Assembly: GCF_021556475.1 (NCBI RefSeq)
Contig: NZ_JAKGBZ010000029.1
Location: 1 to 47,489 of the forward strand
From: Acidiphilium iwatense
GTDB taxonomy: Bacteria; Pseudomonadota; Alphaproteobacteria; Acetobacterales; Acetobacteraceae
DNA length: 47,489 nucleotides
Direction of reading: 5' to 3'
Shown: piece by piece, positions 1 to 47,489 of the stretch
How positions within the stretch are numbered: position 1 is the first letter of the stretch
Layout: each line of letters starts with the position of its first letter
Position numbers and translations under genes: made by a program
The notes under the pieces: generated by a model
Told to the model about the DNA's origin: nothing
What the model saw: only the letters and a program-made list of their open reading frames with translations
Databases searched by the model: none

Positions 1-105
1 GCCAAACTCAAGCAATTCCGCGCCATTGCAACGCGCTACGACAAAACCGCCAGAAACTTCCTCGCAGGCGTCCACCTCACCGCCACCGCTATCTGGCTTA
101 ATTGA
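1..105 (+). mobile_element. IS5-family transposase, C-terminal end (partial)
   Basis: The first frame reads open from the window edge for 34 codons and ends in TGA. The residues include ATRYDKTARNFLAGVHL and end in IWLN, the usual C-terminus of IS5/IS427-type DDE transposases. Only the last part is present, so the catalytic residues cannot be checked. The bases just after the stop (about 103-114, TGACGACACACC) probably belong to the terminal inverted repeat of the element, because IS5-type transposases normally stop very close to the IS end. The element then abuts the palindromic repeat at 115-189. Whether the IS is intact depends on sequence upstream of the window. Confidence 0.8.
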
Positions 106-114
106 CGACACACC

Positions 115-189
115 CTAGTGTCCTGCTCGATTCGGAAGTTCGTAGGATGCCTCGGTCAGCGCAGCCGAACTTCCGAATCGGAACACTAG
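115..189. repeat. 75-bp nested palindromic element (CTAGTGT family), copy 1
   Basis: The element starts CTAGTGTCC and ends GGAACACTAG. The outer arms (115-142 and 166-189) are imperfect inverted repeats, and each carries a smaller palindrome of the type TTCCGATTCGGAA. A related element lies at 35036-35109 and a more diverged one at 35123-35198. The end falls one base before the ATG of the ABC-F gene at 191, so the element supplies that gene's whole translation-initiation region. It could be a MITE- or REP-like element. The transposase end lies directly to its left. Confidence 0.7.
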
Positions 190-190
190 C

Positions 191-2056
191 ATGAGCCTGC
201 TCCGTATCGAAAACCTGTCCTTCAGCCTCGCCGGTCGCGCATTGCTCGACCACGCTGCCCTGACCGTCGATCCGGGCCGCAAGATCGGCCTGATCGGCCG
301 CAACGGCGCGGGCAAATCCACCCTGCTCAAGCTCATCACGGGGATTCATGCCCCCGACGGGGGCACGATCAAACTCGCCAGCCGCGCGCGGCTCGGCACC
401 GTCGCGCAGGAAGCGCCGGCGGGCGAGGTCACTCCGATGGCGGCGGTGCTCGAAGCCGATCTCGAACGTATGGCGCTGCTTGCCGAAACAGATCACGCCG
501 CGCCCGAACGGCTCGCGGAAATCCACGACCGGCTGATCGCGATCGACGCGGACTCCGCCGAAGCGCGCGCCGGCGCGATCCTCGCCGGGCTCGGCTTCGA
601 CGAAGCCGCGCAGAACCGGCCGATGGCCAGTTTCTCCGGCGGGTGGCGGATGCGTGTCGCCCTCGCCGCCGCCCTGTTCGCCGCACCCGATCTGCTGCTG
701 CTCGACGAGCCGACCAATCATCTCGACCTGGAAGCCACGCTCTGGCTGGAAAACTGGCTCGCCCGGTTTCCGGGATCGGTGGTGATGGTCTCGCATGATC
801 GCGACCTGCTCGACCGCGCGGTGGATTCGATCGCCCATCTCGATCGCGGCAAAATCACCCTCACGCCCGGCGGCTTCGCCGAATTCGTGCGCATCCGCAC
901 CGAGCGCGCCGAGCAGCAGAACCGGGAGGCCGCGCGCATCGCCGCCCAGCGCGCCCATATGCAGGCATTCGTCGATCGGTTCCGCGCCAAGGCCAGCAAG
1001 GCGCGGCAGGCGCAGTCGCGCCTCAAGGCGCTGGGCCGGATGCCGATGATCGACACTATTGTGGAGGACGCGCCGACCCGCTTTGCCTTTCCCGAACCGA
1101 AGGAACTGGCGCCGCCTTTGCTCTCGCTCGACCGGGTGACGCTTGGGTATGACGGCCGTGCGGTGCTGAACGATGTCAGCCTCCGGGTCGATATGGAGGA
1201 TCGCATCGCCCTGCTCGGGGCCAACGGCAACGGCAAATCGACGCTCGCCAAGGCCCTGGCCGGGCGGCTCGCCCCGATGAGCGGCGCCGCCTTCCGCACC
1301 CGCGGCATCACCGTGGGCTATTTCGCCCAGCACCAGGAGGATGATCTGGAGCTTGGCGACACGCCGCTGCTTCATCTCGCCCGCGTGCTGCCGAACGCGA
1401 CGGTGACTCAGTTGCGCGCCCAGGGTGCGCGGTTCGGGCTCGACGCGGCGCGAATCGAAACCAAAGTGAGCAAGCTCTCCGGCGGCGAGAAGGCGCGGCT
1501 GCTTCTGGCACTCGCCACGCGGGATGCCCCGCAGGTGCTCATCCTCGACGAGCCGACCAACCATCTCGATATCGACGCGCGCGAGGCGCTGGTGCGGGCG
1601 CTGACCGACTTTCCGGGTGCCGTCATTCTGGTCACCCACGACACTCATCTGATCGATCTGGTCGCCGACCGGCTGCTTCTGGTCTCGGGTGGCAGCGTGG
1701 TGGATTACGACGACGAACTCGAAGCCTATCGCCGGCTGATCACCCAGAAAAATTCCGCCCCCGCGCAGGACCGCAAAGCGGCGCCGACACGTGACGATCG
1801 CAAATCCCGAGCGGAAGCGCGCGAAGCAACGGCGCCGTTGCGCCGCACCGCGCGCGACGCGGAGAAGAAAATCAAGACGCTGGATACGGAGCGAAAGCGT
1901 CTGGAAGCGAAGCTGGCCGATGCGGCTTTCTACGCCCGCGCGAAGCCGGAGGAGATCGCGTCGCTCAACCAGCGCCTCGCGGCCATCGCGACCGAGATCG
2001 CGGCAGCGGAATCCGCGTGGCTGGAAGCCGAGTCGGCGTTGGAAGGTGCGAACTGA
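191..2056 (+). CDS. ABC-F family ATPase (YheS/Uup-like)
   Basis: This is a soluble tandem ABC ATPase of 621 residues with no membrane segments, as expected of ABC-F proteins, which act on the ribosome rather than in transport. Domain 1 has Walker A GRNGAGKST (residues 36-44), signature FSGGW near 148 and Walker B LLLLDEPTNHLD near 170. A basic, glutamine-rich linker around residues 235-300 corresponds to the P-site tRNA interaction motif. Domain 2 has Walker A GANGNGKST near 343, signature LSGGEK near 429 and Walker B VLILDEPTNHLD near 450. Residues 510-621 are charged and predicted to be coiled coil, as in Uup and YheS. The start codon abuts a palindromic element, leaving only a weak GGAA as possible ribosome-binding site. 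The exact subfamily is uncertain. Confidence 0.93.
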   Translation: MSLLRIENLSFSLAGRALLDHAALTVDPGRKIGLIGRNGAGKSTLLKLITGIHAPDGGTIKLASRARLGTVAQEAPAGEVTPMAAVLEADLERMALLAETDHAAPERLAEIHDRLIAIDADSAEARAGAILAGLGFDEAAQNRPMASFSGGWRMRVALAAALFAAPDLLLLDEPTNHLDLEATLWLENWLARFPGSVVMVSHDRDLLDRAVDSIAHLDRGKITLTPGGFAEFVRIRTERAEQQNREAARIAAQRAHMQAFVDRFRAKASKARQAQSRLKALGRMPMIDTIVEDAPTRFAFPEPKELAPPLLSLDRVTLGYDGRAVLNDVSLRVDMEDRIALLGANGNGKSTLAKALAGRLAPMSGAAFRTRGITVGYFAQHQEDDLELGDTPLLHLARVLPNATVTQLRAQGARFGLDAARIETKVSKLSGGEKARLLLALATRDAPQVLILDEPTNHLDIDAREALVRALTDFPGAVILVTHDTHLIDLVADRLLLVSGGSVVDYDDELEAYRRLITQKNSAPAQDRKAAPTRDDRKSRAEAREATAPLRRTARDAEKKIKTLDTERKRLEAKLADAAFYARAKPEEIASLNQRLAAIATEIAAAESAWLEAESALEGAN

Positions 2057-2082
2057 CCGGACAGAGGTAACTCCGTCCGGTC
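2055..2082. terminator. possible bidirectional hairpin between convergent genes
   Basis: GACCGGAC at 2055-2062 pairs with GTCCGGTC at 2075-2082 around a short loop that can add a GAG/CTC pairing. The hairpin overlaps the ABC-F stop codon and lies before the porin stop at 2095. No T-run follows, so it is at best a weak intrinsic terminator. Confidence 0.4.
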
Positions 2083-2094
2083 GTCACCTTCGGA

Positions 2095-3306
2095 TCAGAA
2101 CAGAATGCCGCCTTCGAGCAGGAAGTCGGCCTGATTGCGGCTGCCGCCATCATTGCCGTAGCCGCGCGAGCCGTTGTTGCTGAACTTGGTCAGGTGCAGC
2201 AGCCCGACATCGCCACGCACGAACAGATATTTGTGCTGCCAGGTCGGCGAAATGGAAACGCCGATGCCTTGCGCGCCCGGATTGATGAACCAGTTATCCG
2301 GCCCGTTGCTCGAGAAATATTCCGCCCAGGCGCCGATCGAGTAGGGTGACTTGCCGAACTGGTAGTCGGCGAACAGGGCGGCGCCGAGATTACTCGAGTA
2401 TTTGTCGAGCCCGAGCTTGTGATCAACCTTGGCATAGACATACTGCACTTCCGGCACGAGGTTCAGGTTGCCGAGCGTGTAGCTGTAATAGGCGCCGATC
2501 ATCGTCGAGTTGACGAAATACGGGCCGAAATTGGCCACGGTCGACTTGTCGTAAGGAAGATTGGCCGAGCCGTAGATATTCGCGTTCAGCCCGGTGCGGC
2601 CGAGATTGGTCGCGCCGTAGACCGACAGGCTGTTATTGCTGTTGAACGTGTAGGTCACCAGCCCCTGCAGGAAGTTCCATACGCCAGTATCCCAGCCGTC
2701 GCCGAAGGTCAGCGTGCCGGAGACCGGCCCCTGCGTATAGGTCGCGGTCACGCCGCGGCTCTGCGAGTTCTCGACCGAGAAGAGGTCGGTGGTCAGCAGA
2801 TTGGCGTTGTTCCAGTCGATGCCCGATTCATAGCCTTCGAGCGAGGCGATCTGGCCGGCGGAAATGCTGAAATTCGTGTTCGGTGCCAGGGTCACGTAGC
2901 CGGCATAGAGCGGGCCGGTGGAAAAGGTCTGCACCGAGGTGCGGGTCGGCGCGGCGCCGAGAACGAACGAGGTGGTGGAACCGACCTCGACGGTGAACTG
3001 CACGAGCCCGGTCGTCTTCTGCACCTGGATCAGCCCGTTGAGGAATTCCGCGCCGGTCGCCTTATCGGTGCCGAGCAGGCCGGGATTCGCCGAATTACCG
3101 GTGCCCGACAGGCCGTAGAAATAGCCGTCCGCGCCGCCGGAGAGTTCAAGCGGCCCCAGCGGTCCGCCATCGATCTTGATATTCGCCGGGCCGTTGAACG
3201 CCTGGGCCGATTGCAGCGCCAGCATCGACAGCGCCGAGCCGAAGCCAAGCGCGATCAGCCTCGAACGTTTCAGCCTCTCGCGCTTCGTAGACTTGGTAGC
3301 CTGCAT
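2095..3306 (-). CDS. outer-membrane beta-barrel porin (BBP2/OmpL-like)
   Basis: This 403-residue protein has an N-terminal basic stretch, then a hydrophobic core and an AQA cleavage site (signal peptide of about 35 residues). The mature part is rich in Gly, Asn, Thr and aromatic residues in alternating beta-strand patterns and ends in ...LLEGGILF, with the terminal Phe recognised by the BAM machinery. The pattern suits the putative beta-barrel porin-2 family, often seen in Acetobacteraceae; its solute is unknown. The start was chosen because CAGGAGG lies 5 bases upstream of the ATG at 3306, although the frame stays open to 3441. The gene is convergent with the ABC-F gene, and 176 bp of intergenic sequence upstream should hold its promoter. 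Confidence 0.85.
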   Translation of the reverse strand: MQATKSTKRERLKRSRLIALGFGSALSMLALQSAQAFNGPANIKIDGGPLGPLELSGGADGYFYGLSGTGNSANPGLLGTDKATGAEFLNGLIQVQKTTGLVQFTVEVGSTTSFVLGAAPTRTSVQTFSTGPLYAGYVTLAPNTNFSISAGQIASLEGYESGIDWNNANLLTTDLFSVENSQSRGVTATYTQGPVSGTLTFGDGWDTGVWNFLQGLVTYTFNSNNSLSVYGATNLGRTGLNANIYGSANLPYDKSTVANFGPYFVNSTMIGAYYSYTLGNLNLVPEVQYVYAKVDHKLGLDKYSSNLGAALFADYQFGKSPYSIGAWAEYFSSNGPDNWFINPGAQGIGVSISPTWQHKYLFVRGDVGLLHLTKFSNNGSRGYGNDGGSRNQADFLLEGGILF

Positions 3307-3482
3307 AAAGCCTCCTGTTTGATCTTTTCTTGCGCAATTTGCATGGTTTTTCATCGAAATCGGCGAAAAATCATGTTGCAACGCAAAACATTGAGAACGA
3401 CCGCAAGCTATATGCCAACGCATTTTGCCGCGACATGACAATGCGGCACACGCAAAGATTGATTCCGACTGTTGCTAATATG

Positions 3483-6299
3483 TTACATATAAGAGGCGAA
3501 AAACCCCCCGATCGCCCCGATCGTCTCCGCGAGACCGAGGCTTTGCACCGTAACCTCCGCCGGGAACGCGGCGTGCAGCCGCGAGGGCATCGCCCGGTCG
3601 AGCAGCACGAACACGCCCCGGTCCGAGTCGCGCCGGATCAGCCGGCCGAATGCCTGGCGCAGGCGCAGACGCACGATCGCATCGTCGTAGGATTTCGGAT
3701 TGCCACCGGCGAGATGGGTGCGCCGCACCCGGTGCAGAATGTCCGGGCGCGGCCAGGGCGTGCGCTCGAACACCACCAGCCGCAACGCGTTACCCGGCAC
3801 ATCGACACCATCGCGCATCGCATCGGTGCCGAGCAGACACGCGTGCTCCTCGGCGCGGAAAATATCGACCAGCGTGGCGTTGTTCATCGCATCGACATGC
3901 TGGGCGTAGAGCGGGATATTCGCCGCCGCCAGCGCGGGCGCGATGCGGGTATGCACCGCGCGCAGCCGGGAAATCGCGGTGAACAGGCCGAGCGCGCCGC
4001 CGCCCGAGGCGATGAACAACGCGCGAAACGCGGCGGCCAGGGCGTCGATATTGTCGCGCGGCGCGTCCCGCACCACGAAAATCCGCGTCTGCGCCTCATA
4101 ATCGAAGGGCGAGGCGAAGGCGGCGCGAATCGCGGGTGCGGCCAGATGCGCCGCCCCGCTGCGCGCCTCGGCGCCGCGCCAGCCGGATTCGGCGTCCCGG
4201 TCCGCGCTATCCCGAAGTGTGGCCGAGGTGATCAGCAACCCGTGCGACGGTGCGGCGACCGTCTCCGCGAAAGCCTCGGTCGGGTCGAGCAGATGCGACA
4301 GCAGCGCCGCATCGCGGCCGAGCCGGATGAACAGCACGCTGTGCGGCCGTTCGCCGGGCGCGGGCGGGGCCGCGTTCGCCGCCGCCAGCATCCGACGCCA
4401 CGCGGCTACCGGGTCGATCGCCCGGCGATGCAGGCCGCGCGCCATCGCCTCGATGCGCTGGCGATCCTTTTCCTCGATCGTCGCGGCCTCCTCGTCGAGC
4501 CGGTCGAGCAGCCGCGCGCGCAGCGCCTTCAGCGGCGCCTCCAGCCGGGCGAGTGCGCGGTCCAGCACCGACGCCGCCTCGGCCAGTTCGGGTTCGGCGG
4601 GATACAGATCGACCTCGATGCCCAGCCCCGAATCTCGTTCCCGCTCGGCGGCACGGGCGCGCGCCTGGGCGGCAAGCGCGGCCAGAAACGTCTCCGCCGG
4701 CCCCGATCCCACCGCGTCGAGCTGGGCATCGCCACTCTCGGCAAGCCGGGCGAAAAACGCCGCGCCCGGCAGCACGCGGGCGGCGATCAGCGCGGCCTGC
4801 AACGGTGCGGCGAGCCGGTCATCCGCCTCGATGAGATCTTCCAGCCGTTTGGCGATGCCGCGCGCGCGCGACCGGCCGCCCTCGGCCCCGAGCAGCCAGC
4901 GCCGCAACTCCGCCATCGCGATGCCCGACAGTTCGGCGGAAAACGCGCTGTCGGCGGCGTCGAACAGATGATGCCCTTCGTCGAACACGTAGCGGGTCGG
5001 CACGTTGGAATCGTCCAGGCCGCCCCACACCGCCTGCGCCATCACCAGCGCGTGGTTGGCGATCACCAGATCGGCGTGGCGCGCACGGCGGATCACGTGC
5101 TCGATGGTGCAGCGCTTCCAGTGCGGGCAGGCGGCATGGATGCACTCGCCGCGCCGGTCGGCGATCTGCGGCAGCAGCCCGGCGCCGAACAATTCGGGAA
5201 ACCAGCCCGGCAGATCGCCGCCCGCGACATCGTGATCGTTCGAGGCACGCGCCCAGCGCGCGATCAGCCCGAGTGCGATCAGATTCGGGCTCCGCCCGGC
5301 ATTGACCGCTTCCTCATAGTTCAGCAGGCACAGATAATTCTCCCGCCCCTTGCGCAGCACCACCCGCGCGCGCAGCCGCGCCGGGTCGGGCTCCAGCCGG
5401 GCCAGTTCCTGCTCGATCTGGCGCTGCAAATGGCGGGTATAAGTGGAAATCCACACCGCGCCCTGGTTGCGTTCCGCCCAGAGCGAGGCGGGTGCGAGAT
5501 AGCCCAGCGTCTTGCCGGTGCCGGTGCCGGCCTCGGCGAGCACGCAGTGCGGCGCATCCTGGGTGGCGCGCGGCGCGAAGGCGGCGGTCGCGGCGGAAGC
5601 ATAGTCGGACTGAGATTGCCGCGCCTCGGCCCGATCGCCGAGCAATTCGGCAAGTCTTGTGCGCGCGGCGTCCGGCGGCACCGGAAAGGCCGATGGCGGT
5701 GGGCGCGGCGCCTCATCCTCCCATTCCGGCAGGATCGACCAGAGGCGCAGCGCCGCCCGATCCGGCCGCGCCGCCGCATCGTCGAGCGCCGCGGCGACCG
5801 CGCCCGCCCACGGCCAGCCCGCGCCCCCTTCGTTGCGCTTCCAGTGATCCTTCGGATCGCTGGACCCTTGCGCAACTCCGCCCATCAGCGCGGCCAGCCC
5901 GGCGGCGTTGCGGTTCATCGCGAGTTTTCGCCCCTGTGCGAGGCGCGCCAGCAGCGAAGCGGCAAGATCGGGCAGCATCGCCGCCGCGTCCTCCAGCCCG
6001 CGCGGCGGATCGATATCGAGCGCGCGGGCGAGGCCCGCCGGCGTCGGTGCCGCGTTTTGCGCCGGCATGACGAAGGCGAACAATTCGAGCAGGTCGAGCA
6101 CTTGCATGGTGATGCCGAGCCGCTTCAGCGTCGCCGGGCCATGCACCACCAAGGGCGGCGGAGAGTTGCGCAGGGCGGAGCGGGCATTCTCCACCGACAG
6201 CACGCGCAATTCACCGTCGCTGCTCAGAATCGCGGCGCGCCCAGGGGCGCTGACCAGCGCCGGGGCATCGGGAAGCAGAAGTCGCGGCGCGGAGTCCAT
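3483..6299 (-). CDS. DinG/XPD-like ATP-dependent DNA helicase
   Basis: The 938-residue protein has the hallmarks of an iron-sulfur superfamily 2 helicase. Walker A reads AEAGTGTGKT near residue 255. Cysteines near 324 (ENYLCLL) and near 385-397 (ECIHAACPHWKRC) can bind a 4Fe-4S cluster. A DEGH box lies near 440 and motif VI (QAFGRLIRR) near 886. The N-terminal 240 residues are poorly conserved and could be a decayed exonuclease-like module; I cannot assign them. The family unwinds DNA 5' to 3' during repair and R-loop removal. Two starts are possible, ATG 6299 and ATG 6326, neither with a clear ribosome-binding site; I chose 6299. The gene is divergent from lysK with 75 bp between them. Confidence 0.88.
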   Translation of the reverse strand: MDSAPRLLLPDAPALVSAPGRAAILSSDGELRVLSVENARSALRNSPPPLVVHGPATLKRLGITMQVLDLLELFAFVMPAQNAAPTPAGLARALDIDPPRGLEDAAAMLPDLAASLLARLAQGRKLAMNRNAAGLAALMGGVAQGSSDPKDHWKRNEGGAGWPWAGAVAAALDDAAARPDRAALRLWSILPEWEDEAPRPPPSAFPVPPDAARTRLAELLGDRAEARQSQSDYASAATAAFAPRATQDAPHCVLAEAGTGTGKTLGYLAPASLWAERNQGAVWISTYTRHLQRQIEQELARLEPDPARLRARVVLRKGRENYLCLLNYEEAVNAGRSPNLIALGLIARWARASNDHDVAGGDLPGWFPELFGAGLLPQIADRRGECIHAACPHWKRCTIEHVIRRARHADLVIANHALVMAQAVWGGLDDSNVPTRYVFDEGHHLFDAADSAFSAELSGIAMAELRRWLLGAEGGRSRARGIAKRLEDLIEADDRLAAPLQAALIAARVLPGAAFFARLAESGDAQLDAVGSGPAETFLAALAAQARARAAERERDSGLGIEVDLYPAEPELAEAASVLDRALARLEAPLKALRARLLDRLDEEAATIEEKDRQRIEAMARGLHRRAIDPVAAWRRMLAAANAAPPAPGERPHSVLFIRLGRDAALLSHLLDPTEAFAETVAAPSHGLLITSATLRDSADRDAESGWRGAEARSGAAHLAAPAIRAAFASPFDYEAQTRIFVVRDAPRDNIDALAAAFRALFIASGGGALGLFTAISRLRAVHTRIAPALAAANIPLYAQHVDAMNNATLVDIFRAEEHACLLGTDAMRDGVDVPGNALRLVVFERTPWPRPDILHRVRRTHLAGGNPKSYDDAIVRLRLRQAFGRLIRRDSDRGVFVLLDRAMPSRLHAAFPAEVTVQSLGLAETIGAIGGFFASYM

Positions 6300-6330
6300 G
6301 ACTGATGTATAGCGGAGAGGCCCCATGCGC

Positions 6331-6342
6331 CAAACCGGTTTG
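6331..6342. promoter_or_regulatory. 12-bp palindrome in the dinG/lysK divergent region
   Basis: CAAACCGGTTTG is a perfect 12-bp palindrome placed between two divergent genes whose starts are 75 bp apart. It could be an operator for a dimeric repressor. No known binding consensus was matched. Confidence 0.3.
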
Positions 6343-6374
6343 ACCGCGATGCGTCCCGACCTTACAGCCGGGCC

Positions 6375-7949
6375 ATGATCGAAACCACATCTCCCGTCCC
6401 GACCAGCTGGCCGTTCCGTGAAGCGGAGCGCGTTGCCCAACGCCTCGCGCGCACCGGAAAAACCGCCGCTTTGTTCGAGACTGGCTACGGGCCGTCCGGC
6501 CTGCCGCATATCGGCACCTTCATGGAGGTCGCCCGCACTTCGTGGATCAGGCACGCCTTCACAGCGCTCACCGGATTGCCCTCGAAACTGCTCGCCTTTT
6601 CCGACGACATGGACGCGCTGCGGAAGGTGCCGGGCAATGTGCCGAACCAGGACATGCTGCGCGGCTTCATCGGCCAGCCGCTGACCCGCGTGCCCGACCC
6701 GTTCGGCACCCATCCGAGCTTCGGCGCGCACAACAATGCGCGGCTGCGCGCCTTTCTCGATTCCTTCGGGTTCGACTACGAATTCGCCTCCTCGACCGAG
6801 TATTACGGCTCGGGCCGGTTCAACGCCGCGCTGCGCGCGGTGGCGGCGCGGCACGATGCGATCCGCGCGATCATTCTGCCCACGCTCGGGCCGGAGCGGC
6901 GCGCGACCTATTCGCCGTTCCTGCCGCTGCACCCTAGGACCGGGATGGTCATGCAGGTCGCGATCGAGGCGGTGGATGTCGATGCCGGCACGGTGACCTG
7001 GCGCGATCCCGACTCCGGCACCGGCTACGAAACCTCGATCTACGACGGCGCCGCCAAGCTGCAATGGAAGGCGGATTGGGCGATGCGCTGGTTCGCGCTC
7101 GGCGTCGATTACGAAATGTCGGGCAAGGATCTGATCGATTCGGTGCGCCTGTCGAGCGCGATCGTCCGCGCCCTCGACGCCGAGCCGCCGGAAACCTTCA
7201 CCTACGAGCTGTTTCTCGACCAGAACGGCCAGAAGATCAGCAAGTCGAAGGGCAACGGGCTCTCGGTCGAGCAATGGTTGAGCTACGCGCCGCCGGAAAG
7301 CCTTGGCCAGTTCATGTTCGGCTCGCCGCAGCGGGCCAAGCGGCTCTATTTCGACGTGATTCCCCGTGCGACCGACGAGTATATCGCCAATGTCGAAAAA
7401 GCAGCACAGGAAGCCGATCCACGCGACAATCCAGCCTGGCATATCCATGCGGGCGACATCCCGCAAGCGGCGCCGAGCCCGGTGCCGTTCGGCATGCTGC
7501 TCAACCTCGCCACCGTGGTGAACGCTGAAACCCCCGACATGCTCTGGGGCTTCATCCATGCCTACAAACCCGACGCGACGCCGCGAACATCGCCGTTTCT
7601 CGCGCGGCTGGTCGATTACGCGGTGCGCTACTACCAGGATTTCATCAAGCCGGCGAAGCGCTATCGCGCGCCCAGCGAAACCGAACGCGCGGCCCTCGAA
7701 GACCTCGAGGCGTCCCTGCGCGTGCTGCCGGAGGATGCCGATGCCGATACGCTGCAGACCCTGCTGTATGATGTCGGCAAGCGGCACGATTTCGCCGCCC
7801 TGCGCGACTGGTTTTCCTGCCTGTATCAGGTGCTGCTCGGCCAGAGCGAAGGTCCGCGCTTCGGCCCGTTCATCGCGCTGTACGGCGTAGCGCCGACGGT
7901 CGCGCTGATCGAGCAGGCGCTCAGCCGGGAAGCGGCCGAGCCCGCCTGA
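6375..7949 (+). CDS. lysK: lysine--tRNA ligase, class I
   Basis: This 524-residue enzyme charges tRNA-Lys with lysine in the cytoplasm. It is the class I (archaeal-type, Rossmann-fold) form rather than the class II LysS, as in many alphaproteobacteria. The HIGH-type signature is seen as GPSGLPHIGTF (residues 39-49) and the KMSKS loop as KISKSKG (287-293). The C-terminal half is helical, as expected of the anticodon-binding domain. The length fits the bacterial class I family. It runs opposite to the helicase and is convergent with the MFS gene, with only 10 bp between the two stops. Confidence 0.95.
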   Translation: MIETTSPVPTSWPFREAERVAQRLARTGKTAALFETGYGPSGLPHIGTFMEVARTSWIRHAFTALTGLPSKLLAFSDDMDALRKVPGNVPNQDMLRGFIGQPLTRVPDPFGTHPSFGAHNNARLRAFLDSFGFDYEFASSTEYYGSGRFNAALRAVAARHDAIRAIILPTLGPERRATYSPFLPLHPRTGMVMQVAIEAVDVDAGTVTWRDPDSGTGYETSIYDGAAKLQWKADWAMRWFALGVDYEMSGKDLIDSVRLSSAIVRALDAEPPETFTYELFLDQNGQKISKSKGNGLSVEQWLSYAPPESLGQFMFGSPQRAKRLYFDVIPRATDEYIANVEKAAQEADPRDNPAWHIHAGDIPQAAPSPVPFGMLLNLATVVNAETPDMLWGFIHAYKPDATPRTSPFLARLVDYAVRYYQDFIKPAKRYRAPSETERAALEDLEASLRVLPEDADADTLQTLLYDVGKRHDFAALRDWFSCLYQVLLGQSEGPRFGPFIALYGVAPTVALIEQALSREAAEPA

Positions 7950-7959
7950 GCGGCCGCCG

Positions 7960-9336
7960 TCATTCCCTGCTGACCACTTCGAGGGATTTGCGGGTCGCGT
8001 TGATGGTGAAAGGCAGGATCGTCGCGGTGATCAGGCCGGTCGCCGCCATGAACAGGAACACCGTGGTGAAGCCGGACGAAATTCCGCCCCAGGAATAGAC
8101 GGCGAGCGCCATGATCGGGCCGGCCGCGCCGCCGAGATGCCCGGCGCCATCGGTCAGCGACACGCCGGTCGCCCGCGCGCGGGTCGGGAAGCTTTCCGCC
8201 GTCAGCGCATACATCAGCGGCAGAAAAAAGCCGAGCGAACCGGCCAGCAGAAACACCGCGACATAGATGAGCAAAGGCGAACCGGCGATTCCGATCGCCA
8301 CGAAACAGGCCGTCCAGAGCAGCATCCCGGCGAAAATCGTGTGCTTGCGCTCGAACGCATCGCCCAAAGCGGTCGCTAGCAGGGAACCCACCGGATAGCC
8401 GACCGAACTCGCCAGCATGAACAGGATGCTGTGGGTCAGCGTGTAGCCGCGCGCGACGAAAAAGGTCGGTCCCAGGCCGAGCCACGTATAGGTTCCGATA
8501 TACCAGATGAACCAGAGCACGAACAGCAGAACGACCCGGCCGGCGAACGGCGCGCGAAACAGCGCGGCGGTGGGAAAGCCCTGCGAATGCACTTCCGCCG
8601 CGACCTCGATCGGTAGGGGCAGATCGCCGCCGATGCGCAGCCGGGCGCGCGCTTCCGCGGCGTCGATCACCGATGCGGCCTCCGCCATCCGGCGCTTGCT
8701 CAGCAGCCAGCGCGGCGATTCCGGCAGCCACGGAAACGCGAACAGCGTGAGTCCGCCAAGTGCTCCGAGACAGAACATCGCGCGCCAGCCCCAGGCGAAA
8801 TTCGGCACCAATGCGAGGGCGACGATCGGCACGACGCCCTGGCCGAGCATGGCGAACACATTGGCGAGGCCGGTATAGCGGCCGCGTACGGCGGCGGGCG
8901 CCATCTCGCCGATATACGCGGAAATCACCGCGATTTCCGCGCCGATGCCCATGCCGGTGACGAACCGCCCCACCACCATCGAGGTCAGGCCCATCGCGAA
9001 GGTGGTGCCGATGCAGCCGATGGTGAACAGCAAGGTCGCGGTCATGATGCCGCCTTTCCGGCCGATCGCATCGGCGAGGTTGCTGTTCAGCCAGGAGCCG
9101 ACAACATAGCCGACCAGGCTCGCGGTGATCGGAATCGCCTGCTGTTCGGCGGTGAAATGCAGAACCTTGCTGAACACCGGCAGGCCGAATGCGACATTGG
9201 TGATGTCGAAAAACGCGATCAGGTAGCCGATGCCGACCACCCAGAGAACCGCGCTGGAATGCGGCCAGAGCGGTAGCCGGTCGAGGCGGGCGATCAGTTC
9301 GCGTTCCGCGTTCTGGTCGTAGCTGTCCTGTTTCAT
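7960..9336 (-). CDS. MFS transporter, metabolite:H+ symporter type
   Basis: This 458-residue inner-membrane protein has about 12 hydrophobic segments. MFS signatures include a DAIGRKGG loop after TM2, and GRFVTGMGIGAE and PESPRWLL, typical of the sugar/organic-acid symporter branch. It is the last gene of a five-gene minus-strand operon, 52 bp after the MmgE/PrpD gene, and probably imports the organic acid the operon degrades. In itaconate clusters of Pseudomonas the comparable place is held by TRAP transporter genes. The start at 9336 is preferred because AAGGAC lies upstream; ATG 9369 has no ribosome-binding site. The substrate cannot be read from the sequence. Confidence 0.88.
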   Translation of the reverse strand: MKQDSYDQNAERELIARLDRLPLWPHSSAVLWVVGIGYLIAFFDITNVAFGLPVFSKVLHFTAEQQAIPITASLVGYVVGSWLNSNLADAIGRKGGIMTATLLFTIGCIGTTFAMGLTSMVVGRFVTGMGIGAEIAVISAYIGEMAPAAVRGRYTGLANVFAMLGQGVVPIVALALVPNFAWGWRAMFCLGALGGLTLFAFPWLPESPRWLLSKRRMAEAASVIDAAEARARLRIGGDLPLPIEVAAEVHSQGFPTAALFRAPFAGRVVLLFVLWFIWYIGTYTWLGLGPTFFVARGYTLTHSILFMLASSVGYPVGSLLATALGDAFERKHTIFAGMLLWTACFVAIGIAGSPLLIYVAVFLLAGSLGFFLPLMYALTAESFPTRARATGVSLTDGAGHLGGAAGPIMALAVYSWGGISSGFTTVFLFMAATGLITATILPFTINATRKSLEVVSRE

Positions 9337-9388
9337 GGCGTTTCGTCCTTTGTCCTGAATTGATGACATTTAGTTATTATACAGAACG

Positions 9389-10756
9389 TCACGCGCCCTC
9401 GCGCAGAATTGCCGCTGCGTCCGCCAGCCGGTCCAGGTGCAGGATCGCGTCGGCAAGCTTGTTGGCTTGTGGTTTGCCCAGCACCGCATCCGCGAGGCTC
9501 GAGAATTTGCCGCGCAGTTCCGCTTCGGTCGGGAAGGTCTCCGGTTCGCCCTTCGGTGTGACGATTTTCCGGCTGAATACATCGCCGCGAACCCGGACCG
9601 TCAGCCTGCCGGACATGTTGGCGGGGAATTCGGCTTCGATGTCCGGGTCGTTCTCGTAGGCAATCCGTTGCATCAGCGCGCGGATCGTCGGATCGTCGAG
9701 CAGCTTGTAGCTGTCCCACGCCATCCCGCCAGTCGCGAGGGCTACGGCGATGACGAAGGGGCCGCTGAATTGCGCATCGACGATGTTGCGCGGATCGGCC
9801 TTCTTGTCGGCGGGCGCGCCGATCAGCAACATGCCCGCGCGCGACAGGCCGAGCGTCACCTGCTCTATGTTATAAATATCGACATTGCATTCGGCGCGCA
9901 GCGCCAGCGCCGCGTCGATGCCGGCATGGCCCCAGCGGCAGGACGGATAGGGTTTTACCCCCGTGCGCATCAATTCCCAGACCATGCCGAGATCGCGCAC
10001 GGCGCGCGCGGGCTCCGGCGCGGGCGCATAGGCGTTCAGGAAGCCGTGCCTGCCCTCGATCGGATCGGCGGCGCCGCGAAATCCCTCGCGCGCGAGCGTG
10101 GCCGCGGCGAAGCCCGCCATGCCGGCCCAGCCGACCTGAAACCGCTTGGTCCAGGCGCCGTTCGCCAGAAACTGCAAACTGCCGGCGCTCTGGCTGAGCG
10201 CGATGCCGAAGGCCGATTCCGTCGCGGCGGCATCGAGGCCGAAGACGCGCGCGGTGGCGGCGGCGGCACCGAACGCGCCGCAGGTCGCGGAGGGGTGAAA
10301 GCCGCGATCGTAATGCGCGCCGGCGGGCAAAGCGAGGGCGAGGCGCAAGGCGATTTCGTATCCCGCGACGATGGCGGCAAGGGTGTCTTCCCCCGAAGCG
10401 CTCACCAGCTCGGCGGCCGCGAGGGCGGCGGGAATCACCGGCGCGCCGGGATGCACGATGGCGGCGGCATGGGTATCGTCGAAGTCGAGCGAGTGCGCGA
10501 GAGTCGCATTGATCAGAACCGCGCCGGCCGGCGCATAGGTTGCGGGATCGGCGAACACGCGGGCATCGCCGTTCGCCAGACCCATCACGCGCACGGCGGC
10601 AAGCAGGGACGGCGTGCTTTCGGCGTCGTGCCGCGCGCGCACGACATTGCCGATCAGATCCAGCACGAGAAGCCGGGTACGCGCGATCACGTCAGGCGAA
10701 AGATCCCGGCAGCGCAAGGATGCGGTGAAACCGGAAAGCTGTTTTGTTATGGTCAC
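9389..10756 (-). CDS. MmgE/PrpD family protein
   Basis: The 455-residue protein belongs to the family of 2-methylcitrate dehydratase, cis-aconitate decarboxylase and related enzymes. Family features are the helical N-terminal domain with NATLAHSLDFDDTH near residue 82, a conserved GFHPSATCGAFGAA segment near 150 and a KPYPSCRWGHAGIDAA segment near 272. The translation start is GTG at 10756, with a GGGGGA about 8 bases upstream. It lies 36 bp after the hydratase gene in the same operon. A homologue (PA0881) occurs in the Pseudomonas itaconate cluster, where its precise reaction is, as far as I know, not settled. A role as dehydratase or isomerase on a C5/C6 dicarboxylate is inference. Confidence 0.88.
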   Translation of the reverse strand: MTITKQLSGFTASLRCRDLSPDVIARTRLLVLDLIGNVVRARHDAESTPSLLAAVRVMGLANGDARVFADPATYAPAGAVLINATLAHSLDFDDTHAAAIVHPGAPVIPAALAAAELVSASGEDTLAAIVAGYEIALRLALALPAGAHYDRGFHPSATCGAFGAAAATARVFGLDAAATESAFGIALSQSAGSLQFLANGAWTKRFQVGWAGMAGFAAATLAREGFRGAADPIEGRHGFLNAYAPAPEPARAVRDLGMVWELMRTGVKPYPSCRWGHAGIDAALALRAECNVDIYNIEQVTLGLSRAGMLLIGAPADKKADPRNIVDAQFSGPFVIAVALATGGMAWDSYKLLDDPTIRALMQRIAYENDPDIEAEFPANMSGRLTVRVRGDVFSRKIVTPKGEPETFPTEAELRGKFSSLADAVLGKPQANKLADAILHLDRLADAAAILREGA

Positions 10757-10792
10757 GGCGTCATTCCCCCGGCGGTGCGATGTCTGATCTGC

Positions 10793-11644
10793 TCACCATG
10801 TAGCTTGCGCCTCCATGGTGCGAATGCCGTCCGCCGTTTCGATCCAGAGGGCGAGACCCGTCTCGTTGCGTCGCGCGCAAAGCGCGAACGGGGTAAAATC
10901 GAACAAGGGGCTCACGCCGCGAAAGGTGAAACCGGCGGGGGCGCGTCCTTCGGTCGCGGCGGCGAACTCGATCAGCAGGGTCGCCTGCAAAGGGCCGTGA
11001 ACGATCAGGCCGGGATAGTTTTCGACCTCGGTGACATAGCTCCGATCGAAATGGATGCGATGACCGTTGAAGGTCAGTGCGGAATAGCGGAACAGCAGGA
11101 CCGGATCGGCCCGCATCTCGCGGCGGAATTCGGCCCGCGGCAGTGCGGCGGGAGCGGGCGGTTTGGCACTACCGTCCTCCAGCGCGCGATAGACGATGTC
11201 CTGACGCTCGGCGATCGCGATACCGCGCGCGGTCGCGATTTCATGATCGACCGCGACGAAGCACAGCGTGCCGCTGCGCCCCCGCTTCACGCTGACATCG
11301 GCGATGCGCGACCGCCGCTCTACCGCGTCGTCGACGCGCAGCCGGTCGTGAAACCGCAAGGCACCGCCTGCCCACATGCGGCGCGGCAACGGCACCGGCG
11401 GCAGGAAACCGCCACGCGCCGGGTGGCCGTCCGGCCCGAGCGCCGAACCCGGTGCGGCCGGCGGCGCGAGGCACCAATGGATCGCGAGCGGTGCCTTCGC
11501 GCCGTCCTCCGGCACCGCCGCATCCTGATCCAGCGTCGCCTGCAATTCCCGCACCAGTCTTGGCGTTAGCATGTCGCGCACGGTCTCGCGGCGGCCGATC
11601 CAGCCGCGCAGCGCACCGACATCCAGTTCGGTTGCTTCGGTCAT
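10793..11644 (-). CDS. hot-dog-fold enoyl-CoA hydratase (itaconyl-CoA / mesaconyl-C4-CoA hydratase-like)
   Basis: This 283-residue protein is a double hot-dog hydratase of the FAS1-DH/HTD2 type. The N-terminal half has the typical WIGRRE opening and GHPARGGFLPPVPLPRRMW near residue 80. The C-terminal MaoC-like half carries YSALTFNGHRIHFDRSYV near 205, with the Asn/His/Asp region used in hydration. Relatives are itaconyl-CoA hydratase (Ich) and mesaconyl-C4-CoA hydratase; the choice between them is open. The upstream CoA-transferase gene ends inside its start (ATGATGA), so translation is coupled. Two adjacent ATGs exist (11647 and 11644); GGAGG is better spaced for 11644. Confidence 0.85.
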   Translation of the reverse strand: MTEATELDVGALRGWIGRRETVRDMLTPRLVRELQATLDQDAAVPEDGAKAPLAIHWCLAPPAAPGSALGPDGHPARGGFLPPVPLPRRMWAGGALRFHDRLRVDDAVERRSRIADVSVKRGRSGTLCFVAVDHEIATARGIAIAERQDIVYRALEDGSAKPPAPAALPRAEFRREMRADPVLLFRYSALTFNGHRIHFDRSYVTEVENYPGLIVHGPLQATLLIEFAAATEGRAPAGFTFRGVSPLFDFTPFALCARRNETGLALWIETADGIRTMEAQATW

Positions 11645-12780
11645 CATACCCCTCCGGCGAATTCCGCCAACACGGCATCGGTATGATCGCCGAGCGCCGG
11701 CACCGCACCGTAATGCGGTGTGCTGCCCTGCAAAACCGGTGCCGGAGCGGGAAAGGAAACCTCTCCGGCTTCGGTCTCCACCATGATCCGGCGCAGATGC
11801 GGATGACGCGACAGCGCCGCCATGTCGTTCACCTCGGCGAAGGCGATATCGGCATCGTTCAGAAGCTTGATCAAATCGTCGGCCCGGAGCGATGCGAAGG
11901 CCCGCCCCACCGCGCCGTCGGTTTCGGCACGGTTCTTCACCCGCGCCACGTTGCGGCAAAAGCGCGGATCGCTCGCCATCGCGGCGTCGCCGAGAACATC
12001 GGCGCAGAAGACCCGCCATTCCCGCTCGCTCTGGATCGAAATCAGGATGCCGCGCCCATCCTGTGTCGCGAACACGCCATAGGGCGCGATCGAGGGATGC
12101 GCGAGACCGACCCGCTTGGGCGGCTTGCCGGCTTCGGCGTTGAGCAGCGGCACGGTGAGCCAGTCGGCCATCACGTCGAACATCGAGACGCGGATATCGG
12201 CGCCCTTGCCGGTGTGGCTGCGCGCGATCAGCGCTTCCAGGATCGCGGCATGAGCGGTCGCGCCGGTCGCGATATCCACCACCGAAATACCGGCGCGCGC
12301 CGGCTCGCCCGGTCCGCCGGTGATCGAGGCGAGGCCGGATTCCGCCTGCACCAGAAGATCATAGGCCTTGCGCGCGGCGAGCGGCCCGCTATCGCCATAG
12401 CCGGTGATCGAGCAGCAGATCAGCGCCGGAAAATCCTGCCGCAGCCGCTCGATTTTCAGGCCGAGCCGTTCCATCGCGCCGGGCTTGAGATTCTGCACCA
12501 GGATGTCGGCGCGCGCGATGATCGCTTCAAGCTGCGCGCGCGCGCGGGCCTTGCTGAGATCGAGAACGACCGACCGCTTGCCCCGGTTCAGCCAGACGAA
12601 ATAGGAACTGCCGGCCGGCGTCGCATCGTCGTAGAACCGGGCGAAATCGCCCTCGGGGCGCTCGATCTTGATCACCCGCGCACCGGCATCGGCGAGCCGC
12701 GCGGTGCAGAACGGCGCCGCGACCGCCTGCTCGACAGCGACGACGACCAAGCCTTCTAACGGACTGTTTCCGGCCGCCAT
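11644..12780 (-). CDS. family III (CaiB/Frc-type) CoA-transferase
   Basis: The 378-residue enzyme would move CoA from a donor such as succinyl-CoA to a carboxylic acid. Family signs are the opening LEGLVVVAVEQAVAAPFCTARLADAGA, then VIKIERPEGDFARFYD, WLNRGKRSVVLDL, and the likely nucleophilic Asp in ISVVDIATGATAHAA near residue 175. The ATG overlaps the stop of the acyl-CoA dehydrogenase gene (ATGA) and its own stop overlaps the hydratase start, so three genes are translationally coupled. In context it is a candidate for the activating step of the pathway, comparable to itaconate CoA-transferase (Ict). Substrate assignment is inference. Confidence 0.88.
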   Translation of the reverse strand: MAAGNSPLEGLVVVAVEQAVAAPFCTARLADAGARVIKIERPEGDFARFYDDATPAGSSYFVWLNRGKRSVVLDLSKARARAQLEAIIARADILVQNLKPGAMERLGLKIERLRQDFPALICCSITGYGDSGPLAARKAYDLLVQAESGLASITGGPGEPARAGISVVDIATGATAHAAILEALIARSHTGKGADIRVSMFDVMADWLTVPLLNAEAGKPPKRVGLAHPSIAPYGVFATQDGRGILISIQSEREWRVFCADVLGDAAMASDPRFCRNVARVKNRAETDGAVGRAFASLRADDLIKLLNDADIAFAEVNDMAALSRHPHLRRIMVETEAGEVSFPAPAPVLQGSTPHYGAVPALGDHTDAVLAEFAGGV

Positions 12781-13946
12781 CAATAGGATCGCGGCAGGCC
12801 GAGCACGTGCTCGGCGAGGTAGCTGAGAATGAGGTTGGTGGAGATCGGCGCCACCTGATACAGGCGGGTCTCGCGAAACTTGCGCTCCACGTCGTATTCC
12901 TCGGCGAAAGCGAAACCGCCATGGGTCTGCACGCAGGCTTCGGCGGCCTCCCACGAAGCTTCGGCGGCGAGCAGTTTCGCCATGTTCGCTTCCGCGCCGC
13001 AATCGCGCCCGGCCTTGAACAGAGCGGCGGCGCGGCTCACCATCAGTTCTGCGGCGCGCATCCGCGCATAGGATTTCGCGATCGGGAACTGGATGCCCTG
13101 GTTCTGGCCGATCCTGCGCCCGAACACCACCCGCTCGTTCGCGTAATTGGTGGATTTTTCGATGAACCATTTGGCATCGCCGATGCATTCGGCGGCGATC
13201 AGGATGCGCTCGGCATTCATCCCCGACAGAACGTAGCGAAAGCCGCGCCCCTCCTCGCCGACCAGCGCATCCGCCGGGATGCGCATATTGTCGAAGAACA
13301 CCTCGGTCGTCGCGTGGTTCATCATGGTGCGGATCGGCCTGATCGTCAGGCTGTCGCCCTTCACCGCGCGCATATCGACCAGAAACACCGAGAGCCCGTC
13401 GGTGCGTTTGGCAACCTGGTCGCGCGGCGTGGTGCGCGCGAGCAGCAGCATCAGGTCGGAATGTTCGGCACGCGAGGTCCAGATTTTCTGGCCGTTGACG
13501 ATGTAGTGGTCGCCCTCCCGCCGCGCGGTGGTGCTCAGCGCGGTGGTATCGGTGCCGCTGGTCGGCTCGGTGACGCCGAAGGCCTGAAGCCGCAACGCGC
13601 CGATGGCGATTTGCGGCAGATAGAGCCGCTTCTGCGCCTCGCTGCCGTGCCGGAGCAGAGCGCCCATGATATACATCTGCGCATGGCAGGCAGCACCGTT
13701 GCAGCCGGCGTGCTGGATTTCCTCCAGAATCGCGGCGGCGGCGGACAAGGGTAGGCCCGATCCGCCATATTCCTCCGGGATCAGCGCGGCGAGCCAGCCG
13801 CCTGCGGCGAGCGCGTTGACGAAATCGGTCGGGTAGGCGCCCTCGCGGTCGAGATCGCGCCAGTAGGGACCGGGAAAATCGGCGCACAGCTTGCGCACCT
13901 CGTCGCGGATCGCCGCGTGCGGGTCATGATCGATCGTCTGGTCCAA
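12780..13946 (-). CDS. acyl-CoA dehydrogenase
   Basis: This FAD-dependent dehydrogenase (388 residues from the chosen start) has the ACAD signatures: an all-helical N-terminal domain, AFGVTEPTSGTDT near residue 132 (FAD/substrate region), and THGGFAFAEEYDVER near 350, where a Glu usually acts as catalytic base. The frame continues to ATG 13979, but a TTG at 13946 sits 6 bases after AAGGAG, while the ATG has no such site; TTG also starts the protein where ACADs normally begin. It is the first gene of the operon. A homologue is found in the Pseudomonas itaconate cluster (PA0879). The substrate is unknown. Confidence 0.86.
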   Translation of the reverse strand: MDQTIDHDPHAAIRDEVRKLCADFPGPYWRDLDREGAYPTDFVNALAAGGWLAALIPEEYGGSGLPLSAAAAILEEIQHAGCNGAACHAQMYIMGALLRHGSEAQKRLYLPQIAIGALRLQAFGVTEPTSGTDTTALSTTARREGDHYIVNGQKIWTSRAEHSDLMLLLARTTPRDQVAKRTDGLSVFLVDMRAVKGDSLTIRPIRTMMNHATTEVFFDNMRIPADALVGEEGRGFRYVLSGMNAERILIAAECIGDAKWFIEKSTNYANERVVFGRRIGQNQGIQFPIAKSYARMRAAELMVSRAAALFKAGRDCGAEANMAKLLAAEASWEAAEACVQTHGGFAFAEEYDVERKFRETRLYQVAPISTNLILSYLAEHVLGLPRSY

Positions 13947-14042
13947 TTGAATCTCCTTCTCGGCCTGCGCGTAGCTCATGCCGGCGCCGGTTCTGGTCGC
14001 TTCCAGGCCAGATGAAAAATAGATATTTTTTCTAGGATGTAT

Positions 14043-14053
14043 ATGATAATCAT
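14043..14053. promoter_or_regulatory. candidate LysR operator in the divergent promoter region
   Basis: The 128-bp region between the operon start and the lysR gene is AT-rich, unlike its surroundings. It holds ATGATAATCAT, a perfect 11-bp palindrome at 14043-14053, and a TAGATATTTTTTCTA dyad about 25 bp upstream. LysR proteins usually bind such dyads between their own gene and the divergent target operon. Confidence 0.4.
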
Positions 14054-14074
14054 CTAGCTCACGGGAATCGCGGC

Positions 14075-15031
14075 ATGGACATCCGCCAGTTGCGCTATTT
14101 CATCGGCATCGTCGAAGCCGGCTCGGTGTCGCGCGCGGCACGGCTTCTCCATGTCGCGCAGCCGGCGCTGAGCCAGCACGTGCTCGCGATCGAGGCCGAT
14201 CTCGGCGTGACTCTCCTGCATCGCACTGCGCGCGGCGTGATCCCGACCGAGGCCGGTCTGCGTCTGCTCGACCATGCGCGGGCCATCTGCGCCCAAGTCG
14301 CTTCCCTGCCGGATCAGGTGCGCGGCGGTGCCGCGATTCCCAGCGGCGAGGTGCGTTTCGGCATGCCGGGGACGATCAGCGAGCAGCTCGGCGTGAAGCT
14401 GATCGAAGCGGCGGCGCACCGCTACCCGAAGGTGCGGATCAGGATCGTCGAGGCGATGAGCGGCTACGTGCTGAACTGGCTGCGTGATGGTTCGGTGGAT
14501 CTCGCGATGCTCTACAATGTCGAGGACGAAAAAGGCCTGACCCTGCATCACGCGCTCACCGAGGACATCCAGTTTTTCGGCATTCCCACGATGAAGAAGC
14601 TGCCGCGCGGCGAGAGCATCGGCCTCGGTGCGGCGCTGAACCTGAAACTGATCGTGCCCGGTCCGGCCCACGGCCTGCGCAACCTGATCGACCGGGCGGC
14701 CAAATCGATCCACAAAACCCTCGACCCCGCGATCGAAATCGACTCCTACCGTCAGATCAAGCAGCTCGCGGCACGCGGCGCGGGTTTCGGCATGTTGCCG
14801 ACCATGGCGATCGAGCAGGAATTGCGTAGCGGGACGTTCCGATCCTGGCGGGTGGAACGCCCGGCGCTGATGCGCCGGATTCATCTCGGCTATCAGGCCG
14901 GCAAGCCGCTTTCCACCGCGAGCCGCGCGGTCGGCCAACTCGCCTGGACCAGTCTTGAGGCGCTGGTGCGCAATGGCGGCTGGCGCGCCACATGGAATGA
15001 CGCCGAAGTCCTCCAGCTTTACAACGGATGA
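14075..15031 (+). CDS. LysR-family transcriptional regulator
   Basis: The 318-residue protein begins with the family's winged helix-turn-helix (MDIRQLRYFIGIVEAGS ... ARLLHVAQPALSQHV, residues 1-60), followed by a periplasmic-binding-protein-like effector domain (about 90-300). It is divergent from the acyl-CoA dehydrogenase operon and is probably its regulator, with a CoA-ester intermediate or the acid itself as likely effector (inference). The Pseudomonas itaconate locus has a LysR gene in a comparable position. Its 3' end is 19 bp from the stop of the AsmA fragment on the other strand. Confidence 0.92.
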   Translation: MDIRQLRYFIGIVEAGSVSRAARLLHVAQPALSQHVLAIEADLGVTLLHRTARGVIPTEAGLRLLDHARAICAQVASLPDQVRGGAAIPSGEVRFGMPGTISEQLGVKLIEAAAHRYPKVRIRIVEAMSGYVLNWLRDGSVDLAMLYNVEDEKGLTLHHALTEDIQFFGIPTMKKLPRGESIGLGAALNLKLIVPGPAHGLRNLIDRAAKSIHKTLDPAIEIDSYRQIKQLAARGAGFGMLPTMAIEQELRSGTFRSWRVERPALMRRIHLGYQAGKPLSTASRAVGQLAWTSLEALVRNGGWRATWNDAEVLQLYNG

Positions 15032-15050
15032 GTAGAGCGTTTCCACCGTA

Positions 15051-16613
15051 TCAAGGACGCTGGTGCTGCACCTTTTTCAGCTCTTGTCGGTTGAGGGCGC
15101 TGGTCGTGAGATTGCCGTGGGGCGCGGGCGGCCTCGCCGCGACTTTGCGGACCGGAGCCGCATGAGCCACGGGCCGCACCGATTGCCCAGGTTTGTCATC
15201 GCGATCCTGGGTCTCCGCTTCGGTGACCAAATCCTGGCACGCATGCGGATCCTTCACGCCGAGCTGGATCGTCGGAAGCAGTGCCAACGGGGCCGCGATC
15301 ACGCCCAGGACCGCAACCGCGATGCCGCGTTCGACTAACGGCTTTTTCGCCGGACCGATGCTGGGTTTTTTCATCGTGCTGGTGATGTCGATCGGCGCCG
15401 GCAGCGAGCCGATGCTGAAATGCTTCGGCTTTGACTGGATACGGTAATCGATCCTCTCGTTTTTGAGGTTGACGGTACCCTCGCCGCGCACGACCGCGGT
15501 GCCGGTGTCGAGCAACAGCGTTCGGGTATCGAAGATGCCGCGATCCAGCGCGAAATCACCGACGAAGCAACGAATATCAGTCTGTTCCGGCAGGCCAAGG
15601 GCCGCGATGAGTGCGTTGCCAAATTCCAGGCCGGAGAGTGACACCAGCAGGGCGCTGAGATTGCCGCCGGTCATGTACAAAACTAGTCCGCCATTGCCGT
15701 TACCAGCCCAACTAGCGATCGAATTTCCGGTGGCGTTCAACGTGGCCTTGCCTTGCAACAATCCGGCGCCGCGGAACATATGCGTCGCCGCCATCAGCTT
15801 GGACACATTCACATTGGCAAAGCTGACATTCGCGACGGCGTGAATCAGCTTGTTCGAAACCGGCGTCAGGGCGATCGTACCGATGATCCGGCCGGTACCG
15901 ACGCCGAAACTGATGGGATGCAGGTGGATTGTGCCGTTCACGATATCCATGGTCACGGCAAGGTCATCGAGCGGCATCGACTTGCCTTCGATACTGTCCG
16001 CCTTGTAGTGCAAATAGATGTTCGCGGCATTCAACTTGGGAAGGTTGAACGGCTTGTCCGGCAGGAGGTTGGGGCTGCGCGCCTCCGATGCGGCGATTTT
16101 TGCCCGCTGCGCTGCGGTCGCCCCCGCTTCATGCTCGCCGCCAGCCTTGGTGCCGATGAATCCGCCCAGATCGACCAGATCGACCCGCCTGGACATCAGA
16201 TTCATCCGCACCGTGGGTTTCGACGTGCCGTTGGTGAGGATGGCGCCCGGCTTTTCGGCAATCGTGCCGCTCAGATCGCTGTTGCCGACCAGACCGTGGA
16301 AATTGGTGAATTCGATGCTCTGATGGGCATAGGCGAGACGCCCGGTCACCCGGTATTTCGGCGTGGCGGGCATGGGAATGCCGGTCAGCGGATACAAATC
16401 CGCCATGTTGTCGCCAGCCAGCGTCAACAGCACGTTGGCCCCTTTGAAGCTCAACGGGTCCTGCACCGTGCCGATCAGCGAAACATGCGTCGCACCGTTC
16501 GCCAGGGAAAGGTCGAGCGGGTAGCGTTGTGCCGTGTTGCGCAGGGGGAGCAGGGTTCCCGCGATCATCGTGCCGGTAACCGGCTGGTTGTTGTAAGTTC
16601 CCTTGGCTTGCAC
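15051..16613 (-). CDS. AsmA-family protein, C-terminal fragment after in-frame TAG
   Basis: These 520 codons continue in the same frame as the fragment at 16629-17180 and complete an AsmA-family protein, a class of inner-membrane-anchored periplasmic proteins linked to outer-membrane lipid transport and assembly. The AsmA C-terminal region is seen around GNGGLVLYMTGGNLSALLVSLSG and ALGLPEQTDIRCFVGDF. The first possible start after the TAG is GTG 16613, with only a weak upstream purine stretch, so separate translation is doubtful. The last 60 residues are basic, Pro- and Ala-rich. The original gene was probably 15051-17180; this half would lack the membrane anchor unless the TAG is read through. 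Confidence 0.75.
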   Translation of the reverse strand: MQAKGTYNNQPVTGTMIAGTLLPLRNTAQRYPLDLSLANGATHVSLIGTVQDPLSFKGANVLLTLAGDNMADLYPLTGIPMPATPKYRVTGRLAYAHQSIEFTNFHGLVGNSDLSGTIAEKPGAILTNGTSKPTVRMNLMSRRVDLVDLGGFIGTKAGGEHEAGATAAQRAKIAASEARSPNLLPDKPFNLPKLNAANIYLHYKADSIEGKSMPLDDLAVTMDIVNGTIHLHPISFGVGTGRIIGTIALTPVSNKLIHAVANVSFANVNVSKLMAATHMFRGAGLLQGKATLNATGNSIASWAGNGNGGLVLYMTGGNLSALLVSLSGLEFGNALIAALGLPEQTDIRCFVGDFALDRGIFDTRTLLLDTGTAVVRGEGTVNLKNERIDYRIQSKPKHFSIGSLPAPIDITSTMKKPSIGPAKKPLVERGIAVAVLGVIAAPLALLPTIQLGVKDPHACQDLVTEAETQDRDDKPGQSVRPVAHAAPVRKVAARPPAPHGNLTTSALNRQELKKVQHQRP

Positions 16614-16628
16614 CGCGATCTCGTGCGC

Positions 16629-17180
16629 CTAGCGATGTTTGGCGACGATGCCGGTGGCCGCCCGCGTGTCGATGACCAGACGCAGATTGGCTTTCAGTTT
16701 GGGATCGACGACATGAGCAAGCCCGCTTTCAATGGTCAGCGTGCCGATTTCCGGCGGCGGCTTCGGCTTGCCGGGCTTTGAGGGCTTTGCCGCCTTGAAT
16801 GTGTAGTTGTCGACCTGTGCAGGCGTTGCGACGGCGTTGATCACGGGATGGTTCAAATCGATCAGCGGCACGACGGTTCGGTTGTGAAATAGATAATCAA
16901 TGATGTTGAACCGAATGGTGAGCTGACGGATTTTGGCGAACGGCTGGGTTGCCGGAAATCCCTTTGGGTTGTCGATCTGGACATTCCCGGCCCGCACCGT
17001 GACGACCCGCCCCAACCGGACATGCAAATGCGACATGGTCACTTTGCGGCCGAGCGCCGCGGACGCGCGGGAATCGACCATCGGGATAAACCAGTTCCAG
17101 CTCCAGAAAATCGCCAGCAGCACGATCAGCAGAACCGGGATGCCGATTCCGGCCACCCAGCATTTTGCGCGCATGGTCAT
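16629..17180 (-). CDS. AsmA-family protein, N-terminal fragment ending in premature TAG
   Basis: The fragment (183 residues) has a single N-terminal membrane anchor (CWVAGIGIPVLLIVLLAIFW, about residues 7-26) and then the AsmA-type beta repeats, for example GRKVTMSHLHVRLGRVVTV. It ends at TAG 16629-16631. The same frame is open directly after the stop and continues for another 525 codons of clear AsmA sequence, so this is one gene with a nonsense codon and not two genes. A CAG (Gln) to TAG change would explain it. Start choice lies between ATG 17180 and ATG 17174; neither has a strong ribosome-binding site. Confidence 0.72.
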   Translation of the reverse strand: MTMRAKCWVAGIGIPVLLIVLLAIFWSWNWFIPMVDSRASAALGRKVTMSHLHVRLGRVVTVRAGNVQIDNPKGFPATQPFAKIRQLTIRFNIIDYLFHNRTVVPLIDLNHPVINAVATPAQVDNYTFKAAKPSKPGKPKPPPEIGTLTIESGLAHVVDPKLKANLRLVIDTRAATGIVAKHR

Positions 17181-17697
17181 ATCACTGAACCGCGGGTAGG
17201 CGGCGTGGCGCGCACCACCCGGATAGCAGATTATCGGGTATGAAACTGGCAGCGCCCACGACCAGCGATGTCACGATCAGGTGGGTCTCGCCGCCGAATT
17301 CGCCTGACTTGCTTTTGGCGAAGCTTTCGATAAGCAAAATGCTCTCCATTGCCACATCACACGGCGGCACATGATTGGCATCTTATGTCTAAGTGGCGTG
17401 ACGGAAACCGTTCCGCAATGCTCAAAAAATATCCACCACGATGAATACCAAAGTTTAACTCGATGCCGTATTTCACGTTGATTTCGAGCGTGCGCGGGCG
17501 TCCTTTTTCGTAAGTCCGGCGATCCTGCGCGCGACATAGAGCGAATTTCGTCCACACCGCGACCGTGATGCTGCGATTTTCATTTGTCAAAGTCCGATCC
17601 ACTCTGTATTCAACCTATAAGAATCAACGCTGTCGGTGGCGTCTCACGGCGCTTCGGCACGGAATGCGCTCGACAGAAAAACCAACGGAGGAACGCC
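17181..17697. other. 517-bp stretch without a recognised gene
   Basis: This stretch lies upstream of both the AsmA gene (minus) and the ABC importer operon (plus). Short open frames exist on the minus strand (62, 81 and 92 codons), but they overlap each other, have no ribosome-binding sites and match no family I recognise. The base composition looks less GC-rich than the flanking genes. The right end carries a candidate promoter (17584-17612) and the ribosome-binding site for the gene at 17698. Confidence 0.5.
17584..17612 (+). promoter_or_regulatory. candidate sigma70-type promoter of the sugar ABC operon
   Basis: TTGTCA (17584-17589) and TATTCA (17607-17612) are separated by 17 bases and lie 85 bp upstream of the binding-protein start. 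The -35 is good and the -10 is weak. Confidence 0.33.
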
Positions 17698-18783
17698 ATG
17701 GATCAGGACGCAACGCGCCGTAAGGTCATCGCGGGTTTGACCGCCGGGCTTGGGGTGGCCAGCCTGCCGCGCACCGGATTCGCCGCCGGCCGCAAACTCA
17801 AGATCGCGCTGTCGAATTCCTATATCGGCAACGAATGGCGCATCGAAATGGAGAACCTGTTCAAGGCCGCGCTCCAGATGGAGCCCTATAAAAGCCAGGT
17901 CGAAGGTTCCTGGTTCAATTCGGGCAACAATGTCAGCCAGGAAAGCCAGCAGATTTCCGGGATGATCGCCGAACGGATGGACGCGATCCTGGTCGATTCC
18001 GCCTCGCCCACCGGGCTGAACGGCATCATCCAGCAGGCCCATGCGCGCGGCATTCTGGTGATTTCGTTCGACAACGTCGTGACCACCCCGGCCGCGATCA
18101 AGGTGAACACCGACCAGGTCAAATTCGGCGAAACCCTGGCGGCGTGGCTCGCCAGGAAGCTCGATGGCAAGGGCAATGTCATCATGGTCACCGGCGTCGC
18201 CGGCACCACGGTGAACGAGGACCGCAACAAGGGCGCCGACATGGTCTGGCGCAAGCATCCGGGCATCAAGGTGGTCAACCGCTACGCCGGCAACTGGGAT
18301 TCGGCGACGGCGGAGAAAAACACCGCCGCGATCCTGCCCAGCCTGCCGAAAATCGACGGCATCTGGTGCCAGGGCGGCACCGATGGCGTGCTGAAAGCCT
18401 TCATCGCGGCCAAGCGCACCCCGCTGCCGCCCACCGCCGGCGAGGCGGAAAACGGCTTCCGCAAGTTCATGCTCGGCTATATGGGCCAGAAGGTCGATGG
18501 GCTGTCGATCGGCCAGCCGCCCTATCTGGTTCTGGTCGCGCTCGAACTGGCGCGCCGCATTCTACACAAAACCTATCCGCGCCGCGACATCACCATCCCG
18601 TTCCCGTTCGTCACCGACGCGACAGTCAAGGTCGGCGAGACGGTATTCCCGCACCTGCCGGACAGTTTCTTCACCGATTTCACCGATAGCGGGCCGCACG
18701 CGGTGGTGAAAATCTGCGTCGACGCCGCGACCAAGGGCACGCCCTGTCCGGGCCGGCTGACCGTGCATCTGCCGAAAGCGTGA
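17698..18783 (+). CDS. sugar ABC transporter substrate-binding protein
   Basis: The 361-residue precursor has an N-terminal export signal (RRKVIAGLTAGLGVA, cleavage after about FAA; the twin Arg could mean Tat export). The mature part has the type 1 periplasmic-binding-protein fold of the ribose/simple-sugar family, starting KLKIALSNSYIGNEWR, with ISFDNVV and GTDGVLKAF segments typical of ligand-site loops. ATG 17698 follows GGAGG by 7 bases. Its stop overlaps the GTG start of the ATPase gene. It captures the sugar in the periplasm for the importer encoded downstream; the sugar is not identifiable from sequence. Confidence 0.92.
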   Translation: MDQDATRRKVIAGLTAGLGVASLPRTGFAAGRKLKIALSNSYIGNEWRIEMENLFKAALQMEPYKSQVEGSWFNSGNNVSQESQQISGMIAERMDAILVDSASPTGLNGIIQQAHARGILVISFDNVVTTPAAIKVNTDQVKFGETLAAWLARKLDGKGNVIMVTGVAGTTVNEDRNKGADMVWRKHPGIKVVNRYAGNWDSATAEKNTAAILPSLPKIDGIWCQGGTDGVLKAFIAAKRTPLPPTAGEAENGFRKFMLGYMGQKVDGLSIGQPPYLVLVALELARRILHKTYPRRDITIPFPFVTDATVKVGETVFPHLPDSFFTDFTDSGPHAVVKICVDAATKGTPCPGRLTVHLPKA

Positions 18784-20246
18784 CCGTGCCGGCCGCGATC
18801 GCGGCGTGTTCGGTCAGCAAATCCTTCGGCGGCGTCAGGGCTCTGACCAAAGCCTCCTTCGCGGCCGATTCGGGTAGCGTTCACGCGCTGGTCGGCGAAA
18901 ACGGCGCGGGCAAATCGACCCTGATCAAAATCCTCGGCGGCCGGATCGCGCCGGATGAAGGCGAGGTTCTGGCCGATCCAGCGCTGCGCATCGGCATCGT
19001 GTTCCAGGAACTCACGCTGCTGCCCTATATGCGGGTCGCGGATAATCTGCTGCTCGGGCGCGAACCGCGCTCCCACCTCGGCCTGATCGACCGCGCCGCG
19101 ATGCCCGGCCTCGCCGAGCGCAGCCTTGCCGAACTCGGCATCACCCATATCGATCCGCGCGCTCTCGCCGCCGATATTTCGCTCGCCGAACGGCAGATCG
19201 TTGAAATCGCGCGGGTGATTCTCGCATCGCCCGGAATCCTGCTGCTCGACGAGCCCACCTCGGCGCTGGTCGAGCGCGAGGTCGCTTGGCTGTTCGCCCG
19301 CATCCGCGCGCTGCGCGCCGCAGGCACCGCCATCGTGTTCACCTCGCACCGCTGGGCGGAAATCGCCGCGATCGCCGACCGGATCACGATTTTCCGCAAC
19401 GGCTCGGATGTCGGCAGCTTCGACTCGATCGACGAAACCGAAGCGATCACGCTGATGACCGGGCGGCGGCTCGAAGCCCTGTTTCCCGCCCGCCCGCCCG
19501 CGCCGGATGGTGCTCCGGCGCTCGAACTCGCCGGCGCGCGCGCCGCCGGCACCGCGCAACTCGATTTGGCACTCCATCCCGGCGAGATTCTCGGCGTCGG
19601 CGGCCTCGCCGGGCACGGCCATCGCGCGTTGTTCTTTGGCCTGTTCGGTGCCCCCGGCTTCATCGAGGGCGCATTGCGCGTCGCCGGCAAACCTCGCCGG
19701 ATCAGAACCCCGCGCGATGCGATCCGTGCCGGCATTGCCCTGGTGCCGGAAGACCGCAAAAGCGAGGGGCTGTTCCTGCCGCTCAAGGTTCGCGACAACC
19801 TGACCCTGCCGATCCTGAGACGACTTTCCCGGCTCGGCGCGATCGATCTCGGCGCGGAACGGCGAATCGCGAGCGACACCATCGCCCGGCTCGCCATCCG
19901 TACGCCGAGCGCCGCCCAGCCGGTCGGCGCGCTCTCGGGCGGCAACCAGCAGAAGGTTCTTCTCGGGCGCTGGCTTCTCACCAAGGCGCGGATTCTGCTG
20001 CTCTACGATGTTACGCGTGGCGTCGATGTCGCGACCAAGCACGAGATTTACGAGCTGGTGGTGCGGCTTGCGCGAGAGGGCTACGCGATCCTGTTCTATT
20101 CGTCGGACGCCGAGGAACTCGCCCATCTCTGCCGCCGGGTGCTGGTGATGCGGCGCGGCGCGATCGTCGCCGATCTGCCCGCCGAACAACTTTCGGCGGA
20201 GGCGATCGTCTCGGCGGCGATGCGCGAGGCCGCCGATGCCGCCTGA
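18780..20246 (+). CDS. sugar ABC transporter ATP-binding protein (two NBDs, MglA/RbsA type)
   Basis: This 488-residue cytoplasmic subunit contains two nucleotide-binding domains. Domain 1 has Walker A GENGAGKST (39-47), the unusual signature ISLAERQIVEIAR near 137 and Walker B LLLDEPTSAL near 156. Domain 2 lacks the Walker A lysine (GLAGHGHRALFFGLFG near 278), keeps LSGGNQQKVLLGRW near 382 and has LLYDVTRGVD in place of a full Walker B. Degeneracy of the second site is normal for this carbohydrate family. It starts with GTG in the sequence GTGA that overlaps the previous stop; a second GTG 6 bases on is an alternative start. Confidence 0.93.
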   Translation: MTVPAAIAACSVSKSFGGVRALTKASFAADSGSVHALVGENGAGKSTLIKILGGRIAPDEGEVLADPALRIGIVFQELTLLPYMRVADNLLLGREPRSHLGLIDRAAMPGLAERSLAELGITHIDPRALAADISLAERQIVEIARVILASPGILLLDEPTSALVEREVAWLFARIRALRAAGTAIVFTSHRWAEIAAIADRITIFRNGSDVGSFDSIDETEAITLMTGRRLEALFPARPPAPDGAPALELAGARAAGTAQLDLALHPGEILGVGGLAGHGHRALFFGLFGAPGFIEGALRVAGKPRRIRTPRDAIRAGIALVPEDRKSEGLFLPLKVRDNLTLPILRRLSRLGAIDLGAERRIASDTIARLAIRTPSAAQPVGALSGGNQQKVLLGRWLLTKARILLLYDVTRGVDVATKHEIYELVVRLAREGYAILFYSSDAEELAHLCRRVLVMRRGAIVADLPAEQLSAEAIVSAAMREAADAA

Positions 20247-21234
20247 AACATCGAGCCTGACCCTGCCGCGCGGCAGCCGGCTCGGCCACACGATCGCCCA
20301 GAATATCGGGCTGATCCTGGCGGGGTCGATCCTGCTGCTCGCCATTCTCGGTTTCGTGCTGATCTATGCGCTGGAACAGCATCGGCTGCCCGGCAATTTC
20401 GAACTGACCTCGACGGTCAACAGCGCGATGCCCCTGGTGTTCGCGGCGGTGGGGCAGAGCTTCGTGGTGCTGACCAAGGGGATCGACCTCTCGGTGGGTG
20501 GCGTGGTCGATCTCGCCAACGCAATGGCTGCCGTCACCATGGGCAAAACCCTGGGCAGTGCGCTGCTCTGGTCGGTGGTTATTCTGTTCGTCGGCGCGGC
20601 TTGCGGTCTGCTCAACGGGTTGCTGGTGGGGCTCGGCCGGCTACAGCCAATCGTGGTCACGCTCGGCACGCTGTCGATTTTTCAGGGGCTCGCCATCCGC
20701 GTGCTGCCGCAGCCCGGCGGCGCGATACCGCCCTCCTTCACCGATCTGCTGGTCAACCCGAACGCGCCCTATGCGCTGATTTTCATCGTGCTGCTCGGGC
20801 TTGGCTGGGCCGCGTTCCGCCGCTCGCGCCCCGGCGTCGATCTCTATGCGATCGGCAATGACGAAGCGGCGTCGCGCACGCTCGGCGTGAATGTTCTGCG
20901 CACCAAGATCATCGCCTATATGCTGGACGGCCTTCTGGCCGCCGCCGCCGGGCTGTTTCTCGCCGCCAGCGCCACGGCGGGCGACGCCACCACGGGCGAT
21001 TCCTACACGCTGACCTCGATCGTCGCCGTGGTGCTCGGCGGGGTCTCGCTGTTCGGCGGGCGCGGCTCGGCGATCGGCGCGATCGCCGGCGCGCTGATCA
21101 CCACGCTGATCGTCGACATCCTGTTTTTCGGCCATGTCGATCCGCTGTTCCAGTCGTTCTACGAGGGCGTATTCCTGCTGATCGCGGTGGTGGCGGGCGG
21201 CGTGATCGGCGGCGCGATCAGGCGGCGCCGATGA
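20236..21234 (+). CDS. sugar ABC transporter permease 1
   Basis: The 332-residue protein has 8 to 10 membrane segments and belongs to the RbsC/MglC permease family. It shows the family motif VLTKGIDLSVGGVVDLANA near residue 75 and GGVSLFGGRGSAIGAIAGA near 270, the segment that contacts the ATPase. It overlaps the ATPase gene by 11 bp. It pairs with the next permease to form a heterodimeric channel, in contrast to the homodimeric MglC or RbsC. Confidence 0.92.
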   Translation: MPPETSSLTLPRGSRLGHTIAQNIGLILAGSILLLAILGFVLIYALEQHRLPGNFELTSTVNSAMPLVFAAVGQSFVVLTKGIDLSVGGVVDLANAMAAVTMGKTLGSALLWSVVILFVGAACGLLNGLLVGLGRLQPIVVTLGTLSIFQGLAIRVLPQPGGAIPPSFTDLLVNPNAPYALIFIVLLGLGWAAFRRSRPGVDLYAIGNDEAASRTLGVNVLRTKIIAYMLDGLLAAAAGLFLAASATAGDATTGDSYTLTSIVAVVLGGVSLFGGRGSAIGAIAGALITTLIVDILFFGHVDPLFQSFYEGVFLLIAVVAGGVIGGAIRRRR

Positions 21235-22202
21235 AGGCCGCGATGAAATACCTGCCCCGTCTCGCGCCGGAATCCTGGCGCGTCGTCTACGCCATCGTCG
21301 CGGCGATCGTTCTGTTCCTGATCGGCGAGGCGGTGCATCCGGGCTTCCTCGGCCTCGCCAACGTCGAAACCATCCTGGTCATCGCCTCCTTTGTCGGGCT
21401 GGTGGCGGCGGGGCAATGCTTCGTCATCCTGATCGGCGGCATCGACCTCTCGGTGCCCTGGGTGCTGAATGCCGGTGCGATCGTGCTCGCCACCACCTCG
21501 ATGGGGCTGGACGCCCGCGCGCCGCTGGCCGTCGCCGCGACCCTCGGACTCGGCATCGCGGTCGGGGCGGTAAACGGCGCAGGCGTGGCGTGGTTCGGCA
21601 TTCCGGCGGTGGTGATGACCCTGGCGATGAACGGCATCATCGAAGGGCTGGTGCTCGGCTTCACCGGCGGTTTCACCTGTGCGGCGTGTTCGGCCTATGC
21701 GCCGCCGGTGGTACAAAGCCTTGCCCACGGCGCCCTGCTCGGCGTGCCGGATGCGCTGTGGCTCTGGGTCGTGGTGATCGTGCTGGTCTCCGCCGTGCTC
21801 AGCATCACCCGGTTCGGCCGCGCGACCTATGCGCTCGGCAACAACCCGCGTGCGGCGGTGCTCGCCGGGGTCGACGCGCGCGGCCTGACCATCATGCTCT
21901 ATGCGGCGAGCGGGTTTTTCGCAGCTCTTGCCGGCATCATGCTGGTTGGCTTCGGCGGCCAGGCCTCGCTCGGCATGGGCGATCCCTACCTGTTCACCTC
22001 GATCGCGGCGGTGGTGATCGGCGGCGTCAACATCCTCGGCGGGCGCGGCCATTATCTCGGCGTCGCGGCGGGCGCGGTCAGCCTGACCGTCCTGGTCTCG
22101 GTGCTCCTCGCGCTGAACATGCCCGACTATGTGCGCAGCATCGCCTATGGCGTGGTGATTCTCGCCCTGCTGCTCGCCTATGGCCGGGAAACCGAAACCT
22201 GA
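21231..22202 (+). CDS. sugar ABC transporter permease 2
   Basis: This second RbsC-type permease (323 residues) shows the same family motifs (ILIGGIDLSVPWVLNAGA near 72; GGVNILGGRGHYLGVAAGA near 264) but is clearly diverged from permease 1. ATGA at 21231-21234 couples its translation to permease 1. With one binding protein, one double ATPase and two permeases the importer is complete. No sugar kinase, isomerase or regulator is linked, so its substrate cannot be inferred from neighbours. It is convergent with the permease at 22206 with 3 bp between the stops. Confidence 0.92.
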   Translation: MKAAMKYLPRLAPESWRVVYAIVAAIVLFLIGEAVHPGFLGLANVETILVIASFVGLVAAGQCFVILIGGIDLSVPWVLNAGAIVLATTSMGLDARAPLAVAATLGLGIAVGAVNGAGVAWFGIPAVVMTLAMNGIIEGLVLGFTGGFTCAACSAYAPPVVQSLAHGALLGVPDALWLWVVVIVLVSAVLSITRFGRATYALGNNPRAAVLAGVDARGLTIMLYAASGFFAALAGIMLVGFGGQASLGMGDPYLFTSIAAVVIGGVNILGGRGHYLGVAAGAVSLTVLVSVLLALNMPDYVRSIAYGVVILALLLAYGRETET

Positions 22203-22205
22203 AAC

Positions 22206-23828
22206 TCAGTGCCCGCCGAGCAGCATCGTGCCGGGCGCCAGGAAGTAGAATCCGATGCCGATCACCACGAGATAGGCGAGCAGGATGAAGGTCCAGCCCA
22301 TGTTGTGGCGGATCACCGCGCCCTCGTTACGCACGAACTTGCTGGTCGAAACGCCGACGCTCGCGGTCTGCGGCGCGACCGGCTTGCCCACTTCCGCACC
22401 CACCGAATTCAGCGAGGGCAATAGCAATACCGGGAAGCCGAGCAGCCGCCCGACCGTGACCTGGAAGAAGCCGAACATCGCGTTGGTCGAGGTGTTGCTG
22501 CCCGACAGCGCGACGCCGATCCAGCCCAGGATGGGGGCGACGATGATGAAGGCGGTGCCGATCTTCGAGAAGCCGGTGGCGAGCGAGGCGGCCATGCCGG
22601 AGAAGTTGAAAATGAAGGCGAGGCCGAAGATGAAGACGCCGACCAGGAGCGCACCCCACATCTGATGCCAGGTGCGGCGGAACGCCTCGGCATATTGCGC
22701 CCCCGTCATGCCGAGCGGCAGGCTGACGATCAGCCAGGCGACCGCGATCGCGGTGCCGCCGATGAATGGCGAGAAAATGAAGGCGGCGATCACCTTGGTA
22801 CCTTTATGGATCGACGAGCCGGCGGCGACCGCGAGCTTGAACCCGACGATGCCGGGCAGCGGCGACCACGGCCCGGTCCACAGCACCACCACGATGATCA
22901 GCACGATGAACGGCAGCCAGGCGCGGAAGATCTGCGCGCCGGAGAGTCCGTGCGGCTCGCGGCCGAGAGCGGCCGTGGCGGCATCGACCGGCACGCCGCC
23001 ATAGCCGAGCACCCGCGCCGGCTTCCAGAATTTCAGCAGCAGCAACAATGCGCCGAAGCTGACGATCGCGCCGGTCACGTCCGGCAGATACGGGCCGAGA
23101 TAGACCGCGACCGGGTATTGCCCGGCGATATAGGCGAGCGAACCCACCACGGCGAGCGGCCAGCCGTCGCTGAAGCCGGTTTTCCCGGTGACCAGATAGA
23201 TCAGCACCCAGGGCGGCAGCAGCGCCAGCACCGCGACGATATGGGCGATCGACGCCGACAGCGCGAGCAGCGGCAAGCCGGTCACCGCGGCGAGCGCGAT
23301 GATCGGCACGCCGAGCGCGCCGTAGGACACCGGCGCGTTATTGGCGATCGCGGCGACGCGGATCGCGTCGAGATCGGGGATGCCGAGCCCGATCAGGATG
23401 GGAGCGACGAACGCCCAGGGGTAGCCGAAGCCGACCAGCCCTTCAAGCAGCGCGCCGAACGCCCAGGCGAACAGGATCGCCTGCACCCGCACATCGGCGG
23501 TGCCCTGCGCGGTCAGCCAGCGGCGGAACTGGTCGAACACGCCGGTCAGGGTGAGCGAATTGAACAGCATGACGCCCCAGAAGGTGATCCAGTCCACCGC
23601 CCAGATGCCGGTGAGCGAACCATAGATATAGGCGCGGATGCCGCTGCCGACCGGCATCCCCCACACGATCACCGCGAGCAGGAAGGTGACGATCGCGCCG
23701 ATCAGCACCGAAATCCAGGCGGAGACGCGGAACACCGCGAGCAGCACCAGCAGAACCACCACCGGTACGAGGGCGAGAATCCAGGTGAGGAACAGATTTC
23801 CCGTCGGGTTCAGCACTTGCTGGAACAT
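22206..23828 (-). CDS. L-lactate/glycolate permease (LldP/GlcA family)
   Basis: The 540-residue inner-membrane protein has about 12-14 hydrophobic segments and family landmarks such as AFGALLEGLVGFGYPWA near 108, AIANNAPVSYGALGVP near 145 and SGSNTSTNAMFGFFQ near 445. LldP-family members import lactate and glycolate with protons. Its position beside an IclR regulator and the gcl-hyi-glxR operon, which uses glyoxylate, favours glycolate (oxidised to glyoxylate) as a substrate, but that is inference, and no glycolate oxidase gene is in the window. The ATG is preceded by AGAGGG. Confidence 0.9.
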   Translation of the reverse strand: MFQQVLNPTGNLFLTWILALVPVVVLLVLLAVFRVSAWISVLIGAIVTFLLAVIVWGMPVGSGIRAYIYGSLTGIWAVDWITFWGVMLFNSLTLTGVFDQFRRWLTAQGTADVRVQAILFAWAFGALLEGLVGFGYPWAFVAPILIGLGIPDLDAIRVAAIANNAPVSYGALGVPIIALAAVTGLPLLALSASIAHIVAVLALLPPWVLIYLVTGKTGFSDGWPLAVVGSLAYIAGQYPVAVYLGPYLPDVTGAIVSFGALLLLLKFWKPARVLGYGGVPVDAATAALGREPHGLSGAQIFRAWLPFIVLIIVVVLWTGPWSPLPGIVGFKLAVAAGSSIHKGTKVIAAFIFSPFIGGTAIAVAWLIVSLPLGMTGAQYAEAFRRTWHQMWGALLVGVFIFGLAFIFNFSGMAASLATGFSKIGTAFIIVAPILGWIGVALSGSNTSTNAMFGFFQVTVGRLLGFPVLLLPSLNSVGAEVGKPVAPQTASVGVSTSKFVRNEGAVIRHNMGWTFILLAYLVVIGIGFYFLAPGTMLLGGH

Positions 23829-23850
23829 GGTTACCCTCTACGGCAATTCC

Positions 23851-23865
23851 TATCGCATAACGATA
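23851..23865. promoter_or_regulatory. candidate operator upstream of the permease gene
   Basis: TATCGCATAACGATA forms a 5-bp dyad (TATCG/CGATA) around a 5-base centre. It lies 23 bp upstream of the permease start, between the permease and iclR genes. The IclR protein encoded alongside is the natural candidate to bind it. Confidence 0.35.
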
Positions 23866-23929
23866 TAGTAACTAACCATCTCCAGCCTGTCTACTAAATT
23901 AGCGCAGCGTCTGGATATTCACGATCGGC

Positions 23930-24730
23930 TCAATGCGGCTTTCCGCCCATCTGCGCGGTGATCCGCCGCGCGGTTTCGAGAACCGAGCCGCCGAGCCCCG
24001 CGACCCGCTCGTCGCCGATGCGCGCCATCGGCCCGGAGGCCGACACCGCCGCGATGACATCGCCGGTTTCGTCGAATATGGGTGAGGCGATGCAGCGCAG
24101 CCCGACCGCGTGTTCCTCGTCGTCCACCGCATAGCCGGCGGCGCGCACCCGATCGAGATCGGCGCGCAACGGGGTAGGGGCGGTGATCGTCTTCACGGTC
24201 AGCCGGGGCATGCCGTGGCGATGCAGGATTTTCGCAAGCTGTTTCTCGGAAACCGCCGAAAGCAGCGCCTTGCCGACCGCCGAACAGTGCAGCGGCACCC
24301 GCGAGCCGGGCCGCGCGAAGGTCCGCATCATCTGCCGGCATTCGACCTGGGCGAGATACACCGCCTGGCCTTCATCCTCGGTCGCGAGATTGACGGTCTC
24401 GCCGCTGTCTTCCATCAGGCTGCGCATGTATGGCCGGGCGAGACTGACGAGATTGCGGGTTTTCATGAACGCGCAGCCGGAAACGAAGGCCTGCACGCCG
24501 ACCGACCAGAGCCTGGTTTCCTGGTCGAACCGCACATAGCGCTCCTGCTCCAGCGTCGCGAGCAGGCGATGCGCCGTCGAAGCCGGCAGGCCGACCTGCT
24601 GTGCCAGATCGGTCAGGGTGCTGCCCTCCTCGGTCGCTTCGGCCAGCCGGTTGAGCAGGGTCAGCGCGCGGATCAGCGATTGCACCTGATCGCCGCCCTT
24701 GCGCTCGCGTTCGGTCACCTGTCGCGCCAT
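23930..24730 (-). CDS. IclR-family transcriptional regulator
   Basis: The 266-residue protein has an N-terminal winged helix ([19 protein letters not shown] near residue 40) and the IclR effector domain, including [14 protein letters not shown] near 145 and [19 protein letters not shown] near 210. Relatives such as AllR sense glyoxylate and control gcl operons. Here it is divergent from gcl (151 bp apart) and upstream of the permease gene on its own strand, so it likely controls both. Two candidate dyads are noted (23851-23865 and 24776-24792). Confidence 0.9.
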
Positions 24731-24775
24731 GCCAGTCTCCTCTGTCGCGGCATCATCGGAAAGGAAAACTCACAG

Positions 24776-24792
24776 TCGGAACCAAAATCCGA
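24776..24792. promoter_or_regulatory. candidate operator between iclR and gcl
   Basis: TCGGA and TCCGA flank a 7-base centre (ACCAAAA). The dyad lies in the divergent region 45 bp upstream of iclR and 90 bp upstream of gcl. It is weak as a palindrome and is offered only as a position to test. Confidence 0.25.
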
Positions 24793-24881
24793 TCATGTCT
24801 TTCCACGATACGGGATTATTACCACAAAATTCGCCGACCCGCTACAAGCCATCCAAGGACATCGGGGAACGAGGCAGAATC

Positions 24882-26714
24882 ATGGCCAGAATGAGAGCGA
24901 TCGAAGCGGCGGTTCGCGTGCTGGAACGCGAGGGAATCACCGTGGCGTTCGGCGTGCCGGGGGCGGCGATCAATCCGCTCTATGCGGCGCTGAAAGCGCG
25001 CGGCGGCATCCGCCACATCCTTGCGCGGCACGTCGAAGGCGCGTCCCATATGGCGGACGGCTATTCCCGCGCGAAACCGGGCAATATCGGCGTGTGCATC
25101 GGCACCTCCGGCCCGGCCGGCACCGACATGATCACCGGGCTTTACGCGGCCCAGGCCGATTCCATCCCGATTCTGTGCATCACTGGCCAGGCGCCGCGCG
25201 CCAAGCTGTACAAGGAGGATTTCCAGGCCGTCGATATCGAAACGATCGCCAAGGGCGTCACCAAATGGTCGGTTTGCGTGCGCGAGCCTGCATTGGTGCC
25301 GATGGTGTTCCAGCAGGCGTTCCACGTGATGCGCTCGGGCCGACCGGGTCCGGTGCTGATCGATCTGCCGATCGACGTGCAGATGGCCGAAATCGAGTTC
25401 GACGACGAGACCTATCAGCCCTTGCCGGTTCACAAGCCGGCCGCGTCGCGTCCGCAGGCGGAAAAGGCGCTGGCGATGCTGAACGCGTCCGAGCGGCCGC
25501 TGATCGTCGCCGGCGGCGGCATCATCAATGCCGATGCCTGCGATCTTCTGGTCGAATTCGCCGAACTTACCGGCGTGCCGGTGATCCCGACCCTGATGGG
25601 CTGGGGCGTCATCCCCGACGATCATCCCCTGATGGCCGGCATGGTCGGGCTGCAGACCAGCCATCGCTACGGCAACGCGACGTTCCTGGACTCCGACTTC
25701 GTGTTCGGCATCGGCAACCGCTGGGCCAATCGCCATACCGGCTCGATCGAGGTCTATACCAAGGGCCGCACATTCATCCATGTCGATATCGAGCCGACCC
25801 AGATCGGCCGCGTGTTCGGGCCAAATTTCGGCATCGTCTCGGATGCGAAGGCGGCGCTTACCGCCTTCATCGCGGCGGCGCGCGAGATGAAAGCGTCAGG
25901 CAAACTCAGGGACCGATCCGACTGGGCCGCCGCCTGCGACCATCGCAAGCGCAACATGCTGCGCAAGTCGCATTTCGATACGGTGCCGCTCAAGCCGCAG
26001 CGCGTCTACCAGGAAATGAACGAGGCGCTCGGGCGCGACACCTGCTACGTCACCACCATCGGCCTGTCGCAGATCGCCGGCGCGCAATTCCTGAAAGTCT
26101 ACAGCCCGCGCAACTGGATCAATTGCGGCCAGGCCGGCCCGCTGGGCTGGACCCTGCCCGCCGCCCTCGGTGTGCGCGCCGCCGATCCCGACAAGAAAAT
26201 CGTGGCGCTGTCGGGCGATTACGATTTCCAGTTCATGCTGGAGGAACTGGCGGTCGGCGCGCAGCACAAGCTGCCCTATCTGCATGTCGTGGTGAACAAC
26301 TCCTATCTCGGCCTGATCCGCCAGGCGCAGCGCGGCTTCCAGATGGATTTCGAGGTCAGCCTGGCGTTCGACAACATCAACGTCGAACCGGACGAAGACG
26401 CGGTGCGCGGCTATGGCGTCGATCACGTCATGGTGGCCGAAGGACTGGGCTGCAAGGCGATCCGGGTGAAAAGCCCGAACGAGTTCAAGGACGCCTTCGC
26501 GCGGGCGCAGCAGTTGATGGACGAGCATCAGGTGCCCGTGGTGCTCGAATTCATCCTCGAGCGCGTCACCAATGTCTCGATGGGCACCGAAGTCGACAAC
26601 ATCAACGAATTCGAGGAAATCCTCTGTCTCGATCCAAGTCTTTCGATTAAGAAGAGCCAGGATATGGGGCGCATCGAAGCCGGTGAAAAGAAGCTCGAAC
26701 CAGCGTCACGCTGA
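24882..26714 (+). CDS. gcl: glyoxylate carboligase
   Basis: This ThDP enzyme (610 residues) joins two glyoxylate molecules into tartronate semialdehyde with loss of CO2. It has the three-domain acetolactate-synthase fold. The residue that is Glu in nearly all ThDP enzymes is Val here, at position 51 ([15 protein letters not shown]), the known hallmark of Gcl. The ThDP/Mg region is seen as [16 protein letters not shown] near 447. Length is close to the 593 residues of the E. coli enzyme. The open frame extends further upstream, but ATG 24882 gives the family N-terminus. It is first in the gcl-hyi-glxR operon. Confidence 0.96.
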
Positions 26715-26726
26715 CCCGCCCCGAAC

Positions 26727-26753
26727 GTCCATCAGGTCCATCAGGTCCATCGG
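26727..26753 (+). repeat. three tandem copies of a 9-mer
   Basis: GTCCATCAG occurs twice in a row and then once as GTCCATCGG, within the 55-bp gcl-hyi spacer and just before the AAGGAGG of hyi. It could be replication slippage or a short unstructured spacer. Confidence 0.6.
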
Positions 26754-26769
26754 TTTCAAGGAGGCTCGT

Positions 26770-27588
26770 ATGCCGAGATTCGCCGCCAATCTGACGATGC
26801 TGTTCAACGAAGTGCCGTTTCTCGACCGTTTCGCCGCCGCCGCCGCTTCGGGATTCAAGGCGGTCGAATTCCTGTTTCCCTACGAATACGACAAGGCAGT
26901 TCTGAAAGACACGATCGCCGCCAACGACCTGTCGGTCGTGCTGCACAATCTGCCGGCGGGAAACTGGGCGGGCGGCGAGCGCGGCATCGCATCCGATCCA
27001 GGCCGGGTCGCGGAATTCCGCGACGGGGTTACGCGCGCGATCGACTACGCGACGGCGCTTGGCTGCCCAAGGGTGAACTGCCTCGCCGGCATCGTTCGGC
27101 CTGAAAATGCACCGCAAGCGCGCGAGACGCTGGTGGAGAATCTGCGTTTTGCCGTACCCCGCCTGAAGAATGCCGGAATCGAGCTGCTGCTGGAGCCAGT
27201 GAATACCCGCGACATTCCCGGATTTTTCGTCAATCGCACGCGCCAGGCGCTCGACATCATCGACGAGGTCGCTTCGGATAATCTCAAGCTGCAATTCGAC
27301 ATTTATCATGCGCAGGTGATGGAAGGCGATCTCGCCCGCACCATCGAAGCCGAATTCGACCGCATCGGCCATCTCCAGCTCGCCGACAATCCGGGTCGCC
27401 ATGAACCCGGCACCGGCGAGATCAACTATGCCTATCTGTTCCGGCGGATCGACGAGCTCGGCTATGAAGGCTGGATCGGCTGCGAATACAAGCCGCGCGC
27501 CGCGACCGAGGCCGGACTTGGCTGGCTCGCGCCCTATCTCGACAAAAAACCCGCATCGACAACGCACAACAAGGAATCGATCGCATGA
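26770..27588 (+). CDS. hyi: hydroxypyruvate isomerase
   Basis: The 272-residue TIM-barrel enzyme of the xylose-isomerase-like family interconverts hydroxypyruvate and tartronate semialdehyde. Metal-site acidic residues are visible in ELLLEPVNTRD (near 137), LKLQFDIYHAQ (near 172) and GWIGCEYKP (near 236). AAGGAGG lies 5 bases before the ATG. Its last codons overlap the start of glxR (ATGA), as expected for one operon. E. coli Hyi is about 258 residues. Confidence 0.93.
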   Translation: MPRFAANLTMLFNEVPFLDRFAAAAASGFKAVEFLFPYEYDKAVLKDTIAANDLSVVLHNLPAGNWAGGERGIASDPGRVAEFRDGVTRAIDYATALGCPRVNCLAGIVRPENAPQARETLVENLRFAVPRLKNAGIELLLEPVNTRDIPGFFVNRTRQALDIIDEVASDNLKLQFDIYHAQVMEGDLARTIEAEFDRIGHLQLADNPGRHEPGTGEINYAYLFRRIDELGYEGWIGCEYKPRAATEAGLGWLAPYLDKKPASTTHNKESIA

Positions 27589-28475
27589 GCAAAATCGGCT
27601 TCATCGGTCTCGGCATCATGGGCAAGCCGATGGCGGCCCACCTGATCGCTGGCGGCCACACGCTGTTCATCCGCGATGTGGGAAAACTGCCCCAGGACCT
27701 GATCGATCAGGGAGCGACGCCGTGCGCGAGCGGCCGCGAGGTGGCATCGCAGGCCGACATCATCATCACCATGGTGCCGGACACGCCGCATGTCGAAGCC
27801 GTGCTGTTCGACAAGGACGGCGTGGCCGAAGGTCTTGCCCAGGGCAAGATCGTGGTGGATATGAGCTCGATTTCGCCAATCGCGACCAAGGGCTTCGCCC
27901 AGCGGATCAATGCGCTCGGCTGCGACTATCTCGATGCGCCGGTCTCCGGCGGCGAGGTCGGCGCCAAGGCGGCCAGCCTGACCATCATGGTCGGCGGGCC
28001 GGATCGCGCCTTCGCGGTGGTGAAGCCGATCTTCGACCTGATGGGCAAGAACATCACTCTTGTCGGCGGCAATGGCGACGGCCAGACCACCAAGGTCGCC
28101 AATCAGATCATCGTGGCGCTGACCATCGAGGCGGTGGGCGAGGCATTGCTGTTCGCCTCCAAGGCCGGGGCCGATCCGGCGCGGGTGCGCACGGCACTGA
28201 TGGGCGGCTTCGCGAACTCGCGGATTCTGGAAGTCCACGGCGAGCGCATGGTCAATCGCAATTTCGAACCCGGTTTCCGCATCGAGCTGCATCAGAAAGA
28301 TCTCAACCTGGCGCTCGCCGGCGCGCGGTCGCTCGGCATCAGCCTGCCCAACACCGCGACCTGCCAGGAATTGTTCAACGCCGCCGCGGCGGCGGGCGGT
28401 TCGGCGTGGGATCATTCGGGCATGGTCCGCGTGCTGGAACGGCTCGCCTGCCACGAAATCGGCGAGGGACGCTGA
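27585..28475 (+). CDS. glxR: 2-hydroxy-3-oxopropionate (tartronate semialdehyde) reductase
   Basis: The 296-residue NAD(P)H-dependent enzyme reduces tartronate semialdehyde to glycerate, which can enter glycolysis after phosphorylation. It has the Rossmann motif GFIGLGIMGKPM at residues 5-16, the substrate-binding DAPVSGGEVGA near 119 and the catalytic-lysine segment GDGQTTKVANQI near 166. Translation is coupled to hyi by an ATGA overlap. No glycerate kinase gene is seen in the window. A strong terminator follows at 28538-28570. Confidence 0.95.
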   Translation: MSKIGFIGLGIMGKPMAAHLIAGGHTLFIRDVGKLPQDLIDQGATPCASGREVASQADIIITMVPDTPHVEAVLFDKDGVAEGLAQGKIVVDMSSISPIATKGFAQRINALGCDYLDAPVSGGEVGAKAASLTIMVGGPDRAFAVVKPIFDLMGKNITLVGGNGDGQTTKVANQIIVALTIEAVGEALLFASKAGADPARVRTALMGGFANSRILEVHGERMVNRNFEPGFRIELHQKDLNLALAGARSLGISLPNTATCQELFNAAAAAGGSAWDHSGMVRVLERLACHEIGEGR

Positions 28476-28537
28476 CACCGCGAACAACGGCAACACGATC
28501 ATGCGTTAGTTAATCTGATTTAGTAATGAATATTCGG

Positions 28538-28570
28538 GGCACGCCGGTCATGCGATCGGCGTGTCTTTTT
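28538..28570 (+). terminator. intrinsic terminator after glxR
   Basis: GGCACGCCG (28538-28546) pairs with CGGCGTGTC (28557-28565), 9 bp with one G-U, around a 10-base loop, followed directly by TTTTT. It closes the gcl-hyi-glxR operon. Confidence 0.85.
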
Positions 28571-28660
28571 CAAACATGAACCCAATGTCATGTGGCTTCC
28601 TCTCCTATCGGCATTGCCGCGTGCCAATATCGCCGGGGACGTGAAACGGGAGAGACGGCG

Positions 28661-29662
28661 ATGACCAGACTGGCGGTCGTAACCGGCGCGGGTGCCGGCG
28701 TGGGGCGCGCCGTGGCGCAGGAATTCGCGCGGCAGGGCTGCGATGTCGGGTTGATCGGGCGGGATCGGGACCGGCTGGAAACCGCCGCCGCCGAGTTGCG
28801 CACCTTGGGCGTGCGCGCCTGTGCCGCCCCGGCCGACATGGCCGATGCCGAAGCGGTGGAGCGCGCCGCCGATGCCATCGAGCAGGCGCTTGGCCCGATC
28901 GACATCTGGGTCAACAACGCCATGGCGACGATTTTCGCACCGGTCGCCGAAATCGACCCCGCCGAATTCAAGCGGGCGACCGAGGCGACCTATCTCGGCA
29001 CCGTTCATGGCACGATGACAGCGCTGCGCCGCCTGAAGCGGGTCGATCAGGGCACCATCATCAATGTCGGCTCCGCCCTGGCCTATCGGTCGGTTCCGCT
29101 GCAATCGGCCTATTGCGGGGCGAAAGCGGCAATAAAAGGGTTTACCGACAGTCTGCGCAGCGAATTGATCCATGACCGGAGCAATATCAAGCTGTCCATG
29201 GTGCATCTGCCCGCCGTCAACACCCCGCAATTCGACTGGGCGCTGAACAAAATGGGCCGACGCGCGCAGCCGGTGCCGCCGATTTACGCGCCGGAGGTTC
29301 CGGCCAGGGCGATCGTGTTCGCGGCCTTCCACCATAGGCGCGAAATCTGGGTCGGCATGCCCACCGTGGTCGCGATCATGGCAAACCGGATCGCCCCCGG
29401 CCTCGCCGATCGCTACCTCGCCACCGCCGGCTATTCCGGCCAGATGACCGATCAGATCCTGCCTGCCGATGCGCCGGCCAATCTGTTCGAGCCGGTGCCG
29501 GGGCGCTACGGCGCGCGCGGCCGGTTCAGCGATCGCTCGCGCAAGGGCAGTTTCGAAATGTTCACCGACCGGCACAAGGCCGCCGCATGGTCGGTGGCGG
29601 CGGTGGTCGGCATCGGCGCGCTGGCGGGGTTGCACGCGCTCGCGAAGAAATACGATTTCTGA
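28661..29662 (+). CDS. short-chain dehydrogenase/reductase with C-terminal membrane segment
   Basis: The 333-residue protein has the classical SDR features: TGAGAGVGRAVA cofactor motif (residues 8-19), NNAMA near 86 and the Ser/Tyr/Lys triad in VGSALAYR and SAYCGAKAA near 135-155. The final 25 residues (AAWSVAAVVGIGALAGLHAL) form a hydrophobic segment, which suggests anchoring to the membrane. GGGAGA precedes the ATG. The gene ends 5 bp before ackA and is probably the first gene of the ackA-xfp operon. Its substrate is unknown; the link to acetyl-phosphate metabolism is only positional. Confidence 0.85.
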   Translation: MTRLAVVTGAGAGVGRAVAQEFARQGCDVGLIGRDRDRLETAAAELRTLGVRACAAPADMADAEAVERAADAIEQALGPIDIWVNNAMATIFAPVAEIDPAEFKRATEATYLGTVHGTMTALRRLKRVDQGTIINVGSALAYRSVPLQSAYCGAKAAIKGFTDSLRSELIHDRSNIKLSMVHLPAVNTPQFDWALNKMGRRAQPVPPIYAPEVPARAIVFAAFHHRREIWVGMPTVVAIMANRIAPGLADRYLATAGYSGQMTDQILPADAPANLFEPVPGRYGARGRFSDRSRKGSFEMFTDRHKAAAWSVAAVVGIGALAGLHALAKKYDF

Positions 29663-29667
29663 CCGAA

Positions 29668-30750
29668 ATGACCGGCCGCGCGATCCTGACCCTCAACGCC
29701 GGATCGTCGAGCGTGAAATTCGCGGTGTTCCTCGCCGGCAATCCGCCCCGGCACGCTCTTCAGGGCGCGATCGAGGGAATCGGCGCGCAGCCGCGATTCC
29801 GCGCTGGTGATACCCAGGAAGACTGGTCCGATACCGAGGGGTTCCACGCGCTGACCGGCCGGCTGCTCCGCTGGATCGAAGCGAACGAAACCGCCGGCCC
29901 GCTGGTCGCGGTCGGCCACCGCATCGTCCACGGCGGCGACGATTTCACCGCCCCGGTGCCGCTCGACGACGTTGTTCTTGAACGGCTCGCCGCCTTGGCG
30001 CCGCTCGCCCCGCTCCACCAGGCGCATAATCTCGAGCCGGCGCGGATGGTCGCCCGGCACCGGCCCGATCTGCCGCAATTCGGCTGTTTCGATACCGCGT
30101 TTCACCGTACCATTCCGCCACTGCACCGCACTTTGCCGCTGCCGGCGAAACTCGGGCTCCGGCGCTACGGGTTTCACGGCCTGTCCTACGAATTCATCGC
30201 GCACCGGCTCGCCGAACTCGGCATCACGCGGCATCGCGTCGTTATCGCGCATCTCGGCAACGGCGCGAGCGCCTGTGCGCTGCGCGATGGTGTCAGTATC
30301 GACACCACCATGGGCGCGACCGCGCTCGACGGGATGATAATGGGCACAAGGTCCGGTTCGGTCGATCCCGGCGCGCTGCTCTATCTGATGACCGAACGCG
30401 GCTTCGATGCCGAAGCGCTTACGAATCAGCTCTATGACGAGAGCGGGCTGAAAGGTGTGTCCGGCCTCTCCGGCGACATGCGCGAACTGCACAAGAGCGA
30501 TAAGGCGGAGGCACGGCTCGCGATCGCGCTGTTCGTGCTGCGCGCCGCACAGGAAATCGCGCGCATGGCGGTCTCGCTCGGCGGCATGGAGTGCCTCGTA
30601 TTCACCGGCGGCATCGGCGAGAACGACGCGGCGATCCGCGATGCCATCGCCGAACGCCTTGCCGGTGCCGGCATGGCCACGGAAATCCGCGTGATCCCGA
30701 CCGACGAGGCAGCGATGATCGCGCGGCACGTGATGGAGCAACTTGGTTAG
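29668..30750 (+). CDS. ackA: acetate kinase
   Basis: The 360-residue cytoplasmic enzyme converts acetyl phosphate and ADP to acetate and ATP. Motifs include NAGSSSVKF at the N-terminus, GHRIVHGG near 78, CFDTAFH near 137, [10 protein letters not shown] near 165, [12 protein letters not shown] near 194, [11 protein letters not shown] near 224 and FTGGIGEND near 312. It is somewhat shorter than the usual 395-400 residues, yet all the catalytic motifs are present. It lies 5 bp after the SDR gene and 25 bp before xfp, so it probably uses the acetyl phosphate made by the phosphoketolase. No phosphotransacetylase gene is nearby. Confidence 0.95.
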
Positions 30751-30775
30751 GGTACACACCCTGGAGGAGGCGGCG

Positions 30776-33133
30776 ATGGCGAAGCGGAAATCGGCTCTTT
30801 CGGCGCGAGACGCGAAACTGATCGATGCGTATTGGCGTGCTGCGAATTATCTCTCCGTCGGCCAGATCTATCTGATGGACAATCCGCTGCTGCGCGAAAC
30901 CTTGCGCCCCGAGCACATCAAGCCGCGCCTGCTCGGCCATTGGGGCACCACGCCAGGGCTGAATTTCGTCTATGCGCATATGAACCGGCTGATCCGGGCG
31001 CGCGACGTGAATGCGATTTTCATTTGTGGGCCGGGTCATGGCGGCCCGGCGGCGGTGGCTAACGTGTATCTCGAAGGCACCTACAGCGAGATTTATCCGA
31101 ATATCGGCCGCGACGAAGCCGGATTGAAGCGCCTGTTCACCCAGTTCTCGTTTCCCGGTGGAATCCCGAGCCATGTCGCACCCGAAACGCCGGGTTCGAT
31201 CAACGAAGGCGGCGAACTCGGCTATGCGCTGCTGCATGCCTATGGCGCGGTGTTCGACAATCCCGATCTGCTCGCCTGCTGCGTGATCGGCGATGGCGAG
31301 GCGGAAACCGGCGCGCTCGCCGCGAGCTGGCACTCCAACAAATTCCTCAACCCCAGGCGCGACGGCGCGGTCCTGCCGATTTTGCACCTGAACGGCTGGA
31401 AAATCGCCGGCCCCACTATTCTCGCGCGCATCGCCGAGGCCGATCTGTTCGCTTTGCTGCGCGGCTATGGCTACGATCCGCGCATCGTCGCCGGCGACGA
31501 TCCGATGACGATGCACCATGCGATGGCCGAAGCGCTCGATGCCGCGCACGACGCTATCGCCGCGATCCAGAATCAGGCGCGCGCTAACCAAAACGCCATC
31601 GAGCTGCCGCGCTGGCCGATGATCGTTCTGCGCACGCCGAAAGGCTGGACCGGACCCAAGGCGGTCGATGGGCTGAAGGTGGAAGGCACGTTTCGCGCGC
31701 ATCAGGTGCCGCTCTCGGCGGTGCGCGACAACGACGCGCACCGCGCCATGCTCGAAGCCTGGATGCGCGGCTACAAACCGGAGGATCTGTTCGACGATAC
31801 CGGTGCGCTGATCCCGGAACTCGCGGCGCTGGCGCCGGAGGGCGCGCGGCGCATGGGTGCCAACCCGCACGCCAATGGCGGGCTGCTGCGCCGCGACCTC
31901 GATTTGCCGGATTTTCGCGACTATGCCGTCGATGTCGCGGTGCCGGGTGCGACGATGGCGGCGTCGACCCACGTGCTCGGCGCCTGGCTGCGCGACGTGA
32001 TCGCGCGCAATCGCGAAACCTTCCGGCTCATGGGACCGGACGAGACCGACAGCAATCGCCTGTCGGCGGTGTTCGAGGCGACCGACCGGGTCAGCATGGC
32101 CGAACGCACCAAGGACGATGTCAGCGTCGGCCAGGATGGACGGGTGATGGAGGTGCTCAGCGAGCATCTGTGCCAAGGCTGGCTGGAAGGCTATCTGCTG
32201 ACCGGGCGGCATGGCTTGTTTTCCTGCTATGAGGCGTTCATCCACATCGTCGATTCGATGGTCAACCAGCACGCGAAATGGCTGAAGACCACGCAGAAAA
32301 TCGACTGGCGCAAGCCGATCGCCTCGCTCAATTATCTGCTGACCTCACATGTCTGGCGCCAGGACCATAACGGATTTTCCCATCAGGACCCTGGATTCAT
32401 CGACCATGTCGCCAACAAGAAGGCCGATGTGGTACGGGTCTATCTGCCGCCCGACGCCAACACGCTGTTATCGGTCGCCGATCATTGCCTGCGGAGCAAG
32501 AATTACGTCAACGTGATCGTCGCGGGCAAACAGCCCGAGCCGCAATATCTCACCATGGAGCAGGCGATCGTCCATTGCACCGCGGGTCTCGGCATCTGGG
32601 GCTTCGCCTCGAACGATCACGGAGTGGAGCCGGATGTGGTGATGGCCGCCGCCGGCGACGTGCCGACGCTGGAAACCCTCGCCGCGATCGACCTGCTGCA
32701 CCATCATTTGCCCGAGCTGAAAATCCGCATGGTCAACGTGGTCGACCTGATGGCGCTGCAACCGCCCTCCGCGCATCCGCACGGCATGGACGATCACGAT
32801 TTCGATTCGATTTTCACCACGGACCGGCCGGTGATTTTCGCCTATCACGGCTATCCGATGCTGATCCACCAGCTGACCTATCGCCGCGCCAATCACCACC
32901 AGTTCCATGTCCACGGCTATCGCGAGGAAGGCACCACGACGACGCCGTTCGACATGACGGTGCTGAACGAACTCGATCGATTCCACCTCGCGATGGCGGT
33001 GATCGATCGGGTGCCCGGCCTGTCCAGCACGGCCGCGCATGTTAAGCAGGAACTGCGCGGCCGGCTGATCGCGCATCGGCGCTGTGTCACCACCACCGGA
33101 GACGATCTGCCCGAAATCCGCGACTGGCGCTGA
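30776..33133 (+). CDS. xfp: phosphoketolase
   Basis: This ThDP enzyme (785 residues) splits xylulose 5-phosphate (and often fructose 6-phosphate) with phosphate into acetyl phosphate and glyceraldehyde 3-phosphate (or erythrose 4-phosphate). The family N-terminus is seen as [15 protein letters not shown], then GPGHGGPA near 93 and the ThDP site [17 protein letters not shown] near 175. GGAGGAGG lies 5 bases before the ATG; the open frame begins further up but without such a site. The length fits the family (about 790). With AckA it yields ATP and acetate from pentose phosphates. Confidence 0.96.
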
Positions 33134-33167
33134 CCGGCAGCCGATAACTGAAATAGGTTACAAAGCG

Positions 33168-33195
33168 GCCCTTTGTTTCACGTGAAACAAAGGGC
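33168..33195. promoter_or_regulatory. parS: parS centromere-like ParB binding site
   Basis: A perfect 28-bp palindrome (14-base arms, centre between 33181 and 33182) contains TGTTTCACGTGAAACA at 33174-33189, an exact match to the classical chromosomal parS consensus. It sits between the convergent stops of xfp and eno, a place free of coding sequence. Chromosomal parS sites usually cluster close to the replication origin. Reading it as a terminator is less likely because no T-run follows on either side. Confidence 0.85.
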
Positions 33196-33217
33196 AGTTA
33201 TTGTGACTAACTTTTGG

Positions 33218-35033
<1,816 letters not shown>

Positions 35034-35035
35034 AT

Positions 35036-35109
35036 CTAGTGTTCCGTTTCGGAAATTTGTTTACATTGCCAAAAGTGTTCTACGAATTTCCGAAACGATA
35101 GAACACTAG
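35036..35109. repeat. 74-bp nested palindromic element (CTAGTGT family), copy 2
   Basis: It runs from CTAGTGTTCC to GAACACTAG, with inner motifs TTCCGTTTCGGAA and its near-complement. The left arm matches the right arm of copy 1 (115-189) at about 21 of 24 positions after reverse-complementing. It lies directly upstream of the RidA gene start (minus strand) and 13 bp from copy 3. Confidence 0.7.
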
Positions 35110-35122
35110 AAAACCTCTGATT

Positions 35123-35198
35123 CTAGTGTGGCTTCTGATTCTGAAATTCCTAAAATCGCCGCCACAACCCCGTAAGAATTTCAGCATCGCCACACTAT
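35123..35198. repeat. 76-bp palindromic element, diverged copy 3
   Basis: CTAGTGTGGC...CTGAAATTC on the left pairs imperfectly with GAATTTCAG...GCCACACTAT on the right. It shares the CTAGTGT end and TTCTGAAATT core with copies 1 and 2. Its right end overlaps the stop codon of the ribonucleotide-reductase-like gene (TAG at 35195-35197), so the element appears to have supplied that stop. Confidence 0.55.
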
Positions 35199-36727
35199 CC
35201 CACCAGTTTGAGAACCGGGCGCTGGCGCTTCGGGCGCGCTGTATCCGATGCGGGCAGATCGAGCGGCAGCAGCGGCACGTGCCCGAGGGCATCCGAAGCG
35301 GCCTCCTCAGCCTCCGGCGCGTCCGGCAAATCGCGGCGATCCAGATAATTGGCGGCCAGATGGCGGAACACGTAATCGAGCAGCGAGGTTGCCTGGGCAA
35401 TTTCGGGGTCGCCCTCGACCGCGCCGGCTGGACCGAATCGGGTGAAGGCGAAGGCATCGACGAATTCGTCGAGTGCCATGCCGTGCTGCAGCCCGAGGCT
35501 GATCGCGGTGGCGAAGGCATCGGCAAGGCCCCGGAACGCGGTGCTTTCCTTCGGCAGCGATAGAAAAATCTCGCCAAGTCGGCCATCGGGGTATTCGCCG
35601 GTGCGGAGAAACAGTTTGTGGCCGCCCACGGCGGCTTTCTGGGTATAGCCGCCGCGTCTTGCGGGCAGTGGGTCGCGCGCGGCGCCGGCCATTGCGTGGC
35701 GCGGGGGCAGGGCCTGTTGCGTTTCGGGCATCAGGGCGCAGAACGGGGCGACGGCATCGTGGATCGCGGCGAGAGACGCCCGATCGGCCACGCCGAACGG
35801 GTCTTCGCCGGCGATGATGGCGGCGAGCGCGTCCTCCGCCGGGCGGCCCGAGGCGGCAAGCCTGGCGCGCGCCCATCGGGCGAGCCTGCCATCCGAATCG
35901 AGCGCCGAGAGCGGGGCGGCGATTCCCACGGTCTCAATGCCGAGCAAGGCTTCAACCGGGCCAGGCGGCAGGATGCCGGTGAGGGTGCGGTGCTGGCGCA
36001 GCCCCAGCGCGGTGGCCTCGCGCTGCATCTCGGCGGCGCGCGCGATCAGGCCCTGGATCGGGCAGGATTTCGGCAGTGTCATCGCGGCGATCGGCTGGCC
36101 GGGGGCGATGCCGCGCGCGAGCAGCCGCGCCGAGGCGATATCGGCATGGGCGGCGAGCAGCGCGGCCAGGGCGGCGGCGAGATTGCGGGCATCGTCGCTG
36201 CCATAATCGAGATCGAGCCGGGCGAGCAGGAGCGACAGATCGGCCATACCGAGGGCGAGGCGCTGCGCCGCCGGATTGGCGAGGCTGAGCGTCAGCACTG
36301 CCGATTCGACGGCGGTGCCGAAGCCGGCGAGGTCGAACTGGCCTTCCATATCGAGAAATTCGGGAAGGTTGAACACGAAACCGGGCAGGGTCTCCGGCTT
36401 GCCGCGCCATAGTCCGGGCGAGGGGGCGGCGCGCCGGTCGCGCAGCAGGATATGGAGCGCGGTCGCGATATCCTCGGCGATGCCGGCCTCGCGCGCGGCG
36501 GCGGCGATCGGGTCGATCCAGGCACAAGCGGCCTCGGCGACGCCGATCATCGCGGACGAGGCGCGCAGGGCGATCAGCCCGGCGGCGGATTGCGCCGGCC
36601 AGGATGCCGGCAGAATCGCCGGCTCGGTTGGCCGATCGGGGTCGGCGGCGGCTTCGACCCGGTGCAATCGCACCCCGCGCCAGGGTGACGGGACAGGGCG
36701 GTGCGGTCCGGCGCGATCTTTCAACAT
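35195..36727 (-). CDS. ribonucleotide-reductase-like protein with TSCPD domain, probably non-catalytic
   Basis: The 510-residue protein matches the C-terminal part of vitamin B12-dependent ribonucleotide reductase. Around residue 115 [18 protein letters not shown] lines up with the region after the NLCSE active-site motif of NrdJ. From about 370, [30 protein letters not shown] and later [13 protein letters not shown] and [10 protein letters not shown] form the TSCPD domain. I see no NLCSE motif, no cysteine pair at the expected radical and redox positions, and no ATP-cone, so reduction of ribonucleotides seems unlikely. TSCPD-only paralogues occur in Rhodospirillales; their role is not known to me. 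The start ATG 36727 has a weak ribosome-binding site. Confidence 0.75.
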
Positions 36728-36781
36728 GCCGGCAGACTAACGCGATCGCGCCGGGCATTCCAGAGGGAATCGACGCTATCT

Positions 36782-36822
36782 TGTGGATATTCCGGCAAGC
36801 GACCACAAAATCCTGTGGATAC
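36782..36822 (-). promoter_or_regulatory. pair of near-consensus DnaA boxes
   Basis: TGTGGATAT (36782-36790) and TGTGGATAC (36814-36822) each match the reverse complement of the DnaA box TTATCCACA at 8 of 9 positions. They share orientation and are 32 bp apart, about three helical turns. They lie in the 160-bp gap between divergent genes, 3.6 kb from the parS site. Two boxes are too few to call an origin; DnaA regulation of the adjacent genes is also possible. Confidence 0.4.
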
Positions 36823-36887
36823 TCGTCGATTGGCGCGGGGCGCGGAACGGATGGACCGATCCGGCCCGATCCTCTATAGAGCGTCGC

Positions 36888-37343
36888 ATGAATGGAAACA
36901 GCGACACTGCACCGGCCGCCGGTGCGGACTCTGGTTCTGCCGCCGTAAGCCTGGCTTCATTGGGCGGCTGGCGCGCCTTGTTCGCCAATCCCGGTCTCGT
37001 GCTGAATACCATGCGTCGCGGCAGCTTCGTCGGGCAGGATGCGACGGGCAACCGCTACTACCAGGAAATCAAGCCGACCCGTCCCGACGGCCGTGGGCGG
37101 CGCTGGGTGGTCTACGCTAACCGGGCGCGCGAAGCCTCGCTGGTGCCGCCGGAGTGGCACGCCTGGCTGCACTTCACCACCGACCAGCCGCTGCCGGAGC
37201 AACCGCGCCGCCCGTGGCAGCGCCCTTACGTGCCGAACCAGACCGGCAGCGCCGGGGCCTATCGCCCGCCCGGCCATGATTATGAGGGCGGCGTTCGGGC
37301 GCGCGCCTCCGGCGATTACGAGCCCTGGACGCCGGACGCCTGA
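36888..37343 (+). CDS. complex I accessory subunit NDUFA12 (B17.2)
   Basis: The 151-residue protein is the alphaproteobacterial homologue of the mitochondrial NDUFA12/B17.2 subunit of NADH:ubiquinone oxidoreductase. The family core is seen as GSFVGQDATGNRYYQ near 46, RRWVVYANRAREASLVPPEWHAWLH near 72 and PYVPNQTGSAGAYRPPG near 110. The N-terminal 20 residues are low-complexity. The order NDUFA12-mlaD-DUF2155 recurs in alphaproteobacteria; here the spacings are 48 bp and 1 bp, so one operon is likely. Confidence 0.92.
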   Translation: MNGNSDTAPAAGADSGSAAVSLASLGGWRALFANPGLVLNTMRRGSFVGQDATGNRYYQEIKPTRPDGRGRRWVVYANRAREASLVPPEWHAWLHFTTDQPLPEQPRRPWQRPYVPNQTGSAGAYRPPGHDYEGGVRARASGDYEPWTPDA

Positions 37344-37391
37344 AGCCGGCCGCGCGCCGCACCCGCCCATTCTTCAATAAGAAAGTATCCG

Positions 37392-37949
37392 ATGCAGCGT
37401 CGTGTTTCCGAAATCATCGCAGGACTGGCCGTAATCGTGGCCGCCTTGGGGTTTCTCGCCTTCACCTTCTCCAGCACCAGGACGGCGGCGCGGAACGGCT
37501 ATATTCTGCATGCCCAGTTCGGCCATATCGGCCCGCTGAAAGTCGGGTCGCCGGTGAAGATCGCCGGGGTGACGGTGGGACGGGTGACCAAGACCGAACT
37601 CAACCCGCAGAGCTATGCGGCGATCGTCGATTTCTCGATCAATCCCAAGGTACAGGTGCCGAAGGACAGCAGCGCCGCGATCGAGAGCGAATCGCTGCTC
37701 GGCGGCGATTACCTGTCGATCTCGCCGGGCGGGTCGAACACCATGCTGAAACCGGGCGGTGCGATCATCGTGACCCAGTCGGCGATCAATATCGAATCGC
37801 TGCTCGGTAAATTCGTGTTCAGCGCGGCGAATTTCGCCTCCAATACGGCGAAGGGCGGCGGCACGCCGGCGCCGGATTCCGGGGCGGCGAAGACCGGGCT
37901 GCCGAAGACCGGCCTGTCGGGCGGCGGCGGGTCGAACGGCGCGCAATGA
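37392..37949 (+). CDS. mlaD: MlaD-family lipid-binding protein
   Basis: The 185-residue protein has one N-terminal membrane anchor (SEIIAGLAVIVAALGFLAF, residues 6-24), a single MCE domain (VGSPVKIAGVTVGRVTKTEL near 56; SLLGGDYLSISPGG near 101) and a low-complexity Gly/Pro tail. MlaD binds phospholipids in the periplasmic face of the MlaFEDB complex, which returns misplaced lipids from the outer membrane. The MlaE and MlaF genes are not in the window. It lies between NDUFA12 and DUF2155 genes. Confidence 0.92.
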   Translation: MQRRVSEIIAGLAVIVAALGFLAFTFSSTRTAARNGYILHAQFGHIGPLKVGSPVKIAGVTVGRVTKTELNPQSYAAIVDFSINPKVQVPKDSSAAIESESLLGGDYLSISPGGSNTMLKPGGAIIVTQSAINIESLLGKFVFSAANFASNTAKGGGTPAPDSGAAKTGLPKTGLSGGGGSNGAQ

Positions 37950-37950
37950 G

Positions 37951-38595
37951 ATGATCGGGCGCATTGCGATCGCTGTCGCGATCGGGACGATCGGTGCGAT
38001 CGGTCTCGCGCGGGCAGGTAGCCCCCAGGTCCTCGCGGTGCCGGAAGCGCCGCCGGTCGCATCCGTGCCGCAGGCGCTGCCGGCTCCCGACCTGCCGTCG
38101 CCGCAGGTTCCGGCGCTAACCCTGGCCCAGCCGCCGGGACTGGTGCGCAACCCGTTGCCCAAATCGATGATCCAGCGCGGGACATCCGGGACCGCGCCGG
38201 GTGCGGCCGGGGGGAACGGCCAGACCCAGGCGGTGCAGGCGAAGCCGGTATGGATGCCCCGCGACGGGGCGATCCTGGACATGCTCGACAAGGAGGATGG
38301 CGCGGTGACCCGGCTGAGCGTGCCGGTCGGTTCCAGCTTCGCGCGCGGAAAACTGCGGATCAAGGTCGGAGCCTGCGTGGTGCGGCCGAAGGATGCACCG
38401 CCGGATGCTGCGGTTTACCTTACGGTGAGGCGGATCGCCGGGCCCGCTTCCAACGACGCGCAGAATACCGCGACGAGCGATGCCGCGCCGGATTCGCCGC
38501 TGTTCCGAGGCTGGCTGATCCGCTCCGAGCCGGGTGCCGTGGTGGTGGGCGACGCGACGGTGACGTTCAGGGTTATCGGCTGTTCCGGCGGATGA
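37951..38595 (+). CDS. DUF2155 domain protein, exported
   Basis: The 214-residue protein starts with a signal sequence (IAIAVAIGTIGAIGLARAG) and a Pro-rich stretch, then the DUF2155 domain from about residue 105: AILDMLDKEDGAVTRLSVPVG, an internal GACVVRPKDAPPDAAVYL segment, and LFRGWLIRSEP with a closing VIGCSG. Two cysteines may form a disulfide. The family is alphaproteobacterial and of unknown function, presumably periplasmic. It starts 1 bp after the mlaD stop and so is probably co-translated. Confidence 0.88.
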   Translation: MIGRIAIAVAIGTIGAIGLARAGSPQVLAVPEAPPVASVPQALPAPDLPSPQVPALTLAQPPGLVRNPLPKSMIQRGTSGTAPGAAGGNGQTQAVQAKPVWMPRDGAILDMLDKEDGAVTRLSVPVGSSFARGKLRIKVGACVVRPKDAPPDAAVYLTVRRIAGPASNDAQNTATSDAAPDSPLFRGWLIRSEPGAVVVGDATVTFRVIGCSGG

Positions 38596-38731
38596 AGCCG
38601 CAGCGTAACGCATTGGTTAGGATGACGATATCTTAATTGACAAACCGAGCCCGGCTGCGCGACAGGTTATTGCACCCAATCGATCCCCGGCCCACATTAT
38701 CTGCGGGATTCGTTTGTCAAATGGAGGCTTC

Positions 38732-39814
38732 ATGACATACCGTTCGATTCTGCTCGCCGCGACATCCGCCGCCGCGGTGGTGTTTGCCGTGTCTTCGGCT
38801 CACGCGCAGATGCTGGGGCAGGTGCCCGGCGCGGTGACGGGACCCTATGTCGATCTCGGATTAGGCACCAGCCTGATGCAAAGTCAGAGATACACGGTCG
38901 CGCCGAAGGCCATGGGTGAGACCGGCACCATGATCTTCCGCCCGAGCTATGCCGGGCAGGTCGGCGTGGGCTATGGGCTCGGCAACGGCTTCCGGGTCGA
39001 ACTGGACGGTAATTTCTTTCGCAACACCGCTGTCAAGGCCAATGACCATCTGTTCGGCGACGCCCATGTCCATGGCGGCGTCAATACCTACGGCCTGTTG
39101 CTGAACGGCTATTACGACTTCCAGACCGGCACCAATTTCATGCCGTTCATCGGCGGCGGTATCGGCTATATGTGGCAGAAATTCCAGCATGTCGGCCTGC
39201 CGGCGCCCGATTCCCAGGTCGGCGGCACCTATGGCAGCTTCGCCTTCGATGTCGGCGCCGGCGTTGCCTATAATATCACCTCGGTTCCGGGTTTGGCGCT
39301 GACCGCCCAGTATCAGTACATCGAGCTGACCCATGCGCGGAAATACAATGATTACGGCACCGTGGTGAATATGGGCCATTCCGGCAACCACGAGATCCTG
39401 CTCGGCGTGCGCTACGAGCTGTTTCCGCCGGCACCTCCGCCGCCGCCCGCGCCGGTTCCGGTCGCGGCTCCGGCTCCGGCTCCGGCGCGGACCTATCTGG
39501 TGTTCTTCAACTGGGACAAGGCCAACCTGACGCCGCGCGCGACGCAGATCGTCGCCGAGGCGGCGCACGCCTCGCAGACCACGCATGTGACCAGGCTGAA
39601 CGTGAACGGCTATACCGACACTTCGGGCACGCCGGCCTACAACATGAAGCTGTCCTATCGCCGGGCCGACAATGTCGCGGCGCAACTGGTCTCCGACGGG
39701 GTGCCGAAGCAGGACATCATGATCAAGGGCTATGGCGAGACGCATCTTCTGGTGCCCACGGGTCCGGGCGTGCGCGAGCCGCAGAACCGCCGCGTCGAGA
39801 TCATCCTGCACTAA
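38732..39814 (+). CDS. OmpA-family outer-membrane protein, copy 1
   Basis: The 360-residue protein has a signal peptide (cleavage after SAHAQ), an 8-strand OmpA-type barrel (about residues 30-230; GPYVDLGLGT, GYGLGNGFRVELDGNF), a Pro/Ala-rich hinge (PPAPPPPPAPVPVAAPAP) and an OmpA C-terminal peptidoglycan-binding domain with the Asp and Arg contacts in TDTSG and NRRVEI. ATG 38732 follows GGAGG by 5 bases. From base 39408 to 39812 the DNA is identical but for one base to the second copy at 40798-41202, whereas the barrels are strongly diverged. Confidence 0.94.
   Translation: MTYRSILLAATSAAAVVFAVSSAHAQMLGQVPGAVTGPYVDLGLGTSLMQSQRYTVAPKAMGETGTMIFRPSYAGQVGVGYGLGNGFRVELDGNFFRNTAVKANDHLFGDAHVHGGVNTYGLLLNGYYDFQTGTNFMPFIGGGIGYMWQKFQHVGLPAPDSQVGGTYGSFAFDVGAGVAYNITSVPGLALTAQYQYIELTHARKYNDYGTVVNMGHSGNHEILLGVRYELFPPAPPPPPAPVPVAAPAPAPARTYLVFFNWDKANLTPRATQIVAEAAHASQTTHVTRLNVNGYTDTSGTPAYNMKLSYRRADNVAAQLVSDGVPKQDIMIKGYGETHLLVPTGPGVREPQNRRVEIILH
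39408..39812 (+). repeat. 405-bp direct repeat, copy A (OmpA C-terminal domain)
   Basis: This segment encodes the hinge and peptidoglycan-binding domain of OmpA copy 1. It matches 40798-41202 at 404 of 405 bases; the only difference is G at 39445 and A at 40835. The match begins and ends abruptly. Confidence 0.95.
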
Positions 39815-40124
39815 AAAACAAACGGTTTGGCGCGCAGGGCTGGTGTGGCGGCTGCGTGCCAAACCGCATGGTCTATCCCCGGCTCAGGCCGGGGTTTTTT
39901 GTTCCGCACTGAATATTGCCAAGAACACAATAATGACGATATCAAAATAAAACTTGACTTTGTGGCTTCAGTGCAACAGCATGTGGAAAACCGGCCAGAA
40001 GCGGCGCCGAAAGCCATGTTGTATCTCCTAATGGCGCAAGGGCGATGCTAAATAGCGCTCATCGACCAGCTCACGGCCGGTTCGAATGTTTGAACAGGTA
40101 TCCGGGCGCACGAGGAGACAACGA
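39815..40124. other. 310-bp intergenic region between the two OmpA genes
   Basis: The region begins with the terminator at 39877-39900. Beyond it is an AT-rich stretch (about 39905-39965) that includes TTGACT at 39954 with a poor CAGCAT hexamer 17 bases on, a possible weak promoter for copy 2. The end holds GAGGAG 7 bases before the ATG at 40125. Short open frames here have no family match. Confidence 0.5.
39877..39900 (+). terminator. intrinsic terminator after OmpA copy 1
   Basis: CCCCGGC and GCCGGGG pair around TCAG and are followed by six T. The same stem and loop are found after OmpA copy 2 (41230-41254). Confidence 0.88.
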
Positions 40125-41204
40125 ATGAAGTTTCGCACCACCCTTTTGGCGGCCAGCTTTATCGCCGCGCCGGCGCTTCTGCCCGTCGCGGCGAAGGCGC
40201 AGCCGGTCACCGGCCCCTATGTGAGCGCCGGGCTCGGCTACAACATCATGAACAGCCGGAAGATCAAGAGCGTCACCGCCGACGGCGTCACCACCAATCT
40301 CGGTGCCAAGATGCTGTTCCATAACGGTTTCGCCGGTGAGGCCGCATTCGGCTACGGCTTCGGCAACGGCTTCCGGGTGGAGCTGGAAGGCGACTACTTC
40401 AACAACCAGGCCCATAAGGTTGATGAAAGCGGCGCCCAGTTTGTCGCCGGCGGCAACGAGAAGAAATACGGCTTCATGGTCAACGGGCTGTACGATTTCG
40501 ATATCGGCGTGCCCTATGTCTATCCGTTCGTCGGCGCGGGTATCGGCTATCAGTTCCTCGACTGGCGCGATGTCACGGTCGGGCCCGGTGTGAATATTCA
40601 CGGCACCAAGGGCAGCCTCGCCTATCAGGGCATCGTCGGTCTGTCCTTCCCGATTCCCGCCGCGCCGGGCCTGTCGGCGACGCTGCAATACCGCTACCTC
40701 GCCACCACCGGCAGCAACCGCTATCACGGCATCGTCGATGGCGTTCCGTCGACCTTCAAGGTCGGCCACGAATCCAACAATATGATTCTTGTCGGGTTGC
40801 GCTACGAGCTGTTTCCGCCGGCACCTCCGCCGCCACCCGCGCCGGTTCCGGTCGCGGCTCCGGCTCCGGCTCCGGCGCGGACCTATCTGGTGTTCTTCAA
40901 CTGGGACAAGGCCAACCTGACGCCGCGCGCGACGCAGATCGTCGCCGAGGCGGCGCACGCCTCGCAGACCACGCATGTGACCAGGCTGAACGTGAACGGC
41001 TATACCGACACTTCGGGCACGCCGGCCTACAACATGAAGCTGTCCTATCGCCGGGCCGACAATGTCGCGGCGCAACTGGTCTCCGACGGGGTGCCGAAGC
41101 AGGACATCATGATCAAGGGCTATGGCGAGACGCATCTTCTGGTGCCCACGGGTCCGGGCGTGCGCGAGCCGCAGAACCGCCGCGTCGAGATCATCCTGCA
41201 CTGA
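40125..41204 (+). CDS. OmpA-family outer-membrane protein, copy 2
   Basis: The 359-residue protein has a signal peptide (cleavage after AKAQP), an OmpA-like barrel (GPYVSAGLGYN; FGNGFRVELEGDYF) only moderately similar to copy 1, the Pro/Ala-rich hinge and the peptidoglycan-binding domain. The last 134 residues are the same as in copy 1. GAGGAG precedes ATG 40125. Both copies have their own terminators, and copy 2 probably its own promoter. Tandem duplication followed by divergence of the barrels and homogenisation of the C-terminal part would explain the pattern. Confidence 0.94.
   Translation: MKFRTTLLAASFIAAPALLPVAAKAQPVTGPYVSAGLGYNIMNSRKIKSVTADGVTTNLGAKMLFHNGFAGEAAFGYGFGNGFRVELEGDYFNNQAHKVDESGAQFVAGGNEKKYGFMVNGLYDFDIGVPYVYPFVGAGIGYQFLDWRDVTVGPGVNIHGTKGSLAYQGIVGLSFPIPAAPGLSATLQYRYLATTGSNRYHGIVDGVPSTFKVGHESNNMILVGLRYELFPPAPPPPPAPVPVAAPAPAPARTYLVFFNWDKANLTPRATQIVAEAAHASQTTHVTRLNVNGYTDTSGTPAYNMKLSYRRADNVAAQLVSDGVPKQDIMIKGYGETHLLVPTGPGVREPQNRRVEIILH
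40798..41202 (+). repeat. 405-bp direct repeat, copy B (OmpA C-terminal domain)
   Basis: This is the second copy of the segment at 39408-39812, differing at a single base (40835, A instead of G). Confidence 0.95.
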
Positions 41205-41229
41205 TCTGGCGCACTGTCGACTGCGAAAA

Positions 41230-41254
41230 CCCCGGCTCAGGCCGGGGTTTTTTT
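41230..41254. terminator. bidirectional terminator after OmpA copy 2
   Basis: CCCCGGC-TCAG-GCCGGGG followed by seven T terminates the plus strand. In the other direction the stem is followed by four T, so it may also serve the convergent phosphatase gene, whose stop overlaps the T-run. Confidence 0.85.
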
Positions 41255-42044
41255 ATGCGACGAGCAGCGACTGGAGCCGGGCGCGGCGGCTCGGGGTGAG
41301 ACCGGCTGTCGCCAGATAGGCATCGAACCCGCCCCAGTTTCGGTCGATCGCATCGAACGCGGCGGCGAGGTAGGCCGGATCGGTTCCTCCGAGCATATCC
41401 AGCGTGCCGGGGTCGATCGCCCGGCCGAGCAGGCGCCCCAGAGTGCGGCCGAGCGCGCGGCGTTCCGCCGCGCCGTCGAGATGCCTTGCGGTTTCCAGAT
41501 AATCCGCGGCGACCCCATCCTGTACGACACCGGCGGCGCGGAGCAGAATTCCGGCCGCGACGCCGGTGCGGTCCTTGCCGACATGGCAATGCAGCAGCAG
41601 CGGCAGTGCCCAGCCGGCGACGATCGCCTCGAACGTCTCGGTCAGAATCGGCAGCAGCAGGCGCGGCAGCACCGCGTAGAGGTCGAGCATCGCAAGCCGC
41701 GCGCCCTCGGCACCGGGTTCGCGGGCGAGGCGTTCGATCAGCGGATTCATCCCGGCCTCGCGGTCGGAGTCGGGCGGCATTTCGATGGTGCGCGCAGGGG
41801 CGAGCGCCGGCCAGGCGGTCGCGAAACGGCGCCGCTCGGCACTGCTGCGCAGATCGCAGATCAGCTTGATGCCGAGTGTTTCGAGACAGGCGAGATCGTC
41901 TCTGGTCAAGTTGGACAATTCGCCGGAACGATAGATCATACCGGCGCGCAGATGGCGGCCATTCTCGGTCGGCAGGGCGGGAATCGCCCGGAAATTGGCA
42001 GCGCCCGACAGCAGGCGGGACGGGAGCTCTTTCAGCGCGGTCAC
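41253..42044 (-). CDS. tyrosine-protein phosphatase (Tyr_phosphatase3-like)
   Basis: The 263-residue protein carries the cysteine-phosphatase loop HCHVGKDRTG (near residue 167), with Cys nucleophile and Arg, and FRAIPALPTENG and LRAGMIYRSGELSNLT near the N-terminus, the usual layout of the bacterial LipA/IphP-type phosphatases (protein-tyrosine or phosphoinositide substrates). No signal peptide is seen. The start is a GTG at 42044, 7 bp after the stop of the upstream gene; the frame is open further up but overlaps that gene. Confidence 0.85.
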   Translation of the reverse strand: MTALKELPSRLLSGAANFRAIPALPTENGRHLRAGMIYRSGELSNLTRDDLACLETLGIKLICDLRSSAERRRFATAWPALAPARTIEMPPDSDREAGMNPLIERLAREPGAEGARLAMLDLYAVLPRLLLPILTETFEAIVAGWALPLLLHCHVGKDRTGVAAGILLRAAGVVQDGVAADYLETARHLDGAAERRALGRTLGRLLGRAIDPGTLDMLGGTDPAYLAAAFDAIDRNWGGFDAYLATAGLTPSRRARLQSLLVA

Positions 42045-42051
42045 TTCACCG

Positions 42052-42546
42052 TCACGGCCGGGGCGCCAGGCGCTCCATCCGGCGGAACGCGCTGCTCTCG
42101 ACGATGCCGCATTCGACCATGACGATCGGCTGGACCGCCGGCGCCTGGCGCGCGAAATCGTCAAGCTCGGTCTGGGTCTTCAGCGCCAGAACCTTGCCGA
42201 ACAGGGTTTCGCTCCGGCCGCAGAAATTGCTGCCCTCGTGAATGCCCGCCGAGGATTGCACATTGGCGAGGCTGGTGATGTAGCTGTCTTCGTATTTGTG
42301 GAAGGCCCGGCCGTGGCGCCGGCGGAAATAGGCGTCGACCCGGTGCTGCTCGGCCAGGATATGCGGCTGAAACCGTGTCATGAACGTGTCGTAATCCTGC
42401 CGCTGGTTGCAGGCGAGGGCGCCGACCATTAGCGTGCTTTTCAGCCCGACCACATCGAGCGCCTTCTGGGTGCTCGGCTGCATGCAGGCGAAGGCATTGC
42501 CGCTCAAAAACGTCGCGGCGATCAAACCGAGGGCAATCCGGCGCAT
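42052..42546 (-). CDS. exported hypothetical protein with four cysteines
   Basis: I do not recognise the family of this 164-residue protein. It has a signal peptide (MRRIALGLIAATFLSGNAFA) and then a mature protein starting at Cys, with four cysteines (CMQ, ACN, FCG, ECG) that could form two disulfides in the periplasm. The middle is helical and charged (FMTRFQPHILAEQHRVDAYF). It lies directly upstream of the phosphatase gene (7-bp gap), so the two are probably co-transcribed. The ATG at 42546 is preceded by a TTG codon in frame. Confidence 0.75.
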   Translation of the reverse strand: MRRIALGLIAATFLSGNAFACMQPSTQKALDVVGLKSTLMVGALACNQRQDYDTFMTRFQPHILAEQHRVDAYFRRRHGRAFHKYEDSYITSLANVQSSAGIHEGSNFCGRSETLFGKVLALKTQTELDDFARQAPAVQPIVMVECGIVESSAFRRMERLAPRP

Positions 42547-42651
42547 CAAACGTCCCCATCTCGTGAAGCGATCCGGCCGGGCGATGCCCAGCCGTGGTCA
42601 CATAGTCGCGGAACCATCGAAAAGTAAAGCAAATCGAGCGTAACGTTCCGG

Positions 42652-42963
42652 TCAGGCCATGATCTCGTTGAACTGCATGACCGGCTGGACATCGGTAAAA
42701 TTCGGGATATCGCCCATGATCGCTCCGCCATGGGCCGAAGCGGCCTTGCCGAATGCCCCCAGGCTGTCGAATTCGAGGACGGTGATAACCGCATAGGGCG
42801 GCGCTTTGCCGTCCGGTCCGGTCTGCCCGTGCATCACGCGCGCGCCGCGCAGGCCCATCGGCTCCCACAGATCGCGCACCAGCTTCATATGCTTGGCATG
42901 ATAGTAGTCGGTGTCGAAATGCGAGGTTTCGGTCTTCGGGTAGAGAACGGCGACGCCGATCAT
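42652..42963 (-). CDS. EthD-domain small protein
   Basis: The 103-residue protein is a ferredoxin-like alpha/beta protein of the EthD family (dimeric alpha-beta barrel), with GVAVLYPKTETSHFDTDYYHAKHMKL at the N-terminus and the typical YAVITVLEFDSLGAFGKA segment. Some members assist ether or aromatic breakdown, but most have no known function. GGAGGAG lies 7 bases before the ATG. It stands alone between the exported-protein gene and pyk, with about 100 bp and 65 bp of spacer. Confidence 0.87.
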   Translation of the reverse strand: MIGVAVLYPKTETSHFDTDYYHAKHMKLVRDLWEPMGLRGARVMHGQTGPDGKAPPYAVITVLEFDSLGAFGKAASAHGGAIMGDIPNFTDVQPVMQFNEIMA

Positions 42964-43028
42964 TTTTTTGCTCCTCCTCCAATTTGGACCGATACTGGCT
43001 TGAGCGGGGGGTTAAGGCAAGGTGCGGT

Positions 43029-44453
43029 TCACGCCTTGGCGACCCGGAGCGCGTTGGTGGTGCCGCTCTGGCCGAACGGCACGCCAGCGACCACGACGAT
43101 CTCCTCGCCGTGCTGGACGAAACCTTCCTGGCGCGCGATCCGGGCCGAAAGGGCGACGGCTTCGGTCATCGAGTGGATTTCGTCGGTGACCAGCGCGTGA
43201 ATCCCCCAGACGGCGGCGAGGCGGCGCGCGGTTTCCACCGATGGCGTCAGGCCGATCACCGGGCAGTCCGGCCGCTCGCGCGCGACCCGCAGCGCGCTGG
43301 CGCCAGAGCTGGTGAAGGCGACGATGGCGCGGGCGCCGATGGTGCGGGCGACCTGCCAGGCGGCGCCGGCGATCGCGTCGGCGGAGGAATGCTCGGGATC
43401 GGGGCGCTTTGCGTCGATCCCGCGCCGCCAGTCCTCGTCGCGCTCCACCCTGGCGACGATGCGGTCCATCATGTTGACCGCCTCGCGCGGGTATTGGCCG
43501 GCGGCGCTCTCGGCGGACAGCATCACCGCATCCGCGCCATCGAACACGGCGGTCGCGACATCCGACGCCTCGGCGCGGGTGGGCGCGGGGGCGGAAATCA
43601 TGGATTCCAGCATCTGGGTCGCAACGACGACTGGCACGCCGCGCAACTGGGCGGCGCGGATGATCCGCTTCTGTGCGATCGGCACTTCCTCGGGCGGCAG
43701 CTCGACGCCGAGATCGCCGCGCGCGACCATCACCGCGTCGGACGCGGCGAGGATCGCGTCGAGATTGTCGAGCGCCTGGGGTTTTTCCATCTTGGTCATC
43801 ACCAGGGCGCGCCCGGCGGCGATCGCCTTGGCTTCCGCCACGTCCTCGGCGCGCTGGACGAAAGAGAGGCCGATATAGTCGATGCCGCGCTCGAGCGCGA
43901 AATCGAGATCGGCGCGGTCTTTCGCGGTCAGCGCGGGGATCGGCAGCACCACGTCCGGCACGTTCACGCCCTTGCGGTCGGATAGCGGGCCGCCATTGAC
44001 TACCTCGGTCAGCAGGTGGTCCTCGCGCTTGCGCAGGACGCGCAGGCGCAGCTTGCCGTCGTCGAGCAGTAAGGTGGCGCCGATGCTCGCCGCGGCGATG
44101 ATCTCGGGATGCGGCAGATTGACCCGTCGGGTATCGCCAGGCGCGGGGTTGAGGTCGAGCTGGAATTCCGCGCCGGTCTGCAATTGCACGCGGCCGCCGC
44201 GGAAAGCGCCGACCCGCAGCTTCGGCCCCTGCACGTCGGCGAGGATGCCGATCGGGCGGTCGAATTTATGCTCCAGCGCGCGGATCATGTCGATCCGGGC
44301 GGCATGGTCCTCATGGGTGCCGTGACTGAAATTGAGGCGGAATACGTCGGCGCCGGATTCGAAGAGTTGCGCGAGCATCTCCGGCGTCGAGCTTGCCGGG
44401 CCGATGGTCGCGATGATCTTGGTGCGCCGATGGCGCCGGAGGCGAGAAGCCAT
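43029..44453 (-). CDS. pyk: pyruvate kinase
   Basis: The 474-residue enzyme makes pyruvate and ATP from phosphoenolpyruvate. Signatures are TKIIATIGPASS at the N-terminus, NFSHGTHEDH near 43, the metal and substrate sites VMTKMEKPQALDNLDAI near 213 and VARGDLGVELPPEEVP near 235, and MLSAESAAGQYPREAV near 297. The C-terminal allosteric domain is complete. ATG 44453 has AAGGGA upstream; the frame is open further up without support. It is divergent from the DUF1244-gapR pair. Confidence 0.97.
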   Translation of the reverse strand: MASRLRRHRRTKIIATIGPASSTPEMLAQLFESGADVFRLNFSHGTHEDHAARIDMIRALEHKFDRPIGILADVQGPKLRVGAFRGGRVQLQTGAEFQLDLNPAPGDTRRVNLPHPEIIAAASIGATLLLDDGKLRLRVLRKREDHLLTEVVNGGPLSDRKGVNVPDVVLPIPALTAKDRADLDFALERGIDYIGLSFVQRAEDVAEAKAIAAGRALVMTKMEKPQALDNLDAILAASDAVMVARGDLGVELPPEEVPIAQKRIIRAAQLRGVPVVVATQMLESMISAPAPTRAEASDVATAVFDGADAVMLSAESAAGQYPREAVNMMDRIVARVERDEDWRRGIDAKRPDPEHSSADAIAGAAWQVARTIGARAIVAFTSSGASALRVARERPDCPVIGLTPSVETARRLAAVWGIHALVTDEIHSMTEAVALSARIARQEGFVQHGEEIVVVAGVPFGQSGTTNALRVAKA

Positions 44454-44510
44454 GAATTTTCCCTTTTGTCGCGCCGCTTGGGGCGTCATGTTGCATCCCC
44501 GTATGGCAAA

Positions 44511-44538
44511 CAAGTGCGTCGATGACCACTTGACGCAC
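44511..44538. promoter_or_regulatory. overlapping inverted repeats upstream of the DUF1244 gene
   Basis: CAAGTG (44511-44516) pairs with CACTTG (44527-44532), and GTGCGTC (44514-44520) pairs with GACGCAC (44532-44538). The two hairpins share bases and cannot form together. They lie in the 104-bp divergent region of pyk and DUF1244, immediately before the ribosome-binding site of the latter. Confidence 0.4.
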
Positions 44539-44557
44539 AGGTAAGGAGATGAACGCG

Positions 44558-44872
44558 ATGAACGTAGCCGAATTGGACGAGACGACCAGGACCGCGCTGG
44601 AAGCGGCCGCGTTCCGCCGGCTGGTGGCGCATCTGCGCGAGCGGACCGACGTGCAGAATATCGACATGATGAACCTCGCGGGATTCTGCCGCAACTGCCT
44701 GTCGCGCTGGTATCGCGAGGCGGCGGAGACGCAGGGTATCGCGCTGACCGATCCCGAGGCGCGGGAGATCGTTTACGGGATGCCCTACAAGGAATGGCAG
44801 GCCAAATATCAGAAGGATGCGTCGCCGGAGCAGAAGGCGGCATTTAACCAGGCGAACAAGGCCGGGCATTGA
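44558..44872 (+). CDS. DUF1244 domain protein
   Basis: The 104-residue protein belongs to the short DUF1244 family of alpha- and gammaproteobacteria, with the conserved FRRLVAHLRERTDVQNIDMMNLAGFCRNCLSRW core (residues about 20-52) and YGMPYKEWQAKYQ near 74. Two Cys in the core (FCRNC) could bind metal. The function is unknown. AAGGAG touches the first ATG (44549) with no spacer but is 9 bases from the ATG at 44558, so the latter was chosen. The pyk-DUF1244-gapR arrangement is common in alphaproteobacteria. Confidence 0.9.
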   Translation: MNVAELDETTRTALEAAAFRRLVAHLRERTDVQNIDMMNLAGFCRNCLSRWYREAAETQGIALTDPEAREIVYGMPYKEWQAKYQKDASPEQKAAFNQANKAGH

Positions 44873-44929
44873 CCGGATTCGGTGCGCGCTCTATTCCGCC
44901 GGCTCCCCGATCTGGCTGGAGAAGAACCG

Positions 44930-45196
44930 ATGGTGCTCGATACGGCTGACAATGCGACGACCGGCAATATCGCGGCGGACCGGCTGAAAAGCATCGTCGA
45001 GCGGATCGAGCGGCTGGAGGAGGAACGCAAGGCGCTCGCCTCCGACATCAAGGACATTTATTCGGAAGCGAAATCCGCCGGCTTCGACGTGAAGGTGCTG
45101 CGCCAGCTCATCCGCATGCGCAAGCAGGAGCCGGCGGAGATCGAGGAGCAGGAGACGCTGCTCGACGTATATCGTCGCGCTCTCGGAATGGCCTGA
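44930..45196 (+). CDS. gapR: DUF2312 nucleoid-associated protein (GapR)
   Basis: This 88-residue basic coiled-coil protein has the DUF2312 core ADRLKSIVERIERLEEERKALASDIKDIYSEAKSAGFDVKVLRQLIRMR. In Caulobacter the family member GapR clamps overtwisted, AT-rich DNA ahead of forks and RNA polymerase and supports topoisomerase action. It lies 57 bp after DUF1244, and GGAG is 8 bases before the ATG. The identity as GapR follows from family membership. Confidence 0.93.
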   Translation: MVLDTADNATTGNIAADRLKSIVERIERLEEERKALASDIKDIYSEAKSAGFDVKVLRQLIRMRKQEPAEIEEQETLLDVYRRALGMA

Positions 45197-45332
45197 CGGC
45201 GCGGTGTCATTTCCGTAATCTTGCGTTGATTTTTGGCGCGGGGTCTCGAAGCCGGTTTTGCCCTCACCCATGTGAAAAGCTGAGGCCCGGCAATCCGCCG
45301 GAGCCGTCACAATGGCAAAGGGAGTCTCAGTC

Positions 45333-45518
45333 ATGGTCGATAAAGATCGGGTTGCGGGTGCCGGCAAGCAAGTGAAAGGCAGCCTGAAGCAAGCCGCCGG
45401 CAAGGCGACCGGCAATAAACGGCTGGAGGCCGAGGGCAAGGCCGAGAAGATTGCCGGCAAGGTGCAAAGCAAGGCGGGCGAGGCCAAGGACAAAATCCGC
45501 GGCGCGCTGAAGCGTTAA
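45333..45518 (+). CDS. CsbD-family stress protein
   Basis: The 61-residue highly charged, Lys/Ala/Gly-rich protein has the CsbD pattern VAGAGKQVKGSLKQAAGKATGN followed by EAEGKAEKIAGKVQSKAG. Such proteins are small, unstructured and induced by general stress. GGGAG is 8 bases before the ATG at 45333, preferred over ATG 45312. It is followed by the GlsB gene, so the two form a stress-related pair. Confidence 0.88.
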   Translation: MVDKDRVAGAGKQVKGSLKQAAGKATGNKRLEAEGKAEKIAGKVQSKAGEAKDKIRGALKR

Positions 45519-45553
45519 ATCGAGCCGATCTCCATTTTCAAGGGAACAACCGA

Positions 45554-45796
45554 ATGTCCATCATTGCGTGGCTCATCCTCGGGCTGATCGCCGGTTTCAT
45601 CGCGAGCAAGGTCGTCAACAAGCAGGGCGAGGGTTTCATCCTCGACATGGTGCTCGGCATTATCGGCGCCGTGGTCGGCGGCTTCGTGTTTCATCTGTTC
45701 GGCGGCGCCGGTGTGACCGGGCTGAATATCTACAGCCTGATCGTCGCCGTGATCGGGGCGATCATCGTCCTCGTGGTCTATCACGCGGTTTTCTGA
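45554..45796 (+). CDS. GlsB/YeaQ/YmgE-family membrane protein
   Basis: The 80-residue protein has three membrane segments with Gly-rich packing (IIAWLILGLIAGFIAS; LDMVLGIIGAVVGGFVF; LIVAVIGAIIVLVVY), the pattern of transglycosylase-associated stress proteins. It probably sits in the inner membrane and its exact role is unclear. GGGAAC lies just upstream. It follows csbD by 35 bp. Confidence 0.93.
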   Translation: MSIIAWLILGLIAGFIASKVVNKQGEGFILDMVLGIIGAVVGGFVFHLFGGAGVTGLNIYSLIVAVIGAIIVLVVYHAVF

Positions 45797-45820
45797 CCCT
45801 GTAAACGGAAGCGGCGCGGT

Positions 45821-47372
<1,552 letters not shown>

Positions 47373-47376
<4 letters not shown>

Positions 47377-47489
47377 ACGAGCAGAGAGTGATTGGGAGCA
47401 TGGCGCGGTTTTTTGGGGCGTCGGTTGGCGAGACCGATCCTGAGATTGCGGTGGCGATCGGGCGGGAGCTGGCGCGCCAGCAGGACGGG
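47373..47489 (+). CDS. glyA: serine hydroxymethyltransferase, N-terminal part (cut by window end)
   Basis: The 39 codons present read MNEQRV ... FFGASVGETDPEIAVAIG and RELARQQDG, the characteristic opening of SHMT (GlyA), in which DPEI and ELxRQQ are conserved. The rest lies outside the window. The PLP-dependent enzyme makes glycine and methylene-tetrahydrofolate from serine. It is translationally coupled to rpiB by ATGA. Confidence 0.85.

Follow-up and report, generated by a model that had tools for sequence, protein, structure and literature searches.

In ParABS systems it is established that ParB loads at parS and then spreads to the flanking DNA (PMC7333895). In Caulobacter, a second parS cluster was tolerated within about 500 kb around the native one and mid-arm positions were disfavoured (PMC5815017), and in Pseudomonas parS was needed within about 650 kb around oriC (PMC5098823). 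Across this work, added parS sites were tolerated or worked only within roughly 500-650 kb of the native parS or the origin, and extra parS placed far from the origin or from the native parS was harmful (PMC5815017, PMC5098823, PMC7333895). Sets of 20-23 parS sites are described in Streptomyces coelicolor and Listeria innocua, where they are said to lie near the origin (PMC7333895). The cause of varying parS numbers and the expansion of such regions are stated as open questions in these papers (PMC5815017, PMC5098823, PMC7333895).

The site described here lies in a 47,489-nucleotide stretch of Acidiphilium iwatense DNA (the window), which is contig C79 of a 4.16-Mb draft genome in 156 contigs (G000). 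With a probability of about three in four, it appears to be a genuine chromosomal parS and one of 14 exact extended elements, plus one with a single mismatch, that are spread along the chromosome. Such a set is unusual: fourteen exact copies, many of them with shared flanks, extend over about 1 Mb or more, in place of a few next to the origin. A search of the open-access literature did not bring up any account of parS from Acidiphilium or Acetobacteraceae, nor of chromosome-scattered parS sites.

A parS core between xfp and eno

The original prediction placed an exact classical parS core inside a 28-bp perfect palindrome, in a noncoding gap between convergent genes, and direct reading of the window bore out each part of this (Table 1). 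The palindrome is GCCCTTTGTTTCACGTGAAACAAAGGGC; the next base pair outward (33167/33196) is G/A and unpaired, so that the symmetry ends at 28 bp. The 16-bp core is the exact consensus palindrome and was the sole match in the window when up to three mismatches were allowed. Among 100 shuffled windows the mean was 0.02 core matches and two windows had one. The gap is 84 bp long (33134-33217), and both of its neighbours were identified with NCBIfam models. The eno family match begins at residue 41, so the true start of this gene is probably further in. The window also encodes a GapR-like DNA-binding protein of a nucleoid-associated family, 10 kb from parS (44882-45196; PF10073, 112.7 bits).

Table 1. 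Features at the junction of xfp and eno, in window coordinates
Feature	Position	Strand	Basis
parS core TGTTTCACGTGAAACA, candidate ParB loading site	33174-33189	.	exact consensus; 14 exact copies in the genome
Perfect palindrome of 28 bp, with 6 bp on either side of the core	33168-33195	.	direct reading
Type A arm AAGGGCAGTTATTGTGACTAAC, eno side	33190-33211	+	20/22 against type A arm of C102a and C131
GTTA-N7-TAAC dyad, putative target of a second protein	33197-33211	.	such dyads adjoin parS in 7/7 cases in G000 and 2/2 in relatives
Second, weaker, diverged arm, xfp side, outward AAGGGCCGCTTTGTAACCTATT	33152-33173	-	11/22 to either arm type
xfp, phosphoketolase, left neighbour, start codon uncertain	30743-33133	+	NF003621, 1458.1 bits
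eno, enolase, right neighbour	33218-34612	-	TIGR01060, 673.8 bits

Copies in the genome and linked parAB genes

The lack of any other parS in the genome had been named in advance as evidence against the original prediction; a search of the whole genome gave 14 exact cores on 11 contigs, and a control pattern read backwards gave none. Two near-cores were also detected, one at C57 with one mismatch and one at C76 with two mismatches and no flanking similarity. Six ParB-family matches were found in G000, of which only C146:59979-60488 was above the cut-off (202.6 bits). An exact core at C146:58366 lies 1.6 kb from this match, inside the start of rsmG, and is followed by a ParA-family gene and then parB. 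The ParA-family protein encoded between rsmG and parB is matched by models that score under their cut-offs. The ParB itself is 58-83% identical to the ParBs of the eight genus-mates compared and has kept the PFQPR, GERR and ENLQR stretches. The exact consensus, the 14 genome copies and the presence of one copy beside parAB make the window palindrome very probably a real parS, as had been proposed.

At the parAB locus some of the first RsmG residues (FVSRET; L030:5023-5652) are encoded by the linked parS itself, and centromere and protein use the same bases there. The five further ParB-family matches (L012-L016) score below the cut-off; they fall on other contigs, in frames 681-805 aa long, and are perhaps plasmid-borne. 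Matches to the MipZ model (PF09140) were uninformative, as all 13 genus genomes and all 14 controls matched with generic ParA relatives.

The extended element and its dyad

Around most cores, some 22 bp of flank on each side is similar between sites, and the perfect palindromes at the 14 exact sites are 16 to 34 bp long. Two arm types recur, which read outward are AAGGACAGTTATTATGACTAAC (type A) and AAGGCACCAGACCGGACCTAAT (type B). The arms of the window palindrome, which the original prediction judged to exceed what parS needs, are part of this longer element recurring at other sites. Arms are weak at C102b (11/22 and 9/22) and diverged at C46 (partly weak), C24L, C73aR and on the xfp side of the window.

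A sequence-only model was built from 20 sites, and 150 of the 326 first-look candidates in G000 were scored with it. The model found full or near-full elements in G000, G004, G005, G010 and G012, and shorter matches, resting mostly on the core, in G001-G003, G006, G007 and G009. The window element is matched on the minus strand (G000:C79:33148-33217, 64.6 bits) and is among the sites used to build the model. When the core was allowed to change, just two weak matches were added among the 150 G000 candidates scored, at C92 (20 bits; core with a one-base deletion) and C91 (13 bits). Changed cores were seen in relatives: ATTTCACGTGAAAT, a symmetric double change that is still palindromic, at thiE in G005 (L104:4213) and at G004:C33 (L094 near 5050), and TGTTTCACGCGAAACA at G012:C10. 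An element after thiE is common to G000, G010, G004 and G005, the G005 core being the altered palindromic one, and in G012, G002 and G003 no core was present within 200 bp after the thiE match.

Type A arms carry a GTTA-N7-TAAC dyad. The 210,470 bases of G000 DNA searched gave seven dyads, all of them in parS elements. A further 1,074,884 bases from relatives gave two, which belong to thiE parS elements and each begin 23 bp after the core start, the same as in the window. The dyad was confined to parS sides in the 1.29 Mb searched (9/9), with the motif derived from the same sequences and the DNA sample non-random. No dyad half-sites were found within elements at other spacings from 3 to 12, and among 64 four-letter half-sites of similar composition no other exceeded two occurrences in elements. 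The dyad was also compared with a CtrA-like site, an identity that was rejected since the CtrA spacing and half-sites do not fit. It is possible that the dyad is the binding site of a second protein, which would be a candidate partner of the partition complex.

Conservation and gene context of the copies

The recurrence of the arms raises the question of whether the element is a short dispersed repeat (MITE-like or REP-like) whose parS core was multiplied in this lineage, with most copies as passengers. Such a repeat would fit the long and near-identical arms seen, for instance, at C102a and C131, and the finding of many copies in G000 only, among the genomes searched; the sequence beside parS in rsmG, which the type B arm resembles (C146L, 18/22), is a possible source. 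We nevertheless regard this explanation as unlikely. Set against the better-fitting arm type, the arms had 167 mismatches in 660 positions, compared with 1 in 240 for the cores; this contrast is inflated, since searching for the exact core is what first picked up 14 of the 15 copies. At pdxA, the one site where insertion and replacement could be told apart, the core within the gene aligns without gaps to three relatives, a variable stretch having been rewritten at the same length with no net insertion, which is a replacement and not an inserted copy. The arms at the thiE site are common to several species, and no copies were found in viral contigs (two patterns, with the phage collection left out) or in plasmids (one query). 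At the other sites compared for an empty-site state, the neighbour genes differ in relatives. The best reading is that the cores are selected ParB loading sites.

Eight of the 15 sites lie between convergent genes, two inside genes, one between divergent genes and four in tandem or unclear contexts, the last including C80b, which overlaps the doubtful start of a predicted gene. The convergent share (8/13 intergenic sites) exceeded the background whether sites were removed from it (0.118, P 2.7e-5) or kept (0.219, P 0.0023), in a test that used our own rough gene caller and loci picked around the sites. A two-way terminator hairpin between convergent genes would account for this placement, and the window palindrome scored as terminator-like on the plus strand, with folding that beat shuffled sequences (z -5.5 and -4.5; at C102a, z -3.6 and -3.0). 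Some relatives also bear hairpin-like repeats instead after eno, secF and paaD. Termination is nonetheless very improbable as the main role of the element: the T tract in the window is weak (AGTTATTGTG), the C131 site folded no better than shuffles (z -0.9 and -0.8; two of three folded sites beat them), any palindrome folds, the sites inside genes and between divergent genes do not suit a terminator, and an exact 16-bp parS is not needed for termination. Selected ParB loading remains the preferred reading of the cores.

The hairpin-like sequences of relatives after paaD and secF have the form CTTTTTT...AAAAAAG (L114, L123 and L124) and stand where G000 has parS elements. A NUDIX-like reading frame (L023:4542-5027) enters a parS element; comparison with G010 and G004 suggests that the final residues of the frame are encoded by the element.

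Occurrence among relatives

The number of exact cores set G000 apart, with 14 compared to 0-3 in the 12 genus-mates searched; the two genus-mates without any core are 78% and 88% complete. The wider family was surveyed with 394 genomes of at least 90% completeness, evenly drawn from a larger group. A core was carried by 196 of these, with 14 in G000, six in G265 and 0-3 in the remainder. Inspection by eye of 24 cores, in seven of the nine family genomes outside the genus with at least three cores, found the extended arms absent.

Genomes G265 (L192-L196) and G228 (L197), from another genus of the family, have up to six cores, several of which are flanked by TTTCCTA or its complement, and these may be extended parS sites of an independent set. 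Paired parS cores whose starts are 36 or 40 bp apart were present in G003, G005, G007 and G009 (L036, L038, L040 and L041).

Spread along the chromosome and distance to the origin

The 11 contigs with exact cores, even when packed as tightly as possible, give the cores a span of 987,129 bp, or 24% of the assembly; this minimum assumes that the core-bearing contigs are chromosomal, and the neighbours of the sites are mostly housekeeping genes. The contig that bears parAB (C146, 113.5 kb) holds one core only. Neighbour genes of the 14 sites outside C146 were placed for 12 sites in G002 and 11 in G003 (C124 was placed in neither, C57 only in G003, and C1 and C135 only in G002). Distances to the parAB-linked parS were smallest for pdxJ on both contigs (0.30 Mb on G002:C18, 0.22 Mb on G003:C6) and largest for paaD on G002:C18 (1.78 Mb) and for thiE on G003:C6 (1.28 Mb), the maximum on G003:C6 becoming 1.43 Mb if a 59%-identity acyltransferase match is a true orthologue; both contigs were treated as circles and gene order is fluid, so these distances are guides only. 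In these two relatives, which have megabase contigs, eno lies 1.08 Mb from the parAB-linked parS in G002, on one contig, and 0.97 Mb from it in G003, the latter distance holding only for a contig that closes into a circle. The gene names recG, pdxJ, pyk, gapR, hemB and DUF488 were tested in this analysis.

Other genus-mates place some of the same genes near dnaA. In G004 a single contig carries dnaA together with rsmB, fhs, pdxJ and eno, at distances of 51-86 kb from it. The corresponding distances in G010 are 50-80 kb for secF, eno and pdxJ and 357-367 kb for fhs and rsmB, and in G012 secF is 36 kb away from dnaA. Were dnaA to mark the origin, an arrangement of this kind would bring several sites close to it. 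The dnaA gene and parAB are 0.65 Mb apart in G002 and 0.74 Mb apart in G003. The sequence GGGNAGGG, the FtsK-orienting sequence of E. coli, was used as a putative marker of replichore strand. Its strand switched in G002 at 3.28-3.46 Mb, close to the parAB position of 3.49 Mb, with a second switch at 1.46-1.64 Mb; in G003 one switch was clear at 0.94-1.13 Mb and the other was blurred over about 2.6-3.6 Mb, a range that includes parAB (3.01 Mb). By this marker the origin side of G002 is near parAB, and the same holds less clearly for G003. The window has five copies forward and one reverse, too few to tell. GC skew gave no readable signal above the noise in 20 stretches from each of G002 and G003, and a dif-like pattern had no match in any of six genomes.

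These maps also bear on whether the sites are an ordinary origin-proximal parS cluster that only seems scattered because the assembly is in 156 contigs. The usual position of parS is near oriC (PMC7333895), and dnaA lies within 87, 80 and 36 kb of genes next to sites in G004 (rsmB, fhs, pdxJ and eno), G010 (secF, eno and pdxJ) and G012 (secF), respectively. Against this, the tightest ordering of contigs still needs 987 kb, the parAB contig has one core in 113.5 kb, and the neighbours of 12 of the 14 other sites in G002 and 11 of 14 in G003 map widely dispersed, which makes a hidden cluster quite unlikely. The clustering of parS within about 50 kb that the original prediction looked for was not found, as the cores on 11 contigs span at least 987 kb, and for the same reason a parS alone does not mark oriC in G000. 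The claim that the window is origin-proximal is unproved. It gains from the position of eno, about 50 kb from dnaA in both G004 and G010, and from a breakpoint in G002, where the window neighbours gapR and hemB are at 3.32 Mb, about 170 kb from parAB, and the genes from eno to pyk are at 2.40-2.41 Mb; it loses from the spread of the G000 cores, from the distance of about 1 Mb between eno and parAB in G002 and G003, and from the strand marker, whose origin side is near parAB in G002 and, more faintly, in G003.

Proposed function and comparison with known systems

If the sites work as dispersed parS, ParB would be loaded at the 16-bp core, from which it would move outward in the form of a sliding clamp. 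The AAGG/CCTT extension and the arms probably tune this loading, or would bind a second factor through the GTTA-N7-TAAC dyad. With sites spread over at least 0.99 Mb, ParB and the condensin or ParA activity that it recruits may be loaded at many places and not at one origin-proximal patch. The sequences directly show the copies and their outlying number, the recurring arms, the better-kept cores and the minimum span; that ParB binds every site, what the arms and dyad do, how segregation is affected and how far apart the sites lie on the map are inferences from them. Given the distance limits in Caulobacter and Pseudomonas, it would be surprising if many distant sites were functional; either the distance rule is relaxed in this species, or the distant sites are silent or otherwise used.

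A more far-reaching possibility, which we consider doubtful, is a composite dispersed centromere in which parS cores, often at a set distance from the dyad of a second protein, would let ParB act genome-wide. If true, it would contradict the rule that extra parS sites stay near the origin, and ParB could serve, for example, as a nucleoid-wide condensin loader or in a Noc-like role. One genome with 14 exact sites over at least 0.99 Mb and 12 genus-mates with 0-3 sites make up a natural experiment, in which close relatives allow ParB occupancy, condensin loading and segregation to be compared. The parS-linked dyad, in turn, points to a possible new partner of the partition complex.

The Noc binding sites of Bacillus are dispersed sites for a ParB-like protein, and the P1 parS is a composite plasmid centromere with host-factor and second box motifs. 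The G000 sites share dispersal with the former, but their core is the parS sequence and only one ParB-family match is above the cut-off. With P1 parS they share a partition core with flanking motifs; they differ in being chromosomal, in having the classical 16-bp core and a different flanking motif, and in that the second factor is putative. The sets of S. coelicolor and L. innocua likewise have high copy numbers, whereas the G000 sites extend over at least 24% of the assembly and were found in one of the 13 genus genomes searched. The closest likeness is to chromosomal ParABS systems, with which G000 has in common the 16-bp core and the encoding of ParA and ParB with an adjoining parS; it departs from them in having 14 exact copies over at least 987 kb, not an origin cluster, and in the recurrent arms and dyad.
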